Assembly: GCA_029558535.1 (NCBI GenBank)
Contig: JAKQEK010000453.1
Location: 1-64,000, forward strand
DNA length: 64,000 bases
From: Bacteroidota bacterium
GTDB lineage: Bacteria > Bacteroidota > Bacteroidia > Bacteroidales > ML635J-15
Direction of reading: 5' to 3'
In this document: in pieces, positions 1-64,000 of the stretch
Position numbering within the stretch: position 1 is the stretch's first letter
Layout: the number at the start of each line of letters is the position of its first letter
The notes under the pieces: generated by a model
Seen by the model: only the letters and a program-made list of their open reading frames with translations
Databases searched by the model: none
Told to the model about the DNA's origin: nothing
Program-made: the position numbers and the translations under genes

Positions 1-534
1 ATACCTATTATTATTGCAGGTTGGACAAAAGGACAATCGACAAAACAGGAAATCATGTCAAAATGCGGTTGTAATGTCCATGATGCTGAATTTAAATCAA
101 TGGCAAACAGCACAAGAGAATTTTTAATGAATGAACTTAACGGTTTACCTCAATATAAAAATTTCCCAAAAAGTATGGAAGAAGTACTAAATCGGGCAAA
201 AAAACGCCACAAATCACTTGTACTTTCTCCTCACTGGTTTCTGCCATACAGACCCGATGAATATATAAAAACAATAAAAGAAGAACTTGGCTGGAAAACT
301 CCTGAATTAAGTTATCCAGCTGGTTCGACAAACTGTCTTTTAAATTTTCTATCTGTATATAATTCTATGAAGTATTTTGGTTATACACATTATCATGTCG
401 AAGCCAGCAAATTAATTCGTGATGGAGTTATTACCCGAAAAGAAGCATTAGAGCAATTAAAAATAAATTTTGACAAAGATACTCTCCAAAACGTTGCAGA
501 TAAATTAAATATTGATTTTAAAAATTATTTATAA
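1..534 (+). CDS. PP-loop ATPase, N-acetyl sugar amidotransferase-like (3' part, start outside window)
   Basis: The frame is open from base 1 (reading IPIIIAGWTKGQ) to the stop at 532-534, so about 177 C-terminal residues of a longer protein are present and the true start is missing. The first ATG at 55 is internal. The tail combines a GSTNC motif with a KYFGYTHYHVEASKLIRDG stretch and an R-K-E-A-L ending. This resembles the C-terminal part of PP-loop enzymes that adenylate or amidate substrates, such as WbpG/PseA-type N-acetyl sugar amidotransferases. The nucleotide-binding loop itself lies outside the window, so the class is inferred from the tail only. If correct, it would act in the cytosol in surface sugar synthesis. 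The gene converges on comEC with one base between the two stop codons. Confidence 0.5.
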   Translation: MPIIIAGWTKGQSTKQEIMSKCGCNVHDAEFKSMANSTREFLMNELNGLPQYKNFPKSMEEVLNRAKKRHKSLVLSPHWFLPYRPDEYIKTIKEELGWKTPELSYPAGSTNCLLNFLSVYNSMKYFGYTHYHVEASKLIRDGVITRKEALEQLKINFDKDTLQNVADKLNIDFKNYL

Positions 535-535
535 A

Positions 536-2668
536 TTATATTTTTATAATAAAAGCACCATTAGATTTAACATTATATAGATCATAATCTAACAATAAGT
601 TTTCCTCAGTCCATGTTTCACTTGATTTCAAGCTATTTGAGCTATCAATAATAATTTCTTTAAATTCAAAGTATTCATTTATTTCTGATAAATTCACCTG
701 TGGATTATTGCTTAATACAATATAATCAACTTCAATTTTACTAAAGCTTTCATCTAAAATTAATGGGACAAAGCTATCATCAAGTATAAAAATTCTAATT
801 TCATCAAATGATATAAACTTCTTTTTGTAGAATATGTTGGCTTTGTCAATATTTGAAATATTTGATAAAATGGATTCTTTACCTGAAGATAAATCGATAT
901 ATTTCTCTTTATCTAAACCTTTTTTAAGCCAATTATTTTTTGCTGAAAATTCAATATTTTTTATTGATACAGAATCTATATTGGCAAATAGTAAGTTACT
1001 TTTACCATCAATTAAATTTACAGCAGTTGTTTTGTTTATATTATATACAATAAAGTATTTTTGTTCTTTGCTCGCTAAAGTGTCAAACAAACTTATTGAT
1101 GCGAAAATAATTACTGAAAGTACTCCAATTACAAAATGCTTGTATTTTTTAGATTGGAAAAAGAAGACAAAAAAGAAAATTATTGCTAGATATAAAAATA
1201 CCAACTGAGGTAAACTGATATAAATATCTCTGCTTACAGAAAAAGGTAAATTTTCAATTCCCAAACTTATGTGATTCATTGCTCTTATAACCCATGTAAG
1301 TATTTTAGCAAGAAAAGATGCTACAATATCAATCCCCGAAAAGATGAATACTGATATTACCAACCAAATGGCTATTGTAGATATTGGAATCAATAAATAG
1401 TTTGTTAACAGAAAGTAATTTGAGAACTGATGAAAATAAAACAAGCAAATTGGAGCTGTTGCCAGTTGGGCAGCAACCGATACAGCTGTTAATGACCATA
1501 TTTTGTCTAGAAACTTGTTTTTAACTTCAAATATTCTGTAAATTGGCTCATAAATCAATACTATACCTATCACTGCGATATAAGACAACTGAAATCCAAT
1601 ATTCGTAAGATTATACGGATTGATTAATAATAAAATGAATGCCGAAGTTGCAATAGCGTTCATAGAACCTGAACCATGTTTTTGCAATTTCCCTAAAGCT
1701 ATAATGCTGAACATCAAAGCTGCCCTTGAAACAGATGGGGACAAACCTGTCAAAACAGCATAAAACCAAACTAATACAATTGTCAGAACTACTTTTGTAA
1801 AATTTAGTTTTTTATTTTTTATAAATGACAGTAAAAAAATAATTATACCATACACTATACCAACATGTAAACCCGATACAGCTAAAATATGCATTGCTCC
1901 TGATGATGAATATGCGTGACGAATTTCATCACTTAAAGTATCCTTATATCCCAAGGCTAAAGCAGAAGCAACAGAAAGCTCATCATTTGTAAGTCCGTAT
2001 TTTTCCAGTTTACTTATTAATAGCTGACGAAAACGCATAAATTTGTGACTTACACTTAAATCGCTCTCCGAAGATAACAATTGCCAATCATCCGATTTAA
2101 GATAATCTGAGCTTAAAATTAAATTATATGCTAAATATTGTTTATAGTCAAATTCCTCAGGATTACCTTTGTTTTCAATTTCGCTTAACTTCGGACTAAA
2201 TATTAATTTATCTCCGGGTTTAAGGTTTGCAGATTCATCACTATTTTCAATATACAATATCGTTTTACCGTTAGCAGAATTCCAAATATTGCTATTGTTT
2301 ACAGCCAAAACGCTTATTTCAAGGCTCGTTGTTTTCTCACCAATTCGAGGATCTCTATCAATCTCTCCTATAATTAAACCCTCCTTAATTTTATTAAACG
2401 AAGATTGAGCAGACTCCCCTTTAATTGAGGTAAGAAAAGCACCCGTAAAAATAAAAATAAGATTTATCAATATTCCGATTAATACAGAGTGAGAAAATCT
2501 ATTATAAAAATGAAAAATTGTATAAACAATTATAACTGCAAAAAAGCCAAAAGCACAAATTGTTGAAGAAATAGAAGTGGTTATTGATAAAACAATCCCA
2601 ACAATAAATGGGATAGTTATTCTAATAAACGGATACTTTTTTATTTCTTCCGATAAATCAGAATACAT
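536..2668 (-). CDS. comEC: ComEC/Rec2-family inner-membrane DNA channel protein
   Basis: This 710-residue polytopic membrane protein matches ComEC/Rec2, the inner-membrane channel that passes single-stranded DNA into the cytosol in transformable bacteria. The N-terminal third has several membrane segments followed by a soluble OB-like DUF4131 region (about residues 50-190). The Competence domain follows, with the diagnostic HILAVSGLHVGIVYG near residues 261-275 and about ten further membrane helices. The C-terminal 180 residues, where many ComEC proteins carry a metallo-beta-lactamase-like nuclease, contain no HxHxDH motif and no histidine at all, so that activity is probably absent. Its 5' end lies 12 bases downstream of the stop of the TPR lipoprotein gene, and it is probably the last gene of the ruvX-def-TPR-comEC run. 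Actual competence of the host is not shown. Confidence 0.9.
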   Translation of the reverse strand: MYSDLSEEIKKYPFIRITIPFIVGIVLSITTSISSTICAFGFFAVIIVYTIFHFYNRFSHSVLIGILINLIFIFTGAFLTSIKGESAQSSFNKIKEGLIIGEIDRDPRIGEKTTSLEISVLAVNNSNIWNSANGKTILYIENSDESANLKPGDKLIFSPKLSEIENKGNPEEFDYKQYLAYNLILSSDYLKSDDWQLLSSESDLSVSHKFMRFRQLLISKLEKYGLTNDELSVASALALGYKDTLSDEIRHAYSSSGAMHILAVSGLHVGIVYGIIIFLLSFIKNKKLNFTKVVLTIVLVWFYAVLTGLSPSVSRAALMFSIIALGKLQKHGSGSMNAIATSAFILLLINPYNLTNIGFQLSYIAVIGIVLIYEPIYRIFEVKNKFLDKIWSLTAVSVAAQLATAPICLFYFHQFSNYFLLTNYLLIPISTIAIWLVISVFIFSGIDIVASFLAKILTWVIRAMNHISLGIENLPFSVSRDIYISLPQLVFLYLAIIFFFVFFFQSKKYKHFVIGVLSVIIFASISLFDTLASKEQKYFIVYNINKTTAVNLIDGKSNLLFANIDSVSIKNIEFSAKNNWLKKGLDKEKYIDLSSGKESILSNISNIDKANIFYKKKFISFDEIRIFILDDSFVPLILDESFSKIEVDYIVLSNNPQVNLSEINEYFEFKEIIIDSSNSLKSSETWTEENLLLDYDLYNVKSNGAFIIKI

Positions 2669-2680
2669 TCCAAAAATTTA

Positions 2681-3214
2681 TTAATTGTACTTATTCATCA
2701 CAGAAAATAGTTCCAACAACTGTTGATCATTCATTCCTAAAAATAACAACGCAGCTTCAGCATCTTTAGCTAATATATGGTCCGGGTAATCTTTCAAAAA
2801 TAATGAATAATATTCTTGAGCCATTGCAATATCTCCAATACTATTCTCAAAAATAAATGCTTTCAAAAAAACGCATGCAGGATAATTGCTATATTTTTTA
2901 TAGTTTTTCTCTATTCTGGTCAAAAATGCAATTGCATCCTCTGATTCACCAATATTCATAGAAATTTCAGCAGCCTTAAATAAATAATCCGGTGCAATGG
3001 TGTCATTTGGATATTCATTAACAAATTCAATGTATTTTTCAATAATTTGAATTGCTAATTCTTCATTAATTTCTTCTGATTTGTATAATTCCTTTTCAAT
3101 ATTAACAATTTCATTTTTCAGTTTTTCCTGTTCCGTCAACTCTTTCTTCGAAGGCTTACATGAAAAGACTGCTAATACTATAATGCACAAAACAAATACG
3201 TTTTTAACTTTCAT
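2681..3214 (-). CDS. TPR-repeat lipoprotein
   Basis: A 177-residue protein begins with a short hydrophobic segment ending in V-F-S-C-K, a lipobox whose cysteine (about residue 19) would be acylated. The mature part is acidic and helical with TPR-like repeats (about residues 55-165), including YPNDTIAPDYLFKAAEI and a later YPDHILAKDAEAALLFLG. This resembles BamD/YbgF-type periplasmic lipoproteins in architecture but is shorter than BamD, and no specific partner can be named. It lies between def (15 bases upstream on this strand) and comEC (12 bases downstream), suggesting co-transcription. A scaffolding role at the inner face of the outer membrane is inference. Confidence 0.8.
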   Translation of the reverse strand: MKVKNVFVLCIIVLAVFSCKPSKKELTEQEKLKNEIVNIEKELYKSEEINEELAIQIIEKYIEFVNEYPNDTIAPDYLFKAAEISMNIGESEDAIAFLTRIEKNYKKYSNYPACVFLKAFIFENSIGDIAMAQEYYSLFLKDYPDHILAKDAEAALLFLGMNDQQLLELFSVMNKYN

Positions 3215-3229
3215 AATTAAACTTAATAA

Positions 3230-3778
3230 TTAGAATTTAACTTTATAGGATGTCGAAACCTTACCACGCGAAATATTGTTCAGTCTATTTTGCAACATTC
3301 TCCTCCTTAAAGGAGAAATTTTGTCAACAAACATTATTCCTTGAAGGTGATCATATTCATGCTGTATTACAATAGCTCTGTAACCGGTAAAATTTTCCGT
3401 TACTTTCTCAAATTTTTCATTAAAATATTCAATTGTCAAATCTGAAGATCTTTTTACACTTTCATGAATATCAGGTACACTAAGGCACCCTTCCTCTATA
3501 GCTATTGTCTCCTCAGTATTAAAAGTAATTTTGGGATTAATAAACACTCTTTTAAAATCCTTTAATTCAGGTTCGTCTTTGGCTAGAGGAGATGCGTCCA
3601 CAATATACAAATTAATATTTTTACCAATCTGTGCAGCAGCCAATCCAACTCCGTCAGCGCGATACATCGTTTCAAACATATCCGATATCAAAGTATCCAA
3701 TTCAGGATAATTTTTATCAATATCTACTGATTTTTTTCTCAGAACAGGATGACCATATAAGTAAACAGGTAATATCAT
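3230..3778 (-). CDS. def: Peptide deformylase
   Basis: Removes the N-formyl group from the initiator methionine of new proteins in the cytosol, using a bound divalent metal. All three family motifs are intact in the 182-residue product: GVGLAAAQ at 43-50, EGCLS at 96-100 (metal-binding Cys98) and QHEYDH at 139-144 (metal ligands His140 and His144, catalytic Glu141). The length is normal for bacterial Def. The start overlaps the stop of ruvX by four bases (ATGA), so the two are translationally coupled. No Met-tRNA formyltransferase gene, often the neighbour of def, is seen here. Confidence 0.97.
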   Translation of the reverse strand: MILPVYLYGHPVLRKKSVDIDKNYPELDTLISDMFETMYRADGVGLAAAQIGKNINLYIVDASPLAKDEPELKDFKRVFINPKITFNTEETIAIEEGCLSVPDIHESVKRSSDLTIEYFNEKFEKVTENFTGYRAIVIQHEYDHLQGIMFVDKISPLRRRMLQNRLNNISRGKVSTSYKVKF

Positions 3779-4200
3779 AAAGATTTAAATTTTTCGCTAT
3801 CCATAAAAGATTGCAATATAAGAGTTGCACTAATTTTGTCAACAGTACTTTTATTTTGTCTTTTCTTTTTTCCTAAACCTACATCAATCATTGTCTGAAA
3901 CGCAATTTTTGAAGTAAAACGTTCATCAACAAAAATAAATTCAATTTCATTAAAAACCTTTTTTAACCTGTTTAATACAGGTTCAATGTATTTAACAGAT
4001 TCGGAAGGTGTATTGTTTAATTGGACAGGCATGCCAATAATTATTTTCTCAACCGGATTATTTCCAATATAATTTTTAAGAAAAACTTCTAACAAATTAG
4101 TAGCAATAGTCTCTAATGCAACGGCGATTATTCTGTTTGTGTCCGTTACGGCAATCCCAGTTCTTTTTTTACCAATATCCAAAGCTAAATATCTCTTCAT
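3775..4200 (-). CDS. ruvX: Holliday junction resolvase-like protein YqgF/RuvX
   Basis: A 141-residue RNase H-fold protein of the YqgF/RuvX family, which acts on nucleic acid junctions or on pre-16S rRNA maturation depending on the organism. Family signatures are LALDIGKKRTGIAVTD at residues 5-20 (acidic Asp8), IIIGMP near 53-58, and FVDERFTS at 90-97, with a further acidic residue at Asp121. These supply the expected carboxylate cluster. The length is standard. It is the first gene of the minus-strand run ruvX-def-TPR lipoprotein-comEC and faces away from the T9SS protein at 4325. The ATG at 4200 fits the family N-terminus directly, so no alternative start is needed. Confidence 0.95.
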   Translation of the reverse strand: MKRYLALDIGKKRTGIAVTDTNRIIAVALETIATNLLEVFLKNYIGNNPVEKIIIGMPVQLNNTPSESVKYIEPVLNRLKKVFNEIEFIFVDERFTSKIAFQTMIDVGLGKKKRQNKSTVDKISATLILQSFMDSEKFKSL

Positions 4201-4324
4201 ATATTTACAAAAATAGATTCTTTGATTTAATAAAACAACGTTTTATAATAAAAAAACGTCTATAATAAAAGTTTATATTATATTTATAATTATATTTACA
4301 CATTGTAATTAAAGTCATTGCTAT

Positions 4325-6676
4325 ATGAAAAAGTATTTATTTATTTTAATTTGCTCATTATCAAGCACATACTTATTGGCTCAAACAACCATTTCCACTC
4401 AATCCGGTTTGAGCATACAAAACCTAGTTGAAGATACTTTAATAAATGGTTGTATTCAAGTATCTAATGTTACTGTTAATAGCAACGGTGCTTATGGATA
4501 TTTTAAGAAAAATGCGAGCCAGTTTCCATTTCAATCTGGAATTATAATAGCATCGGGAAACATTGCAAATGCACAAGGTCCTAACTCATCGGGAAGCTTA
4601 GGCAGCTCTCTCAGCAGTGGATCTGATCCTGATTTAGCATTACTTTGCCCAGGACATACAATATATGACGCAACTGTTGTACAATTTGACTTTATACCAG
4701 CAACAGATACTGTAATTTTTAATTATATATTCGGTTCAGAAGAATTTCCTGAATATGCAAATACTTCTTTTAATGATGTTTTTGGTTTTTTCTTATCAGG
4801 TCCCGGTATTAGTGGTCCATATTCAAATAATTCCATAAACATTGCAAAACTTCCCAACAATCAACCTGTAACAATTGATAATGTACATAATTATAATTTT
4901 TATACCGCAACTCCAACTTCAGGCTCTACTTCTGCCGGTTCATACTATGGAGCTGTTCAATATGATGGTAATACTATCGTTTTACAAGCATTTGCAGTAG
5001 TACAGGCATGCGAAACATACCATATCAAACTTGCTGTTGGCGATGCAGGTGACTCCGCTTATGATTCAGGAGTATTTTTTGAAGCAGGTAGTTTTGTTTC
5101 CGGAGAGTCTATTAGTGTTGTGAATTCTGCTCAGGTTGGGGGTGAAGCAGATTTATGGGAAGGCTGCGAGAATTTTTATGTAATTGCAAGAGAAGAGGGC
5201 TCTGCTGCAGATCAGGAAATCACAATTCTGGTAACTGTTGATGGTGCTTCTACAGCCACTGAGGGAACCGACTTTACTAACTTTCCAACTTCAATCACAC
5301 TACCTGTTGGTCAAATGACAGATACAATATTTTATTCTGCTTTTAATGATGGTTCAGAAGAAGGACACGAGACAATTATTGTAGCATTTTATACTGCATG
5401 TCCCTGTGGTAATCAATCAACAGCTGTTTATGACACTATTTGGATTTATGATGCTGAGTTTATTAAAGGTGGCATCCAAGATATGGAAACATATTTCTGT
5501 GGAACAGATGTTCCTGCCACATTAGATTTGGTAGGGGAATGCAACATAGATCCACTAGTAAATTATTACTGGAGTACAAGCGAGACGACTTCAACAATAA
5601 CAATAGTTCCTCAGGTAGGAGCAACAACATATTATTTAACAATGACCGACCAGTGCGGCAATGAAGTTTATGATTCAGTTACAATTCGTGTTTCTGATAT
5701 AAATTTAGCAAATTACACTATAATTCCACCTTCTTGTTTTAATGAGTGTGACGGTTCCATACAATTAACCATGGAAGGAGCATTTCCACCATTCCAATAC
5801 AGATATGCGAATATTCTATTTCAGTATTTTCCTGACAGTGTTCATAACACCACACTCAGCACATTCCCAAGCCTTTGCCCTGCGACATATAAAGTAACTG
5901 TTACTGACGCCATAGGTTGTTACCAAAGATATGAATTTACACTGCCAAATCCACCATCTGTTGATTTGTCTGTTGGTATTTTACAAGGTAATATGGAATT
6001 TTGTTCTGATCCCGGACCAATTGTTCTTAGTGCAGAATCAAATCAACCTAATCCCGTTTTTCTATGGAGCAATTCATCAAATCAATCAAGTATTACTGTA
6101 AATCCAATTATTGGCGAAAACGATTATTGGGTAAAGATATACGATGCATGTGACAACTATATGCAAGATCATATTTCGATAGTTTATTCTAATATTCAAG
6201 TAACAACATCATCAAATTTTGACAATGGGACCTGCAACGGACAAGTAAGTGCATTTGCAACAAACGGAATAGAACCGTATAATTATTTCTGGCAAGCACC
6301 CATATCACAGTTTGGAAGCACATTTTCAAACCTTTGCTATGGAGACTACTATGTTCAAGTTACCGATAATATTGGATGTCAGAAAACTGTATCACAAAAT
6401 GTACAATTAAACGTATCTGTTTCAAATTCTACATATAATGATATATTTACAATCTTTCCAAATCCTGCTTCAGATGTTTTTGTAATTAGTTATAAAAACA
6501 GTGATTATGAAGATGTTTTGGTTAAAATTAGTGATATAAAAGGTAGTATTATTTTCGAATCATTTTTAGCAACTCAGGAAATCGAAGTTAAAAATTTGAA
6601 TAACGGCATATATTTCGTAAATCTATACAAATCTGATGCTGTTATTGCTGTTGAAAAGCTGATTATTACCAAATAA
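4325..6676 (+). CDS. T9SS-exported surface protein, choice-of-anchor L domain with SprB-type repeats
   Basis: A 783-residue secreted protein. A signal peptide occupies about residues 1-20 (cleavage after L-L-A-Q). Residues about 30-260 match the choice-of-anchor L family: FDFIPATDTVIFNYIFGSEE and the following NDVFGFFLSGPGI are typical. A Calx-beta-like region follows (near ATEGTDFTNFPTSITLPVG), then SprB-like repeats with C-x-G and T-Y-K-V-T-V-T-D-A-I-G-C elements. The last about 80 residues form a type A T9SS sorting domain, with FTIFPNPASD at its start and NGIYFVNL near the end. The protein should therefore cross the outer membrane by T9SS and be anchored at the surface. SprB-type proteins act in gliding or adhesion, and that role here is inference. 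The gene stands alone, followed by a clear terminator. Confidence 0.9.
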   Translation: MKKYLFILICSLSSTYLLAQTTISTQSGLSIQNLVEDTLINGCIQVSNVTVNSNGAYGYFKKNASQFPFQSGIIIASGNIANAQGPNSSGSLGSSLSSGSDPDLALLCPGHTIYDATVVQFDFIPATDTVIFNYIFGSEEFPEYANTSFNDVFGFFLSGPGISGPYSNNSINIAKLPNNQPVTIDNVHNYNFYTATPTSGSTSAGSYYGAVQYDGNTIVLQAFAVVQACETYHIKLAVGDAGDSAYDSGVFFEAGSFVSGESISVVNSAQVGGEADLWEGCENFYVIAREEGSAADQEITILVTVDGASTATEGTDFTNFPTSITLPVGQMTDTIFYSAFNDGSEEGHETIIVAFYTACPCGNQSTAVYDTIWIYDAEFIKGGIQDMETYFCGTDVPATLDLVGECNIDPLVNYYWSTSETTSTITIVPQVGATTYYLTMTDQCGNEVYDSVTIRVSDINLANYTIIPPSCFNECDGSIQLTMEGAFPPFQYRYANILFQYFPDSVHNTTLSTFPSLCPATYKVTVTDAIGCYQRYEFTLPNPPSVDLSVGILQGNMEFCSDPGPIVLSAESNQPNPVFLWSNSSNQSSITVNPIIGENDYWVKIYDACDNYMQDHISIVYSNIQVTTSSNFDNGTCNGQVSAFATNGIEPYNYFWQAPISQFGSTFSNLCYGDYYVQVTDNIGCQKTVSQNVQLNVSVSNSTYNDIFTIFPNPASDVFVISYKNSDYEDVLVKISDIKGSIIFESFLATQEIEVKNLNNGIYFVNLYKSDAVIAVEKLIITK

Positions 6677-6701
6677 ACTGTAATAAGTATAATTAATTTA
6701 A

Positions 6702-6735
6702 AAAAACCTCATTTTACTAATCAAATGAGGTTTTT
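6702..6735 (+). terminator. Rho-independent terminator after the choice-of-anchor L gene
   Basis: A perfect 13-base stem (6702-6714 with 6723-6735) closes an 8-base loop. The stem has a CCTC/GAGG core flanked by an A-run upstream and a T-run downstream. It begins 25 bases after the stop at 6676. Because A and T runs flank the stem symmetrically it could act on both strands, but only the plus-strand gene ends here. Confidence 0.85.
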
Positions 6736-6737
6736 AA

Positions 6738-6769
6738 TTGTTATACATATTAAAAAATATTTATTTTTG
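6738..6769 (+). promoter_or_regulatory. Bacteroidota-type promoter for the carboxyltransferase gene
   Basis: TATTTTTG at 6762-6769 matches the Bacteroidota -7 box TAnnTTTG. TTG at 6738-6740 lies 21 bases upstream at the -33 position. The ATG at 6797 is 27 bases downstream. The call is by sequence match only. Confidence 0.6.
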
Positions 6770-6796
6770 AAACTTAAATTATTAAGTCTGTAGAAC

Positions 6797-8551
6797 ATGG
6801 CCAAAGAAATAAAATTCAGTCTTATATATAGAGATATGTGGCAGTCCAGTGGTAAATATGTACCACGTTTGGATCAATTGAAACAAATAGCTCCGGTAAT
6901 TATTGACATGGGCTGTTTTGCCAGAATAGAAACTAATGGAGGAGCATTTGAACAGGTTAATTTATTATATGGAGAAAATCCAAATTTGGTAGTTAAAGAG
7001 TGGACAAGACCATTTAATCAGGCTGGCATTCAAACTCATATGCTTGAGAGGGCCTTGAACGGTATAAGAATGTACCCTGTACCTGCAGACGTTAGACAAC
7101 TAATGTATAAAGTAAAAAAAGCTCAAGGCGTTGATATTGCAAGGTCTTTTTGTGGGCTTAATGATCACAGAAATCTTGAATTGTCAATAAAATATGCAAA
7201 AGAAGCGGGGATGATTTCGCAAGCAACATTAAGCATTACACACTCAGACATACATACTGTAGAGTATTTTATGGGCGTGGTTGATAAAGCCATGAGTTAT
7301 GGGGCCGACGAAGTATGCTTAAAAGATATGGCCGGTGTAGGACGTCCGGTTTTATTGGGAAAATTGGTACATGAAATAAAAGCATCGTTCCCGAATGTAA
7401 TAGTCCAGTATCATGGTCATTCAGGTCCGGGTTTTTCAGTTGCCTCAATGTTGGAAGTAGCCAGAGCCGGTGCCGATTATATTGACGTTGCCATGGAACC
7501 TTTATCATGGGGAACAGTACACCCTGATGTAATTACTATTAGAGAAATGTTAAAAGATGCAGGATTTATTGTTCCCAACATTAATATGAAAGCCTACATG
7601 CAGGCAAGAACATTAAATCAACAATTTATTGATGAATTTTTAGGATATTGGATTAATTCTAAAAATAGAGAAATGTCTTCACTTTTAGTTGGTTGCGGAC
7701 TGCCGGGTGGTATGATGGGAAGCATGATGGCAGACCTAGAAGGTGTTCATGCCGGAATTAATCAGCAACTAATAAATAGTGGGAATAAACCTTTAAGTAT
7801 TGATGATTTACTAGTATTGCTTTTCGAAGAAGTTCAATATGTGTGGCCTAAGCTAGGCTATCCTCCACTTGTTACACCATTTAGTCAATATGTAAAAAAT
7901 ATTGCTTTAATGAATGTTATGTTTTTGCTTCAAGGTAAAAACAGATGGGAAATGATTGACAAAAACAGTTGGGATATGATTTTAGGTAAAGCAGGAACAT
8001 TACCCGGACCACTTGCCCCTGAAATTATTGAAATTGCCAAAGCTCAAAATAAAGAGTTTTATACCGGCGTTCCTCAGGATGCATATCCAAACGAATTAGA
8101 TAAATTTCGTAAAGAGATGCAAGAAAAAGGATGGGATACGGGAGAAAATGATGAAGAATTATTTGAATTTGCTATGCATGACAGACAGTATAGAGATATG
8201 AAAGATGGCATTGCAAAACAAAGATTTACTGAAGAGTTAGAAGGATTAAAAAATAAAGTTTCTGAAAAAACTTCAAAGTCTAATAATCAAACTAATTCCA
8301 ATCCTAAGATTAAAGAAATTCGTTCCCCTTACATGGGTAAACTTTACTTTGAATTATCCTCATTATTGGATCCTGAATGTGTGAAATGCGGAGATTCAGT
8401 TAATGCCGGAAAAAGAATTGGCTATTTAGAATCTTACCATACTTATCAGGAAATTGTTTCTGATTTTGATGGCAAATTAAAAGAAATTTTTGTTGAACAT
8501 GGTGACTTCGTAAACAAAGATGATTTGATTGCTCTAATAGAAATTGAATAG
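6797..8551 (+). CDS. Carboxyltransferase of the pyruvate carboxylase B / oxaloacetate decarboxylase alpha type, with a lysine-less biotinyl domain
   Basis: A 584-residue protein. Residues about 1-290 form the HMGL-like TIM barrel of biotin-dependent carboxyltransferases (IIDMGCFARIETNGGAFEQV near the N-terminus, KDMAGVGRP near 176, and YHGHSGPG with its metal-binding His-x-His). The conserved carboxylase domain continues to about 460. It would transfer a carboxyl group between carboxybiotin and pyruvate/oxaloacetate in the cytosol. A charged linker (about 460-505) leads to a C-terminal lipoyl/biotinyl fold (about 506-584). Where the biotin carrier motif E-A-M-K-M is expected, the sequence reads E-S-Y-H-T (545-549), so His548 replaces the biotinylated lysine. 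The protein therefore cannot carry its own biotin and must use a separate carrier, or the domain has another role. No partner subunit lies adjacent. Confidence 0.85.
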   Translation: MAKEIKFSLIYRDMWQSSGKYVPRLDQLKQIAPVIIDMGCFARIETNGGAFEQVNLLYGENPNLVVKEWTRPFNQAGIQTHMLERALNGIRMYPVPADVRQLMYKVKKAQGVDIARSFCGLNDHRNLELSIKYAKEAGMISQATLSITHSDIHTVEYFMGVVDKAMSYGADEVCLKDMAGVGRPVLLGKLVHEIKASFPNVIVQYHGHSGPGFSVASMLEVARAGADYIDVAMEPLSWGTVHPDVITIREMLKDAGFIVPNINMKAYMQARTLNQQFIDEFLGYWINSKNREMSSLLVGCGLPGGMMGSMMADLEGVHAGINQQLINSGNKPLSIDDLLVLLFEEVQYVWPKLGYPPLVTPFSQYVKNIALMNVMFLLQGKNRWEMIDKNSWDMILGKAGTLPGPLAPEIIEIAKAQNKEFYTGVPQDAYPNELDKFRKEMQEKGWDTGENDEELFEFAMHDRQYRDMKDGIAKQRFTEELEGLKNKVSEKTSKSNNQTNSNPKIKEIRSPYMGKLYFELSSLLDPECVKCGDSVNAGKRIGYLESYHTYQEIVSDFDGKLKEIFVEHGDFVNKDDLIALIEIE

Positions 8552-8562
8552 TAAAATATTTG

Positions 8563-10005
8563 CTATTCGCCAAATTTACCTTTCTCAACAAAACTCAACA
8601 TTCTGTGTCTTATTTTGTCCTTTGATTCAGTTTTTAAAGCATTAATAATATCTTCAGATTTAGTATTATCTAGTGTTTGAACATTTTCATCCGAAAGATA
8701 AAATTCAGTATTAGATTTATCTATTACTTCATCCAGAACTTTTATGGCCGACTCATCTTCGTTTAATTTTAAAATCAAAGCTTCACGCAATTTATTATAA
8801 TTCCATAAATGTCTTTTCCTAGTGAACCTCGATTCAATTTCTTTAACATTATACCATGATTCGACATTTGATATAAAATTCCTGAAAAATCTCGAATTAC
8901 GTTTAGCTATATATGACTTTGCAGCAATTTTGGATGTTTTGTAATAAGTTAATATTTCAAAAAGTTTTTCTTCTGGTAGTTCCGAAATAGCAAAACCTTC
9001 TGTGTAAACTGTATTAAAATAAATAAAGACATTTCTTGCATTACAAAACTTAACAATATCAGGAATTTCCTTCCAATTTTGTTGCATTGGGCACACTGAA
9101 ATATTTACAAAGTTACCTTTCTTATTTGAAACTTTTATAAATTCATCAATATTATTCATAACAGTTTCAAAAATGGCGTTTTTTCGAATGTGCTCAAAAT
9201 TCCTTTTATCCAAAGAATCAACAGAAATACCTATATAAAAATTACCGCGATTAAGATAATCTTTGACCTTTTCATTAAAAATTGTACCGTTCGTTTGAAG
9301 AATTATTTTACACTTTGGATTTAAATCAATAATCAGATCCCATAACTTATAATAAATATTAATAAGAAAAGGTTCTCCACCAAGAAATTTCGCCACTTTA
9401 AGATATGGTATATAATTCTTAATCTGGCTAATAAACTCATCGTCATATGGATGCTGAATTTTTGACAAACCTTGTTTTTTTGCAATTGAAGAAGAGAACT
9501 CTCCATGACACATAATACATTCGAGATTGCAGGTATTATCTAATTCAAATACAATTTCGGAAGGGACGTTTTTTTGGTTCTTAAGATTGTCATAAAGCCT
9601 CGCTTCTACTCCTTCGAAATTTCCTGCATCTATTAATTTATGACAATGTTGACAACCATACATAAAATTTTGCCTACACAACTGATTTTGCAAAAAAGTA
9701 CGATTTTCCCCATTTATAATTTCCGAAATACCATTATAAGGATATTGACCTAAAATATAAGTACGATTGAAGCAACAAGCCGTTGCCTTACCATGTATAT
9801 CGAAATACAGACTTCGTAGTGGAGCATGACAAACACAAGGTTCCGGTCCTGTAACACGGCTTTTATTATACTTTATAAGAATGTCTTTATTTACAAACCC
9901 TTCACTAATATGTTTATTAAGATTATTAAAACGGATCTGGTTTCTGAGTTTTCGGAACGAAACTGACAAATACCATTTAATATTACTTATTTTGTATTTT
10001 TTCAA
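8563..10005 (-). CDS. Radical SAM enzyme with N-terminal twitch/SPASM-like cysteine domain (paralogue 2)
   Basis: A 480-residue radical SAM protein. The cluster-binding CxxxCxxC is C-N-L-E-C-I-M-C near residue 158, followed by GGEP (near 210) and ISVDSLD (near 258), which are normal core elements. Cysteines ahead of the core (C-H-A-P-L-R-S-L-Y-F-D, A-C-C-F-N, then G-C-Q-H-C-H-K) form a SPASM/twitch-like auxiliary cluster domain placed before, not after, the core. Such enzymes modify peptides, sugars or other small substrates, and the substrate here is unknown. It is the last gene of the four-gene operon, 7 bases after its paralogue, and converges on the carboxyltransferase gene. The two radical SAM proteins share motif order and length, so they are ancient duplicates with probably different substrates. 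Confidence 0.85.
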   Translation of the reverse strand: MKKYKISNIKWYLSVSFRKLRNQIRFNNLNKHISEGFVNKDILIKYNKSRVTGPEPCVCHAPLRSLYFDIHGKATACCFNRTYILGQYPYNGISEIINGENRTFLQNQLCRQNFMYGCQHCHKLIDAGNFEGVEARLYDNLKNQKNVPSEIVFELDNTCNLECIMCHGEFSSSIAKKQGLSKIQHPYDDEFISQIKNYIPYLKVAKFLGGEPFLINIYYKLWDLIIDLNPKCKIILQTNGTIFNEKVKDYLNRGNFYIGISVDSLDKRNFEHIRKNAIFETVMNNIDEFIKVSNKKGNFVNISVCPMQQNWKEIPDIVKFCNARNVFIYFNTVYTEGFAISELPEEKLFEILTYYKTSKIAAKSYIAKRNSRFFRNFISNVESWYNVKEIESRFTRKRHLWNYNKLREALILKLNEDESAIKVLDEVIDKSNTEFYLSDENVQTLDNTKSEDIINALKTESKDKIRHRMLSFVEKGKFGE

Positions 10006-10012
10006 TTAGTTC

Positions 10013-11458
10013 TTATTTAACCATATTAATACAAATATAGAATAATTCTTCAATGCTCTTATTTTCTAAATTTTCAAAAAAATCTTTATCGTTAATCTCC
10101 ACAAGTCTTTTTAAAATTTTAGTTTTTTCTTCAGATATATTTAATCTGTCTAGCAAGCTTTCAAACTTTGATAACAGGGTAGGAAATTTATACACAATAC
10201 GTTGTCTTAAACATAGTATTAGTTGGTCATCAGTCATTGCTACAGATTCACTTATTGTAGCAGAATTATTATCCTGCATCCATGATCTTATCAATCCAAC
10301 AAGGTTCTTATAATTCTCATTATTAGTCTTTTCTTTTTTAGTTTTTGTACTAAAGCTTCTATTTTCTAATTCAGATATAATTCTGTTTAATTCAACTTTT
10401 TCTAAAAATTTTAAAGATAATTCTTGTGGTTTGACGACAGTATGATAATAAACACAAATCTGCTTTTCATTAGCAAAATTGACAAAATCAGGCATTTCTG
10501 ACCAATTAACAGTCATTGGGCATACTAATATATTTACTTGAGTTCTATTTTGCTTGCAGTAATTAATAAATATATTAATATTCGCCATTGCCAATTCAAA
10601 ATTCCCATTGCGTCTGATTGTTTCATAATTCTCCTTCTGCAATGAATCAATAGAAATATTGAAGTTAATATGCTTATGTGATTCAAGTAATTTTTCTATC
10701 CTTGAATTCATAGTATTAGCATTAGTAGTAATTAAAATATGACAATTAGGATTAATTTCAGCAATCATTTCCCAAATTTGATAGTATTCATCAATCATAA
10801 ATGGATCGCCACCTGTAAATTCCGCTAATTGCAAATGCGGAATGAATTCACGCAGTTCTGTAAAATATTTTTGATGATAATGCAAATTTCCTGTTATCGC
10901 TCCATCAAGACCTTTTTCAATTCCGGAAGACAAATTGGCGTCACACATTATACACGAAAGATTGCACTTATTAGACAATTCAAATTCCATAATAACCGGA
11001 TATTCCGATTTCGAGAAAGCATAATGTTCATATTTATTAATTAATAAACTTCCGTATGAACCGACATCCATAATCTCTTTGCAAAATTTACAATCTTTAG
11101 ACAAATCGCATGTTTTATGTTGCTCTCTTATTTTATTAAATGATCCTTCAAACCAAATATCTCTAATACTGCTCGATTTAATATGCGATGAATTCTCATT
11201 GTAACTTGCATAGCATGGCGAAACTAATCCGGATCGTGAAAAAAACATACTTGTATAAGGAGCATAACAAATTTTATTCAACGGTCCATATTTCCTTGAT
11301 TTGTTAAAATCTGCTAAAATTGTTTTATCAATATCTTTACATCTTTTTATTTTTCGCCGATTAGTAAAAAAATAAATAAATAACCTTATATCCTTATGAA
11401 TATCCACAACAAGGTTTTGCAAAAAAGTCGGCAATATGTTATAAATCCTACTCAGCAT
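10013..11458 (-). CDS. Radical SAM enzyme with N-terminal twitch/SPASM-like cysteine domain (paralogue 1)
   Basis: A 481-residue paralogue of the next gene. The core cluster motif is C-N-L-S-C-I-M-C near residue 167, with GGDP near 218 and ISIDSLQ near 268. The N-terminal auxiliary cysteines are C-Y-A-P-Y-T-S-M-F-F-S, P-C-Y-A-S and D-C-K-F-C-K, the layout used by twitch-domain radical SAM proteins that carry the domain before the core. The remaining C-terminal about 120 residues are helical with no recognised domain. The start overlaps the end of the SGNH gene by 11 bases, so the two are coupled. The substrate is unknown. A role in modifying the product that the carbamoyltransferase also acts on is inference from operon position. 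Confidence 0.85.
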   Translation of the reverse strand: MLSRIYNILPTFLQNLVVDIHKDIRLFIYFFTNRRKIKRCKDIDKTILADFNKSRKYGPLNKICYAPYTSMFFSRSGLVSPCYASYNENSSHIKSSSIRDIWFEGSFNKIREQHKTCDLSKDCKFCKEIMDVGSYGSLLINKYEHYAFSKSEYPVIMEFELSNKCNLSCIMCDANLSSGIEKGLDGAITGNLHYHQKYFTELREFIPHLQLAEFTGGDPFMIDEYYQIWEMIAEINPNCHILITTNANTMNSRIEKLLESHKHINFNISIDSLQKENYETIRRNGNFELAMANINIFINYCKQNRTQVNILVCPMTVNWSEMPDFVNFANEKQICVYYHTVVKPQELSLKFLEKVELNRIISELENRSFSTKTKKEKTNNENYKNLVGLIRSWMQDNNSATISESVAMTDDQLILCLRQRIVYKFPTLLSKFESLLDRLNISEEKTKILKRLVEINDKDFFENLENKSIEELFYICINMVK

Positions 11459-13493
11459 CGGTATTATTCAAACCTTTCAACAATTTTTCAGTTTTGAGCA
11501 ACTTATATATTTCATTTGAAATAACTCTATATCCTCTGTCATTACAATGACCATCTGACACATAATAAGTTTCATTATCTTTTTCAATATCTATAAATAT
11601 TTCAAAATTATCTATTAATTTGATATCGTATAATACTGAAAGCTCCCTAATAATATCATTTACAGGCCAATAAAAAGGTTTATCAGATTTAAACGGGTAA
11701 GTCATTAAAATGACTTTAATCCCCTTTTCATGGCATCTTATTATAATGTCTTCCAAATCATTTTTAACCCAATTATTTATTTTTTTTGTCTCAATGCTCA
11801 ATTCTAAATCTTCTTCTATATAAGTCTTTCTAATATTTATAAAATCATTTCCTTTACCAAGCTTAAATCTGTAATAATCCAAACTATCAACAATACAAAC
11901 TCGGTTTTGATCAAAATCTTTTGGTAAAACCGGCAAAATATAATAGCTTTTTAATAATTGATAATATACATCTTCTAAATAAGGAAATTCGTTAACTGAT
12001 AGATATAGATATTTCTTTTTTAATTCCTTATTAACCATAAATGATTTTGCATAATAATACAAAGCACGAAAATATTTAGTCTCAAAACAATCAATATCAA
12101 TATTCTGGCCATTCACCAAATTAGCAATATAACACCATTGTCTTAGTTCTGCATTTAACTCAGAAACAAAAATAGAGTCAAAACTTATGGTGTCATTATA
12201 CAGTATTTTATTAAAAATCAAATCTCTGTTGCAAAAAAAGTTCAACGAATCTATTGTTTCATTTAATTTTACTACACTTGAATCATTAGTAATTGATTGG
12301 TAAAATTTGTCCCTATTTTTCAAGTATTCATCTTCTGTATAAAATAAGGTTCTATAATATTCAAAAGATTTGGTTTTCTCAAACAATTCATCCCATATAA
12401 GTTTAATTAATTTGAATGTCCTTAACTGATAAATGAATTTATTACGATCTTCAAAACCGTAATAATTCCAATAGTTTGCAGATCCGGCCATCAAAATTAC
12501 CATTTCTGGTGTATGATTATCAAGATATCTAAAGAATTCATCTTTAATTTGTGTAGTATTTTTGCCTGATTGCCCAAAATTTGCCACCTTATATTCAACT
12601 AAAGATTCGGAATTTACTAATCTTTCGAGAACCTCAGGATAGGTATTACCATTTGTTGATCCAATACCTTCGGTAAAACTATCCCCAAGACAAATAACCA
12701 TATTTTCAGCATTAGTAGCAAGTTCATAGTTTTTTAAAATATGTTCTTTATTATGAAAATATCCCAAAATCCTTAAACTTGCTTCGATAAGAATAAAAGC
12801 TGTAATTGTTCCTGCGATAACCACAAATGTTTTTGACCAAAGAGATTTATTTTTTTTAATTTTATTCCTCAATATTTGGTAATTCCTCTTTAATAACACA
12901 TATAGCTCATTTCTAAAATGAAATACTATTAGGAAAACCGCCAATATTAAGGCTGTAATAACTAAATACTTAACCTTAACAATATATAACATTTTTGTTT
13001 CCCAAAAGGATTTAAAACCATCTTTAAAACTATTGGTCGGGATTTGAGATTTTCCAGAAGTAAACCTAATTAAAGAATCTGTTTTAGTACAAATCCAATT
13101 ATTAAGCATCCCATTTTTATCATACATTATCACATGTTGACCTGTCTTAAACCAGATAGTATTTACTTTATCCCAAATACTATCAGGCATTTCAATATAA
13201 ACAATATTTGCTTTTAGAACAAATCTAAAATCTTTTCGCCAGTCCTGATATATATAATCAGTTGAAGATCGATACTGCTGAAAACAATAAATCTGCCTTT
13301 TATTCTTACCAATAACAGATTCTGCCCAAGTCGAAATCAAATCCGAATCATCATAATCAATCCCATCGATATAGAATCCTGTTGTAGAAATAAATGGAAT
13401 TTTCGACGTAAAATATGACCCTATTAGTGCAAAAGATACCGTAAATACAACTACGACAGCTGATAGAATTAATATATATTTCGGTTTTCTCAC
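11448..13493 (-). CDS. Membrane-anchored SGNH/GDSL hydrolase-like protein
   Basis: A 681-residue protein with an N-terminal membrane segment (about 7-29), an extracytoplasmic stretch, a membrane segment near 172-192 and another near 222-245, then a large domain. That domain carries the SGNH block I (MVICLGDSFTEGIGSTNG, catalytic Ser in G-D-S near residue 271). An asparagine-containing block (MVILMAGSANYWNYYG) follows, and near the C-terminus comes the block V-like S-D-G-H-C-N-D-R-G with the Asp/His pair. SGNH hydrolases remove or transfer acyl groups on glycans and lipids. The unusually long insertion between the blocks (about residues 350-570) is not recognised. The gene begins immediately after the carbamoyltransferase stop with no spacer. 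This family is known to accompany NodU/CmcH carbamoyltransferases in surface-polymer clusters. The function here is inferred. Confidence 0.75.
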   Translation of the reverse strand: MRKPKYILILSAVVVVFTVSFALIGSYFTSKIPFISTTGFYIDGIDYDDSDLISTWAESVIGKNKRQIYCFQQYRSSTDYIYQDWRKDFRFVLKANIVYIEMPDSIWDKVNTIWFKTGQHVIMYDKNGMLNNWICTKTDSLIRFTSGKSQIPTNSFKDGFKSFWETKMLYIVKVKYLVITALILAVFLIVFHFRNELYVLLKRNYQILRNKIKKNKSLWSKTFVVIAGTITAFILIEASLRILGYFHNKEHILKNYELATNAENMVICLGDSFTEGIGSTNGNTYPEVLERLVNSESLVEYKVANFGQSGKNTTQIKDEFFRYLDNHTPEMVILMAGSANYWNYYGFEDRNKFIYQLRTFKLIKLIWDELFEKTKSFEYYRTLFYTEDEYLKNRDKFYQSITNDSSVVKLNETIDSLNFFCNRDLIFNKILYNDTISFDSIFVSELNAELRQWCYIANLVNGQNIDIDCFETKYFRALYYYAKSFMVNKELKKKYLYLSVNEFPYLEDVYYQLLKSYYILPVLPKDFDQNRVCIVDSLDYYRFKLGKGNDFINIRKTYIEEDLELSIETKKINNWVKNDLEDIIIRCHEKGIKVILMTYPFKSDKPFYWPVNDIIRELSVLYDIKLIDNFEIFIDIEKDNETYYVSDGHCNDRGYRVISNEIYKLLKTEKLLKGLNNTDAE

Positions 13494-15173
13494 TTATTTT
13501 TCAATAAAATAATTACCTAAAACCAAACAATCCATTTCAGAATTTAAAAAATCATTTATAGCTTCTTCGGGTTTACAAACTATGGGTTCGCCCTTAAGAT
13601 TAAACGAAGTATTTATAATTACGGGTATTCCCGTTTTACTCTCGTGTACATCAAGTAATTTCCATAATAATGGATTATGCTGTTTATCAACAGTTTGGGT
13701 TCTTGCTGTGCCATCAATATGAGTTACTGCAGGAATTACGGATTTTTTATCTTCCAATACTTCCGGAGCAAGCAGCATAAAAGGAGAATCAGATAACATT
13801 TTAAAATAATCACCTGCTTTTTCTTTTTTTACAATTGGAGCAAATGGTCTAAACCACTCTCTATGTTTTATACGGCTATTTAAAATTTCCACCATATTTA
13901 TATTTTGAGCCGAAACTAAAATAGATCTGTTACCCAAAGCTCTTGGCCCAAATTCAAGATTACCCTGAAACCAACCAACAGTTTTATTTGATATAATTCT
14001 ATCTGAAACCATATTTAACAACTCATCATCGTCATATTTGATATATTGCAGCATATTTGAATTAATTGCAATCTCGATTTCTTTATCAGAATACGAAGGT
14101 CCAAAATATGCATGATTCATTACAAATTTACGATCTTCGCCCAGAATAATATTATAAGTATAAAATGCTGCGCCAATTGCAGCACCGGCATCGCCTGCAC
14201 CAGGCTGTATAAATACATTTTTAAATGATGTCTGTTCAAGAATTTTTTGATTTGCAACACAATTCAAAGCTACCCCTCCGGCTAAACAGAGATTATCAGA
14301 ATTATAAGACTTAAATGAATTATTTGCTTGATTAATCAAAACTTTTTCGATGAAGTATTGTAAAGTTGCTGCAATATCCTTATCTCTCTGAGTATATTCG
14401 GTTCCCTGCTTTCGCGGCTGTCCAAATAGTTTTATCAAATTTTTGGAATACATCCTTTTTCTTCTGTTAAAAGAAAAATATTTTTGATTCAATTTGTAAC
14501 TGCCATCGTCAGAAATTTGGATTATTTTTTCAAACTGTTCAACAAATGTAACATTTCCAAAACTCGCTAATGCCATTGTTGTGCCCTCGCCACTGTTAGC
14601 TTTGAAACCCAGAAAAGTTGTAATTGTTGTATAGAGCAACCCCAAAGAATCGGGGTAATTAATCTGGTTAGTTATAAATATCTCCTTGCCTTTCCCATAT
14701 CCAATGCTTGAAGTAGCAAATTCGCCCACACCATCATTGATGATAATACAAGCCTCATCAAAATTAGAAACTAAAAAGCAACTGGCAGCGTGAGCATGAT
14801 GATGTGGTATAAAAAAAACCTCTCCCTTATAAGCAAATTCACGCTTAAGGACTGCCGGCAAAATCAACCTATCTTGCAACCATTGCGGCATATTCCGTAC
14901 AAACGACCCATAAGAAAATGGAAATTTTGCGACAATATCCTGTACAACTCGGCTAAATTTAAGATATGGTTTTTCATAAAATGCTACATAATCAATCTGA
15001 TTGAAACTTATATCTGCTTTCTGAATGCAATAGTTTATAGCATTAATAGGGAAGTCTGAAGAGTTTTTTATCCTATTAAACCTTTCTTCCTGAGCAGCGG
15101 CCACCAATACCCCATCTTTAACCAAACAGGCTGCCGAATCATGATAATAACAGGAAATTCCCAGAATATTCAT
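13494..15173 (-). CDS. Carbamoyltransferase, NodU/CmcH/TobZ family
   Basis: A 559-residue carbamoyltransferase that would move a carbamoyl group from carbamoyl phosphate, via carbamoyl-adenylate, to a hydroxyl of a sugar or other metabolite. The N-terminus MNILGISCYYHDSAACLVKD and the following AAAQEERFNRIKN are family hallmarks. The metal-site histidines lie in PHHHAHAAS near residue 124, and the ATP-binding N-D-G-V-G near 147. The C-terminal domain contains GWFQGNLEFGPRALGNRSIL near 403-422 and NTSFNLKGEPIV near 524. The length is typical. It heads the operon, with a TATATTTG box just upstream. The acceptor is unknown; nodulation factor, antibiotic and polysaccharide acceptors are all known in the family. 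Confidence 0.92.
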   Translation of the reverse strand: MNILGISCYYHDSAACLVKDGVLVAAAQEERFNRIKNSSDFPINAINYCIQKADISFNQIDYVAFYEKPYLKFSRVVQDIVAKFPFSYGSFVRNMPQWLQDRLILPAVLKREFAYKGEVFFIPHHHAHAASCFLVSNFDEACIIINDGVGEFATSSIGYGKGKEIFITNQINYPDSLGLLYTTITTFLGFKANSGEGTTMALASFGNVTFVEQFEKIIQISDDGSYKLNQKYFSFNRRKRMYSKNLIKLFGQPRKQGTEYTQRDKDIAATLQYFIEKVLINQANNSFKSYNSDNLCLAGGVALNCVANQKILEQTSFKNVFIQPGAGDAGAAIGAAFYTYNIILGEDRKFVMNHAYFGPSYSDKEIEIAINSNMLQYIKYDDDELLNMVSDRIISNKTVGWFQGNLEFGPRALGNRSILVSAQNINMVEILNSRIKHREWFRPFAPIVKKEKAGDYFKMLSDSPFMLLAPEVLEDKKSVIPAVTHIDGTARTQTVDKQHNPLLWKLLDVHESKTGIPVIINTSFNLKGEPIVCKPEEAINDFLNSEMDCLVLGNYFIEK

Positions 15174-15189
15174 TTTACAAAATTTTATT

Positions 15190-15197
15190 CAAATATA
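15190..15197 (-). promoter_or_regulatory. TAnnTTTG promoter box for the carbamoyltransferase operon
   Basis: Read on the minus strand this is TATATTTG, an exact match to the Bacteroidota -7 box, 16 bases before the ATG at 15173. No convincing TTG lies at -33. It would give a very short leader for the four-gene transcript running to 8563. Confidence 0.55.
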
Positions 15198-15260
15198 GGA
15201 AATTTTCAGAAAGGCATACTTATCATACCTATTAATATATAGCTTTGCAACTTTATCAAA

Positions 15261-15788
15261 TTATTTAGTACTGAAATAATTGAGGAAAATCTTTCTTGCA
15301 TTATCAAACCTTTCTTCTCCAACGCCTTTAACAACTTCGTAATCCAAACCAAAACAAATTATTTCACTTTTATATTTTTCATAAAGCTGAGGTCTGATAT
15401 CAGGATTTTCTCGTAATGGATCAGGTTCCCAAATCAAATCATAATAACAAAGTAAATGTATATCAGCAGCAGTGTTTTTAATAGCATCATCCAGCCAGTC
15501 GGGACGTTTTCCAAAACAATGCATTAACCATATTTTAGTAATAATCAGATCGGTGTCAAAAAATACATAAGCGTGATCCGAATTCATGATTTTGTTTTCG
15601 ATTTCCAACTGCAATTCAGCAATTTTTACAACATCTTTATAAGTATATGCCCTATTCAGATTTAAAATGTATTCTCTTGCTATTTCAGACACATACGGAG
15701 CAGAAAAACACTTTGCCAGTTGTTTGGTAAGTGTAGATTTTCCAGTAGATTCCGGACCAGTTAAAACTATTTTATTTGTTTTAGTCAT
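15261..15788 (-). CDS. NadR-type ATPase, probable ribosylnicotinamide kinase
   Basis: A 175-residue P-loop protein with Walker A GPESTGKST at residues 11-19 and the EIAREYI element near 35, both typical of the C-terminal kinase domain of NadR (AAA_28 family). A DTD-type metal site (FFDTDLIITKIW near 74-85) and WEPDPLREN near 120 complete the fold. NadR kinases phosphorylate nicotinamide riboside to NMN. The N-terminal adenylyltransferase and DNA-binding domains of full NadR are absent, so this is a stand-alone kinase. The start overlaps pnuC by 8 bases, which couples vitamin uptake to phosphorylation trapping and supports the substrate. A thiamine-related function is the alternative, because some Bacteroidota PnuC relatives carry thiamine. 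Confidence 0.8.
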   Translation of the reverse strand: MTKTNKIVLTGPESTGKSTLTKQLAKCFSAPYVSEIAREYILNLNRAYTYKDVVKIAELQLEIENKIMNSDHAYVFFDTDLIITKIWLMHCFGKRPDWLDDAIKNTAADIHLLCYYDLIWEPDPLRENPDIRPQLYEKYKSEIICFGLDYEVVKGVGEERFDNARKIFLNYFSTK

Positions 15789-16374
15789 TTACCAAAAATT
15801 TTTTCCATCTGTAATATCCGACAAAAGCTAAAACAGTTAAAACAACAAATAATATCGCAGTAGGGTATAGAGATTTGTAAACATACAATCCTGCTGAAAC
15901 CAAATCAATTACAATCCAAAATAACCAATTCTCAATAATTTTTCTTGCTAGTAACCAGGTTGCCACAAAACTCAGTGATGTTGTAAATGCATCTCCAAGG
16001 GCTACATCAGAGTTTGTGAAATTTTTAAGAATTAGATAAATCGCGATAAAAATAAAAACAGATATCAAAACTGTATATAACCATTGAACATTTTTTAATC
16101 TATATGCAATAATCTTTTCAACATTTTTACTATTTCTCCCACTTAACCAATAATACCATCCATAAATACTAATACACAGATAATAAAATTGAAATGACAT
16201 ATCTGCATAAAACCGAGTGTTATAAAATACTACAATATATAATGAAACCATTATAATTGAAGTTAACCAATACCAATGATTTTGACGAATTTGTAAAAAT
16301 ATTCCCAGTAATCCTAATGCTGAAGCAAGAATTTCAACCCAGTTCTGAGTTATCCATGCGAAGACAGAATCCAT
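15781..16374 (-). CDS. pnuC: PnuC-family vitamin transporter (nicotinamide riboside likely)
   Basis: A 197-residue inner-membrane protein with seven hydrophobic segments. PnuC carriers facilitate entry of unphosphorylated nicotinamide riboside, and phosphorylation inside traps the vitamin. Family features are NWVEILASALGLLGIFLQIR near the N-terminus, the tryptophan-rich YYLCISIYGWYYW near 84-96, and the late SLYPTAILFVVLTVLAFVGYYRW. Its stop overlaps the NadR-type kinase, and its ATG shares one base with the stop of the upstream ctp gene (TAATG). The kinase partner argues for nicotinamide riboside rather than thiamine or riboflavin. There is no visible riboswitch ahead of it. Confidence 0.88.
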   Translation of the reverse strand: MDSVFAWITQNWVEILASALGLLGIFLQIRQNHWYWLTSIIMVSLYIVVFYNTRFYADMSFQFYYLCISIYGWYYWLSGRNSKNVEKIIAYRLKNVQWLYTVLISVFIFIAIYLILKNFTNSDVALGDAFTTSLSFVATWLLARKIIENWLFWIVIDLVSAGLYVYKSLYPTAILFVVLTVLAFVGYYRWKKFLVND

Positions 16375-17975
16375 TATTTACCTTTTAACAATGAATCATA
16401 AAGTTTATCATCGTTAATAATTTCCTCGGCACGTAAAAAGAATGGATTGATATCATTGTAAATCATCCAAAATTCATTATTTCTCCAAATATCTCCTGCT
16501 ATTAAAGCTTTAAGATGTATCTGCAAGTACTTCATTTGCTCATTTGTAGCCGGGATCAATGAGTCCACATTGATTTTTTCCTCAATGGCAGCATCTTTTA
16601 ATTCATTTAAAACCAATTGATTAACTTCGAATTTCTTTTTAAAGGTTTCAATATCCGGATATTTATTTTTTAGGTCTTCCCTATTAGAATCAACATACTT
16701 TGATACAAAATTAAACAACACACCCTTTCTAATCAATTCTATGTGATAATCCGATCTTAAAGTTGTATCAATAGGAATAAAATCATCAGGCATGATACCT
16801 CCACCACCATAAACAGTCTTTTTATATATGAGTGTTTCATATTTTAAAGAGTCGGCAAAAACAATACTGTCTTTGGATAAAAATTCTCCATGTAAAAATC
16901 GTTCTGAAATATCGTCAGCATATTCATCATAGCCATCGGCGTATGGTTTTTGAATTAACCTTCCGGTAGGAGTATAATACCTGGCAATAGTCAATCTAAC
17001 TGCAGAACCATCAGTCAAAGGCATTTCTCTTTGAACAAGACCTTTCCCAAAAGTTCGTCTACCCACTATTACAGCACGATCCCAATCTTGAAGAGCACCT
17101 GAAACAATTTCACTAGCTGAAGCTGAACCTTCATCAACGATAACAACAAGTTTGCCTTTATAAAAACGTCCTTCTTTAGTTGATTTATAATCAGTACGTG
17201 GCATTTTTGCACCTTCTGTGTAAACAATCAGTTTATCATTCTGTATAAACTCATCACAAAGACTTACTGCTTTATCTAGATATCCTCCCGTGTTTCCGGT
17301 CAAATCTAAAATAATATTTTTCACGCCGGCTTTAACAAAAATCGAAAACACAGAATCTAATTCTTGTTTAGTTGTTCTGGCAAACTTATTAAGTTTAATA
17401 TAACCAACTTTATCTTCTGTTATGTAACTTGCGTCAATGCTGTAAATTGGAATTACATCTCGTGTAATATTAAAAACTAATGGAGAATTCTCTCCTCTTC
17501 GAAGGATTTCTACTTTTACTACTGTTCCTTTTTTACCCCGTAGTCGCTTAGCCACTCCTGTATTGTCAATTCCAACGCCTGCGATATTTTCATCATCAAC
17601 AACAATAATTCTGTCGCCGGTCATTATCCCAACTTTTTCAGAAGGGCCTCCACTAATAACACCAACAATAAGCAAGGTATCATCCATTATTCTAAATTGA
17701 ACACCAATTCCCTCAAAACTTCCTTCGAGAGGTTCTTTCATTTTCTCAACTTCTTCAGCACTAATGTATACCGAATGCGGATCAAGATCTTTAAGCATAT
17801 TAATAATTGCAACTTCAACTAATTCATCAAGTTCAACCGAATCAACATACATTGCATCTATTAATGACAGCATTTTATTAAATTTCCTTGTTTCAGAATT
17901 TACATCCTGAGCAAAGGCATTGAAAGAAAAAACAAAAACACTAACTAAAACTAATCCAAAATATCTTATATGCAT
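16374..17975 (-). CDS. S41 C-terminal processing peptidase (CtpA/Prc type)
   Basis: A 533-residue periplasmic serine protease. The signal peptide covers about residues 1-22 (cleavage after A-F-A). A PDZ domain spans about 85-165 (LEGSFEGIGVQFRI, then GGPSEKVGIMTGDRI). The S41 catalytic domain follows, with the nucleophile Ser286 in G-S-A-S-A-S-E-I and the general base Lys311 in T-F-G-K-G-L-V-Q, 25 residues apart as in E. coli Prc. The C-terminal extension (about 400-533) is helical. Such proteases trim C-termini of envelope proteins. The gene is first in the run with pnuC and the kinase and has its own promoter-like box. The coupling to vitamin uptake is probably only transcriptional. Confidence 0.93.
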   Translation of the reverse strand: MHIRYFGLVLVSVFVFSFNAFAQDVNSETRKFNKMLSLIDAMYVDSVELDELVEVAIINMLKDLDPHSVYISAEEVEKMKEPLEGSFEGIGVQFRIMDDTLLIVGVISGGPSEKVGIMTGDRIIVVDDENIAGVGIDNTGVAKRLRGKKGTVVKVEILRRGENSPLVFNITRDVIPIYSIDASYITEDKVGYIKLNKFARTTKQELDSVFSIFVKAGVKNIILDLTGNTGGYLDKAVSLCDEFIQNDKLIVYTEGAKMPRTDYKSTKEGRFYKGKLVVIVDEGSASASEIVSGALQDWDRAVIVGRRTFGKGLVQREMPLTDGSAVRLTIARYYTPTGRLIQKPYADGYDEYADDISERFLHGEFLSKDSIVFADSLKYETLIYKKTVYGGGGIMPDDFIPIDTTLRSDYHIELIRKGVLFNFVSKYVDSNREDLKNKYPDIETFKKKFEVNQLVLNELKDAAIEEKINVDSLIPATNEQMKYLQIHLKALIAGDIWRNNEFWMIYNDINPFFLRAEEIINDDKLYDSLLKGK

Positions 17976-17994
17976 GATAAAAAATTTAATTTTA

Positions 17995-18023
17995 CAAAGT
18001 TAATAAACAATCATAAACCTCAA
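17995..18023 (-). promoter_or_regulatory. Bacteroidota-type promoter for the ctp-pnuC-kinase operon
   Basis: On the minus strand TAACTTTG (17995-18002) matches TAnnTTTG. TTG (18021-18023) lies 18 bases upstream at the -33 position. The ATG at 17975 is 19 bases downstream of the box. Confidence 0.6.
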
Positions 18024-18172
18024 GTATCTTAACATTTTTTTAATTTTTATTTAATTCTGTTTATAGAAATTCGTTCCATTTCCTATCAAAAACAGAACCA
18101 TAATGCAGCAATAAATATTGTAATAATTATAAACATTTTATTCACATATGTATTTACTCAAAAGAAAATAGT

Positions 18173-18180
18173 TATTTTTG
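18173..18180 (+). promoter_or_regulatory. TAnnTTTG promoter box for the B12 operon
   Basis: TATTTTTG ends 6 bases before the P1 stem of the cobalamin aptamer, so transcription would start almost exactly at the 5' edge of the riboswitch. No clear -33 TTTG is visible. Confidence 0.6.
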
Positions 18181-18186
18181 CATTGA

Positions 18187-18356
18187 TATTGGTTTTTCAG
18201 CTTTCAAAGCTGGAACTAAGAGGGAAACAGGTGCAAATCCTGTACAGTACCCGCTGCTGTAAGCTCTTAAAAATGTTGCAATCTACAAGTCACTGTTAGC
18301 TTAGCGGCTGATGGGAAGGCAATGCAACATGGAGTAAGTCAGAAGACCTGCCGATA
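18187..18356 (+). ncRNA. Cobalamin (B12) riboswitch aptamer
   Basis: The conserved core is plain: GGGAAACAGGTGCAAATCC at about 18219-18237, then a CAGTACCCGCTGCTGTAA block, and the terminal AGTCAGAAGACCTGCC at 18337-18352. A possible P1 closing stem pairs TATTGG (18187-18192) with CCGATA (18351-18356), with one G-U pair. The variable arm between the two cores carries GTTGCA and TGCAAC complements. The 17976-18481 gap holds only this element, the divergent promoters and the leader. About 125 bases separate the aptamer from the ATG at 18482. Adenosyl- or methylcobalamin binding is expected to repress the operon 18482-23751. Confidence 0.95.
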
Positions 18357-18372
18357 GAAGTCATTTGTTAAA

Positions 18373-18392
18373 AGCTTTCGGGGACAAAAGCT
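18373..18392 (+). promoter_or_regulatory. Possible expression-platform hairpin of the B12 riboswitch
   Basis: AGCTTT (18373-18378) can pair with AAAGCT (18387-18392) around an 8-base loop, 16 bases after the aptamer. The same AGCTTT/AAAGCT words occur at 18199-18211 inside the aptamer, so alternative pairings are possible. No T-run follows closely, which favours control of translation or a longer switch over a simple terminator. Confidence 0.35.
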
Positions 18393-18481
18393 GATATGAG
18401 AATTTTTATGATTTTTATCCCTCTAGCTTACAAACTTTGACGCCGAGTTGTTTTTTATTGTTTAATTTTATTTTATTTCAA

Positions 18482-19708
18482 ATGAAAAAAAAATTAGTTC
18501 TAATCCTACTTGGATTATTTTGCGGTGCTTCATTGTTGTTTGCTCAAAACATTGTAGATTTTGAAGAATTAATTCTTGTACCTGAATCTCACTGGAATGG
18601 CAGTGATATGAGCGGCAGTTTTAGCAGTGGTTATTTAAAATTCTACAACACATATATTGACTGGGGAGGAGGAATTGGTTCCTGGAATGGATTCGCCTAT
18701 ACAAATGAAACAGACATAACAACTTTTTCTTATGAAAACGAGTTTTCATCGGCTTCAGGTGAAGGAGTGTGGTCTTCGGAAAACTACGCAGTGTCATATA
18801 TAATGGGAGATTGGGAAAACAACTATGAACCCATTCCCTCAATTTTAAAAATAGACCTTGAAACTGCTCCTGAAATGATACCGGGAATGTTTATTTCGCT
18901 TAATGCATATTCATCATTATACATGGCAGACAACAATTATTATTCAAATGGTCATCATTGGTTAAAGCTACATATTGTTGCATACAGCACTACTTCATGG
19001 TATGCTACCACAGCTGATATAATTATGGCAGATTATCGTTTCGACAATCCCGAGCTAAATTTTAAATTCAACAACTGGACATATATTGACATGTCATGGG
19101 CTGAAGATACGGATAGCCTTTTGTTCTATATTTACTCAAGTGATGAGGGAGATTACGGCGTAAACACACCAGCATATTTCTGTATTGACAATGTTGGTGA
19201 AGAATGTCCCGAAGGAATTCCTCCTATGGAAACAGAAATAATGGAAGACTATTACATAAGTGGAGGTCAATCATCACAGATTTCTGCATTTGTGCGTGGT
19301 GGCGTTCAGCCATATTCTTTTGAATGGAGCAATTCATCAAGTCTTGATAACTATCTTTCGCAAACGCCAATAGCAACGCCACAACAAAGCACGAGTTATA
19401 CTGTAACGGTTACCGATGCTTTAGGTAATCAGAATACCGGAATTGTTAATGTGTGGGTTGATGAAGTTGGAATTAGTCAGAACAATATTTCTAAACCTGA
19501 TTTATATATTAATTCTGACAATTTAATAATTGAATCTGAAGTCATCATCACTGATGTTAAAATATTTGATATAACCGGAAAACTATTGTTAGAAACATAT
19601 CCGGAAACAAATCTAACATCCATAAATATGTCACAATTGCCTAATGGCGTTTATATTATTAATACCACAAATGGAAATATTCATTCAACCCAAAAGATAG
19701 TAAAATAA
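18482..19708 (+). CDS. DUF4465-like T9SS cargo protein of the B12 operon
   Basis: The start is set at ATG 18482 (408 residues), which gives MKKKLVLILLGLFCGASLLFAQ, a clean signal peptide. An upstream in-frame TTG at 18437 lies in the leader and is unlikely. After the signal comes VDFEELILVPESHWNGSDMS with GFAYTNETDITTF and later SAYF-type strands, matching the DUF4465 family. DUF4465-related proteins occur in Bacteroides B12 uptake loci, where a B12-binding surface lipoprotein class (BtuH) has been described; equating this protein with that class is from memory and inferred. A PKD/SprB-like segment (about 265-325) precedes a C-terminal T9SS sorting domain (about 335-408). It is first in the riboswitch operon, and its stop shares a base with the next ATG. 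Confidence 0.8.
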   Translation: MKKKLVLILLGLFCGASLLFAQNIVDFEELILVPESHWNGSDMSGSFSSGYLKFYNTYIDWGGGIGSWNGFAYTNETDITTFSYENEFSSASGEGVWSSENYAVSYIMGDWENNYEPIPSILKIDLETAPEMIPGMFISLNAYSSLYMADNNYYSNGHHWLKLHIVAYSTTSWYATTADIIMADYRFDNPELNFKFNNWTYIDMSWAEDTDSLLFYIYSSDEGDYGVNTPAYFCIDNVGEECPEGIPPMETEIMEDYYISGGQSSQISAFVRGGVQPYSFEWSNSSSLDNYLSQTPIATPQQSTSYTVTVTDALGNQNTGIVNVWVDEVGISQNNISKPDLYINSDNLIIESEVIITDVKIFDITGKLLLETYPETNLTSINMSQLPNGVYIINTTNGNIHSTQKIVK

Positions 19709-20694
19709 TGAAAAATGCTTATTTGATATTTTGTTTAATGCTATCGGTACAAATTTGTATTGCTCAGAATTTCCCTGAAGGGACAAATGCAATACACAAA
19801 GATTCGTCTATCATAGTTTCATGGGCAATATCTGCTAATGTTGAACGTGGGTATATAAACATTGCAGATACTGCCTTTACATATACCGAAAGCGGAACAA
19901 CTTCAAATTACGCATGGAGTGGAACCACAGAAAATGTATTTGGTAAGGCAGACGGACAATTCATAAGCCTTGGAGACGGGGGGATGATTACTTTAGAGTT
20001 TGAACATTCAATTTTTGATGGTCAGGGTTATGATTTTGCAGTATTTGAAAATGCACTATTCTCTCCTCCGAGTCAGACAATTAATGCATTTGTTGAACTC
20101 GCTTTTGTTGAAGTCAGCAGTGATGGAATAAACTTCGAAAGATTTCCTTCTGTTTCTTCATGTCAATATGACCAACAAATTAATGCCTTTGCTACAGTTG
20201 AATGGAATTTATTTGAAAATTTTGCCGGAATTTATCCTGTATTCTATGGAGTACCTTTCGACCTAAATGATATTGAAGGAAGTATTGTCAACAAAAATCA
20301 TATTACTCATATACGATTAGTAGATGTAGTTGGTAGTATTAATCCAGAATATGCCAACTATGATTCAGAAGGAAATATTGTTAATGATGCTTGGCCTACG
20401 CCATTTGCAACATGTGGATTTGATTGCGATGCGGTTGGCGTAATAAATACAACCCAAGATGTTTCGGATCTGAGTTTTTCAGAGTTTTCGTTATATCCAA
20501 ATCCTGCGAAAGATTTTATAATTCTGACAACTGCATTTGATTTCGATTTTATTATTGCTGACCTATCTGGTAGAATAATAAAAGAAATAAGTTGTAAAAA
20601 TGGTAATACAATTATTGACATTTCGGACCTCAACTCTGGTATTTATTTATTAGTCAATAAAATTAAAACACAAAAATTTATAAAACTTGATTAA
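19708..20694 (+). CDS. T9SS-exported cell-surface protein of the B12 operon
   Basis: A 328-residue protein with a signal peptide (about 1-19, cleavage at C-I-A-Q). The globular domain has ISLGDGGMITLEFEHSIFDG, DFAVFENALF, VELAFVEVSSDGINFERFPS and ITHIRLVDVVG, a beta-rich family of predicted surface proteins found in many Bacteroidota and other phyla. AWPTPFATCGFDCDAVGVIN closes the domain (near 236-255). A type A T9SS sorting domain begins at F-S-L-Y-P-N-P-A and ends at residue 328. Its biochemical function is not established. Being under the cobalamin riboswitch, between the DUF4465-like protein and BtuB, suggests corrinoid binding or capture at the surface. It overlaps btuB by 8 bases. Confidence 0.8.
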   Translation: MKNAYLIFCLMLSVQICIAQNFPEGTNAIHKDSSIIVSWAISANVERGYINIADTAFTYTESGTTSNYAWSGTTENVFGKADGQFISLGDGGMITLEFEHSIFDGQGYDFAVFENALFSPPSQTINAFVELAFVEVSSDGINFERFPSVSSCQYDQQINAFATVEWNLFENFAGIYPVFYGVPFDLNDIEGSIVNKNHITHIRLVDVVGSINPEYANYDSEGNIVNDAWPTPFATCGFDCDAVGVINTTQDVSDLSFSEFSLYPNPAKDFIILTTAFDFDFIIADLSGRIIKEISCKNGNTIIDISDLNSGIYLLVNKIKTQKFIKLD

Positions 20695-22654
20695 AACTTT
20701 TAAAAATATAATCTTGTTTGTTTTATTTCCAATATGTGGATTTACTCAGGACATTTATTTCCCTGACAGCATAAGAGTTTTTGATGAGATTTGCATACTT
20801 GCTAAAAAAGACATTAATCAATCCGGAGTAAAAATAATAAAAATAGATTCCCTGATTATTGAAAATAAAATTCTAAGTGATTTATCAACCTTATTATCTG
20901 AAAACAGTCCGGTTTTTATAAAATCATATGGAAAAGGTTCTTTATCTACCGCTTCTTTTCGGGGTACGAATGCCTCTCATACAAAAGTTAGCTGGAATAA
21001 TGTAAGTTTGAATTCACCAATGCTTGGCATGGTTGACATGTCGCAAATTCCGGTTGCAATTGCCGACAATATTATTTTGTATCATGGATCAGCTTCATTG
21101 AGTAAAAATTCTAACGCTATTGGTGGATTGATTGAATTAAATACTCTGCCAGTATGGAAAAAAGGATTTAGGGGTGAATTTGCAAGCTCAGTGGGAAGTT
21201 TTTCGACTTACGACAATCAGCTTAAATTAAATATAGGAAATAAAACAATTCAATCTGTTACAAAGATTTACAAAAGTTCTTCTGACAACAACTTCCCATT
21301 TTACAATTATGATATCACAAATAGCAGTATAGAATTTCGCCAAAATGCCGATTATACTAAAAAAGGTTTTGTTCAAGAATTATTTTTTAGAACAAGTGAA
21401 AAAAGCATTTTATCTTTTAAGGGTTGGTATCAGCAATCAAGCCGTGGCGTTCCCGGACTTACAACAAATGAAGTTGGTATTAATAGTATTATAAATAGGC
21501 AAAACGGTGATCATGTTGTTTATTCTGCCGAATATACTTGGTACGGCAATAAATCAAAAATTGAATTCACTCATGGTGGGAACTACCAGAACTTCGATTA
21601 TAAAAGCGAGAATTATATAAATGGTTTAGGCTATCTCAAAGTAGTTGCTGCAACAAGTCGCTCTTTTTCAACATATAACTCATTGTCTAACAAATATAAG
21701 ATAACTGACAAAACGGAAATTACAGGTCGTTTAAATTACAATTATCATAATGTAAATTCACTAGAACAAATTTATAATGAGACTTATGATACAACAAGGC
21801 AAGAAGGAGGTATTATATTATCACTGTTTACCGGTGAAATAAAAGATTTTCGTTTAGGGGTTCTGTTAAGACAAGATTTTTATGATTTAAAACTAAGTCC
21901 ATTCATTCCATCAGTTTTTGCTGAGTACTATTTGAACCAGAATTTTATTATTAAAGCATCATGTGCAAGAAATTACAATTTACCCGGACTTAACGACCTG
22001 TATTTTTCTCCGGGAGGGAATCCTGATTTAAAACCTGAAAAAGGATATAGTATTGATGGAGGAATTCAAAACCTGATAAAAAAAGACAGAATTGCAATTC
22101 AATCAGAAATCAGTATAAACTACAGTAGTATTACTGATTGGATTATGTGGAGACCAACCTCTATGGGTTACTGGACTCCCGCAAATGTTGACAAAGTAAC
22201 AGCCTACGGAGCAGACTGTAATTTAAACTTAAAGTATCTGATTTCTGATTTTTATTTTTCGCATAACGCCAATTATGCATACACAAAATCACAAAATAAA
22301 ACTCAGTCAGATATAAATAATGACAACTCAGCCGGTAAACAATTACCATATATTCCGTTACATTCCGCAAATGTATTTTCACGTGTTGAATACCACAAGT
22401 TTTACATTTCTTACCAATGGAATTACTACAGCGAAAGACATACAAGCTCTGCAGCAGAACCGGGAGTCTTAGTAAGCATCTATCCGTATTTTATGAATGA
22501 CATGGCTGTGGGGAAAATTTTTGAAATGAAAAACTTCAAGCTTGATTTGAATATAAGGGTTTTCAATATATTTAATGAATCATACAGATCGATTTTGTGG
22601 CAACCAATGCCAGGAAGAAATTATGGTGTGCAATTATTAATAAAATTCAAATAA
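20687..22654 (+). CDS. btuB: TonB-dependent outer-membrane receptor, BtuB type
   Basis: A 655-residue outer-membrane receptor. After a signal peptide (about 1-20) comes the plug domain (about 50-155) with FIKSYGKGSLSTASFRGTNA and the GSASLSKNSNAIGGLIELNT ending, then a 22-strand type barrel ending in YGVQLLIKFK with a terminal aromatic-rich beta signal. It would move cobalamin across the outer membrane with TonB-ExbBD energy, which is encoded elsewhere. The substrate is assigned from the cobalamin riboswitch 2.3 kb upstream on the same transcript and the BtuG-like lipoprotein gene that follows. No carboxypeptidase-regulatory-like extension of the SusC type is present, so this is a BtuB-size receptor. 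Confidence 0.88.
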   Translation: MIKTFKNIILFVLFPICGFTQDIYFPDSIRVFDEICILAKKDINQSGVKIIKIDSLIIENKILSDLSTLLSENSPVFIKSYGKGSLSTASFRGTNASHTKVSWNNVSLNSPMLGMVDMSQIPVAIADNIILYHGSASLSKNSNAIGGLIELNTLPVWKKGFRGEFASSVGSFSTYDNQLKLNIGNKTIQSVTKIYKSSSDNNFPFYNYDITNSSIEFRQNADYTKKGFVQELFFRTSEKSILSFKGWYQQSSRGVPGLTTNEVGINSIINRQNGDHVVYSAEYTWYGNKSKIEFTHGGNYQNFDYKSENYINGLGYLKVVAATSRSFSTYNSLSNKYKITDKTEITGRLNYNYHNVNSLEQIYNETYDTTRQEGGIILSLFTGEIKDFRLGVLLRQDFYDLKLSPFIPSVFAEYYLNQNFIIKASCARNYNLPGLNDLYFSPGGNPDLKPEKGYSIDGGIQNLIKKDRIAIQSEISINYSSITDWIMWRPTSMGYWTPANVDKVTAYGADCNLNLKYLISDFYFSHNANYAYTKSQNKTQSDINNDNSAGKQLPYIPLHSANVFSRVEYHKFYISYQWNYYSERHTSSAAEPGVLVSIYPYFMNDMAVGKIFEMKNFKLDLNIRVFNIFNESYRSILWQPMPGRNYGVQLLIKFK

Positions 22655-22680
22655 AATAAAAAAATGGATATTATAATTAA

Positions 22681-23751
22681 ATGAAAAGAACAATACAGAT
22701 ATTATTTATTGTAATTACTACATCATTTATTTTTTATGGTTGTATGAAAGATAATATGCATCCAATCACAGAGTTTAATACAAGTAATGATGGAGTTTTT
22801 ATTGTTTGTGAAGGGAATTTCATGTACGGTAATGCATCTCTTTCATATTACGATAAAAACAATAGAACTATTGAAAATACAGTTTTCTTAAAGGCAAATG
22901 GAATTCCTTTGGGAGATGTGGCACAATGTCTCACGATAAATGGTTCGACAGCGTGGATAGTTATAAATAACAGTGGGAAAATTTATGCTATTGATATAAA
23001 CAACTTTAAATACAAAGGAAAGATTACAGGATTAACATCGCCTAGATATATGCAGTTTATTAACCCAAATAAAGCTTATGTAACAGACATGTACAGCAAA
23101 TGTGTTTATATTGTTGACCCTAACACATATTCTGTAACAAATACAATTAATATCAATGATAATTCGGAAACATATTATAGGCATTCATCAGAACAACTTG
23201 TCTTTTGTGATGATTATATGTTTGTCAACAGTTGGTCTTATGATAATAAAATATTGATTATTAATACGCTGACCGACAAACTTGTGGACTCAATAGAGGT
23301 ATTAAATCAACCACGTAAAATTGTGCTTGATAATAACAAAAAACTATGGGTTTTGTGTGATGGGGGTTACGATGGATCATCGTTTTATGGTGAAGCAGGG
23401 ATATTAAAAATAAACACAAATACTTTTGAAGTAGAACAAACCTTAGCTTTTCAAACCGGCAGTAAGGCCATTGATTTAAAAATCAACAGAACCGGTGATA
23501 CGATTTTTTTCATCAATAATCATATTTACAGGATGTCAATTAACCAGAACTATTTGCCTGAAGAAGAATATATAAACTCTAATGGACATAATTTCTATGC
23601 ACTGGGATGTGATCCTTATAATTCAGATCTATATGTATCTGACGCAGTTGATTATATGCAATCGGGGGTAATTTACCGATATAATTCATCAGCTGAATGT
23701 ATTGACTCTTTCTCGGTAGGTATAATTCCAAATTCATTTGTGTTTAAATAG
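22681..23751 (+). CDS. btuG: BtuG-like surface beta-propeller lipoprotein (YncE/DUF5074 type)
   Basis: A 356-residue lipoprotein. The leader ends F-Y-G-C-M (lipid-attachment Cys21). The remainder is a seven-bladed propeller-like repeat protein with GVFIVCEGNFMYGNASLSYY at the start and blades such as NPNKAYVTDMYSKCVYIVDP, NQPRKIVLDNNKKLWVLCDGG and NSDLYVSDAVDYMQSG. BtuG of Bacteroides is a surface lipoprotein of this fold that binds B12 very tightly and hands it to BtuB. The fold, the position 26 bases after btuB and the shared riboswitch support the same role. Sequence identity to known BtuG could not be checked. It is the last gene of the operon. Confidence 0.78.
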   Translation: MKRTIQILFIVITTSFIFYGCMKDNMHPITEFNTSNDGVFIVCEGNFMYGNASLSYYDKNNRTIENTVFLKANGIPLGDVAQCLTINGSTAWIVINNSGKIYAIDINNFKYKGKITGLTSPRYMQFINPNKAYVTDMYSKCVYIVDPNTYSVTNTININDNSETYYRHSSEQLVFCDDYMFVNSWSYDNKILIINTLTDKLVDSIEVLNQPRKIVLDNNKKLWVLCDGGYDGSSFYGEAGILKINTNTFEVEQTLAFQTGSKAIDLKINRTGDTIFFINNHIYRMSINQNYLPEEEYINSNGHNFYALGCDPYNSDLYVSDAVDYMQSGVIYRYNSSAECIDSFSVGIIPNSFVFK

Positions 23752-23762
23752 AAACAATTCTG

Positions 23763-23782
23763 TTGAAAATAACAATTTTCAA
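23763..23782 (+). terminator. Weak hairpin after the B12 operon
   Basis: TTGAAAAT (23763-23770) and ATTTTCAA (23775-23782) form a perfect 8-base stem with an AACA loop, 11 bases after the btuG stop. It is AT-rich and lacks a proper T-run, so termination here is only possible. Nothing else was recognised in the 238 bases before the next gene. Confidence 0.35.
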
Positions 23783-23989
23783 TCATCAAAAAAAACTAAA
23801 TAGTTTTGGAATTAAATGTTACAAAAGATAGTTTGCAAAAATAAACCCTGATACACAGCTTAAAAAACTCAGTTTACATGAAAGAATGAAATTGTTAACA
23901 ACATTTAATAAAAACTAAATCAAGATTTCAGCAAATAATTCTAATTTAGTGGTTATAAAGTCATATAAATAACTAAACAAAATAAACCT

Positions 23990-25525
23990 ATGAACCCATT
24001 AGTAATTAAAGGAAGCGGTCTTACAATAGAGAATGTTGTGGAGGTGGCCAGATATGGTCGCAAAGTAGAACTAGCCCCGGAAGCAATTGAAAAAATTAAA
24101 GTGTGTCGTGAAATGCTGGAAAAGAAAATTTCTGCTCATGAAATAATGTATGGAGTAAATACAGGAATAGGAGAGTTTTCTGAAGTAGTTCTTGATGATG
24201 AACAAGTAAAACAATTTCAAAAATATCTTGTATATAATCATGCTGCCGGAATAGGAGATCCTGCTCCGATAGAATATGTCAGAGGTGCTATGCTTGGACG
24301 TATCAATGTTCATGCTCATGGTAACAGTGGTATTCGGTTAGAGATTACACAAACTCTGGTTGAATTGCTTAATAAAGAGGTAACTCCTTTCGTTTGCCAG
24401 AAAGGTTCAGTTGGAGCATGTGGTGATTTGGCCCCTATGTCACAGATTGCACTTCTTATGATGGGTGAAGGTCATGCTTATTACAAGGGCGAACTGCTTA
24501 CCGGAAAAGTTGCGATGGAAAAAGCCGGTATTCCTGTGCCCGGACTTAAAGCACGTGACGGACTGGGAACAATAAACGGATCAAATGTACTAACTGCAAT
24601 GTCTGCAATTTTTCTACACGATGCAAACAATTGGTTAAAACAGGCTGAAATTGCTGCGTCTATGTCATTGGAAGCATTACGGGCAAACATGAAACCATAT
24701 ACCGCCTTACTACACGAGGTAAGAGGTTTTAAAGGAGCTATTAGATCGGCACTTGCAATCGAAAAATGTGTTTCGGGTGGTGACCTAAAAGAAGGAAGAG
24801 TAAAATGCAAAGTTCAGGATGCATATTCAATGAGATCAACACCACAGGTAATCGGTTCTGCTCACGATGCTCTTGCTTATGCAAGATCACAGGTCGAAAT
24901 TGAACTTAATGGTGTAGGTGATAATCCTATTTTCTTCCCCGACAAAAATCTTGCTCTTTCTGGTGCAAATTTCCAGGGTTGCCCGGTTTCGGTACCAATG
25001 GATATGGCAGGATATGTTATTACAATGGTTTCTGTATTATCCGAAAGACGTATGAACAGGTTGAACAATCCTGCTCTGAGCGTTGGATTACCTGCATTCC
25101 TTACCAAAGGTGCCGGAATGTTCTCGGGGTTAATGCTTAGCCAATACACTGCTGATATGCAAATTGTTGAACAAAAAATTCTATCCGCACCTGCTTGTAT
25201 TCAATCTATTCCAGCTGCTGCCGATCAGGAAGATTTCGTCTCAATGGGTATGAATACTGCGATTAAAAACTTCCAGATTCTTGACAACGCTTATGGAGTT
25301 CTAGGAATTGAATTTATGGCAGCAGCTCAAGCTCTCGATTTTAGAAAAGAAGAAATCGAAAAGTTTGGAACTGGTACCACAAAAGCATGGGAAGTTGTTA
25401 GAACTCATGTTGATTTTCTAGATATTGACAGACCTTTGTATCCTGATCATACAAAAATGAAAAACTTGGTTAAATCTTGCGAAATACTTAAAGAAGTAGA
25501 AAAAACAATTGGGTCATTAGAATAA
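23990..25525 (+). CDS. Histidine ammonia-lyase family (MIO-type aromatic amino acid lyase) with ACG motif
   Basis: A 511-residue cytosolic lyase. The family eliminates ammonia from histidine, tyrosine or phenylalanine with the MIO cofactor made from an internal Ala-Ser-Gly. Recognised blocks are YGVNTGIGEFSEV near 54-66, the VYNHAAGIGDP selectivity region near 84-94, GSVGACGDLAPMSQ at about 139-152, MRSTPQVIGSAHDAL near 283, and AADQEDFVSMGMN near 412. The cofactor triad reads Ala143-Cys144-Gly145, with cysteine in place of serine. The retained His after Asn in the selectivity loop and the Glu in Q-E-D are more HAL-like than TAL/PAL-like, but the substrate cannot be fixed. No hutU/I/G genes are adjacent, so a full histidine degradation operon is not present. 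A TAATTTAG box (one mismatch to TAnnTTTG) sits at 23942-23949. Confidence 0.85.
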   Translation: MNPLVIKGSGLTIENVVEVARYGRKVELAPEAIEKIKVCREMLEKKISAHEIMYGVNTGIGEFSEVVLDDEQVKQFQKYLVYNHAAGIGDPAPIEYVRGAMLGRINVHAHGNSGIRLEITQTLVELLNKEVTPFVCQKGSVGACGDLAPMSQIALLMMGEGHAYYKGELLTGKVAMEKAGIPVPGLKARDGLGTINGSNVLTAMSAIFLHDANNWLKQAEIAASMSLEALRANMKPYTALLHEVRGFKGAIRSALAIEKCVSGGDLKEGRVKCKVQDAYSMRSTPQVIGSAHDALAYARSQVEIELNGVGDNPIFFPDKNLALSGANFQGCPVSVPMDMAGYVITMVSVLSERRMNRLNNPALSVGLPAFLTKGAGMFSGLMLSQYTADMQIVEQKILSAPACIQSIPAAADQEDFVSMGMNTAIKNFQILDNAYGVLGIEFMAAAQALDFRKEEIEKFGTGTTKAWEVVRTHVDFLDIDRPLYPDHTKMKNLVKSCEILKEVEKTIGSLE

Positions 25526-25644
25526 TTTAATCTATATAATTCAATTCTATCAATTATTATAAATAAGGTTTAAATAATACTTAGACTTTTCGGATTAAAT
25601 AAAATTTTGTAATTTAGCAGCATAGCTTAAGAAAGTGTCTTATT

Positions 25645-26031
25645 ATGAATAGATTTTCAATTTTCTCAATATTGTTTTTTTTGATGATAGGAATGGGACT
25701 GAAATCACAACATGTAATCAATTTCTACATACCTGCCTGCCCTCATACATCAGGAATATCTGAAGTTAACAATAATTTAGTTAACATATTTCCAAATCCT
25801 GCAAATGAATGCATTGAATTAAAATTTGATGATAATTTTCATAAAATCAGTAAAGTGAAAATTCTTGATGTTACAGGTAAATTTATTTGTGATATTGACA
25901 TAAGAAGTTACAATCAGGAATATGCAATCAAGCAAGATATTAAACAACTGCGTGAAGGGATATACTATATATCTATAGAAAGTGAAACAAAAACAGAATT
26001 ATACAGATTCATTAAATTGCAATTGCCATGA
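25645..26031 (+). CDS. Small secreted protein consisting almost only of a T9SS sorting domain
   Basis: A 128-residue protein with a signal peptide (about 1-21, MNRFSIFSILFFLMIGMGLK followed by S-Q-H). About 25 residues follow containing C-P-H-T, and then a complete type A sorting domain beginning VNIFPNPANE, with VKILDVTGKFI and EGIYYISIES. There is practically no passenger domain. It would reach the surface through T9SS, but what it delivers is unclear. It overlaps the next gene by four bases (ATGA), so the two are coupled. A TAATTTAG box at 25610-25617 may be its promoter. Confidence 0.75.
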   Translation: MNRFSIFSILFFLMIGMGLKSQHVINFYIPACPHTSGISEVNNNLVNIFPNPANECIELKFDDNFHKISKVKILDVTGKFICDIDIRSYNQEYAIKQDIKQLREGIYYISIESETKTELYRFIKLQLP

Positions 26032-27218
26032 TCTTTAAGAGTATTAAGTTATATTTTTTGTTTTTTATAATTTTGTTTTCATTAGTTATAAATTCATCTG
26101 CACAAACATATTGTGTTGGAGACAATTTCACATTTAATGCTCAAAACTATATAGCAGGTGAAGTTCAATGGCAATATTCTTTTGATGGCGATTATTGGTT
26201 TGATTATATAGGGGAAACAGAATTAACTCATTCAATAATTGGAGAAACACCAATTTATGTTAGACTAAAAATTATTGATCCTGAATGTTTGCCTCCTTAT
26301 TATACAGACTCAGCCTTCATTAATGTACTACCTGATCCGACTGTTGCATACGCAGGAGAAGATCAACTCGGAATTGTGGGGACAAGTACTAATTTAAATG
26401 CAAATACAGCTGAAATTGGAACAGGTTTTTGGTCAATTACATCGGGGTCAGGAGGTTCGATAAATGATAATTATAATCCCACAACTTCATTTACGGGAGT
26501 TGCTGGAACGACTTATGAACTAAGGTGGGTAATTTTTAATGATTGCGGATTTACACAAGATTTTGTATCAATTGGCTTTGTTGACAATTCATTTGTTTGC
26601 GGAAATGACCTTTTTGATATCAGAGACGGGCAATCTTACCCAACAGTAGAACTGGATGGCAAATGCTGGATGGCAGCGAATTTAAATATTGGGACTATGC
26701 TTACCGGAGCAGTGAATGCTACGGATAATTCAGTTATTGAAAAATTCTGCTATGCAGACAACAGCAGTAATTGTGACACTTACGGAGCACTATATCAGTG
26801 GAACGAAGCTATGAATTATTTTACTACTCAAAGTTCGCAGGGAATTTGTCCTGAAGGTTGGCATATACCTAGCGATGCAGAAATAAAATCATTGGAGATT
26901 AGTTTAGGAATGACTCCTACAGATGCTAATCTAGAGAACACCTGGCGTGGAACAGTTGAAGAAATTGGCACTATAATGAAAGCCGGTGGAAGTTCAGGAT
27001 TTGAAATATTATTGTCAGGAGTCAGAAATTCGAGCGGTGGGTTTATGTACCTAGAGGGACTTGGAGGTTACGAATTTGGATATATATGGTCATCAACTGA
27101 AGGAAGTAATACTGCTTTTGCATATCGAAGATGCTGGCAATCAGGTCATGCAGGCGTAGGAAGATATGATACTTTCAATAAGTTATACAGTTATCCAATT
27201 AGATGTGTAAAAGACTAA
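26028..27218 (+). CDS. Secreted FISUMP-domain protein
   Basis: A 396-residue protein with a signal peptide (about 1-26, ending N-S-S-A-Q). An Ig/PKD-like segment follows (about 27-185, with VAYAGEDQLGIVGTSTNLNA typical of gliding/adhesion proteins). The C-terminal half (about 195-396) is the Fibrobacter succinogenes major paralogous (FISUMP) domain: DGQSYPTVELDGKCWMAANL, ALYQWNEAMNY, GICPEGWHIPSDAE and the closing P-I-R-C-V-K-D. The function of this domain is unknown. It has no T9SS sorting domain of its own, although the preceding coupled gene is nearly a bare sorting domain. The location is probably periplasm or exterior. Confidence 0.85.
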   Translation: MIFKSIKLYFLFFIILFSLVINSSAQTYCVGDNFTFNAQNYIAGEVQWQYSFDGDYWFDYIGETELTHSIIGETPIYVRLKIIDPECLPPYYTDSAFINVLPDPTVAYAGEDQLGIVGTSTNLNANTAEIGTGFWSITSGSGGSINDNYNPTTSFTGVAGTTYELRWVIFNDCGFTQDFVSIGFVDNSFVCGNDLFDIRDGQSYPTVELDGKCWMAANLNIGTMLTGAVNATDNSVIEKFCYADNSSNCDTYGALYQWNEAMNYFTTQSSQGICPEGWHIPSDAEIKSLEISLGMTPTDANLENTWRGTVEEIGTIMKAGGSSGFEILLSGVRNSSGGFMYLEGLGGYEFGYIWSSTEGSNTAFAYRRCWQSGHAGVGRYDTFNKLYSYPIRCVKD

Positions 27219-27230
27219 ACTTTTTGTACT

Positions 27231-27584
27231 ATGAAAAATATTAAATTTTTGCTTTTTCTTTCATTACTTATATTAAGCTTAAATGCGTTTTTCTCATCGT
27301 GTGATGAGCCCACTGAAGAAGAAATTCCTTTAGTTTTTACTGAATTAACTGCAGATAAAGAAACTCTTACAGTCGGAGAAACTGTAACATTTACAGCTAC
27401 AGCAAGTGGAAAAGATATTTTATATACATGGACTGCTTCGGCAGGTGCATTATTAGGGAGTGGTGTAGAAGTAACACTCACTCCTTCTCCATGCTTATCG
27501 GGGGATATTCTTGTAACTTGCACAGTAAAAGATGCTTATAATAACACTAAATCAAAAGATATTACAGTAACAATTATAGAATAA
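27231..27584 (+). CDS. Small Ig-like/PKD lipoprotein
   Basis: A 117-residue protein whose leader ends F-F-S-S-C-D, giving a lipid-attached cysteine near residue 24. The mature part is one beta-sandwich of Ig/PKD type: LTADKETLTVGETVTFTATA, the core tryptophan in YTWTASAGALL, then VTCTVKDAYNNTKSKDITV. Such modules bind sugars, proteins or other lipoproteins, and no specific role can be given. It lies 12 bases after the FISUMP gene and 37 before the barrel protein, in the same orientation. Confidence 0.8.
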   Translation: MKNIKFLLFLSLLILSLNAFFSSCDEPTEEEIPLVFTELTADKETLTVGETVTFTATASGKDILYTWTASAGALLGSGVEVTLTPSPCLSGDILVTCTVKDAYNNTKSKDITVTIIE

Positions 27585-27621
27585 CGTCAAAAGATATAGC
27601 TAATTTTTATACTTTAACATA

Positions 27622-28599
27622 GTGACCCTGAATAAAAGCAGTATAATTCTATTTATAATAATTGCAATTTCTCTATTAATGCAAGGGAAAGATACTTATG
27701 CACAGTGTTTCGCATCTCCCGGCAATCCGATAGCAGGAAGTACAAATGTAGGTGTATTACAAAATAGAATAACAAGAGTATTAGTTTTTCATAAATTTTC
27801 TTTTTCAAATCAATATTTCGAAGGGAGCAACAAAATTTCATATGACTATCCGGCTGCTATTTCAAATGCCAATTTCAACTATACAGGTTTTAGCATAGGA
27901 TATGGAATAAGAAAAAGGATTACTCTAGAAGTTGAAGCCGGATATTTTTTTAATAAAACTCAGAATTACAGACATTTCGACTATACAATAAAAGGTTTTG
28001 GATTTTCGAACGCTATATTTACAGGGAAATTTAACATTTATAAAAATGTTGATAAAATGTTGGAATTTACAATGTCAGGAGGATTAAAAGTCCCTTTTTC
28101 TTTAAAACCTCAAGTTGTTAACGGAGTAACCTTGCCTATTGACATACAACCCTCAACAGGAAATTTTGGTTCAATTTTTCAGGCTCTTTTTGTCAAAGAA
28201 TTTAAAAATATTTCAGCCCGTTTTATACTTTTTTCAAGATATGAAAATAATTTTAATGAAAACAGAATGGGATATCGTTTTGGAGACGCATATACTACTT
28301 CAATATTTTTATCAAAACATCTGGCAAACAGATATACTGAGATTACAAAGGATATAACAGTAATTTTGCAGATCAGACACGAATATAAATTCAGAAATTT
28401 GCTTAACAACAATCCGGTGGTTGCATCAGGTAGTAATTCTCTTTATCTTGGACCACAGATAAATTATAATCTAAATATGGTATGGAATTTTTCTTTAATA
28501 TATGATTTCCCAATTTATCACAATTACAATGATATTCAGTTGGGGAATTCATATTCTGTTTTGCTGTCCATAACCCGTGATTTAGGTTACAGAATTTAA
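27622..28599 (+). CDS. Predicted outer-membrane beta-barrel protein
   Basis: A 325-residue protein starting at GTG 27622, chosen because it directly precedes a good signal peptide (about 1-28, ending D-T-Y-A-Q-C). The body alternates amphipathic strands with aromatic girdle residues (GFSIGYGIRKRITLEVEAGY, RFILFSRYENNFNENRMGYR, LGPQINYNLNMVWNFSLIYD), ending near an aromatic-rich strand as in small transporters or PagP/FadL-like barrels. No named family is recognised with certainty. It closes the 25645-28599 group and converges on the PorE-like genes with no spacer. Confidence 0.65.
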   Translation: MTLNKSSIILFIIIAISLLMQGKDTYAQCFASPGNPIAGSTNVGVLQNRITRVLVFHKFSFSNQYFEGSNKISYDYPAAISNANFNYTGFSIGYGIRKRITLEVEAGYFFNKTQNYRHFDYTIKGFGFSNAIFTGKFNIYKNVDKMLEFTMSGGLKVPFSLKPQVVNGVTLPIDIQPSTGNFGSIFQALFVKEFKNISARFILFSRYENNFNENRMGYRFGDAYTTSIFLSKHLANRYTEITKDITVILQIRHEYKFRNLLNNNPVVASGSNSLYLGPQINYNLNMVWNFSLIYDFPIYHNYNDIQLGNSYSVLLSITRDLGYRI

Positions 28600-30570
28600 C
28601 TAGTCGTTGCTTAATACTTTAAACTCAACCCTTCTGTTAAGTTGTCTTCCTTCATCAGTATCGTTTGTGGCAATTGGTTTCTCAAAAGCATACCCTTCAA
28701 ATGTAAGTCTGTCTGCAGAAATACCCTTACCAATCAAATAATCAACAACTGTTTTTGCTCTGGCTTTTGATAATTGCTTATTATATTCCATTGATCCTTT
28801 GTTATCGGTATGACCAGAAATTTCAATTTTCAATTTTGGTTGTTTGTTTAAAATACCTACAACTCTATTCAATTCGGCAAATGATTCAGGTCTCAAAGTT
28901 GCTTTGTCGTAGTCAAAGAAAATATTTTTAAGCACTATAGTTGTTCCAACTTCAATTCTTTGAAGATCAATATCTATAACCACTTCGTTATAATCCGCAG
29001 TATCTGCTATATTGAAGTTTTCTGAATGAAATAAGTAACCATCCTTACTGACATTAATACCATAATTTTTTCCAGACGGTAAATTAACGATGTATGCACC
29101 TGTCTGTGAGTTGGTAACAAAAGTTGAAACAATTTCATCAGCATTATTATCAATTATTTCGATATTTGCTTCCAAAGGATAAGTCGTTACTGCATCTCTA
29201 ACTGTCCCCTTAACCAAAGTAACTAATACTCTGTCCTCAATAGGAGTAACTTCATCCGCTGCGAACCTTAGCTCATAGAGATCATGCAGTCCATATCCTT
29301 CAGGGCGAACAGAAGCATAATAAGCTGTTTTCCCACTGGCGGTAGTTACAAAAAAAGCATCGTCCAAAGTAGTATTTATTGGATATCCAATATTTACTGG
29401 AGTTGTCCATTGTCCTTCAGCATTTTTTGTCGTCCGAAAAATATCAAACCCTCCCATTGTATTATGCCCTTTCGAACTAAAATACATTGTTCGACCATCA
29501 GGATGAAGGAATATATCTACCTCATCATAAGGCGTATTAACTTTATTTCCGATATTAGTCGGTGGTGACCAATTTCCGTAACTATCCAATGTTGAATAAA
29601 AAATATCTCTTCCACCCATTGATAAAGCAGGGTTATCGGAAATAAAATAAAAAGTCTTGTTATCGTATGAAATACACGCTGCCGATTCATGATGTTTACT
29701 GTTAATATTTGATGAAATGCTTTCGGGTTTTAACCATTTACTACCTTTCAACTCTGAAACATAAATATCTCCACCGTTTTGATCCATATAAATGAATAGT
29801 CTTTGTCCGTCAGGAGACAAACCAACTACAGCATCGTGCATTTTTGTATTTAATGGCGTTCCAACACTTCTAGCCTTAGTCCACCCATTTTCAGTTTTTG
29901 TTGTCTCATAAATATCCTCGAAATACATTCCATCACCTGACAAGGCACCTCCTGTTGTATTCTTACGTCTTGAAGTAAAATACATTTTTGACCCATCTGC
30001 TGTAATCATAGGTCCATACTCGCGATATTCGGTATTTACATTTTCTCCTAGATTTATTATTTCTACTTTCGTAGTATCCTTCAAAATTTCTTTTCCATTC
30101 CGACACTCTGTAATATACTTATTTATTTCATCTATCTCAGTTTGAACTTTTAATCCGGCAGAATATTCATTATAAAACTTTATAGCCTCATTAAAATTAT
30201 AATTCAAGTGATAACCGCGCCCGAGATAATATGATATTTTTTTATCAACCTTAGGATTCAATTTCCATGCTTTTTCAAAATAATATAAACAATCATATTT
30301 ATGAGTAGTATTGTAATAACAATAGCCTATTTTAAAATTCAGGTCAGAATTATTTGGATTTAATTCATAGGCTTTTTTATACAATTTCATTCCTTCCTCA
30401 AAATTGTTTTCATTAAAAACAAGAATATCAGCATTTTTTATTTGCTTTTTTGCAATTTTAACCTCACCCGATTTTCCAGGGAAATTAGCTGGTGTAAATT
30501 TAACATCAACCTGCGATACAATTACGTTAACAATAATTAAAGCGAAAATAAATGCTGATATTCTTTTCAT
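28600..30570 (-). CDS. PorE-like TPR/PD40/OmpA-family protein (second copy)
   Basis: A 656-residue exported protein (signal peptide about 1-20). Domains in order: TPR repeats (about 40-155, with YELNPNNSDLNFKIGYCYYN), a PD40/WD40-like propeller (about 185-420, with YGPMITADGSKMYFTSRRKN, VGLSPDGQRLFIYMDQNGG and SYDNKTFYFISDNPALSMGG), a carboxypeptidase-regulatory-like fold (about 445-530), and an OmpA C-terminal domain (about 540-656, with NIFFDYDKATLRPES, HTDNKGSMEYN and QLNRRVEF) that binds peptidoglycan. This is the architecture of PorE of Porphyromonas gingivalis, which ties the T9SS ring to the cell wall. Many Bacteroidota carry several relatives, so T9SS membership of this copy is inference. 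It lies 9 bases after its paralogue. Confidence 0.82.
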   Translation of the reverse strand: MKRISAFIFALIIVNVIVSQVDVKFTPANFPGKSGEVKIAKKQIKNADILVFNENNFEEGMKLYKKAYELNPNNSDLNFKIGYCYYNTTHKYDCLYYFEKAWKLNPKVDKKISYYLGRGYHLNYNFNEAIKFYNEYSAGLKVQTEIDEINKYITECRNGKEILKDTTKVEIINLGENVNTEYREYGPMITADGSKMYFTSRRKNTTGGALSGDGMYFEDIYETTKTENGWTKARSVGTPLNTKMHDAVVGLSPDGQRLFIYMDQNGGDIYVSELKGSKWLKPESISSNINSKHHESAACISYDNKTFYFISDNPALSMGGRDIFYSTLDSYGNWSPPTNIGNKVNTPYDEVDIFLHPDGRTMYFSSKGHNTMGGFDIFRTTKNAEGQWTTPVNIGYPINTTLDDAFFVTTASGKTAYYASVRPEGYGLHDLYELRFAADEVTPIEDRVLVTLVKGTVRDAVTTYPLEANIEIIDNNADEIVSTFVTNSQTGAYIVNLPSGKNYGINVSKDGYLFHSENFNIADTADYNEVVIDIDLQRIEVGTTIVLKNIFFDYDKATLRPESFAELNRVVGILNKQPKLKIEISGHTDNKGSMEYNKQLSKARAKTVVDYLIGKGISADRLTFEGYAFEKPIATNDTDEGRQLNRRVEFKVLSND

Positions 30571-30579
30571 ATTAATAAA

Positions 30580-32697
30580 TTATTTAATACTTACAACTTT
30601 GAATTCAACACGTCTGTTCTGCTGTCTTCCTTCTTCAGTGTCGTTTGTAGCAATAGGTTGAGAATATGCATAGCCCTTATAAGAAAGTCTTGATGCACTT
30701 ACTCCTTTACTTAATAAATAATCAACAACAGACTTTGCACGAGCTTCCGACAAATCTGTGTTTAGTTTCAAACTTCCATGGTTATCGGTATGACCACCTA
30801 TTTCAATAGTCATATTTGGATATGATTCAAGTAAAGTAACTAACCGATCTAACTCAGGATATGAAGTTTCACGTAAAGTTTCTTTTCCATAATCAAAGAA
30901 GATATTTTTAAGAACGATTTTTGAACCGATGCCTACCTTACTTAAAACAATATCTTTTGTAACTTCCTGGTAAGCAGTAGCTTCCGGAATATTTATATTC
31001 TCGCTGTAAAACAAATAACCATCTGCTTTAACAGCTATACCATAGTTTTTACCGGAAGGCAAACTAACAAGATATTTACCTGTTTTAGAATTTGAAGTAA
31101 GAGTTGTAATTAGTTCATTCTTTTCATTATCTATAATTTCGATTGTTGCTTCAACCGGCAAACCACTCAGAGCGTCAGTTACGGTTCCCTTCATAATAGT
31201 TAAACGAACCTTTTTTACTTCAACTACTTCTTGTTCAACCTTCTGCTGAATTGTAGCCGTTGAACTTGCTATTAATATATCTTCAGTACCCATTACCATC
31301 ATCTTTTCAGGGCCTAAGAAAGTAATTCTGTATAAATCTTGAAGTCCGTATCCTCCCTCTCTTGCACTAGAGTAATAAGCATATCTGGCATTACCAGCAA
31401 CAACAAAAAACACATCATCATCAGGAGTATTTACAGGATAACCAATATTAATCGGTTCTGACCAATTTCCTGCGCCATCACTTTCGCTATAGAAAATATC
31501 ATAACCACCCATGGATCCATCACGTTTTGAACAGAAATACATTGTTACTCCATCGGGGTGCATAAAGACACCCTCTTCATCATATTTTGTATTTATTGGA
31601 GCTCCTAAAACCTTTGAAGGTCCCCAGTTTCCATTTTTTTGTTTTTCACAGATAAAAATATCTTTACCCCCAACACTGGAATTCCCCTGCCCGTCTTTTG
31701 GCCTATCACTAATAAAGTATAAAAACTTGCCGTCATAAGAAATTGAAGCAGATGTTTCTTGCAATTTTGTATTAATATTATTATTCATTTCTTTGGGTTT
31801 TGACCAATTGTCTCCTTTAAGGACACTTTCAAAAATAGTTCCATCCGGAACTCCTTTATAAGTATAAAGAATTTGTCCATCCGGAGATAAACCCACTGAG
31901 GCGTCATGACCATCAGTATTTAAACTTCTCATATTTATTGCTTGAGACCATTCTTTTTTAGTATCATCAAAATAAGCCACATATAAATCTTCATAATACA
32001 AAAGATCATTAGGATCTATCTGTTCGCCTGTACTGCCTTCGCGTCTGGATGTAAAAATTACAACTGATTGATCCGTTGTAATAACAGGTCCGTAATCAGG
32101 GTACTTTGAATTAACAGAAGAACCTAAATTGTCAATAAACACTCTTATAGGACTGGCAACAAGTTTTTTCCCTGTTTCACATTCTCTTATACGTTTGTCA
32201 ACATCATAAAACACTACGTCTCCTTTTCCTTTAGATTTCTTAGAATCAGAATCTCCTTGCTCCACCTGAAACATTCGATAATATTTAATAGCCTCATCGA
32301 ATTCATAATTAAGGTGTAGAGCCCAACCTAACAAATAATGTATATCAGCTGCGACTCCAGGTTTTGCTTTATAAGCTTTTTGTAAGAAATCAATAGCTTT
32401 AGGTTTCTCTGTAGAATATAGGTAACAGGCTCCAATTTTATAATTCAATTCCGCATTATACTGATTATATTCATAAGCCTTCAAATACTCTTTTAAAGCC
32501 ATACGGTATGCTCCGGGCTGCCCCATAATATAATACGCATCTGCAATCTTTATTGAAGACATTGCATCTTTGTAGCCATTGCTGGATTGTTTAAATTCCT
32601 TCTTATTAATTACAACCGGCTGTTGAGCAAACATTTGCATCTGGAAACCTAATAATATTGTCAGGCAAATTGCTATATGATATATTTTGATTTTCAT
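30580..32697 (-). CDS. PorE-like TPR/PD40/OmpA-family protein (first copy)
   Basis: A 705-residue paralogue of the downstream gene with the same order: signal peptide (about 1-24), TPR (about 40-150, with YEYNQYNAELNYKIGACYLY), PD40 propeller (about 190-430, with YGPVITTDQSVVIFTSRREG and VGLSPDGQILYTYKG), a regulatory-like beta fold (about 500-585, with GTVTDALSGLPVEATIEIID) and an OmpA domain (about 590-705, with NIFFDYGKETLRE, HTDNHGSLKLN and RQQNRRVEF). The extra length is a linker of about 40 residues before the beta fold. The close similarity in OmpA and propeller parts shows a tandem duplication. It lies 31 bases after the TPR gene. Confidence 0.82.
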   Translation of the reverse strand: MKIKIYHIAICLTILLGFQMQMFAQQPVVINKKEFKQSSNGYKDAMSSIKIADAYYIMGQPGAYRMALKEYLKAYEYNQYNAELNYKIGACYLYSTEKPKAIDFLQKAYKAKPGVAADIHYLLGWALHLNYEFDEAIKYYRMFQVEQGDSDSKKSKGKGDVVFYDVDKRIRECETGKKLVASPIRVFIDNLGSSVNSKYPDYGPVITTDQSVVIFTSRREGSTGEQIDPNDLLYYEDLYVAYFDDTKKEWSQAINMRSLNTDGHDASVGLSPDGQILYTYKGVPDGTIFESVLKGDNWSKPKEMNNNINTKLQETSASISYDGKFLYFISDRPKDGQGNSSVGGKDIFICEKQKNGNWGPSKVLGAPINTKYDEEGVFMHPDGVTMYFCSKRDGSMGGYDIFYSESDGAGNWSEPINIGYPVNTPDDDVFFVVAGNARYAYYSSAREGGYGLQDLYRITFLGPEKMMVMGTEDILIASSTATIQQKVEQEVVEVKKVRLTIMKGTVTDALSGLPVEATIEIIDNEKNELITTLTSNSKTGKYLVSLPSGKNYGIAVKADGYLFYSENINIPEATAYQEVTKDIVLSKVGIGSKIVLKNIFFDYGKETLRETSYPELDRLVTLLESYPNMTIEIGGHTDNHGSLKLNTDLSEARAKSVVDYLLSKGVSASRLSYKGYAYSQPIATNDTEEGRQQNRRVEFKVVSIK

Positions 32698-32728
32698 AAC
32701 TTATTCTTTTTTTATTATTAGTAAATAA

Positions 32729-33859
32729 TTATTTCTTATATTCAATACAAACTGAACAATATTCTTCAGCTACACTCAAGCCTAAATCTTTAGCTTTTTC
32801 CCAATCATCACAGGCTTCATCCATTTTCCTCAGCATTTCATTTGCACTTCCTCTGTGAATATAAGCATATGCATAATCAGGGTCTATATTAATAGCTTTA
32901 GAGAAAGCATCAACAGCGGATTTGTAATCACCAAGTTTATAATAACACAAACCCATATTATTATAAGAATAGGCATAATCTTTATTTACTTTTAATGCCT
33001 GATTGAATGCCTCAATTGACTCATTATATTTACCTGCTTCGTACAAGGCAATTCCTTTATTATTTATAGCTAGATGATAATTAGGATCTTTCTTTATCGC
33101 ATTATTATATTCGACAACTGCTCCATCATAATCTTTATTCAATCTTTTAACACTTCCTAAATTGTTATATATCATTGCCATATCAGAATTTATCTCAATC
33201 GCTTTATTATAATCTGCAATAGACTTATCATACATTCCTAACATTCTATATGATGATGCCCTATCATTATATGAAAAAAAGTGTTTCGGGTCAACCTCAA
33301 TTGCTTTTGTAAATTCGTCAATAGCTTCCTGATATTTTTCCTCATTGAATTTCATTACCCCCATAAAATAATACATATTAACATCTTTATGTCCTTTAGC
33401 TATCGCCAAGTTAAAACTTGCCCGAGCATCATCATATTTGTCAAGATAATACTCCGAGTATCCTTTTAAATATATTGCATTACCATCATTTGGGTCTGTT
33501 TTAATATATTTTGTCAAATCGCTTATAGCCTCTTGATACTTCTTTAACTGAATATAACTAGCTCCGCGGCCAAAATAAGCCTTTGCCATATCAGGATTAA
33601 GTTGCAAAGCTCTATTATAACTTTGAATAGCAGCCTCATACTGATTTTGTGAATAAAACTCAACTCCATCGTTATAAGCAATATTAGCTTGTTGGTCTTC
33701 AGAGATTATCAAAGTGCTGCTGGTATCAGAAACTGCGGCTTCTCCATCAATCCCGATTTTTATCGGTATAACAATTTGTGATGTGTCAATTGTAACGTTC
33801 TGAGCATAAACGCCAAACATCACAAAACCGGAAAATAATAAAGTCAATAGTTTTTTCAT
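32729..33859 (-). CDS. Exported tetratricopeptide-repeat protein
   Basis: A 376-residue protein with a signal peptide (about 1-19, MFGVYAQ end). At least eight consecutive TPR motifs occupy about residues 55-365, including YDDARASFNLAIAKGHKDVN, YQEAIDEFTKAIEVDPKHFF, YDKSIADYNKAIEINSDMAM and YKSAVDAFSKAINIDPDYAY. A C-terminal S-V-C-I-E-Y-K-K tail contains two cysteines (C-S-V-C). TPR arrays mediate protein-protein contacts. As the first gene of the run with the two PorE-like proteins it may be an envelope assembly or T9SS accessory scaffold, but nothing in the sequence identifies a partner. Confidence 0.85.
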   Translation of the reverse strand: MKKLLTLLFSGFVMFGVYAQNVTIDTSQIVIPIKIGIDGEAAVSDTSSTLIISEDQQANIAYNDGVEFYSQNQYEAAIQSYNRALQLNPDMAKAYFGRGASYIQLKKYQEAISDLTKYIKTDPNDGNAIYLKGYSEYYLDKYDDARASFNLAIAKGHKDVNMYYFMGVMKFNEEKYQEAIDEFTKAIEVDPKHFFSYNDRASSYRMLGMYDKSIADYNKAIEINSDMAMIYNNLGSVKRLNKDYDGAVVEYNNAIKKDPNYHLAINNKGIALYEAGKYNESIEAFNQALKVNKDYAYSYNNMGLCYYKLGDYKSAVDAFSKAINIDPDYAYAYIHRGSANEMLRKMDEACDDWEKAKDLGLSVAEEYCSVCIEYKK

Positions 33860-33879
33860 AATTTAGGTTTTTATTATTA

Positions 33880-33887
33880 CAAATTTA
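33880..33887 (-). promoter_or_regulatory. TAnnTTTG promoter box for the TPR/PorE-like operon
   Basis: On the minus strand this reads TAAATTTG, an exact -7 box match, 21 bases ahead of the ATG at 33859. A TTG (33902-33904) sits 14 bases upstream, slightly closer than usual. Confidence 0.5.
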
Positions 33888-33944
33888 AAACATTTTCTTA
33901 ACAATTCACTCTTGTTTATCTATTATATATTTAAATAACTATAT

Positions 33945-36900
33945 TTAATCATTAGAATTAATCCCATGACAATGTTTATACTTCTTCCCACTTCCGCAAG
34001 GACAAGGATCATTCCTTCCAACTTTTTTCTCCACTCTTACAGGGTCAGCTTTTGATTTTCCTTTACTCGGGTCATTATATCCAGGATCGTCCCTGCCCAC
34101 TTTCATGTTACTCAAATCAAGTTTTGACTTTACACGAGCTTCTCTAACGTCTTCGGCACCTTGAACAGGTATATATCCTTTCATCAGAGTAGAAATTACA
34201 GACCTGTTGACCTTATCCAACATTGTTTTAAAAAGATTGAAAGATTCAAGTTTATAAATCAACAGAGGATCTTTTTGTTCATAAGAAGCCGACTGAACTG
34301 ATTGACGCAAATCATCCATTTCACGTAAATGTTCTTTCCACATATCATCAATAGTCTTTAAAACAACCGTTTTGTCATAAGAAGCTACGATTTCTGCGCC
34401 TTGTGTCTTATATGCTTTTTCGAAATTAACAATAACATTGTAAACTTTAGATCCATCAGAAACCGGCACTAAAATATTTTCATATTTAGCAGCTTGATTT
34501 TCGAATATTGTCCTTATTACCGGAAAAGCCTGATTTGCAATTATTTCAGTTTTTCTTTTATGCGTTTCTCGAACTTTTTCGTACAAATATTCCGTAAAAT
34601 CATCTCTTGACATACTACGGAATTTATCCTCACTAATATCTAACTCAATTGAAAGTATTCTAAATAAATCAAACTTAACGCCTTCCAAATCTCCTGAATC
34701 GAAATATTCATCAGTGATGCTAACACAAACATCGTACATCATGTTTGCTATGTCAGCACCAAGTCTTTCGCCATCCAACGCATTTCTTCGTTTCCTGTAA
34801 ATAACTGTTCGTTGAGCATTCATTACATCATCATACTCCAACAATCTTTTACGAATTCCAAAATTGTTTTCTTCAACCTTTTTCTGAGCGCGTTCGATAG
34901 ATTTAGATATCATCGAATGTTGAATAACCTCACCTTCTTTGAGTCCCATTCTATCCATCAATTTGGCTATACGTTCTGAACCAAACAAACGCATAAGATC
35001 ATCTTCGAGAGAAACAAAGAACTGTGATGATCCGGGATCTCCTTGTCGTCCGGAACGTCCTCGCAACTGACGATCAACTCGTCTTGATTCGTGTCGTTCG
35101 GTACCTATAATTGCCAAACCTCCTGCCTCTTTCACTTTATCACTTAGCTTAATATCCGTTCCACGACCTGCCATGTTGGTTGCAATAGTAACATTGGAAG
35201 AATAACCAGCCTCTGCCACGATATCTGCTTCCCGTTTATGTAATTTAGCATTAAGAACATTATGCTTTATACCCTTGCGAGATAAAATTTTACTTAAAAG
35301 TTCCGATATTTCTACAGATGTTGTACCAACTAATACCGGCCTTCCTTCGCTTGTTAATTTTTCAATTTCGTTAATTACAGCAGCATATTTTTCTCTTGTA
35401 GTTTTGTAAACGAGATCTTCAAAATCGTTTCTAACAATAGGCTTATTTGTTGGGACAACCACAACATCCAGCTTATAAATATCCCAGAATTCTCCGGCTT
35501 CGGTCTCGGCAGTTCCTGTCATACCAGCAAGTTTGTGATACATCCTAAAATAATTCTGAAGAGTAATTGTTGCATATGTTTGCGTTGCTGCTTCGATTTT
35601 CACATTTTCTTTAGCTTCAATAGCCTGATGTAAACCGTCTGAATAACGACGACCTTCCATTATACGACCTGTCTGCTCATCAACAATTTTAACTTTATTT
35701 TCAATCAAAACATACTCAACATCTTTTTCAAACAGAGTATAAGCTTTTAATAGTTGATTTATTGTGTGAATACGTTCAGATTTTACCGAATAATCTCTAA
35801 TTATTTCGTCTTTTTTACTTAATCTGTCTGTTTCGGATAAATTACTTTTTTCGATTGCTGACAATTCTGTGGCAATATCAGGCAAAACAAAGAAATTTGC
35901 ATCAGAAGTAGAACCCGACAATAAATTAAATCCTTTATCAGTAGGTTCTATAGAATTCATTTTTTCATCAATAACAAAATATAATTCATCCGTTACAAGA
36001 TGCATATTTTTGTTATTATCTGCCATATAATAATTTTCTGTTTTCTGTAACAAAGCCCTCATTCCTTGTTCGCTCAAAAATTTAATCAGAGGCTTATGTT
36101 TAGGCAATGCTTTAAAAGACTGAAGTAATTTAAATCCACCATCTTTATCATTGCCTGCTGCAATTAATTTTTTTGTCTCTGTAAATATTTCGTTAAACAA
36201 AACTTTTTGAGCATTAACAAGTTTTTGGACATGTGGTTTTAATTCATCAAACAACTGGTCTTCACCTTTAGGAGTAGGTCCGGAGATAATTAAAGGAGTA
36301 CGCGCATCATCAATTAAAACCGAGTCAACCTCATCAACAATTGCATAATTATGTTTTCTCTGAACAAGATCTGAAGGATTAATAGCCATATTATCCCTCA
36401 AATAATCGAAGCCGAACTCATTATTTGTACCAAATGTAATATCTGCCTGATAAGCTTTTCTTCTAGACTCACTGTTTGGTTCATGTTTGTCAATGCAATC
36501 AACAGATAAACCATGAAACATATACATTGGTCCCATCCACTCGGCATCACGTTTTGCCAAATAATCGTTAACAGTAACTATATGAACACCTCTACCCGTT
36601 AGTGCATTTAAAAATACAGGAAATGTTGCAACAAGAGTTTTCCCTTCACCTGTAGCCATCTCAGCAATTTTTCCTGAATGCAAAACGGCTCCACCTATTA
36701 TCTGAACATCGTAGTGAACCATATCCCAAGTTACCGTATTACCTCCGGCAACCCACGTATTGTACCAAACAGCTTTGTCACCCTTAATATCTACAAAGTC
36801 ATTATGTGTTGCAAGTTCTTTATCAAAATCTGTTGCCGTAACTATAATTTCTTTATTATTTTTAAACCTCTTTGCAGTTTCTTTAACTATTGCAAAAGCT

Positions 36901-37226
36901 TCAGGTAAAATTCCATTTAAATAATCCTCAAGTATTTTATCGATATTTTCTTCAATCTTATCAATTTCATTAAAAATATCTTCTCTCTCCCATATATCAA
37001 GATTTTCAGCCTTCTCTTTCAAGGCTGCAATTTGATCCATATCTTCTTTAATAAACTCCCGAATACCATTTTTCAACACATCTACTCTCTCTCTCAACTC
37101 GTCATTATTCAACCCTTCAAGTTCAGGACTAACATCCAACACCTTTTCTAAAAAAGGTTGAACAGCCTTATTGTCTCTGTCTGCTTTTGATCCGAAAATT
37201 TTCGAAATTATATTATTCAGTCCCAT
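33945..37226 (-). CDS. secA: Preprotein translocase ATPase SecA
   Basis: The motor that drives unfolded preproteins through SecYEG. The 1093-residue length is typical of Bacteroidota SecA, which is longer than the E. coli form. Walker A (ATGEGKT, near 191) follows [20 protein letters not shown], and the DEAD box is [27 protein letters not shown] and [22 protein letters not shown] mark nucleotide-binding domain 2. The C-terminal zinc-binding tail [13 protein letters not shown], preceded by R-N-D-P, supports SecB/ribosome contact. An insertion of about 90 residues after IISGP (about 315-430) is also typical of this phylum. The other Sec genes are not here. A TAATTTTG box lies 33 bases upstream. 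Confidence 0.97.
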
Positions 37227-37258
37227 AATATTCCAACAATAATTTTAATATTAACTTA

Positions 37259-37266
37259 CAAAATTA
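37259..37266 (-). promoter_or_regulatory. TAnnTTTG promoter box for secA
   Basis: Minus-strand TAATTTTG, an exact -7 box match, ends 32 bases before the secA ATG. No good -33 element was seen. The rest of the 140-base gap to xseB shows nothing recognisable. Confidence 0.5.
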
Positions 37267-37366
37267 AGGTTTTAATTATTTTATAGTATAATTGAGGCAT
37301 TTTTTATTGATGCTTTTATTAACAATTTTGCAAATAATATCTGTTTGTTCAATAACAACCAGGAGA

Positions 37367-37570
37367 TTATTCACGCTCCCATTCTCCCAGAATGCTGTCT
37401 ATTTCCTCCGAAGTATTTCGCAATCTTGCTTTACATTCTTTTATCAAAAATGTAGCTCTTTTAACTTTAGCACTTAAAACATCCAAATTTGGTTCGTCTG
37501 TTTCTATTTCAGCCAGTATTTCTTCAAGCTCTTTCAGTGCTTCGCTATATGAGAATTCTTTTTTTGCCAT
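37367..37570 (-). CDS. xseB: Exodeoxyribonuclease VII small subunit
   Basis: A 67-residue helical protein. FSYSEALKELEEILAEIETD at the N-terminus and LDVLSAKVKRATFLIKECKA in the middle match XseB, the small subunit that binds XseA to degrade single-stranded DNA. The length is normal. It lies one base after the MFS transporter gene on the same strand. The large subunit XseA, often adjacent, is not in the window. Confidence 0.9.
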   Translation of the reverse strand: MAKKEFSYSEALKELEEILAEIETDEPNLDVLSAKVKRATFLIKECKARLRNTSEEIDSILGEWERE

Positions 37571-37571
37571 A

Positions 37572-38843
37572 TCAAATATATTTTTGCTTTTGAGAAATCC
37601 TTAAAATTATGAGTGCTAAAATAAGAAAAACTATCGATATCACAAAAGTATATGTAAAGTCAAAGAGTTTATATATTACTACTCCTAACGGAGCAAACAA
37701 AGACCGTACTCCTGTAAGTGTAATATGAACAGCCTGATAGTCTCCTGTTTTGTTAATATCTTTACTAAAGTAAGTCGAACTCACATTCCATGACAAAGTC
37801 CCTGCAGCATTAAAAACACCCATACTAATAAAGGCAAATATCAGCATTAAATAAATTTCGTTACCACCTATTGAAAACTTAATTGGAAAAAATTGTGTAA
37901 GCATTATTCCGGTTACATACAGCAGCATAAAACTAAACATAATAGTTCCAAACTTACGCTGATCAATTTTATCCATCAGAATTCCCAACATCGGAATAAG
38001 TAATACCGTCACTATCCCTGCCATTGTTTTATATCCTGATATTACTGAATAGCTGAGCGACAAATATGATTCGAGAAAAAATGTTATAACTGTCGCCGTA
38101 ATCATAAAAGCTATTCCATAAGAAAAATATGCCATCTGAAAATGTAAGAATGGTTTATCGTTTTTAAAAATACTTATCATTCTTCCGAAAGAGTTTCTAA
38201 CAGACGTAAATATTTTTTCTTTGATAACAGGTACTGATTGGCGGAAAGGAACTGTTGATAATGCATAATAACCTAATACTCCTAAAATGCCAATTGCCGG
38301 ATAAACCCAACGAAATGCAAAGTAATCTGAGTCTAATAAAAATCCGAAAATCATTGTAGAAACCAATGTAGCTGTTTTATTTGCCGATGTTGCATAACCG
38401 TATAATTTACCAAAATTATTGTTCCTGTAATTATGCTTGAGTAACAAATTTATTGTTGGTAGTGTAATGGCTGTTCCAAGATAGTAGAAAAACAGTATTC
38501 CCAGAAATGCTGCATGTACCAAACTGGCATTGGATTGAGTGATAGCTGAAGGAAATAGCAAAAACAAAAGTAAAGGAAGCCGAGTAATTAAAGCTGTAAT
38601 TCTAATAAGTTTCTTTTTATTAGCAATTCTGCGGGTAATTTCATTTGATAAAATAAGTGTAATGTAAACCACCATGCTAATTAAAAACAGTAAACCAACA
38701 AGGAATTCTGTTCCTTTCAGACTTCGCAGAAAAACAAACTCATTCATCAGCGATGTACCAAAAACAAGGCCTTCGAGTACAGTAAATACAAAGTGTGCTC
38801 TGAAAGTTATTTTTTCGCGATAAGTAAGTTTATTGTAAAACAT
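37572..38843 (-). CDS. Major facilitator superfamily transporter
   Basis: A 423-residue inner-membrane protein with about twelve hydrophobic helices in two halves and a central charged loop (about 190-215, VPVIKEKIFTSVRNSFGRM). The second half begins with the weak MFS A-like motif GILMDKIDQRKFG near 285-297. The first-half motif is poorly kept (NEITRRIANKKKLIR near 67-81). The substrate cannot be predicted. It is followed by xseB with a one-base gap. Confidence 0.8.
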   Translation of the reverse strand: MFYNKLTYREKITFRAHFVFTVLEGLVFGTSLMNEFVFLRSLKGTEFLVGLLFLISMVVYITLILSNEITRRIANKKKLIRITALITRLPLLLFLLFPSAITQSNASLVHAAFLGILFFYYLGTAITLPTINLLLKHNYRNNNFGKLYGYATSANKTATLVSTMIFGFLLDSDYFAFRWVYPAIGILGVLGYYALSTVPFRQSVPVIKEKIFTSVRNSFGRMISIFKNDKPFLHFQMAYFSYGIAFMITATVITFFLESYLSLSYSVISGYKTMAGIVTVLLIPMLGILMDKIDQRKFGTIMFSFMLLYVTGIMLTQFFPIKFSIGGNEIYLMLIFAFISMGVFNAAGTLSWNVSSTYFSKDINKTGDYQAVHITLTGVRSLFAPLGVVIYKLFDFTYTFVISIVFLILALIILRISQKQKYI

Positions 38844-38882
38844 TCTTGAGATTAAAATTTAACAAAATACAATATTTATGTT

Positions 38883-38960
38883 TTGAGTTTTGGGTTTCGG
38901 ATTTCGGATTTCAGATTTCGCGTTTTGAAATTTGAAATTTGAAATTTGAAATTTGAAATT
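38883..38960. repeat. Heptanucleotide tandem repeat between guaA and the MFS gene
   Basis: Period-7 DNA. GAAATTT occurs four full times plus six bases at 38927-38960. It is preceded by degenerate seven-base units of TTTCGGA type (38890-38926, for example TTCGGAT, TTCGGAT, TTCAGAT, TTCGCGT). Together these span about 78 of the 125 intergenic bases. Neither strand codes for anything here. Confidence 0.85.
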
Positions 38961-38968
38961 CACGTTTT

Positions 38969-40498
38969 TTATTCCCATTCAATTGTTGCAGGAGGTTTTG
39001 AGCTTATATCATAAACGACTCTGTTTACTCCTTTTACTTTGTTAATTATATTATTTGAAATTTTTGCAAGGAAATCATAGGGTAAATGGACCCAATCTGC
39101 GGTCATACCATCTGTTGACTGCACTGCTCTAAGAGCAACAACATTTTCGTATGTTCTTTCATCGCCCATTACTCCAACTGATTGAACAGGCAACAACATC
39201 GCTCCTGCCTGCCAAACATCATTGTATAAATTCCATTCTTTTAATCCTTGAATAAAGATATCATCAACTTCTTGTAAGATACGGACTTTTTCGGGTGTAA
39301 CATCGCTCAAAATACGAATTCCGAGACCCGGACCCGGGAATGGGTGTCTTCCCAGAATACTGTCTGAAATATTTAAAGCTTTGCCTACTCTTCGTACTTC
39401 GTCTTTAAAAAGTAGATTTAGAGGTTCAACTATTTTTAACTTCATAAAGTCTGGTAAGCCTCCAACATTATGATGAGATTTTATTGTTGCAGACGGTCCT
39501 TTAACTGAAACTGATTCAATTACATCGGGATAAATTGTTCCTTGTGCAAGCCAAACAACATCTTCGATTTTGTGCGCTTCTGCATCAAAAACTTCTATAA
39601 ATACCCTGCCAATAATTTTTCTTTTCATCTCAGGTTCAGTTGCTCCTTTTAGCTCGCTGTAAAACCTATCTTTTGCATCTACTCCTATTACATTCAATCC
39701 CATACCTTTATAGGATTCGAGTACAGATTGAAATTCGTTTTTACGTAATAATCCATTATCTACAAAAATACATGTAAGCTGAGCTCCTATAGCTTTATGG
39801 AGAAGGACTGCAGCAACAGAGCTGTCAACACCCCCCGATAATCCCAGAACGACTTTATCAGTTGCTATTTTCTTTTTTAGGTCTGTTATTGTTGTTTCAA
39901 TAAATGAATCAGGTGTCCAACTCTGAGAACAGCCGCAAATCGAAACAACAAAATTTTTCAATAATATTTGTCCTTCAACCGAGTGATAAACTTCGGGATG
40001 AAACTGAATTCCCCATGTCTTTTCTCCTGATATCTGAAATGCTGCAACTTTAACATCTAAGGTTGAGGCAATAATTTTATAATTATCCGGAATCGCAGAA
40101 ATAGTATCTCCATGTGACATCCAAACCTGAGAATTGCTGCTTATATTTTTCAACAAATCATTTTCTGAATTTACAAAATCAAGATTTGCTCTACCATATT
40201 CTCTTGTATTTGATTGAGCAACCAATCCTCCATAAAAATGTGCCAGATACTGCGCCCCATAACAAACTCCCAATAGAGGATATTTTCCCTTAATTTTCCC
40301 CAAATCAGGTTTAAGAGCTTTTTCGTCACGAACCGAAAACGGACTACCACTTAAAATCACACCTTTAATTCCTGAGTCTAATTGCGGAATTTTATTGTAA
40401 GGATGAATTTCACAATAAACGTTTAATTCTCTTACTCTTCTTGCAATCAATTGAGTGTATTGTGAACCAAAATCGAGGATAAGGATTTTTTCTGTCAT
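38969..40498 (-). CDS. guaA: GMP synthase (glutamine-hydrolysing)
   Basis: Converts XMP to GMP with ATP and glutamine. The 509-residue protein has the class I amidotransferase domain (about 1-190): [20 protein letters not shown] at the start, nucleophile Cys79 in [12 protein letters not shown], and the His/Glu pair in [11 protein letters not shown]. The ATP-pyrophosphatase domain follows with the PP-loop [14 protein letters not shown] near 218-231, then the dimerisation domain with [14 protein letters not shown] near 383 and the ending [13 protein letters not shown], the universal GuaA C-terminus. The length is normal. It appears monocistronic, with the heptamer repeat downstream. Confidence 0.97.
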
Positions 40499-40729
40499 TT
40501 TGTATATTTTTCGGTTTGCAAATATGGCAATAAATTTTTGTATTTGTGCAAAAAACTAGAAATGATATATTTAAAATAATTTTACCTTAGCAATATATCT
40601 GTAGATGACTTCGAAAGCAATTGTGTGTTTACTAAAATAATCCTTAAAATTGAGTTTCTCAATCTTAAATATGTTCAAAATGATTTAAAATACTATTTAC
40701 AATTAAATACTATCAATTGATAATAATAA

Positions 40730-41815
40730 TCAATCTTTTATAAATGTAACTTTATGGAGTGATGCATTTGTAGATGTGTATTTTTGTTCCCACGAAACAC
40801 CACCATTGCTAGTTTTTATTATAGGGCAATCATTTACAAAACCGGCTTGTGCTCCAACTGAAATAGCGCAATTATTATCAAACGCATCAAATCCAAGCAT
40901 AAAAAACTGGCTTATTCCAACAGTTTGCTGTTGTGTCCAATTTGCTCCACCATCTTTTGTAATATATACTTGCCCTAAATCTAATGCTCCCCACCACACT
41001 TGTGAATTAATCATAATGAGATGGTTAATATCAGCTCCACCAAATCCACCACCAGTATTGGGAATAGAATCATTTTCCCACGTAATTCCGCCATCTATAC
41101 TAACTATATAATGAGATGTACTTCCATAAACAACAATTGAATTACCATATGCACAAACTCCAATCCATTCATATCTATTAAAGTTGTTTTCAGGAGTTAC
41201 GGTATCCCATGTAACTCCACCATCCAATGTATATGCAATATAACCTCTCATCGAACCTCCTAAATCAATTCCACCAGCAACATAAATTTCATTTTGATTA
41301 ATTGCACAAATACCCTGTAAAAAAGCTTTATCAAAAAAAGTCGTATCGCACATGGTCCATGAGTTACCTTCATCAGTTGAATTATAAACAGTCCCATTCT
41401 CTCCCGATATCCATACACTAGTTTTATTTGAAACGCTTATTGAATACAACGCTGGATTAGATGGATTGAAAGATAAATCCACCTTTATCCACGATTGACC
41501 GCCATCTGTAGTTTTTAGCACTGTATTGTCAGCACCTACCACCCAAACCGTATTTTCATCTATTGCCCAAATATCAAGGAAATTCACACCAAAAAATTCA
41601 GGAGTACCGACACCTTGTCTAACCCAAGTTTCGCCTCCATCTTTTGAAAACAGTAACATACCATAACCTGTACTGTCAGGTTCTCCACAAACCCACGCAT
41701 ACTTCTTCCCCATTACTGGTAGCGGACCATGTTCAAATCCATTATTATCTTTTTTACATCCAGTAATAAGACAAGCTAAAATAACTGTAATAGTAATTGC
41801 TATAAGAATTTTCAT
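40730..41815 (-). CDS. YCF48/BNR-repeat lipoprotein
   Basis: A 361-residue lipoprotein (leader ends C-L-I-T-G-C-K-K, Cys20). It is built of repeated blades with the Asp-Gly-Gly-x-x-W element: SKDGGETWVRQGVG, TTDGGQSWIKVDLS, STDEGNSWTMCDTT, TLDGGVTWDTVTPE, SIDGGITWENDSIP, TKDGGANWTQQQTV and SNGGVSWEQKYTS. This gives about seven blades of a sialidase/YCF48-type propeller. YCF48 proteins help assemble membrane complexes, but the fold is widespread and the role here is unknown. The 231 bases between guaA and this gene hold AT-rich sequence and short palindromes only. Confidence 0.85.
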   Translation of the reverse strand: MKILIAITITVILACLITGCKKDNNGFEHGPLPVMGKKYAWVCGEPDSTGYGMLLFSKDGGETWVRQGVGTPEFFGVNFLDIWAIDENTVWVVGADNTVLKTTDGGQSWIKVDLSFNPSNPALYSISVSNKTSVWISGENGTVYNSTDEGNSWTMCDTTFFDKAFLQGICAINQNEIYVAGGIDLGGSMRGYIAYTLDGGVTWDTVTPENNFNRYEWIGVCAYGNSIVVYGSTSHYIVSIDGGITWENDSIPNTGGGFGGADINHLIMINSQVWWGALDLGQVYITKDGGANWTQQQTVGISQFFMLGFDAFDNNCAISVGAQAGFVNDCPIIKTSNGGVSWEQKYTSTNASLHKVTFIKD

Positions 41816-41878
41816 TTCTATTTTTTAATTAATGATAAACACTCAAAATAACCTATTTAGAATTCATTCATAAGTACT

Positions 41879-41894
41879 CAAAAATACAAAAATA
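41879..41894 (-). promoter_or_regulatory. Two adjacent TAnnTTTG boxes for the YCF48-like gene
   Basis: Minus-strand TATTTTTG occurs twice back to back (41887-41894 and 41879-41886). Either could act as the -7 box for the ATG at 41815, leaving a leader of about 55-65 bases. Confidence 0.5.
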
Positions 41895-41952
41895 AAAATA
41901 AGTGAATTACTAAATGAAAATAATATTTTATCCCTTGTTAACACCTTTATCT

Positions 41953-41981
41953 TTTGCATTTCCGTTTTTTTCTTAATTTTG
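41953..41981 (+). promoter_or_regulatory. Bacteroidota-type promoter for the GT9 gene
   Basis: TTTG at 41953-41956 and TAATTTTG at 41974-41981 are separated by 17 bases, matching both the -33 and -7 elements. The ATG at 42001 is 19 bases after the -7 box. Confidence 0.65.
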
Positions 41982-42000
41982 TGTCCATAAAACCCGATTT

Positions 42001-43095
42001 ATGAATATAATCTCAGTTAAATACGATTGCAAACACTTCAAAGGGACAATTCCTTGTAAACCAAACAAAGACAACCAAGTTGACTGCGAAAATTGCAAAT
42101 TTTATAGTCTTATTGGAAAAAAGATTTTAATTATCAAGCTTGGAGCTATGGGAGATGTAATCAGAACAACTCCTTTGGTTGTTAAATACAAAAATCTTTA
42201 TCCGGATTGTCACATTACATGGTTAACTCTTTCACCGGAGGTGTTGCCCAAAGAAAAGATTGATGACATCTATAAATGGAACGAAACATCTTTATATGTT
42301 TTAACTCACAAAAAATTTGATATTGCAATAAATCTCGACAAAGAGGAAGAAGCTTGTATGTTACTAGCTGATGTAAATTCAAAAGAAAAGTATGGTTTTA
42401 TATGGAATAACAATCATATTGATGCGGCAACGCCGGCAGCAGCTCATAAGCTCATAACAGGATATTTCGACCATCATTCTCAGACAAATACTAAGAATTA
42501 CATGGAAGAGATTTTCGAGATTTGTCATTTAAATTTTAATAACGAAGAGTACTTATTGAATTATAATAAAGAGCTTGCCAATAATTGGATGTCAAAAATG
42601 CGAAAAAAGTCAGGAAATAAACCTGTTGTTGGGTTAAATACAGGATGTGGAAACAGATGGCTCACAAGATTGTGGCCTGAAACGTCATGGATTGAACTTA
42701 TTAAAAAGTTACAGGACAATGGATTTTATCCTGTTGTACTTGGCGGTCCGCAAGAAAACGATAAAAACTTGATGCTGTCAAACGAAACAAAAGCTTGGTA
42801 TCCCGGGACATATTCGTTAGAAGAATTTTTTGCTATTACTGCCGGTTGTGAAATAGTTGTTACCCAAGTTTCGATGATGATGCATATTGCTACAGCCTTG
42901 CAAAAGAAAATGGTTTTAATGAACAACATCTTCAACAAACACGAATTCTATCTTTATAACAGGGGAGTAATAGTTGAGCCCGAATCCGGTTGTGAGTGTT
43001 TTTACGGCAATACTTGCAAACGCGAAAAATCATGTATGAATGATCTTAAGCCTGAAACTGTCTTTAATGAGATTTTGAAACTTTATAAGAAATAA
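42001..43095 (+). CDS. Glycosyltransferase family 9 (heptosyltransferase-like) with N-terminal cysteine cluster
   Basis: A 364-residue cytosolic/peripheral-membrane enzyme. KILIIKLGAMGDVIRTTPLV at about residues 40-59 is the GT9 signature, and the second Rossmann domain carries VVGLNTGCGNRWLTRLWPET and PVVLGGPQENDKN, with a TQVSMMMHIATAL donor-site block. GT9 enzymes add heptose or related sugars to the lipopolysaccharide core. Ahead of the fold lies Cys-rich CKHFKGTIPC and later CENC (about 10-32), and the C-terminus has CECFYGNTCKREKSC, possibly two metal-binding knots. The following gene is another glycosyltransferase, so surface glycan or lipid A core assembly is likely. Donor and acceptor are unknown. 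Confidence 0.88.
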   Translation: MNIISVKYDCKHFKGTIPCKPNKDNQVDCENCKFYSLIGKKILIIKLGAMGDVIRTTPLVVKYKNLYPDCHITWLTLSPEVLPKEKIDDIYKWNETSLYVLTHKKFDIAINLDKEEEACMLLADVNSKEKYGFIWNNNHIDAATPAAAHKLITGYFDHHSQTNTKNYMEEIFEICHLNFNNEEYLLNYNKELANNWMSKMRKKSGNKPVVGLNTGCGNRWLTRLWPETSWIELIKKLQDNGFYPVVLGGPQENDKNLMLSNETKAWYPGTYSLEEFFAITAGCEIVVTQVSMMMHIATALQKKMVLMNNIFNKHEFYLYNRGVIVEPESGCECFYGNTCKREKSCMNDLKPETVFNEILKLYKK

Positions 43096-43223
43096 TTCTA
43101 GCCACAGATTAAAAACAAATTTACAGTTTAATTTTTTTTAGATTTTTATTTTTTTGTCAATAAAGACAGTTTGTATCATTTATAGAAATCTATAAAAAAC
43201 AAGTTTTTATTTATTTTTATTGC

Positions 43224-43231
43224 TAATTTTG
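43224..43231 (+). promoter_or_regulatory. TAnnTTTG promoter box for the second glycosyltransferase gene
   Basis: TAATTTTG matches the -7 box and ends 24 bases before ATG 43256. It lies downstream of the in-frame TTG at 43220, which supports the ATG as the real start. Confidence 0.55.
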
Positions 43232-43255
43232 GCAAATAGTAAATCAAATTTTTCG

Positions 43256-44371
43256 ATGAGAATAGCATATCTATCAACATTTTACCCATATAGAGGCGGA
43301 ATAGCCCAGTTCAACGCTTCGGTAATACGCGAGTTCGAAAAAGCAGGTCATACTACTAAAGCCTTTACCTTTACTACTCAATATCCAAATTTTCTTTTTC
43401 CGGGCGAAACTCAGTTTGTAAAAGAAGGTGATTTAGTTGAGAAAATAGAAGCTCAAAGAATACTTAATTCAGCAAACCCGTTAACATGGCCGGGAGCTGC
43501 TTCTAAAATTAAAGTCTTTGCACCCGATATGCTTGTAATGAAATACTGGATGTCGTATTTTGGTCCATCGCTGGGGTATGTTGCAGGAAAACTTAAAAAA
43601 AATACAAAAGTAATCACCATTCTTGATAATGTAATACCACACGAGAAAAAGTTTTTTGATGAACCTTTTACAAAGTATTTTCTAAAACGCAATCATGCTT
43701 TTGTTGCGATGTCGGAAAAGGTAAAGAACGATTTGCTATCATTATTGCCAAATGCAAAAGTAATTTTGCTTCCTCATCCTTTATACGATCATTTTGGCGA
43801 AATTCAGGATAAAACATCAGCCCGAAAGTTGTTGAATCTTGACCCCAACAAAAAAACTTTACTGTTTTTTGGCTTTATTCGAGACTACAAAGGACTTGAT
43901 TTGCTTATTGATGCATTTGGAAAACTCGACAAGTCCTATCAGCTTGTCATTGCAGGCGAAGTTTATGGCAATTTCGACAAATATGATGTTCTAATCAATG
44001 CAAATCCCAACAAAGAGAATATTCACAAGCATGTAAAGTACATTTCAGACAACGAAGTTGCTGCATATTTTTCTGCTGCCGATGTTTGCATTTTACCGTA
44101 TAAGGGCGCTACCCAAAGCGGGATTACCGGAATCTCATACCATTTCGAACTTCCCATGATTGCCACCAATGTTGGAGGACTTGCCGAAATAATCCAACAC
44201 GAAAAAACCGGACTTATTGCTCCAACACCGGATGTAGAAACAATAAAAACTACAATCCAAAATTACTTCAACAATTATTCACCTGATACATTTGTTGGCA
44301 ATATTAAACAGTTAAAAGAAGATTTAAGTTGGAAGGTATTTGCGGAGAAGTTGGTGGATATGGGAAAGTGA
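43256..44371 (+). CDS. Glycosyltransferase, GT4-like (glycosyl transferase group 1)
   Basis: A 371-residue GT-B enzyme. The start is set at ATG 43256 (MRIAYLSTFYPYRGGIAQF) because the longer frame from TTG 43220 includes a promoter-like box. The first domain has the glycine-rich YRGGIAQF acceptor loop. The second has LLFFGFIRDYKGLDLLIDAF (about 200-220), LVIAGEVYGN and the nucleotide-sugar block CILPYKGATQSGITGISYHF with FELPMIATNVGGLAEII. It would build surface polysaccharide or glycolipid. It is downstream of the GT9 gene after 160 bases of AT-rich sequence without other features. The sugar is unknown. Confidence 0.9.
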   Translation: MRIAYLSTFYPYRGGIAQFNASVIREFEKAGHTTKAFTFTTQYPNFLFPGETQFVKEGDLVEKIEAQRILNSANPLTWPGAASKIKVFAPDMLVMKYWMSYFGPSLGYVAGKLKKNTKVITILDNVIPHEKKFFDEPFTKYFLKRNHAFVAMSEKVKNDLLSLLPNAKVILLPHPLYDHFGEIQDKTSARKLLNLDPNKKTLLFFGFIRDYKGLDLLIDAFGKLDKSYQLVIAGEVYGNFDKYDVLINANPNKENIHKHVKYISDNEVAAYFSAADVCILPYKGATQSGITGISYHFELPMIATNVGGLAEIIQHEKTGLIAPTPDVETIKTTIQNYFNNYSPDTFVGNIKQLKEDLSWKVFAEKLVDMGK

Positions 44372-44414
44372 GAGTGCCTTGACATATTTTCTGGTTAAAA
44401 ATTATTCCTGTATT

Positions 44415-45158
44415 TTATTCAAAGAATTTATCCTTTCCCCAATTGGTGGGATTATTGGTTATGTAATTTCTGATTCTTGATAAGGAATAATCTGTGTGGA
44501 CAATTTTATCATTAAAACTTCGCTGCCACAATTTTTTGTTAAACCGTTTCCAACCGAATTGTTTTACGCCACGAATGTATTCGTTGGTTGTCATTGTTTT
44601 AAACCAATCCATTACATCGGAAATTGATGCGCCGTAAATTATGTTTTGCATTCCATATTGTGATAGGGGCATTTTGTGGTCGTTGTTTTCATCAATGGTA
44701 CACCCACGTTTTTCATCGTCGTCAATTTTGTCATTGGCGAAATATTGGTTTTCGTCAACGGGACGCCCACGAAGGGACGTCCCTTCGTGGGCGTCCCGTT
44801 GAAATGTATCATTTGAATTGATATTTTCATTTTTAAATGTATCGTGGGCTATTAATACATTTTCAATTATACAATGCATGTGATTCGGCATTATGATCAT
44901 TTCGTGGCACCTTTTATCGGGATATTTGTTTACCAATTCAAAATACCATTTTTCGACCATTTTGCCAGCGTCGTTCAAAATCATTTTCCCTTTTTCAATG
45001 TTACCAAAAAAACATTCACGATTTTGGCAACATATTGTAAGGAAATAATATCCTACAGTGGAATAATCATAACCTTTAAGGCGTAGTACCTTCCTATTGT
45101 GTATACCTGATTTATTTTCCAATTTCTTTATTTTTGGGTTAAAAAATTTTAAAATCAA
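44415..45158 (-). CDS. REP-associated tyrosine transposase (RAYT, IS200-like fold)
   Basis: A 247-residue Y1-type transposase. Family features are the N-terminal LRLKGYDYSTVGYYFLTICC, the metal-binding His-x-His in MIIMPNHMHCIIE near 87-99, and the C-terminal SISDVMDWFKTMTTNEYIRG with the catalytic tyrosine candidate near 202, then W-x-R-S-F-N-D-K-I-V. RAYTs process hairpin DNA repeats (REPs) in trans and are normally solitary. Between the HxH motif and the tyrosine helix lies a low-complexity acidic linker (about 100-160) partly encoded by a GC-rich perfect palindrome (44755-44802). The frame is intact, so the gene may be active. The base composition of the linker differs from the surroundings. 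It stands alone, converging on the glycosyltransferase gene. Confidence 0.88.
   Translation of the reverse strand: MILKFFNPKIKKLENKSGIHNRKVLRLKGYDYSTVGYYFLTICCQNRECFFGNIEKGKMILNDAGKMVEKWYFELVNKYPDKRCHEMIIMPNHMHCIIENVLIAHDTFKNENINSNDTFQRDAHEGTSLRGRPVDENQYFANDKIDDDEKRGCTIDENNDHKMPLSQYGMQNIIYGASISDVMDWFKTMTTNEYIRGVKQFGWKRFNKKLWQRSFNDKIVHTDYSLSRIRNYITNNPTNWGKDKFFE
44684..44708. repeat. Decayed direct copy of the palindrome's right flank
   Basis: These 25 bases match 44747-44771 at 20 positions, with an offset of 63 bases (21 codons). In the protein they give the paired phrases R-G-C-T-I-D-E-N and R-G-R-P-V-D-E-N. Confidence 0.6.
44755..44802. repeat. Perfect GC-rich 48-base palindrome inside the RAYT gene
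   Basis: Each of the 24 bases on the left is complementary to its partner on the right, with the centre between 44778 and 44779 (GGGAC|GTCCC at the core). The sequence is strongly GC-rich inside AT-rich DNA. It covers 16 codons of the RAYT linker without breaking the frame, encoding approximately QRDAHEGTSLRGRPVD. The hairpin form resembles a REP unit, the substrate of RAYT enzymes. Confidence 0.9.
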
Positions 45159-45313
45159 ATTTAATTATAAATTTCTCTTTTCATTATTTTTACATGTCAA
45201 TTCTTTTCTCCTTCTATATATTATAATATATCCCACAATAATTTTATGACAAATAAATTGTCGCAATAATTTTCCATATTCTACATCAGTCATGTGATTT
45301 TATTATTTTTCCC

Positions 45314-45321
45314 TATATTTG
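45314..45321 (+). promoter_or_regulatory. TAnnTTTG promoter box for the MEMO-AMMECR1-radical SAM gene
   Basis: TATATTTG is an exact -7 box match, 18 bases before ATG 45340. It supports translation from that ATG, which includes the signal-peptide-like segment. No clear -33 element is seen. Confidence 0.55.
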
Positions 45322-45339
45322 TAAAAACAAACTCATTAA

Positions 45340-47850
45340 ATGCTGAATATTAAAACGAGAATATTAAATCTGTGCATTGTGGCAATATTGTTATTGTCGT
45401 CAAACTTTTTAATGTTTTCCCAATCTTCAAAAACCGATAGCCTTATGAATCGCAAACCTGCAGTAGCCGGGAAATTTTATTCCGGATCAAAAGAAACGCT
45501 AACAAATGATTTGATTCATCTTTTTGCACCTGCTAAGCCAAGAAATTCAGACGCTGTTGCAGTGATAAGTCCACATGCAGGATATGTATTTAGCGGTGAG
45601 GTGGCAGCTTCTGCAATAAATCAAATAAATCCGGATAAAACATATAAAAATATTTTTATTATTGCCTCAAGTCATACAACATATTTTGAGGGGGCGTCCA
45701 TTTATAATATAGGTAATTACGAAACACTACTGGGAGAAGTAAAAGTAAACACTGAATTATGTAACGAACTAATTAAAAACAATTCAGTATTTTCATATAT
45801 TCCCGAAGCACACAAATCTGAACATAGTATCGAAGTACAATTGCCATTTTTGCAATTTCACTTAAATAATGATTTTCAAATAGTACCTGTCATTTTAGGA
45901 AGTGATGGGGCTACAACAGCAAAAGAAATTGCAAGTATTTTGAAACCATATTTTACAGAAGAAAATATTTTTATTGTATCAACAGATTTTTCACATTATC
46001 CTACTTATGAGGATGCTCTTAAAGCTGACAAATTAACTGCTGATGCAATATGCAGCGGCAAACCCGATTCTTTGATCAATGTTATAAATCAGAAACAGAA
46101 AATCAGTAATCTTGCAACATACTGCTGTGCATGGCCTGCAGTTTTAACACTTATGTACATGGCACAAAATGATTATGAATATAATCAAATACAATATATA
46201 AATTCGGGCGATTCTCAATATGGTGATCATGACAGGGTTGTAGGCTACTGGTCTATTTCACTCACACAAAAAAATCAATCAACTTATACATTAAGTGATG
46301 AAGAAAAGATCAGCCTTCTAAAACTTGCAAGACTTACAGTTGAGACAAGGGTTATAGAAAACAAAAAACCTGATATTTCTGATTTTACATTTACTGACAA
46401 CCTGAATGAACACTGCGGTGCATTTGTAACCTTGCACAAAAATTCAAATCTACGTGGCTGTATCGGTCGTTTTGAGCCTGATATCCCGCTTTATCAGGTT
46501 GTTGTCGAAATGGCTGTTTCTGCTGCAATAAATGATTATCGCTTTTCTCCGGTAAAAAAAGACGAATTAGATGAAATAGACATTGAAATATCTGTTCTGA
46601 CTCCAATGGTTAAAATTGATTCAGTACAACAAATTGTTCTGGGAAAACATGGCATATATATCAGTAAAGGCAGTCGTGGAGGGACGTTCTTACCACAGGT
46701 TGCTACAGAAACAGGCTGGACCCTGGAAGAATTTCTCGGGCACTGCTCACGCGACAAAGCCGGAATAGGTTATGACGGATGGAAAGATGCTGATATATAT
46801 ATTTATGAAGCAATAATTTTTTCTGAAAAAGAGTTTGGTCTATTTCCGAAAAAAAAAACTAAATACTACGAAAAGCTAGACAACAACAAAGTAAAATGCA
46901 CACTTTGTCCTCATGCTTGCGTTTTGGGTGAAGGGCAAACCGGATTGTGTAATGCACGTAAAAATTCAAACGGAGAATTAGTTTCACTGACATACGGCAG
47001 ACCTGTAGCAATTCATATTGACCCCGTAGAAAAAAAGCCACTATATCATTTTCTACCAGGCAGTACAACATTATCGTTTGGCACAGCCGGATGTAACCTG
47101 CATTGTAAAAATTGTCAGAATTCGAGCATTTCACAGGGGAATCCCGAAAAAATAGAATATATTGAAGCAACACCTGAACAAATTGTAAAGACTGCTATTA
47201 AAAATAATTGCAAGTCAATATCATATACATATACAGAACCTACTGTTTTTTATGAATACATGCTTGAAACGGCAAAGTTATCACATGAGGCAGGACTTAA
47301 AAATATTATAGTTTCAAATGGATATATAAATCAAGAACCCCTTCTCGAACTGATCCCATATATTGATGCTGCAAATATTGATCTTAAATGTTTTAATGAC
47401 TCCATTTATAAAGACATTACAACAGGTAGTTTGCAACCGGTATTAAACACTCTTATTACATTAAAAGACAACGGAGTTTGGCTTGAAATAACAAATCTTG
47501 TTATTCCCGAACACACCGACAATATGGAAATGATATCACAAATGTGTGATTGGTTGATTGAAAATGGTTTTGAAGATGTCCCACTTCATTTCAGCAGATT
47601 TTTCCCTTCATATAAAATGATGGATTTAAAACCCACTAGTATTGAAACTGTTGAAACGGCTGCCGGAATTGCGAAATCAAAAGGGATGAAATATGTTTAT
47701 CTTGGTAATGTTCATGGCACTGAAACCAATACTATTTGCCCCTATTGTGGAGAAAAGATAATTACACGTAACGGATATCAAGTAAGCCTTAAAGATTTCG
47801 CAGGAAAATGTCCCAAATGTGGAAAATATATAAATGGGAAATGGGAATAG
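45340..47850 (+). CDS. MEMO-AMMECR1-radical SAM fusion protein (AmmeMemoRadiSam system in one chain)
   Basis: An 836-residue protein combining three families usually encoded separately. Residues about 37-308 are MEMO-like (NRKPAVAGKFYSG, SPHAGYVFSG, ASSHTTYFEG, EHSIEVQLPFLQ and STDFSHYP supply the metal-site histidines; CCAWPA supplies the conserved Cys). Residues about 320-505 are AMMECR1-like (LRGCIGRFEPD at 371 onward, GGTFLPQVA). Residues about 510-836 are a PflA-like radical SAM enzyme with the cluster cysteines 585, 589 and 592 (C-N-L-H-C-K-N-C). Further cysteines precede it (CTLCPHACVLGEGQTGLC), and a C-terminal zinc ribbon (CPYC, CPKC) follows. The activity of this system is not established. 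Residues 1-28 resemble a Sec signal peptide, odd for an iron-sulfur radical enzyme. An internal Met37 could give a cytosolic form. Confidence 0.9.
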   Translation: MLNIKTRILNLCIVAILLLSSNFLMFSQSSKTDSLMNRKPAVAGKFYSGSKETLTNDLIHLFAPAKPRNSDAVAVISPHAGYVFSGEVAASAINQINPDKTYKNIFIIASSHTTYFEGASIYNIGNYETLLGEVKVNTELCNELIKNNSVFSYIPEAHKSEHSIEVQLPFLQFHLNNDFQIVPVILGSDGATTAKEIASILKPYFTEENIFIVSTDFSHYPTYEDALKADKLTADAICSGKPDSLINVINQKQKISNLATYCCAWPAVLTLMYMAQNDYEYNQIQYINSGDSQYGDHDRVVGYWSISLTQKNQSTYTLSDEEKISLLKLARLTVETRVIENKKPDISDFTFTDNLNEHCGAFVTLHKNSNLRGCIGRFEPDIPLYQVVVEMAVSAAINDYRFSPVKKDELDEIDIEISVLTPMVKIDSVQQIVLGKHGIYISKGSRGGTFLPQVATETGWTLEEFLGHCSRDKAGIGYDGWKDADIYIYEAIIFSEKEFGLFPKKKTKYYEKLDNNKVKCTLCPHACVLGEGQTGLCNARKNSNGELVSLTYGRPVAIHIDPVEKKPLYHFLPGSTTLSFGTAGCNLHCKNCQNSSISQGNPEKIEYIEATPEQIVKTAIKNNCKSISYTYTEPTVFYEYMLETAKLSHEAGLKNIIVSNGYINQEPLLELIPYIDAANIDLKCFNDSIYKDITTGSLQPVLNTLITLKDNGVWLEITNLVIPEHTDNMEMISQMCDWLIENGFEDVPLHFSRFFPSYKMMDLKPTSIETVETAAGIAKSKGMKYVYLGNVHGTETNTICPYCGEKIITRNGYQVSLKDFAGKCPKCGKYINGKWE

Positions 47851-47923
47851 GTAAAGCATTTAATAACTAATTACAAATTATACCTTTAAAGCAAAATTGT
47901 TTAGAATTTTAATAAAGCTACAA

Positions 47924-49933
47924 TTACTTTCTGGTTTTTAAAAGTTTTTCATAAGCATACATCTCATCACGCAGTCGGGCAGCTTCAATGAAATCAAGTT
48001 TTGCGGCTGCATTTTCCATTAGTTTTTTCGTGTTTTTTATAGCTTTTTGTAAAGCTTCTGATGTCATATATTTAACAACAGGATCTGCTGCAATATTAGT
48101 TTCAATCTCTGCATTGTATTCTTTATAATCAGTTTCTATTTTTCTTCCAAGGACATCACGTTGAGCTTTAAAAATTTGAGTAGGAGTAATATTGTTTTCC
48201 TGATTGTACGTTAATTGCTTAAGTCTTCTTCTGTTTGTTTCATTAATAGTTCGCTGCATAGAACCTGTTATTTTGTCGGCATACATAATTACTCTTCCGT
48301 TCAGATGTCTGGCTGCACGACCTGCTGTTTGTGTCAGTGCTCTTTCAGAACGTAAAAACCCTTCTTTATCAGCATCTATTATTGCAACCAATGAAACTTC
48401 AGGAAGATCCAAGCCTTCACGTAATAAATTAACACCAACTAATACATCAAACATGCCTGATCTTAACTCAGAGAGTATCTGTACTCTTTCTAAAGTATCA
48501 ACATCTGAATGAATATACTTGCACCTGACTTCAAATTTGCTTAAATATGCTGTTAGTTCTTCAGCCATTCTTTTGGTAAGAGTCGTAACCAAAACCCGCT
48601 CATCTTTTTCACTTCGTACATTTATTTCGTTCATCAGGTCATCAATCTGATTTAATGAATTTCTTATCTCTATTATAGGATCCAGCAATCCTGTTGGCCG
48701 TATTACTTGCTCAACAATTACACCACCACTTTTTTCCAATTCATAGTCAGCAGGTGTTGCACTTACATAAATTACCTGATTCATCAGTGACTCGAATTCG
48801 ACAAATTTTAATGGACGATTGTCAATTGCTGCCGGAAGTCTGAATCCATAATTCACTAAATTTTCTTTCCTTGATCTGTCACCACCGTACATAGCTCCGA
48901 TTTGTGGAACAGTTACATGGCTTTCGTCAATTATTGTAATAAAGTCCTCCGGAAAATAATCAATTAAGCAAAACGGACGTGAGCCCTGCGTTCTTCCATC
49001 AAAATATCTAGAGTAGTTCTCTATTCCGCTGCAATGTCCTAGTTCTCGAATCATTTCAAGATCATAAACAGTTCTTTCTTTAATCCTTTTTGCTTCCAGA
49101 GGTTTGCCTATGCTGTTAAAATAAGCAACCTGAGCGGTCATATCATCTTCAATCTGAATTATTGCTTGTTTAATTCTTTCTTTAGTGGTAACAAAAATGT
49201 TTGCAGGATAAATTTTCGCTGTTTCTAATGATTCGATTTTGTTGCCTGAGTATGGCTCAAATGAATATATTTCTTCAATTTCTTCGTCCCAAAACACAAT
49301 TCTTAAAGCAATATCATGATAAGCAAGAAAAACATCAACAGTATCGCCTTTAACTCTGAAGCTTCCACGTCTAAATTCAATGTCTGAACGAAAATAAAGT
49401 GAATCTACTAGATGTCTAAGCAAAATATCTCTGCCATATTTTTGAGCTTTGCTGATTTCCAGAGTATTTGAGTGAAAATCTTCCGGATTACCAATACCAT
49501 AAATACATGAAACAGAGCTAACAACAATTACATCTCGTCTTCCGGAAAGTAGCGCAGAAGTTGCACTCAAACGAAGCTTTTCAATTTCATCATTTATCGA
49601 AAGATCTTTTTCAATATAAGTATCAGTAACAGGCATATAGGCTTCCGGTTGATAGTAGTCATAATACGAAACAAAATATTCAACTGCATTTTCAGGAAAG
49701 AACTCCTTAAATTCTGAATATAATTGAGCTGCCAGTGTCTTATTATGACTTAATACCAGTACTGGTTTGTTCAGGTTAGCAATAACATTTGCAATCGTAA
49801 AAGTCTTCCCGCTACCGGTTACACCAAGCAGAGTCTGATGATTTAAACCTTTTAAAATACCCTCAGTAAGTTGTTTAATTGCATCCGGTTGATCACCTGT
49901 TGGTCTGTATTCTGAAAGTAGTTTATATTGCAT
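47924..49933 (-). CDS. uvrB: UvrABC excision repair helicase subunit UvrB
   Basis: Damage-verification helicase of nucleotide excision repair, which receives DNA from UvrA and recruits UvrC. The 669-residue protein has TGDQPDAIKQLTEGI and Walker A GVTGSGKTFT near 39-48, the beta-hairpin region YYDYYQPEAYMP near 91-102, and the DEAD-type IIDESHVTVPQIGAMY. The helicase motif DADKEGFLRSERALTQTAGR follows, and the C-terminal UVR motif is near 625-665 (KKLMENAAAKLDFIEAARLR, DEMYAYEKLL). The length is normal. It is divergent from the C1-like peptidase gene, with 74 bases between. Confidence 0.97.
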   Translation of the reverse strand: MQYKLLSEYRPTGDQPDAIKQLTEGILKGLNHQTLLGVTGSGKTFTIANVIANLNKPVLVLSHNKTLAAQLYSEFKEFFPENAVEYFVSYYDYYQPEAYMPVTDTYIEKDLSINDEIEKLRLSATSALLSGRRDVIVVSSVSCIYGIGNPEDFHSNTLEISKAQKYGRDILLRHLVDSLYFRSDIEFRRGSFRVKGDTVDVFLAYHDIALRIVFWDEEIEEIYSFEPYSGNKIESLETAKIYPANIFVTTKERIKQAIIQIEDDMTAQVAYFNSIGKPLEAKRIKERTVYDLEMIRELGHCSGIENYSRYFDGRTQGSRPFCLIDYFPEDFITIIDESHVTVPQIGAMYGGDRSRKENLVNYGFRLPAAIDNRPLKFVEFESLMNQVIYVSATPADYELEKSGGVIVEQVIRPTGLLDPIIEIRNSLNQIDDLMNEINVRSEKDERVLVTTLTKRMAEELTAYLSKFEVRCKYIHSDVDTLERVQILSELRSGMFDVLVGVNLLREGLDLPEVSLVAIIDADKEGFLRSERALTQTAGRAARHLNGRVIMYADKITGSMQRTINETNRRRLKQLTYNQENNITPTQIFKAQRDVLGRKIETDYKEYNAEIETNIAADPVVKYMTSEALQKAIKNTKKLMENAAAKLDFIEAARLRDEMYAYEKLLKTRK

Positions 49934-50007
49934 GAAAACACATAAGTATTAAATTTTGTAAAATTATCATTATTCAATTTAAAAAGTGCTATATTGCAAA
50001 AAAAAAT

Positions 50008-52458
50008 ATGATTAGGGTTTTACTTTTTGCGTTAGCTTTTTTCTTCCATTTTCAATTGTTTTCACAATCTTATTACAAACTCGAAAACAATTGTTTTAGT
50101 TTGACAGAAGATGGATTAGAATATTACGAACAGAATTTGCCTGAGGCATTCGATTTAAGCGGTTCGGATTATTGGCCACCAATATATAAACAAACTCACT
50201 GGGTTTGTAATCAAGTCGCCGCATCATATTATATGTTAAGTTATGAAACAAATTTAAAGAAAGATTTAAGTTCTCAAAATCCACAAAATATTTTTTCTGT
50301 TTATTTTCCTTGGAATTTCGGTAATGGTGGACATGGGTGGTTTGGAGATAATTATATAATTACAATGGAATTGATGAAAAAGTTGGGAATTCCAAAGCTT
50401 CTGGACAATCCGGCAGATATTTACAAAGATAGCTCTTTATGGTTAGACGGATATGATAATTATTATCAGGCAATGCACAATAGAATTTCCGATTACTATT
50501 TAATTAAGACTAATTCTGATGAAGGAATATTAACGCTAAAATCCTGGGTATATGATCATATAGAAGGCGGTGATTATGGCGGAACTGCGACTTTTTTGGC
50601 TAATATTGCAGAAGGAGGGGCTGTTTTTTTACCGCAAGGTACCCCTCATGAAGGAGCCTATACAATTATTCAGTGTGGGGACGATGCACTTCATGCAAGA
50701 ACTATCGTGGGTTTTGACGATAATATTTGTTATGACTATAATGATGACGGACAATATACAACTGACATTGATTTGAATGGAGATGGAATAATTGATATAA
50801 GGGACTCGGAAAAAGGAGGTTTTAAACTAGCCGAAAGCTATGGTCCAACCTGGCAGGGTGACGGATATTGCTGGATTATGTATAAAGCTATGTCCGATGC
50901 TTACAAGGAGGGAGGAATACTAAATAGTAATGTACATGTTATTAAACCATTAATTAATTACAGTCCTCATTTGACAGCAAGAATAAAAATTACCTATCCG
51001 AGCAGAATTAATATTAAATTAAAAATAGGTATCACAGGAGATACTCTATCAAATGAATATGAATATATTCAGGATTTTCCGATTTTAAATTTTCAGGGTG
51101 GGGATTTATATATGCAAGGCGGTTCCGAAGAAAGCGATAAAACAATAGAAATAGGATTGGATCTTACAAATTTTGAAGAGTACTTTAATTCAGATAACTG
51201 TGCAAGATTTTTTGTTCAAATAATTGAATATGACCCACAAAATTTGAATGAAGGAGCATTGGAAGAGTTTGCAATAATTGACTATTCAGGTTCTGAACCA
51301 AATGAGTTTCTATTTCCGGTTTCGACAGAATTGGTAAACAATTCTGTTACTGAAATTGCACTTAATGTTTGCATGAATTGTGTTGATGCCCCGAAAATAT
51401 TAACTAATGCGTTGCCGGTATTTACACAAAATTCAAGCGTTTGGTACCCTTTGAGTTTTGATGGTGGAACTCCGCCATATACTTGGGAGTTTGTACCTTA
51501 TTTTGAGGTTACTGAATTTAATCGTACTTATGATGCATTTGAAGGGACAAAACTTACTCCTGACACCTATTTTGATGGAGAATTGGCTCTTGATATTCCT
51601 TTTGCCTTTCCTTTTAATAATACTACTACACAAAAAATTAAAGTTCATTCAAACGGCTATATTTTCCCATTTTCGACTACATTTAACTGGAATCAATTTA
51701 GAGAATATCTGTATCCGTTTTTTATAAACGAAAATGTAGTTGCGCCGTTAGCCAGATATAGTCTTGTCAGTGATCCCTCAAAATCAGATGGTATTTGGTA
51801 TAAATTTGTTCAAGATACTGTTAAAATAAGATGGAAAGAATGTGAGCAGAATGCCGAATCATGGACATCTGTACATTTTGGATGTAATCTAATCTCTGAC
51901 GGCAGTGTAGAATTTACATACGGGCAGAATTATTTAAGTAAGAGATATACAAACTTAGGTGGTATTTCATACGGTTATAAAGTGAATCATATTTTAGCTT
52001 ATCTTGATAACGTTCCGGCAATAAATACAGGTTTAAAGATTCAATCTTATCCAAAGCCTCAGGGATTATTTATCACCGAAAGCGGAATTATCTATGGAGA
52101 AATTGGAAATTATAGTCATTACCCTGTTAAAATCAAGTTGACTGATGCTAATGGTATTAGTTGTTCTAAGATTTATGATTTAAACACAAATATCGAAATT
52201 TGTAATTTTAACAATAACAAAGTAATAGAATTATATCCCAATCCTGCCAGCGATAAAATTATTATTCAAGTAAATGATATAAATTATGAAAAAGCAAGTA
52301 TTAGAATTTATGATAATTTTGGAAGACTGATAGAGTCATATAATAATATTGCTTTAGATAATTTTATATTGAACATAAATGATTATAAGTACGGGAGGTA
52401 TCACATCAATTTTATCTCAGGAACTAATATTTACACTTCAGGTTTTATTAAAAAATAA
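50008..52458 (+). CDS. T9SS-exported C1-like (papain-fold) protein with altered catalytic site
   Basis: An 816-residue protein with a signal peptide (about 1-20, ending Q-L-F-S-Q). Residues about 40-300 form a papain-like domain: candidate nucleophile Cys67 (W-V-C-N-Q-V-A-A-S), His229 (A-L-H-A-R-T-I-V-G) and Glu276 (A-E-S-Y-G-P-T-W) where papain-type enzymes have Asn. A calcium-loop-like D-x-N-x-D-G segment lies between His229 and Glu276. Beta-sandwich modules follow (PVFTQNSSVWYPLSFDGGTP and a jelly-roll with F-P-F-N-N-T-T-T). A type A T9SS sorting domain begins VIELYPNPASD (about 737-816). It would sit on the cell surface or be released. It is followed after 12 bases by its longer paralogue with an intact triad. 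Whether this copy cleaves peptides is uncertain. Confidence 0.82.
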   Translation: MIRVLLFALAFFFHFQLFSQSYYKLENNCFSLTEDGLEYYEQNLPEAFDLSGSDYWPPIYKQTHWVCNQVAASYYMLSYETNLKKDLSSQNPQNIFSVYFPWNFGNGGHGWFGDNYIITMELMKKLGIPKLLDNPADIYKDSSLWLDGYDNYYQAMHNRISDYYLIKTNSDEGILTLKSWVYDHIEGGDYGGTATFLANIAEGGAVFLPQGTPHEGAYTIIQCGDDALHARTIVGFDDNICYDYNDDGQYTTDIDLNGDGIIDIRDSEKGGFKLAESYGPTWQGDGYCWIMYKAMSDAYKEGGILNSNVHVIKPLINYSPHLTARIKITYPSRINIKLKIGITGDTLSNEYEYIQDFPILNFQGGDLYMQGGSEESDKTIEIGLDLTNFEEYFNSDNCARFFVQIIEYDPQNLNEGALEEFAIIDYSGSEPNEFLFPVSTELVNNSVTEIALNVCMNCVDAPKILTNALPVFTQNSSVWYPLSFDGGTPPYTWEFVPYFEVTEFNRTYDAFEGTKLTPDTYFDGELALDIPFAFPFNNTTTQKIKVHSNGYIFPFSTTFNWNQFREYLYPFFINENVVAPLARYSLVSDPSKSDGIWYKFVQDTVKIRWKECEQNAESWTSVHFGCNLISDGSVEFTYGQNYLSKRYTNLGGISYGYKVNHILAYLDNVPAINTGLKIQSYPKPQGLFITESGIIYGEIGNYSHYPVKIKLTDANGISCSKIYDLNTNIEICNFNNNKVIELYPNPASDKIIIQVNDINYEKASIRIYDNFGRLIESYNNIALDNFILNINDYKYGRYHINFISGTNIYTSGFIKK

Positions 52459-52470
52459 TTTATCGAATTT

Positions 52471-55400
52471 ATGAAAAGATTGATTTTGTGCGTTTTATTT
52501 TCAGCTTTCTCTTTTTACATTTTTTCTCAAATTGAAGAAAAAACTAATCAGCCGAAGTTGCCGGTATTATCCAGCAAACAAATCCTAGAACTCTCTTCAT
52601 TACCAGAGTTAAAATTGCCATCTGGTTATAAAAACAAATCCATCCCTTATGAAGTTGATAACACTATTCAAACATGTTATTCGGGATTGTTTTTGCAGGA
52701 TTTATACTCTTGCGGTCAGGCTGCCTGTGTAGCAAATGGCTTTACTTATGAAATAAACCGGGTAAGAGGTCTTGACGGCAGTCTGGTGCAAAACAAGTAT
52801 CCTACTCATTTTGCATGGAACTGGGAAAATGGTGGTGGTGGCTATAGTGGTGCCAGTTATTATCACAGTATGCTTCTTCTCAAAAAAGTTGGAAGTCCCA
52901 ACATGCAGACTTATGGAGGAGCTCATAATACAGGTGGCGAAAAGAGGTGGATGACAGGTTATGATTCTTATTATGCAGGGATGCATAATAGAATTAGTAA
53001 AGCCAAAGCTATAAAATGTAACACCGAAGAGGGTATTCTAACGTTAAAACACTGGTTAAATGATCATCTTGATGGTTCTGATGTTGGAGGAATAGCCTTT
53101 TTTTACTCTCAGTATCAAAACCCATCCACAAATTTACCGGATGGAACAGAGCATGCCGGTGAAAAGGTATGTATCAGTTGGGGAGCTTCACCAAATCATG
53201 GTTTGACAATTACAGGTTATAATGATTCAATAAGATGGGATTATAACGGAGATGGACAATATACCAACAATATTGATATTACAGACGATGGAATTGTTGA
53301 TGTAAGGGACTGGGAGATCGGAGGCTTTAAAATGTGTAATACTTACAGTACCCCATATAACGGATGGATGATGTACAGAACTCTGGCTCTTGCATCTACT
53401 GAAGGTGGAATATGGAACAATACAGTAAATGTTTTATTTCCCATAAAAGAATATTCTCCTTCGCTAACTGCTAAAGTGCGTATCTATTATACAAATCGCT
53501 GGAGAATTAAAATTATTGCAGGTTACAGCACTAACCTTTCAGCTTCAGAACCTGATTATTATATGACATTTCCTATAGTTGATTATCAAGGAGGTGAACT
53601 TGGAATGCAGGGGGCTAGTGATGAGGCATCAAGAGAAATTGAATTAGGATTAGATATTACTCCATTTTTAAATATTATTCCTTCTGCTACTCCTGTTAAA
53701 TTCTTCTTTCAGGTGCACGAAACAGATCCGGAAGGATGGGGATCCGGTTATATCAGGAATTTTTCCGTTATTGATTATACTTCTGGTAGTCCTGTGGAAT
53801 ATGTGTCTGGTGACGTAAATGTCTCGATAATTCATAATTCGGTAACGACTGTTTCTGTAAATCATACTCCGGTTTTTAATAAACCTGAAATAACTACAGA
53901 TGTTTTGCCTACTGCAAATGTTTATCATCAGTATTCGCACCAGATGGAAGCATCGGGGGGTAGTTCTCCTTACAGGTGGGAATTTGATCAGGATTATACT
54001 ATGACTGAAATAAGTACTGCTATTCCGGTACCAACAACAGAATTAACCGGTACTTTAATAAATCTTCCTTTCGATTTTCCATTTTATGGCGAAACTTACA
54101 ACTATTTTTATTTAACAAACACAGGTTTGATTGATTTTTCCGGAGAAACGTATTCATTACCATATAACAATAATTCACTTAGCAATTATTCTGTGAGATT
54201 TTTGAACAGAAAAGGGATTGCTGCCTTTTACTCCACCACTGAATGTAGCACATATTATTCACAGGATGCAGACAATTATATTATTAGATGGGTAGGTACA
54301 AACATAGATGTAAGCCTTAAACTGAAAAGCGATGGAACTGTTACGATTTATTACAACAATTGCAGTCCGGCACCTTCTGTAGTTTGGAATTCGGGAGTTT
54401 CTTATGGAGATTTAGGGAATTATATATTAACTCCTCTATCCGGTTCTTCAACTCCTATCTCTAGTGTTGGTTATACTTTTGAGCCTAAATTTCCACCGGA
54501 TTTTTTTAGTCTTAGCGAAGAAGGTTTGTTAACCGCAGTCCCAGACGTTGAACTCTTAGCATATCCGCTTAATTTTAAAATTACTGATGCAAACGGTTTA
54601 ATAAATCGTAAAACAATACCAATTTCTACCGAAGGACTTATTATTGAGTATGAGGTATCTACTCTTGATGATGAGTTTATCGAATGGGGAGAAACAGTAA
54701 ATATGAATCTGGATTTAAGAAATGCTACTGAAGAGACTATTCATGATTTGGTACTGACATTGTCTTGCGAAAATCCTGATGTAGTTTTTACGGATAATAC
54801 GCAGAATGTGGGAGATTTGACTGCTTTTCAGGAAATGGAAATAAGTAATTCATTTGTTTTTAATACAAATTATAATTTTTATAACGGACAGGAGATAAAC
54901 TTGCATTTGATTGCACAAGCAGTCGAAAACACTTGGGAATTTGATATTATATATCCTGTTTTTACAGCTGATATTGCAATTGCAGAATATTTTGTTGATG
55001 ACTTTGACAATAATCGCCTTGATATTGACGAAACCAGTGATGTTTATTATGTATTTGAGAATGCGGGAGGGTCTGAATTATATGATATGATTGTAACGGT
55101 AAGCAGTTCAGATCCTTTTATTTCAATAAATGATAATTATGATGAATCAGGAGATTTGCTTGCAGGGGAGAGTATAAATGCATATTTTAACTTTACTGCA
55201 CATTCCGATTGCCCTCCCGGTCACGTTGCTATTTTAAATTTTCATATCGAAGGGGCAAACAATTACGAAAAAGATATTACAGGTTATATCACCGTAGATC
55301 AAATACTTGAGGATTGGGAAACAAATAGTTTTGATACATATAATTGGGCATATTATGGTGATGAACCGTGGTTTATAACTACAGAATTGCCTTATGAGGG

Positions 55401-56727
55401 AACATATTGTTTAAAATCAGGAGGTATAACCCATAATGAAAATTCAACTATAGCAATAGAATTGCAGGTTGTTTCGTCTGGAACAATAAGTTTCTTTAAA
55501 AAAGTATCATCTGAAACGAATTATGATTTTCTTAAATTTTATATAGATGGGTATGAAAAGGGTTCATGGTCAGGAGAAATTGAATGGTCAGAGAATACCT
55601 ATTCGGTGTCAGCCGGCATACACAATTTTAAATGGACTTATAGTAAAGATGTTTCTGTAAGTACAAATTCGGATTGTGCCTGGATTGATTATATTGAATT
55701 CCCATCAATATTTGATGCCGATCCCGAATTGTTGGTTAGTCATAGCGAGGTTGAAAAAACGCTTAATCTGGGACAAACAGGAACTGAAACAATTAATATT
55801 TCAAATGTTGGAGGAGGAATTATTAATTATGAAATTCAAATTACTGATGATGTCCCTTGGTTAAGAAGTGATCGTAGTATTGCAGGATCAAGTATGTCAT
55901 GTTCTGAAGATAGTTTTTATGCAGGAGATACCGTTGAATGGTTGTTCACTGCAAGTGCAATGTCATCGGATAATGAATGGATCAAAAGTATAAATATGAC
56001 TTTCCCTTCAGGATTTATTATTGATTCACTTACTCATTTCTTAGATCAATCTGAAGATACACTTTTATTAATTAGTGGGGAACCAGGAGATGGAGGAGAA
56101 TTTACATGGTTCGGCGAGAATGGGGATGGCTGGGGACTTATAACCCCAAATGAAAATGCTCACGCCACAGTTTTTGGACATATTTCAGAAGATTTTCAGG
56201 ATAAAATGACGATATATTATACTTTGCAAGGAGAAATTTATGGTTCAGAGCCTCATCAGGTAAACGACTCCATTGAAATGTTTAATTTTGGTCCCAGAGT
56301 TAATTGGTTAACTGTTAATCCATTACAAGGCGATTTAGGAATTGGCAATGAGGATGAGATTGTTCTTAATTTTAACAGCACTGGTTTGAATCCGGGGATT
56401 TATACTTGTGATCTGAGGATATATACAAATCTTGAAAATCTTGTAATACCGGTTGAATTGACAGTTACAAATCAAGTAGGACTTGAAATGCCAATATTGA
56501 ATGATATAAAAGCATATCCTAACCCTACTACAGGTAAGGTTTATTTTGAGTCTGAATCAGAAATACTAGGAATTGAAGTATATACAAATATTGGTCAAAA
56601 GATATTTACTTTTAATCCCAAAGAGAATAGATTTGAAATAGATTTGGGTAGAAGTTCAGCAGGTATATACTTTATTAAAGTGATTACAGATTCCGAAATT
56701 TATAATACAAAAATTATTGTTCAATAG
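52471..56727 (+). CDS. Large T9SS-exported C1-like cysteine peptidase
   Basis: A 1418-residue protein with a signal peptide (about 1-19). The papain-like domain (about 60-320) holds Cys81 (Y-S-C-G-Q-A-A-C), His243 (S-P-N-H-G-L-T-I-T-G) and Asn290 (M-C-N-T-Y-S), with the same 162- and 47-residue spacings as its paralogue at 50008. A calcium-loop-like segment sits between His and Asn. Downstream come a YDP/jelly-roll-like segment (about 520-700), CARDB-like repeats (about 730-940, IEYEVSTLDDEFIEWGETVN), a MAM/jelly-roll module (about 950-1080, with W-A-Y-Y-G-D-E-P-W), a BACON-like region (about 1090-1330, with VPWLRSDRSI and VNWLTVNPLQGDLG), and a sorting domain (about 1340-1418, IKAYPNPTTGKVYFES). 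This layout recalls gingipain-like multidomain exoproteins. The substrate is unknown. Confidence 0.85.
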   Translation: MKRLILCVLFSAFSFYIFSQIEEKTNQPKLPVLSSKQILELSSLPELKLPSGYKNKSIPYEVDNTIQTCYSGLFLQDLYSCGQAACVANGFTYEINRVRGLDGSLVQNKYPTHFAWNWENGGGGYSGASYYHSMLLLKKVGSPNMQTYGGAHNTGGEKRWMTGYDSYYAGMHNRISKAKAIKCNTEEGILTLKHWLNDHLDGSDVGGIAFFYSQYQNPSTNLPDGTEHAGEKVCISWGASPNHGLTITGYNDSIRWDYNGDGQYTNNIDITDDGIVDVRDWEIGGFKMCNTYSTPYNGWMMYRTLALASTEGGIWNNTVNVLFPIKEYSPSLTAKVRIYYTNRWRIKIIAGYSTNLSASEPDYYMTFPIVDYQGGELGMQGASDEASREIELGLDITPFLNIIPSATPVKFFFQVHETDPEGWGSGYIRNFSVIDYTSGSPVEYVSGDVNVSIIHNSVTTVSVNHTPVFNKPEITTDVLPTANVYHQYSHQMEASGGSSPYRWEFDQDYTMTEISTAIPVPTTELTGTLINLPFDFPFYGETYNYFYLTNTGLIDFSGETYSLPYNNNSLSNYSVRFLNRKGIAAFYSTTECSTYYSQDADNYIIRWVGTNIDVSLKLKSDGTVTIYYNNCSPAPSVVWNSGVSYGDLGNYILTPLSGSSTPISSVGYTFEPKFPPDFFSLSEEGLLTAVPDVELLAYPLNFKITDANGLINRKTIPISTEGLIIEYEVSTLDDEFIEWGETVNMNLDLRNATEETIHDLVLTLSCENPDVVFTDNTQNVGDLTAFQEMEISNSFVFNTNYNFYNGQEINLHLIAQAVENTWEFDIIYPVFTADIAIAEYFVDDFDNNRLDIDETSDVYYVFENAGGSELYDMIVTVSSSDPFISINDNYDESGDLLAGESINAYFNFTAHSDCPPGHVAILNFHIEGANNYEKDITGYITVDQILEDWETNSFDTYNWAYYGDEPWFITTELPYEGTYCLKSGGITHNENSTIAIELQVVSSGTISFFKKVSSETNYDFLKFYIDGYEKGSWSGEIEWSENTYSVSAGIHNFKWTYSKDVSVSTNSDCAWIDYIEFPSIFDADPELLVSHSEVEKTLNLGQTGTETINISNVGGGIINYEIQITDDVPWLRSDRSIAGSSMSCSEDSFYAGDTVEWLFTASAMSSDNEWIKSINMTFPSGFIIDSLTHFLDQSEDTLLLISGEPGDGGEFTWFGENGDGWGLITPNENAHATVFGHISEDFQDKMTIYYTLQGEIYGSEPHQVNDSIEMFNFGPRVNWLTVNPLQGDLGIGNEDEIVLNFNSTGLNPGIYTCDLRIYTNLENLVIPVELTVTNQVGLEMPILNDIKAYPNPTTGKVYFESESEILGIEVYTNIGQKIFTFNPKENRFEIDLGRSSAGIYFIKVITDSEIYNTKIIVQ

Positions 56728-56814
56728 TTCTATATGAAGTTATGTGATAAGTATAAATTATTTATTTTGATGCAACTTATTTAGTGTATTATTTGTTTAT
56801 TTGAAAAAAGAAAA

Positions 56815-58881
56815 ATGAAAGAAATACTTGTTTTATTTGTGATGTTGTTTTTTTCCGTTTCATTTTTTGCTCAAGAGGACGAGACATGGCATTGTGCAAC
56901 AGATGAGGTGTATTGGGAACTGCTAAAAAATAATCCTGAAATTCTTATAGAAAGACAAAAGCTTGATGAATTTGTTCAGGATTATATTAAAAACAACCCT
57001 AAAGATGATGAAATATATGTTATACCTGTTGTTTTTCATGTTGTTCATGATTATGGAGTTGAGAATATTTCATATGAACAGATTTTAGCCGCAGTAGATT
57101 TTATGAATACAGACTACAGACTTCAGCGTTCAGATACAAATACAATTCATCCTGCGTTTAAAAGCATTGCAGCCGACACACACATCGAGTTTAGATTAGC
57201 TAGAATTGATCCAAACGGAGATTGTACAATAGGAGTTACAAGAACAGTATCAGAAACTACTTATGGTGGTGGCGAGGAGGCTAAACAAGCTGCACCTAGT
57301 TGGCCATCAGATAAATATTTAAATATTTGGACAGTTAATTCTTTGGGTGGTGGAGCCGCAGGTTGGTCCTATTATCCTGGAACTGCACCATATGGAAGAG
57401 ATGGAATTATTTTAATACACGATTATGTTGGTGTTACAGGCACTAGTACTATGGGGCATGGGAGTGTTCTTACACATGAAGCAGGCCATTATCTCAATTT
57501 ACCGCATCCGTGGGGAAGTACTAATGACCCGGAAGTGCCAAGTAATTGTGATATTGACGATGGAATTGAAGATACTCCTAATACAATAGGTCATACTTCA
57601 TGTAATTTGTATGCGGTTACTTGTGGTTCGTTGGATAATGTCCAGAATTTTATGGAATATTCATACTGCTATAAGATGTTTACTCAAGGACAAAGTAATG
57701 TGATGAGAGCAACCCTAAATTCAAGCGTTTCAGGAAGGAATAATTTACATTCTCCGGCTAATTTAATTGCTACCGGTACAAATGACGGATATGAACCTCA
57801 AATATGTGCTCCAATTGCGGACTTTAAAGCAACCAGAAAATTGGGTTGTCAAGGCTTTACTGTTCAATATAATAATCTTACTTACAATACAGATTTTATC
57901 GGTTATTATAACTGGACTTTTGAAGGTGGAGAACCATCGTCTTCGAATGATTCTGATCCTGTAGTTGTTTATAACGAAAAAGGTCTATTTGATGCTCAGC
58001 TTTATGTTGAAAATCCTACTGATTTTGATTCAAAATTAATTGCTGACTATATAAGAATTTATGATCCTATTGATGGAATTTCTTTACCTTACACTGAAAG
58101 TTTTGAGACTGCTAATTTTCCATTTATTACCGGTAATAGCGACAACGATTTTTATCTGGTTGAAGAAGGAGAAAAGCATTGGGAGCAGACCTCAGTCGGA
58201 TATAGTGGTAAATCCATAAAAATTGTAAATAAATACAATGATGTAGGTACAAAAAATAAAATATATCTGCCAAATATTTATATTGAAGATGACAATCAAA
58301 CAATACAGGTTAGCATGAAAATAGCCTATGGCAGAATTGAGTCAAATTACGCTGACCGATTGAAGTTTTATGTTTCAACGGCCTGTGGTGATTCACTAAA
58401 GATTAAATACGTTCTTTCAGCCTCGTCAATTACATCCACTTATGTTTCATCATATACTACATATACTCCCACTGCAGAGGATTGGAAAACCCACACATTT
58501 ACAATTAATCCAAATTCTTTGCAAGGTAATAATCTTCGATTTGTGATTGAAGCTGAGTCAGGAGGAGGTAGTGCCATCTATATTGACGATGTAAGTTTTG
58601 AAATTATTTCTACCGATAATAGTGATAATATTTTAGTAAATCAGTTAAGTATTTATCCAAATCCATGTACAGACGAGCTATATGTTCAAAACTCTGAAAG
58701 TGGAAAGGAATTAACAATGAAGTTAACTGATTATACCGGAAAAGTATTAGCTGAAGGCACTTCATCAGACTATTTAATTTCTGCAGATTATCTTATTAGC
58801 AATTTGCCTGCAGGAATGTACTTTTTGATAATTGAAAGTTCAACTGAAAATAAAGTATATAAGATTATCAAGGGATTATAA
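56815..58881 (+). CDS. T9SS-exported M43 (cytophagalysin/pappalysin-type) zinc metalloprotease
   Basis: A 688-residue protein with a signal peptide (about 1-19, ending F-F-A-Q). A propeptide-like segment (about 25-70) precedes VIPVVFHVVHDYG, the typical start of the M43 catalytic domain. The metzincin zinc site is H-E-A-G-H-Y-L-N-L-P-H, with ligands His221, His225 and His231 and catalytic Glu222. The Met-turn is N-F-M-E-Y-S-Y-C near 280. Pairs of cysteines (C-N-L-Y-A-V-T-C) fit the family. A PKD-like module (about 335-420), a jelly-roll (about 425-600) and a type A sorting domain (about 610-688, LSIYPNPCTDELYVQNS) follow. It digests extracellular protein after T9SS export. The gene follows the C1-like genes by 87 bases, possibly with its own promoter. 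Confidence 0.9.
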   Translation: MKEILVLFVMLFFSVSFFAQEDETWHCATDEVYWELLKNNPEILIERQKLDEFVQDYIKNNPKDDEIYVIPVVFHVVHDYGVENISYEQILAAVDFMNTDYRLQRSDTNTIHPAFKSIAADTHIEFRLARIDPNGDCTIGVTRTVSETTYGGGEEAKQAAPSWPSDKYLNIWTVNSLGGGAAGWSYYPGTAPYGRDGIILIHDYVGVTGTSTMGHGSVLTHEAGHYLNLPHPWGSTNDPEVPSNCDIDDGIEDTPNTIGHTSCNLYAVTCGSLDNVQNFMEYSYCYKMFTQGQSNVMRATLNSSVSGRNNLHSPANLIATGTNDGYEPQICAPIADFKATRKLGCQGFTVQYNNLTYNTDFIGYYNWTFEGGEPSSSNDSDPVVVYNEKGLFDAQLYVENPTDFDSKLIADYIRIYDPIDGISLPYTESFETANFPFITGNSDNDFYLVEEGEKHWEQTSVGYSGKSIKIVNKYNDVGTKNKIYLPNIYIEDDNQTIQVSMKIAYGRIESNYADRLKFYVSTACGDSLKIKYVLSASSITSTYVSSYTTYTPTAEDWKTHTFTINPNSLQGNNLRFVIEAESGGGSAIYIDDVSFEIISTDNSDNILVNQLSIYPNPCTDELYVQNSESGKELTMKLTDYTGKVLAEGTSSDYLISADYLISNLPAGMYFLIIESSTENKVYKIIKGL

Positions 58882-58885
58882 AATT

Positions 58886-60007
58886 TTATTTCTTCTTCCC
58901 TCTGAACGAAAATCCAATTCCCGGTTCAATATAATGTGCTTTAAAACCAAAAGCTTTTATGCTTAAATTGACGAAGATGTAATCACAAACATAATATCTC
59001 GCACCTATTCTAGTATAAAAACGATCTCCCGGTTTTACTTTATTATAATAATATACTCCGGCAAATGTGACTAACTCCAGTCTGTTGTATATCAGGTGAT
59101 GACCAATACTTACGCCACTTCTTAAAATATCGGAAACTTCATCGTAGTATTTTATTAAAACATTCCAATTAGTATCAAAATAATAAAAAAGGTTACTGTT
59201 ATAGAATAAATCAGCCGAAATTCCAACTTTTCCAATTCCCGAATATTGATAGTTATATCCACAGGCAATTGTACTGCATGGAAAACCTCCTCCGCGACCT
59301 TCGGGTTGTATTGAATATTCATCTGATACGGTATAAGTTCCCATAGCCCAAAACTCATGTGGACTGAGGTTTTCGCGTGAGTATTCTTTGTAATCCAGAT
59401 TTTCGTAATTTGCTATCTCTTTAGATATTGCAAGTCCCATGTATAACTGATTTAGTCCCAGATTCGGTTTTCTTACCGAACCATTTGAATAATGGATTAA
59501 ACCACCTGTCAATTTTAAATCCAATCCTGTTTTTTCAAAATGGTAACTCCCTGCAAGGTTAAAATTGAAATAAAAGCACAAATGTGTCCCTAAAGCAATG
59601 TTTTGAGGATTTAAATATCTATCATATCTTTTTGTTAAATAAGCAAGTCCCGGATTTAATCTTGTGTGGAAGCTAAAAGCTGAATTTCCGGCAATAATAA
59701 AATCCATAATGGAATAAATTGAATATGCATTGCCTAAAACTGTTGGATTGCCCAGATTTTCGAAACTTATTCCTACACCTTTGTATGGGAAATTATATTT
59801 TGCATTAAAAAATTGCGGATTTGTATTCCGAAAAAGTATGTTTATTTCACAACCAGAAGTGTATTTTTGAGCAAGAGGTTCCATTCCAATACGATGTGGA
59901 GCTACAAATCCGGCAAAAGGCTTTATTTCTGCTAAAATCTGTTTCTGGGAGTTAGCTGTATGATATATTATTAGAAAAATTATCAGTATTGAATACTTCT
60001 TTATCAT
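58886..60007 (-). CDS. PagL-like lipid A 3-O-deacylase/acyloxyacyl hydrolase barrel
   Basis: A 373-residue outer-membrane protein with a signal peptide (about 1-20, ending A-N-S-Q). Amphipathic strands alternate through the length, and HYSNGSVRKPNLGLNQ begins at His172. The His-x-Ser-Asn core is the PagL active-site motif (His and Ser of the catalytic site). PagL removes an acyl chain from lipid A, weakening host recognition. The protein is about twice the length of Pseudomonas PagL, as usual in Bacteroidota relatives. It overlaps the upstream SAM hydroxide adenosyltransferase gene by four bases (ATGA) and converges on the M43 gene with four bases between. Confidence 0.82.
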   Translation of the reverse strand: MIKKYSILIIFLIIYHTANSQKQILAEIKPFAGFVAPHRIGMEPLAQKYTSGCEINILFRNTNPQFFNAKYNFPYKGVGISFENLGNPTVLGNAYSIYSIMDFIIAGNSAFSFHTRLNPGLAYLTKRYDRYLNPQNIALGTHLCFYFNFNLAGSYHFEKTGLDLKLTGGLIHYSNGSVRKPNLGLNQLYMGLAISKEIANYENLDYKEYSRENLSPHEFWAMGTYTVSDEYSIQPEGRGGGFPCSTIACGYNYQYSGIGKVGISADLFYNSNLFYYFDTNWNVLIKYYDEVSDILRSGVSIGHHLIYNRLELVTFAGVYYYNKVKPGDRFYTRIGARYYVCDYIFVNLSIKAFGFKAHYIEPGIGFSFRGKKK

Positions 60008-60786
60008 TTAAATCTTATTCTAATAGCAGATTTTCTATTTAAACTGAGTAATTGCGAAGCTTTTCCTTCACGGATAGCTATTTCAAGAAGCCCCAGCGAA
60101 TTAAAAATACAAACAAGTTCCCCCTTATCAACACTTTTGTAAGAAGGATGTATTTTGTCTGTTTTTAATAGATTGGTGTTTAATAAAATCTCAAATTTTC
60201 TTCCAGCTACATTTTCTTCGAAGATTTCTTTTGTAATGTTTGTAATTGCATTAAAATATGAATCTATGTAAATAACCTCTCCATTTATCATATCCGGTTC
60301 TATTTGGGCTGTCAATCCGGTATATCTGTTTACATCGTCAACGACATTGCCTAAATCTTTCAGATTCTCATTTTTACTGATGTAAACTGCAATATCTGAG
60401 AAGACAGTCAACTCGGTAAAGCAACAACCATCAAAGGCAAAACCAGTTTCAATAATTACAACAATTTCGGGTTTGTGTTCAAAAATAAGACCTGTGCAAC
60501 CATTATCGTTACAAATAAAATATTGCGAATCATATTTTGCTACCAGAATTTTTCCATTTATATCGGGTTCGCTGTCAACTCCGATGATGTGAATTGTGCC
60601 AGCAGGAAATTTTTTGTACACACTTTTTAAAACAAATGCCGCCTGAGATACAGAAAAAGATTCTATATCATGACTAATATCAACAAAAACAATATCAGGA
60701 ACCTTAGCAATAATAGAGGCTTTGACAGCGCCTATATAATAATCGCTGTTGTTCCAGTCAGTTGTAAATGTTATTATTCGTCCCAA
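60004..60786 (-). CDS. SAM hydroxide adenosyltransferase (DUF62 family)
   Basis: A 260-residue protein of the fluorinase/chlorinase superfamily. MGRIITFTTDWNNSDYYIGA at the N-terminus, FVDISHDIESFSVSQAAFVL near 34-53 and HIIGVDSEPD near 66-75 match the family. NGEVIYIDSYFNAITNI near 168-184 closes the SAM-binding trimer site. Members without halogenase residues hydrolyse S-adenosylmethionine to adenosine and methionine using hydroxide, and this is the expected activity. The physiological purpose is unclear. The gene is first in a two-gene unit with the PagL-like gene. Confidence 0.88.
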   Translation of the reverse strand: MGRIITFTTDWNNSDYYIGAVKASIIAKVPDIVFVDISHDIESFSVSQAAFVLKSVYKKFPAGTIHIIGVDSEPDINGKILVAKYDSQYFICNDNGCTGLIFEHKPEIVVIIETGFAFDGCCFTELTVFSDIAVYISKNENLKDLGNVVDDVNRYTGLTAQIEPDMINGEVIYIDSYFNAITNITKEIFEENVAGRKFEILLNTNLLKTDKIHPSYKSVDKGELVCIFNSLGLLEIAIREGKASQLLSLNRKSAIRIRFK

Positions 60787-60888
60787 TTTTTAATGTTAAA
60801 AATTTTTGAAAACTCGCAAAAAAAAATCACAGTTTAAAGTTAAAAATTAGTTTTATTTGTTACTGCAAATCTATTATTAATTTATCAG

Positions 60889-61830
60889 ATGACCGAAAAA
60901 ACTATATTGATCGAAATTGAAGACTTGAATAAATTTTATGGAGTACGTGAAGTCAATCTGACAGAACTAACGAAACACTTCCCTAGATTAAAAATTATTG
61001 CACGTGGTGATATTATAAAATTAGTCGGTGATGAAAATGAGATACTAACCTTTGAAGAAAAACTGAATGGTTTAATTAGTCATTTTCATAAATACAACCG
61101 ATTAAATGTAAATGACATCAAGGAGATATTAAATAATGGAGATGGTACAGTTTTGCAGTCTGAAGAAAACGGGGTGTTATTATATAGTGTAAATGGTAAA
61201 CCGATAAAAGCCCGAACAAAGAATCAAAAAGTATTGGTAGATGAATTTAGGAAAAATGATTTGCTGTTTGCAATTGGTCCGGCAGGAACGGGTAAAACCT
61301 ATACTGCAATTGCACTTGCCGTTCAGGCATTAAAAGAAATGCAGGTTAAGAGAATTATTTTATCAAGACCGGCTGTTGAAGCAGGTGAAAATTTAGGGTT
61401 TTTACCCGGTGATGTTCGCGAAAAACTCGATCCTTATCTTCAGCCTTTATATGACGCTTTGCTTGATATGATTCCTTACAAAAAGCTGGAAAAATACATG
61501 GAAGAAAAAGTCATTCAGATAGCTCCTCTGGCATTTATGAGAGGCAGAACTTTAAGCGATGCTTTTGTTATTCTTGATGAGGCTCAGAATGCTTCCTATA
61601 CTCAGTTAAAGATGTTCCTGACAAGAATGGGCGAGAACTCAAAATTTATTGTTACAGGCGACCTTACTCAAATTGACCTTCCAAAAAAGTCAGATTCAGG
61701 TTTACTATCTGCCTCGAAAGTTCTTGAAGGAATTCCGGAAATTTCTTTTGTAGTATTTGACAAGAGTGATATTATCAGACATAAAGTGGTAAGTAAAATT
61801 GTGGATGCATACGAAAAAAATGAAAAATAA
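60889..61830 (+). CDS. phoH: PhoH-family ATPase
   Basis: A 313-residue cytosolic P-loop NTPase. A small N-terminal KH-like part (about 1-95) precedes the PhoH core, with Walker [12 protein letters not shown] near 132-142, [18 protein letters not shown] near 164-181, and the Walker [10 protein letters not shown] near 226. [15 protein letters not shown] near 254 completes the ATP site. PhoH proteins act in RNA handling with YbeY/YbeZ-like partners in many bacteria, though ybeY is not adjacent. The stop lies five bases before the purC ATG chosen here. Confidence 0.93.
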
Positions 61831-61834
61831 TCTT

Positions 61835-62785
61835 ATGAGAGCACTAACAAAAACGAATTTCAGTTTTAAAAATCAAAAAAGCCTCTACGTTGGCAAAGTC
61901 AGAGACGTGTACAATATTAATGATGATGTTCTGGTTATGGTTGTAACTGATAGGATTTCGGCATTTGATGTTGTTTTACCAAAAGGAATTCCGTTTAAGG
62001 GGCAGGTTTTAAACCAGATTGCTTCAAAATTTCTTGACGCAACTGCCGATATTGTTCCAAATTGGAAAATTGACAGTCCTGATCCTATGGTAACAATTGG
62101 ACATAAGTGCGAATCATATCCTGTCGAAATGATTGTCAGGAATTATCTTACCGGAAGTTCGTGGCGTGAATATAAAAACGGAGCAAGAGAAATTTGTGGG
62201 GTTAAGATTCCTGATGGAATGAGAGAACATCAGGCATTTGATAAACCTATTCTCACTCCTACAACAAAAGCAGAACTCGGTTTGCACGACGAAAATATCT
62301 CAAGAGAAGAAATTATTGCACAAGGGTATGTAAATGAAGAAGAATACGTAAAATTAGAAGAATATTCACTAAAGCTTTTTGCCCGCGGACAGGAAATTGC
62401 AAAAAAGATGGGCTTGATTTTGGTTGATACCAAGTACGAATTTGGCAAAAAAGATGGTAAAATATATCTGATTGACGAAATTCACACTCCGGATTCATCA
62501 CGATATTTCTATCTGGATTCCTATCAGGAGAGATTTGATAAAGGCGAAAATCAACGTCAGCTTTCAAAAGAATTTGTTCGCGAGTGGCTGATGGCTAATA
62601 ATTTCAAAGGACAACCCGGGGAGACAGTCCCTGAAATGACTGAAGAAATTGTTGCAGGAATATCAGACAGGTATATTGAACTTTACGAAAAAATTACAGG
62701 CGAAAAGTTTGTCAAGGCAGATTCTGAAAATCTGGAAGACAGAATTTATAATAATGTATGTAAGAGTTTTAATAAATTGCTGTAA
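61835..62785 (+). CDS. purC: SAICAR synthase (phosphoribosylaminoimidazole-succinocarboxamide synthase)
   Basis: Joins CAIR and aspartate with ATP in purine synthesis. The start is set at ATG 61835, giving [20 protein letters not shown] (316 residues), which matches the family start. Upstream in-frame starts (TTG 61799, ATG 61805, ATG 61820) all lie inside phoH and fit less well. The core motifs are [20 protein letters not shown] near residues 20-39, [20 protein letters not shown]-like block, [16 protein letters not shown], and [20 protein letters not shown]. The length is that of the long (eukaryote-like) PurC form seen in Bacteroidota. It is probably co-transcribed with phoH. Confidence 0.95.
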
Positions 62786-62787
62786 CA

Positions 62788-63501
62788 TCATTGTTGTTCA
62801 CACAAATACTCAACTGCAACAGCAGCACACATGCAACCGAAAATTACCGGCATATAACTGATGGTACCGGCATTCGATTTTTTATTTATGCTTTCCTCTT
62901 CGATTACTGTTTCTTTGTTAGTTATTTCATCGGAATAAACAACTTGTATGCCCTCGTAAATGCCTAATCTGTGAAGTCTTTTACGCAACATCCGGGCAAG
63001 TCCGCAATTATTCGATTTTGATATGTCATCTATTTTAATTTTTCTCGGATCGGTTTTACCACCCGAACCCATTGAACTTACCAATGGAATTTTATTTTGA
63101 TAACATATTCGGATAAGATTTAGTTTTGGCGAAAGTGTATCAATAGCATCTATTACAAAATCCCAACCTTCGAGAAGTGTCTGTTCTAAAATTTCATCAC
63201 GCAAATAAACATTTCTAGTTTCAATATTCAATTCTTTATTAATTTCATATAAGCGTTTGCTAAACTCATCGGTTTTTGCTTTTCCGATATTTTTATGGGT
63301 AGCTATAATTTGTCGGTTGATATTTGTTTCAGAAATTATGTCTGCATCAACAATGCAAATATTTCCAATCCCTGCTCTGACAAGTTGCTCTGCAGCGGCA
63401 CCGCCAACTCCTCCAAGTCCACAAACCAATACTTTTGAATTTCTTAATTTGTCATACTTATCAGGACCAAGCAATAATTCTGTACGTTCATACCAACTCA
63501 T
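62788..63501 (-). CDS. tcdA: tRNA threonylcarbamoyladenosine dehydratase
   Basis: A 237-residue E1-like ThiF/HesA-family enzyme. WYERTELLLGPDKYDKLRNS at the N-terminus, the nucleotide-binding GLGGVGGAAAEQLVRAGIG near 28-46, DADIISETNINRQIIATH near 52-69 and DAIDTLSPKLNLI near 115 match TcdA (CsdL). TcdA cyclises t6A in tRNA to ct6A using ATP. The length (about 240) and lack of a rhodanese domain fit TcdA rather than MoeB. It overlaps the TatD gene by four bases (ATGA) and converges on purC. Confidence 0.93.
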   Translation of the reverse strand: MSWYERTELLLGPDKYDKLRNSKVLVCGLGGVGGAAAEQLVRAGIGNICIVDADIISETNINRQIIATHKNIGKAKTDEFSKRLYEINKELNIETRNVYLRDEILEQTLLEGWDFVIDAIDTLSPKLNLIRICYQNKIPLVSSMGSGGKTDPRKIKIDDISKSNNCGLARMLRKRLHRLGIYEGIQVVYSDEITNKETVIEEESINKKSNAGTISYMPVIFGCMCAAVAVEYLCEQQ

Positions 63502-64000
63502 ATTCCCATGATTTTGAGGTTTATTTCTACATATTTTTTCAAATCGGACAAAGACATAGAAAACTGTTTTGCAGCAAAATTATAAATACTTTCAATATCT
63601 GAATTTTTGTCGTCAGTCTCGAGAAAAAGGTTTTCAGTCGGAATAATTTTGAATAGATTTTCTGCTTTTTCAATATTTTGTAATACTGTTTCGGATATAG
63701 AAAAACAAAACTCATTTTTTACTAGTTCTTTTGCTATGGTTATTTTACCGTTAAATCCATGAATTATCCAAACATTTTCGGGCTTAAGCTGTGATTTTAT
63801 TTTAATTAATTGATTATAAAACTTTACACAATGAATAATGAGTGGCAAATTGTATTTCTCGCTTATTTCAACATGTCTTAGAAAAATCTTTGTTTGCAAC
63901 TCAATGTCAACGGGCGATTTTGGATCAAAACCTGTTTCACCAATAGCTACTAATTTTTTCTCTTTTGCTAGTACTTCAATTTTTGATAAGTCTTTGTCGT
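63498..64000 (-). CDS. TatD-family metal-dependent hydrolase (5' part beyond window end)
   Basis: The minus-strand frame is open to base 64000, so the N-terminus is outside the window. The TTG at 63899 is internal. Visible motifs are AIGETGFDPKSP (near the window edge), NLPLIIHCVKFYNQLI, IIHGFNGKITIA and NLFLETDDKNSD, the metal-binding Glu, His, His and Asp positions of TatD nucleases. Some contacts differ from the consensus (HCFSG is HGFNG). TatD proteins are DNases or tRNA 3' processing factors. The gene overlaps tcdA by four bases. Confidence 0.88.
   Translation of the reverse strand, partial: DKDLSKIEVLAKEKKLVAIGETGFDPKSPVDIELQTKIFLRHVEISEKYNLPLIIHCVKFYNQLIKIKSQLKPENVWIIHGFNGKITIAKELVKNEFCFSISETVLQNIEKAENLFKIIPTENLFLETDDKNSDIESIYNFAAKQFSMSLSDLKKYVEINLKIMGI

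Follow-up and report, generated by a model that had tools for sequence, protein, structure and literature searches.

How does a single bacterial chain come to hold all three families of the AmmeMemoRadiSam system behind what looks like an export signal, and in which compartment would such a protein work? The question is raised by one open reading frame (ORF) in the window, as the whole 64,000-nucleotide stretch of DNA analysed here is called. A profile search of the 836-aa ORF placed three NCBIfam families, each over its cut-off, in the one chain, as the earlier note had proposed, and the Pfam families Memo, AMMECR1 and Radical_SAM each scored above the gathering score. The parts of the ORF are as follows.

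45340..47850, + strand: MEMO-AMMECR1-radical SAM fusion ORF, 836 aa, ATG to stop without an internal stop
45451..46260, + strand: MEMO domain, residues 38-307 (TIGR04336, 231.9 bits against a cut-off of 26)
46315..46821, + strand: AMMECR1 domain, residues 326-494 (TIGR04335, 169.6 bits against a cut-off of 99)
46858..47847, + strand: radical SAM domain, residues 507-836 (TIGR04337, 389.4 bits against a cut-off of 220)
46897..46950, + strand: four-Cys motif ahead of the radical SAM core (C520, C523, C527, C537)
47092..47115, + strand: radical SAM cluster motif CxxxCxxC (C585/C589/C592)
47737..47820, + strand: two-pair Cys motif at the C-terminus (C800, C803, C824, C827)

The key motifs named earlier for each domain are also present: the histidines of MEMO, among motif residues H79 (in PHAGY), H112, D216/H219 and C263; LRGCIG of AMMECR1 at residues 371-376; and the C585-x3-C589-x2-C592 cluster motif. 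The cysteines of the four-Cys motif are kept in 60/60 Tat-type and 48/48 other relatives. An AlphaFold model is confident for the domains (mean pLDDT 87.7) and not for their mutual placement (pTM 0.56). The best Foldseek matches of its parts are human MEMO1 (7kq8), an archaeal AMMECR1-family protein (1zq7) and pyruvate formate-lyase (PFL) activase (3cb8). C263 aligns with the Cys of a TICG stretch in human MEMO1; by count this Cys is C244, named in the title of PDB entry 7m8h (C244S).

The N-terminus bears on the question of compartment through two features.

45340..45420, + strand: predicted Sec signal peptide, codons 1-27, with an expected cut before Gln28, called from hydrophobicity, the S/Q pattern and relatives
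45445..45447, + strand: Met36, the alternative start proposed earlier

The Sec-type N-terminus described in the earlier note is upheld by a hydrophobic segment and by the pattern LMFS/Q28, in which the slash marks the predicted cut. According to the part of PMC10653852 that was available, most substrates of Bacteroidetes signal peptidase I expose Gln after the cut, and the ORF has Gln at the position which this Q-rule predicts. As judged by eye, 13 of 18 ORFs in the window whose N-terminus is hydrophobic have the S/Q pattern, the fusion among them, and Gln lies near the expected cut in all 14 relatives with the fusion's type of signal. No Tat motif of the form [KR]R-x-F-[LI]-K is found in residues 1-36. 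The promoter box thought to support the upstream start had to be set aside: the TATATTTG box at 45314-45321 is one of 117 matches to TANNTTTG, against 103.9 +/- 10 expected, so the motif is not enriched.

A full three-domain fusion is rare. In a survey of the order 151 of 295 genomes matched and, among the matches listed, only the window's own spans three domains; the usual layout among them is a MEMO-AMMECR1 protein of about 500 aa with a separate radical SAM ORF. No other three-way fusion was seen among the matches listed for the phylum (95 of 395 genomes matching) or for the phylum of the Desulfobacteraceae genome of locus L198 (287 of 297 matching), nor in the named loci, taken as the best 80 of 590. 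A full fusion should score at the top of such lists. As to how many genomes carry the full fusion, which the earlier note had raised, the window's protein is thus the sole case among those matches. A long open frame in G238 was considered as a second fusion and rejected, being two genes with another between them. Long open frames of about 610-1059 aa with radical SAM matches were noted in G930, G843, G895, G875, G870, G450, G647 and G423; each could be a further fusion or a frame that is open by chance.

The window's genome (G000) has a single match to the fused protein, and in the order survey its three genus mates have none. It measures 5.8 Mb in 513 contigs and is 88% complete; the three genus mates drawn are 3.2-3.5 Mb. 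The neighbouring UvrB gene is single-copy and, in a comparison with 21 other genomes, most resembles that of the three genus mates, so the binning of the contig is probably correct. No TatC turned up in this 88% complete genome or in the three genus mates drawn. Elsewhere in the window, a minus-strand ORF just upstream of the fusion (44415-45158) encodes what we take to resemble REP-associated transposases, and a receptor-like ORF (20684-22654, + strand) stays open far to the 5' side of its first ATG (656 aa in all, 544 aa from the ATG), its true start probably being a codon other than ATG.

The integrity of the chain turns on a feature at the join which the earlier note did not mention.

46849..46858, + strand: A10 homopolymer at the AMMECR1/radical SAM join, on whose length the fusion depends

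This run is the sole homopolymer of at least 10 in the 64 kb window. The window's genome holds 92 overlapping A10 matches in 5.81 Mb, or ~65 tracts when merged by eye, and at this density a tract would lie by chance within ~40 bases of the join about 4 times in 10,000. When run lengths of 8, 9, 11 and 12 A were tried in silico, the gene was split and the first ORF ended at codon 507-514, a size in keeping with the 499-539 aa of the MEMO-AMMECR1 relatives L002-L030; both shifted frames hit a stop within eight codons of the run. The radical SAM ORF would begin at TTG with 8 or 11 A, and would lack any ATG, GTG or TTG with 9 or 12. The fusion may have been made by a change in the run or be a miscount of it, or slippage may read the run both ways. 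The radical SAM part retains no ATG; its start has seemingly disappeared, which a genuine fusion would lead one to expect. Bacterial RNA polymerases are known to slip on tracts of at least nine A, and since the join rests on such a tract, slippage would also release an ordinary MEMO-AMMECR1 protein; this free form, of ~506-513 residues, may coexist with the fused one. The 1:1:1 stoichiometry and the hand-off of substrate put forward in the earlier note are thus conjectural, given this possible free form and the lack of a confident domain placement in the AlphaFold model.

Relatives of the MEMO-AMMECR1 half offer a further view of the N-terminus. A Sec or lipoprotein-type N-terminus was called in 61 of 84 fetched proteins and none in the other 23, using simple patterns of our own rather than a trained predictor, on loci fetched mostly from the best matches of the order survey. 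(One more row, L136, has an in-frame stop; it is included in the 85-row signal and 68-genome counts and left out of the tree, Tat-motif, Gln and 84-row counts.) In a quick tree this half of the fusion falls in a group of 52 rows, 48 of them signal-bearing, with support of 84 for the group and no resolution inside it. The first 35 codons of the fusion match the signal peptides of these relatives in length, in hydrophobicity and in the Gln after the cut. Among the 23 signal-less forms, one of them cut off by a contig end, 20 start within ~20 residues of the domain and have no such segment.

The radical SAM relatives carry signals of another, Tat-like type. A strict Tat pattern, [KR]R-x-F-[ILMVF]-[KRQN] followed by a hydrophobic stretch, was found in 59 of the 68 relatives with an N-terminal extension (at least 20 residues), against 0.018 expected from residue shuffles; the controls gave 0/84 for MEMO-AMMECR1, 0/40 for short radical SAM proteins and 1/235 for other ORFs. 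Across the aligned N-termini conservation is 90% or higher at the motif's R and F, compared with a mean column identity of 18%. By a looser pattern the pair opens with K in 54/61, giving KR rather than RR; RR prevails, as judged by eye, in the named loci of Desulfobacterota, Altiarchaeota, Aenigmatarchaeota and others. The curated Tat models TIGR01409 and PF10518 matched 12 and 10 of 67 of these N-termini at E up to 1, weakly (best E 0.0045 and 0.0015); each was the most frequent family in its library, and neither is among the 25 families listed for 83 MEMO-AMMECR1 N-termini. The 60 Tat-type rows retain all eleven Cys, those of the radical SAM motif among them, bar one or two gaps, and these enzymes are therefore not decayed copies.

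Other phyla, some of them archaeal, likewise have radical SAM proteins that bear signals. Among the named loci, which are the best 80 of 590 retrieved with a query alignment in which Tat-type members were present, 26 radical SAM N-termini are Tat-type, 11 are otherwise hydrophobic (the doubtful L162, L189, L226 and L235 among them) and 43 have neither; separate radical SAM proteins with hydrophobic Sec-type N-termini are found in Omnitrophota (L167, L181, L190, L191). In the survey of the order, radical SAM loci came from the top-scoring matches, so that the lower-scoring and mostly short group is under-sampled. Several arrangements of the genes were seen in passing. In two genomes of one family (G130 and G013; L045:5294-7477 and L055:92-2281) Tat-type and signal-less radical SAM genes lie side by side, near MEMO-AMMECR1 and a spermidine-synthase-like gene. 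Tandem radical SAM copies occur in threes at G038:C75:47954-51474 and in twos at G146:C48:7661-9900, and in two genomes of one family a gene resembling methionine sulfoxide reductase, by eye, follows the Tat-type radical SAM gene (L033:6828-7274, L034:1866-2252).

The radical SAM domain of the fusion has no Tat signal of its own in the translation. Its best match is the Tat-type G071, and the next seven genomes (G171, G249, G044, G013, G130, G155, G267) match it with signal-less copies. A quick and weak tree, which omits two long rows (L109, L137) and keeps only six of those from L138 onwards, places it outside the main Tat group, in a mixed one, so the two halves of the fusion may differ in history. 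Predicted export signals are common on the relatives of both halves. The earlier argument that export of a radical SAM enzyme makes the signal suspect thereby loses its force, and the predicted export signals on the parts in many lineages are a stronger and more surprising point than their union in one chain.

The signals on the two halves tend to go together. Both halves were fetched for 68 genomes: 46 have only the combination of a MEMO-AMMECR1 signal with a Tat signal (45 after a recount of L120, which is Tat by the loose pattern and not Tat on recount), 12 have neither, and the remaining 10 are mixed or hold two copies. The single genome with a Tat signal alone (G058) is represented by a row that is truncated on the 5' side. 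Signal-bearing MEMO-AMMECR1 with signal-less radical SAM is found in 4/68, one resting on L136. In the best 80 of 590 loci, MEMO is also signal-bearing in 17 of 18 cases where a signal-bearing radical SAM protein has MEMO in view; where the radical SAM protein is signal-less, MEMO-AMMECR1 bears a signal in 8 of the 15 loci with MEMO in view, one of them (L199) probably through a misplaced start, and TatC is present in 7 of those 8 genomes. The existence of such pairs means that the halves do not always share a compartment. That Tat loss is the general cause of signal-less radical SAM partners was rejected, since Prevotella and others have TatC. In five loci from Prevotella, Prevotellaceae and Coprenecus (L176, L186, L188, L192, L200), MEMO-AMMECR1 is followed by a short radical SAM protein of 290-307 aa whose match ends near profile position 284, the C-terminal Cys pairs being seemingly absent; MEMO-AMMECR1 there is mostly signal-bearing, with no signal called in L192.

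Two further lines were examined and dropped. A statistical proof of joint evolution is out of reach, as the 2 to 7 independent pairs do not allow sign tests to attain significance, and the enrichment of TatC in Tat-type genomes, ~56/60 by eye against 245/295 overall, is too weak to use. Tat-type genomes without TatC are G052, G098, G154 and G250, three of the four being less than 90% complete.

A third gene often accompanies the signal-bearing pairs. It lies between or beside the two genes and encodes a membrane protein with a spermidine-synthase domain (PF01564). This gene is in view in 40 of the 46 genomes with both signals and in 0/12 with neither; among the named loci (best 80 of 590) it could be seen near 15/26 Tat-type, 4/11 otherwise hydrophobic and 3/43 signal-less radical SAM proteins. 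Counts for the Tat signal, the MEMO signal and this neighbour agree over 66 rows: 46 have both, 12 have neither, and 7 and 1 are mixed, L098 having been assigned manually to the Tat class and L120 to the non-Tat class. A model of the protein (pLDDT 86.9) resembles aminopropyltransferases (1uir). Charges alternate as for a 14-helix protein with its N-terminus inside, seven helices, the domain outside and seven more helices; summed mean K+R is 18.75 for inner and 3.3 for outer loops in 16 proteins, the helix bounds being taken from the model with one added by hand. The spermidine-synthase-like domain is thus predicted to face outside. The neighbour had no match in the window's 88% complete genome, in a search run without a positive control.

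The reading that best accommodates these observations, to which we would give a little under even weight, is that the fusion is a single-chain form of the AmmeMemoRadiSam system, a variant that would work, at least partly, outside the cytoplasm. As the MEMO-AMMECR1 half belongs to a group mostly with Sec signals of the periplasmic or lipoprotein kind, the chain is most likely exported by its own signal peptide, which would carry the whole of it across the inner membrane and be cut before Gln28. Outside, MEMO with its metal-site residues, AMMECR1 and the PFL-activase-like radical SAM domain would act together on a substrate in the envelope. For their chemistry radical SAM enzymes depend on three cytoplasmic things, namely an iron-sulfur cluster, SAM and a source of electrons, and Sec exports unfolded chains. 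With no Tat signal on the radical SAM half, loading of the cluster outside is therefore a problem for this reading; the cluster would have to be loaded although TatC was not found in the host. More tentatively still, a branch of AmmeMemoRadiSam might be wholly extracytoplasmic: its MEMO-AMMECR1 would be periplasmic or a lipoprotein, its radical SAM enzyme would be exported by Tat, and the SAM-family, spermidine-synthase-like domain of its 14-helix neighbour would face outside and might bring in or handle SAM there. The fusion would then be the single-chain form of this branch, exported by Sec in a lineage where no Tat is detectable.

The rare one-chain form is possibly an artefact of one homopolymer. 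An unlikely explanation, though one to be taken seriously, is that the A10 run has been miscounted or carries a passing indel, the locus really consisting of two overlapping genes for an exported MEMO-AMMECR1 protein and a radical SAM protein. The placing of the window's only run of this length at the join, the normal size of MEMO-AMMECR1 at other run lengths and the lack of another three-way fusion among the matches listed in any survey all speak for it. The split versions, however, leave the radical SAM ORF with a TTG start or with no start codon at all, and the ORFs around the other 37 homopolymers of 7-9 inside ORFs of the window look intact by eye. An improbable further reading is that of a real fusion used as a slippery gene, yielding mostly free exported MEMO-AMMECR1 with radical SAM in a minority of fused chains. 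The nearby stops in both shifted frames and the slippage of RNA polymerases on such runs would suit this, but no second fusion is known in which a conserved A run could be sought.

The remaining rivals keep the enzyme inside the cell. The earlier note had suggested that translation might begin at an internal Met, given there as residue 37 and counted on the translation as codon 36. Use of this start, or a segment otherwise unused, would make the protein a cytosolic enzyme like the signal-less forms of the order; these are found for both halves in 12/68 genomes, and the seven genomes next after G071 match the radical SAM half with signal-less copies. Against this, the residues that precede Met36 resemble the signal peptides of MEMO-AMMECR1 relatives, and the signal-less forms mostly start near the domain (20/23), which weakens the internal start and leaves it with only a slim chance. 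A membrane anchor, also raised earlier, would leave the N-terminal helix uncut and tether the enzyme to the membrane on its inner side. AlphaFold does predict a helix at residues 2-24, but K5 and R7 near its start would favour an N-in/C-out orientation, and the S/Q pattern of signal peptidase I substrates, in which the N-terminus ends, argues for cutting; the anchor is accordingly very improbable.

We know of no radical SAM enzyme shown to work outside the cytoplasm. MEMO has reportedly been linked, by Burroughs et al. in 2019, to base and isoprenoid modification. In the excerpts of the open literature searched, no report of an exported radical SAM enzyme or of a three-way fusion was found, and the name AmmeMemoRadiSam appears there in single mentions, none of them about function or naming an activity. 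The available part of PMC7159879 mentions 'Memo-Ammecr1 systems', citing Burroughs et al. 2019, and in that of PMC10924467 radical SAM appears only as a neighbour gene. If export of the system is real, a widespread family with Tat-like signals and intact cluster motifs would open up an extracytoplasmic SAM-radical chemistry, and it would indicate where to seek the substrate of MEMO and AMMECR1, both of which have human homologues. The export question would become testable with standard Tat reporters, and the fused ORF would provide the simplest single-gene form for expression.

Set beside known systems, the fusion holds the same three families as AmmeMemoRadiSam (TIGR04335, TIGR04336, TIGR04337) with the same residues, and differs in being one chain with an export signal; the relatives bear a Tat-like signal on radical SAM and a Sec or lipoprotein-type signal on MEMO-AMMECR1. 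The two-domain MEMO-AMMECR1 proteins of the order share its domain order and signal type, at up to 58% identity, but end after AMMECR1, with radical SAM encoded separately. Human MEMO1 (7kq8, iron-bound; 7l5c, copper-bound; 7m8h, C244S) shares the fold and the Cys position, and has no fused AMMECR1 or radical SAM; the metal site of the fusion is predicted. The membrane neighbour in relatives has the same spermidine-synthase fold as the membrane aminopropyltransferases and MFS_SpdSyn proteins (PRK03612, NF037959), 2 of 4 tested passing the NF037959 cut-off and 0 of 4 that of PRK03612. Spermidine synthase has GGGDGG and DSTDP, which we take to be its catalytic stretches, whereas the neighbour's consensus is SGGxxG and xLPxPxT, so that these stretches are not kept. 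The radical SAM domain of the fusion scored 52.9 bits against the 231.75 of TIGR02493 and 56 against the 250.2 of TIGR04041, well below the level of PFL-type activases. The PFL activating enzyme (3c8f, 3cb8) is the closest solved radical SAM fold and shares CxxxCxxC with the fusion, which, unlike it, has extra Cys motifs at both ends of the radical SAM domain.
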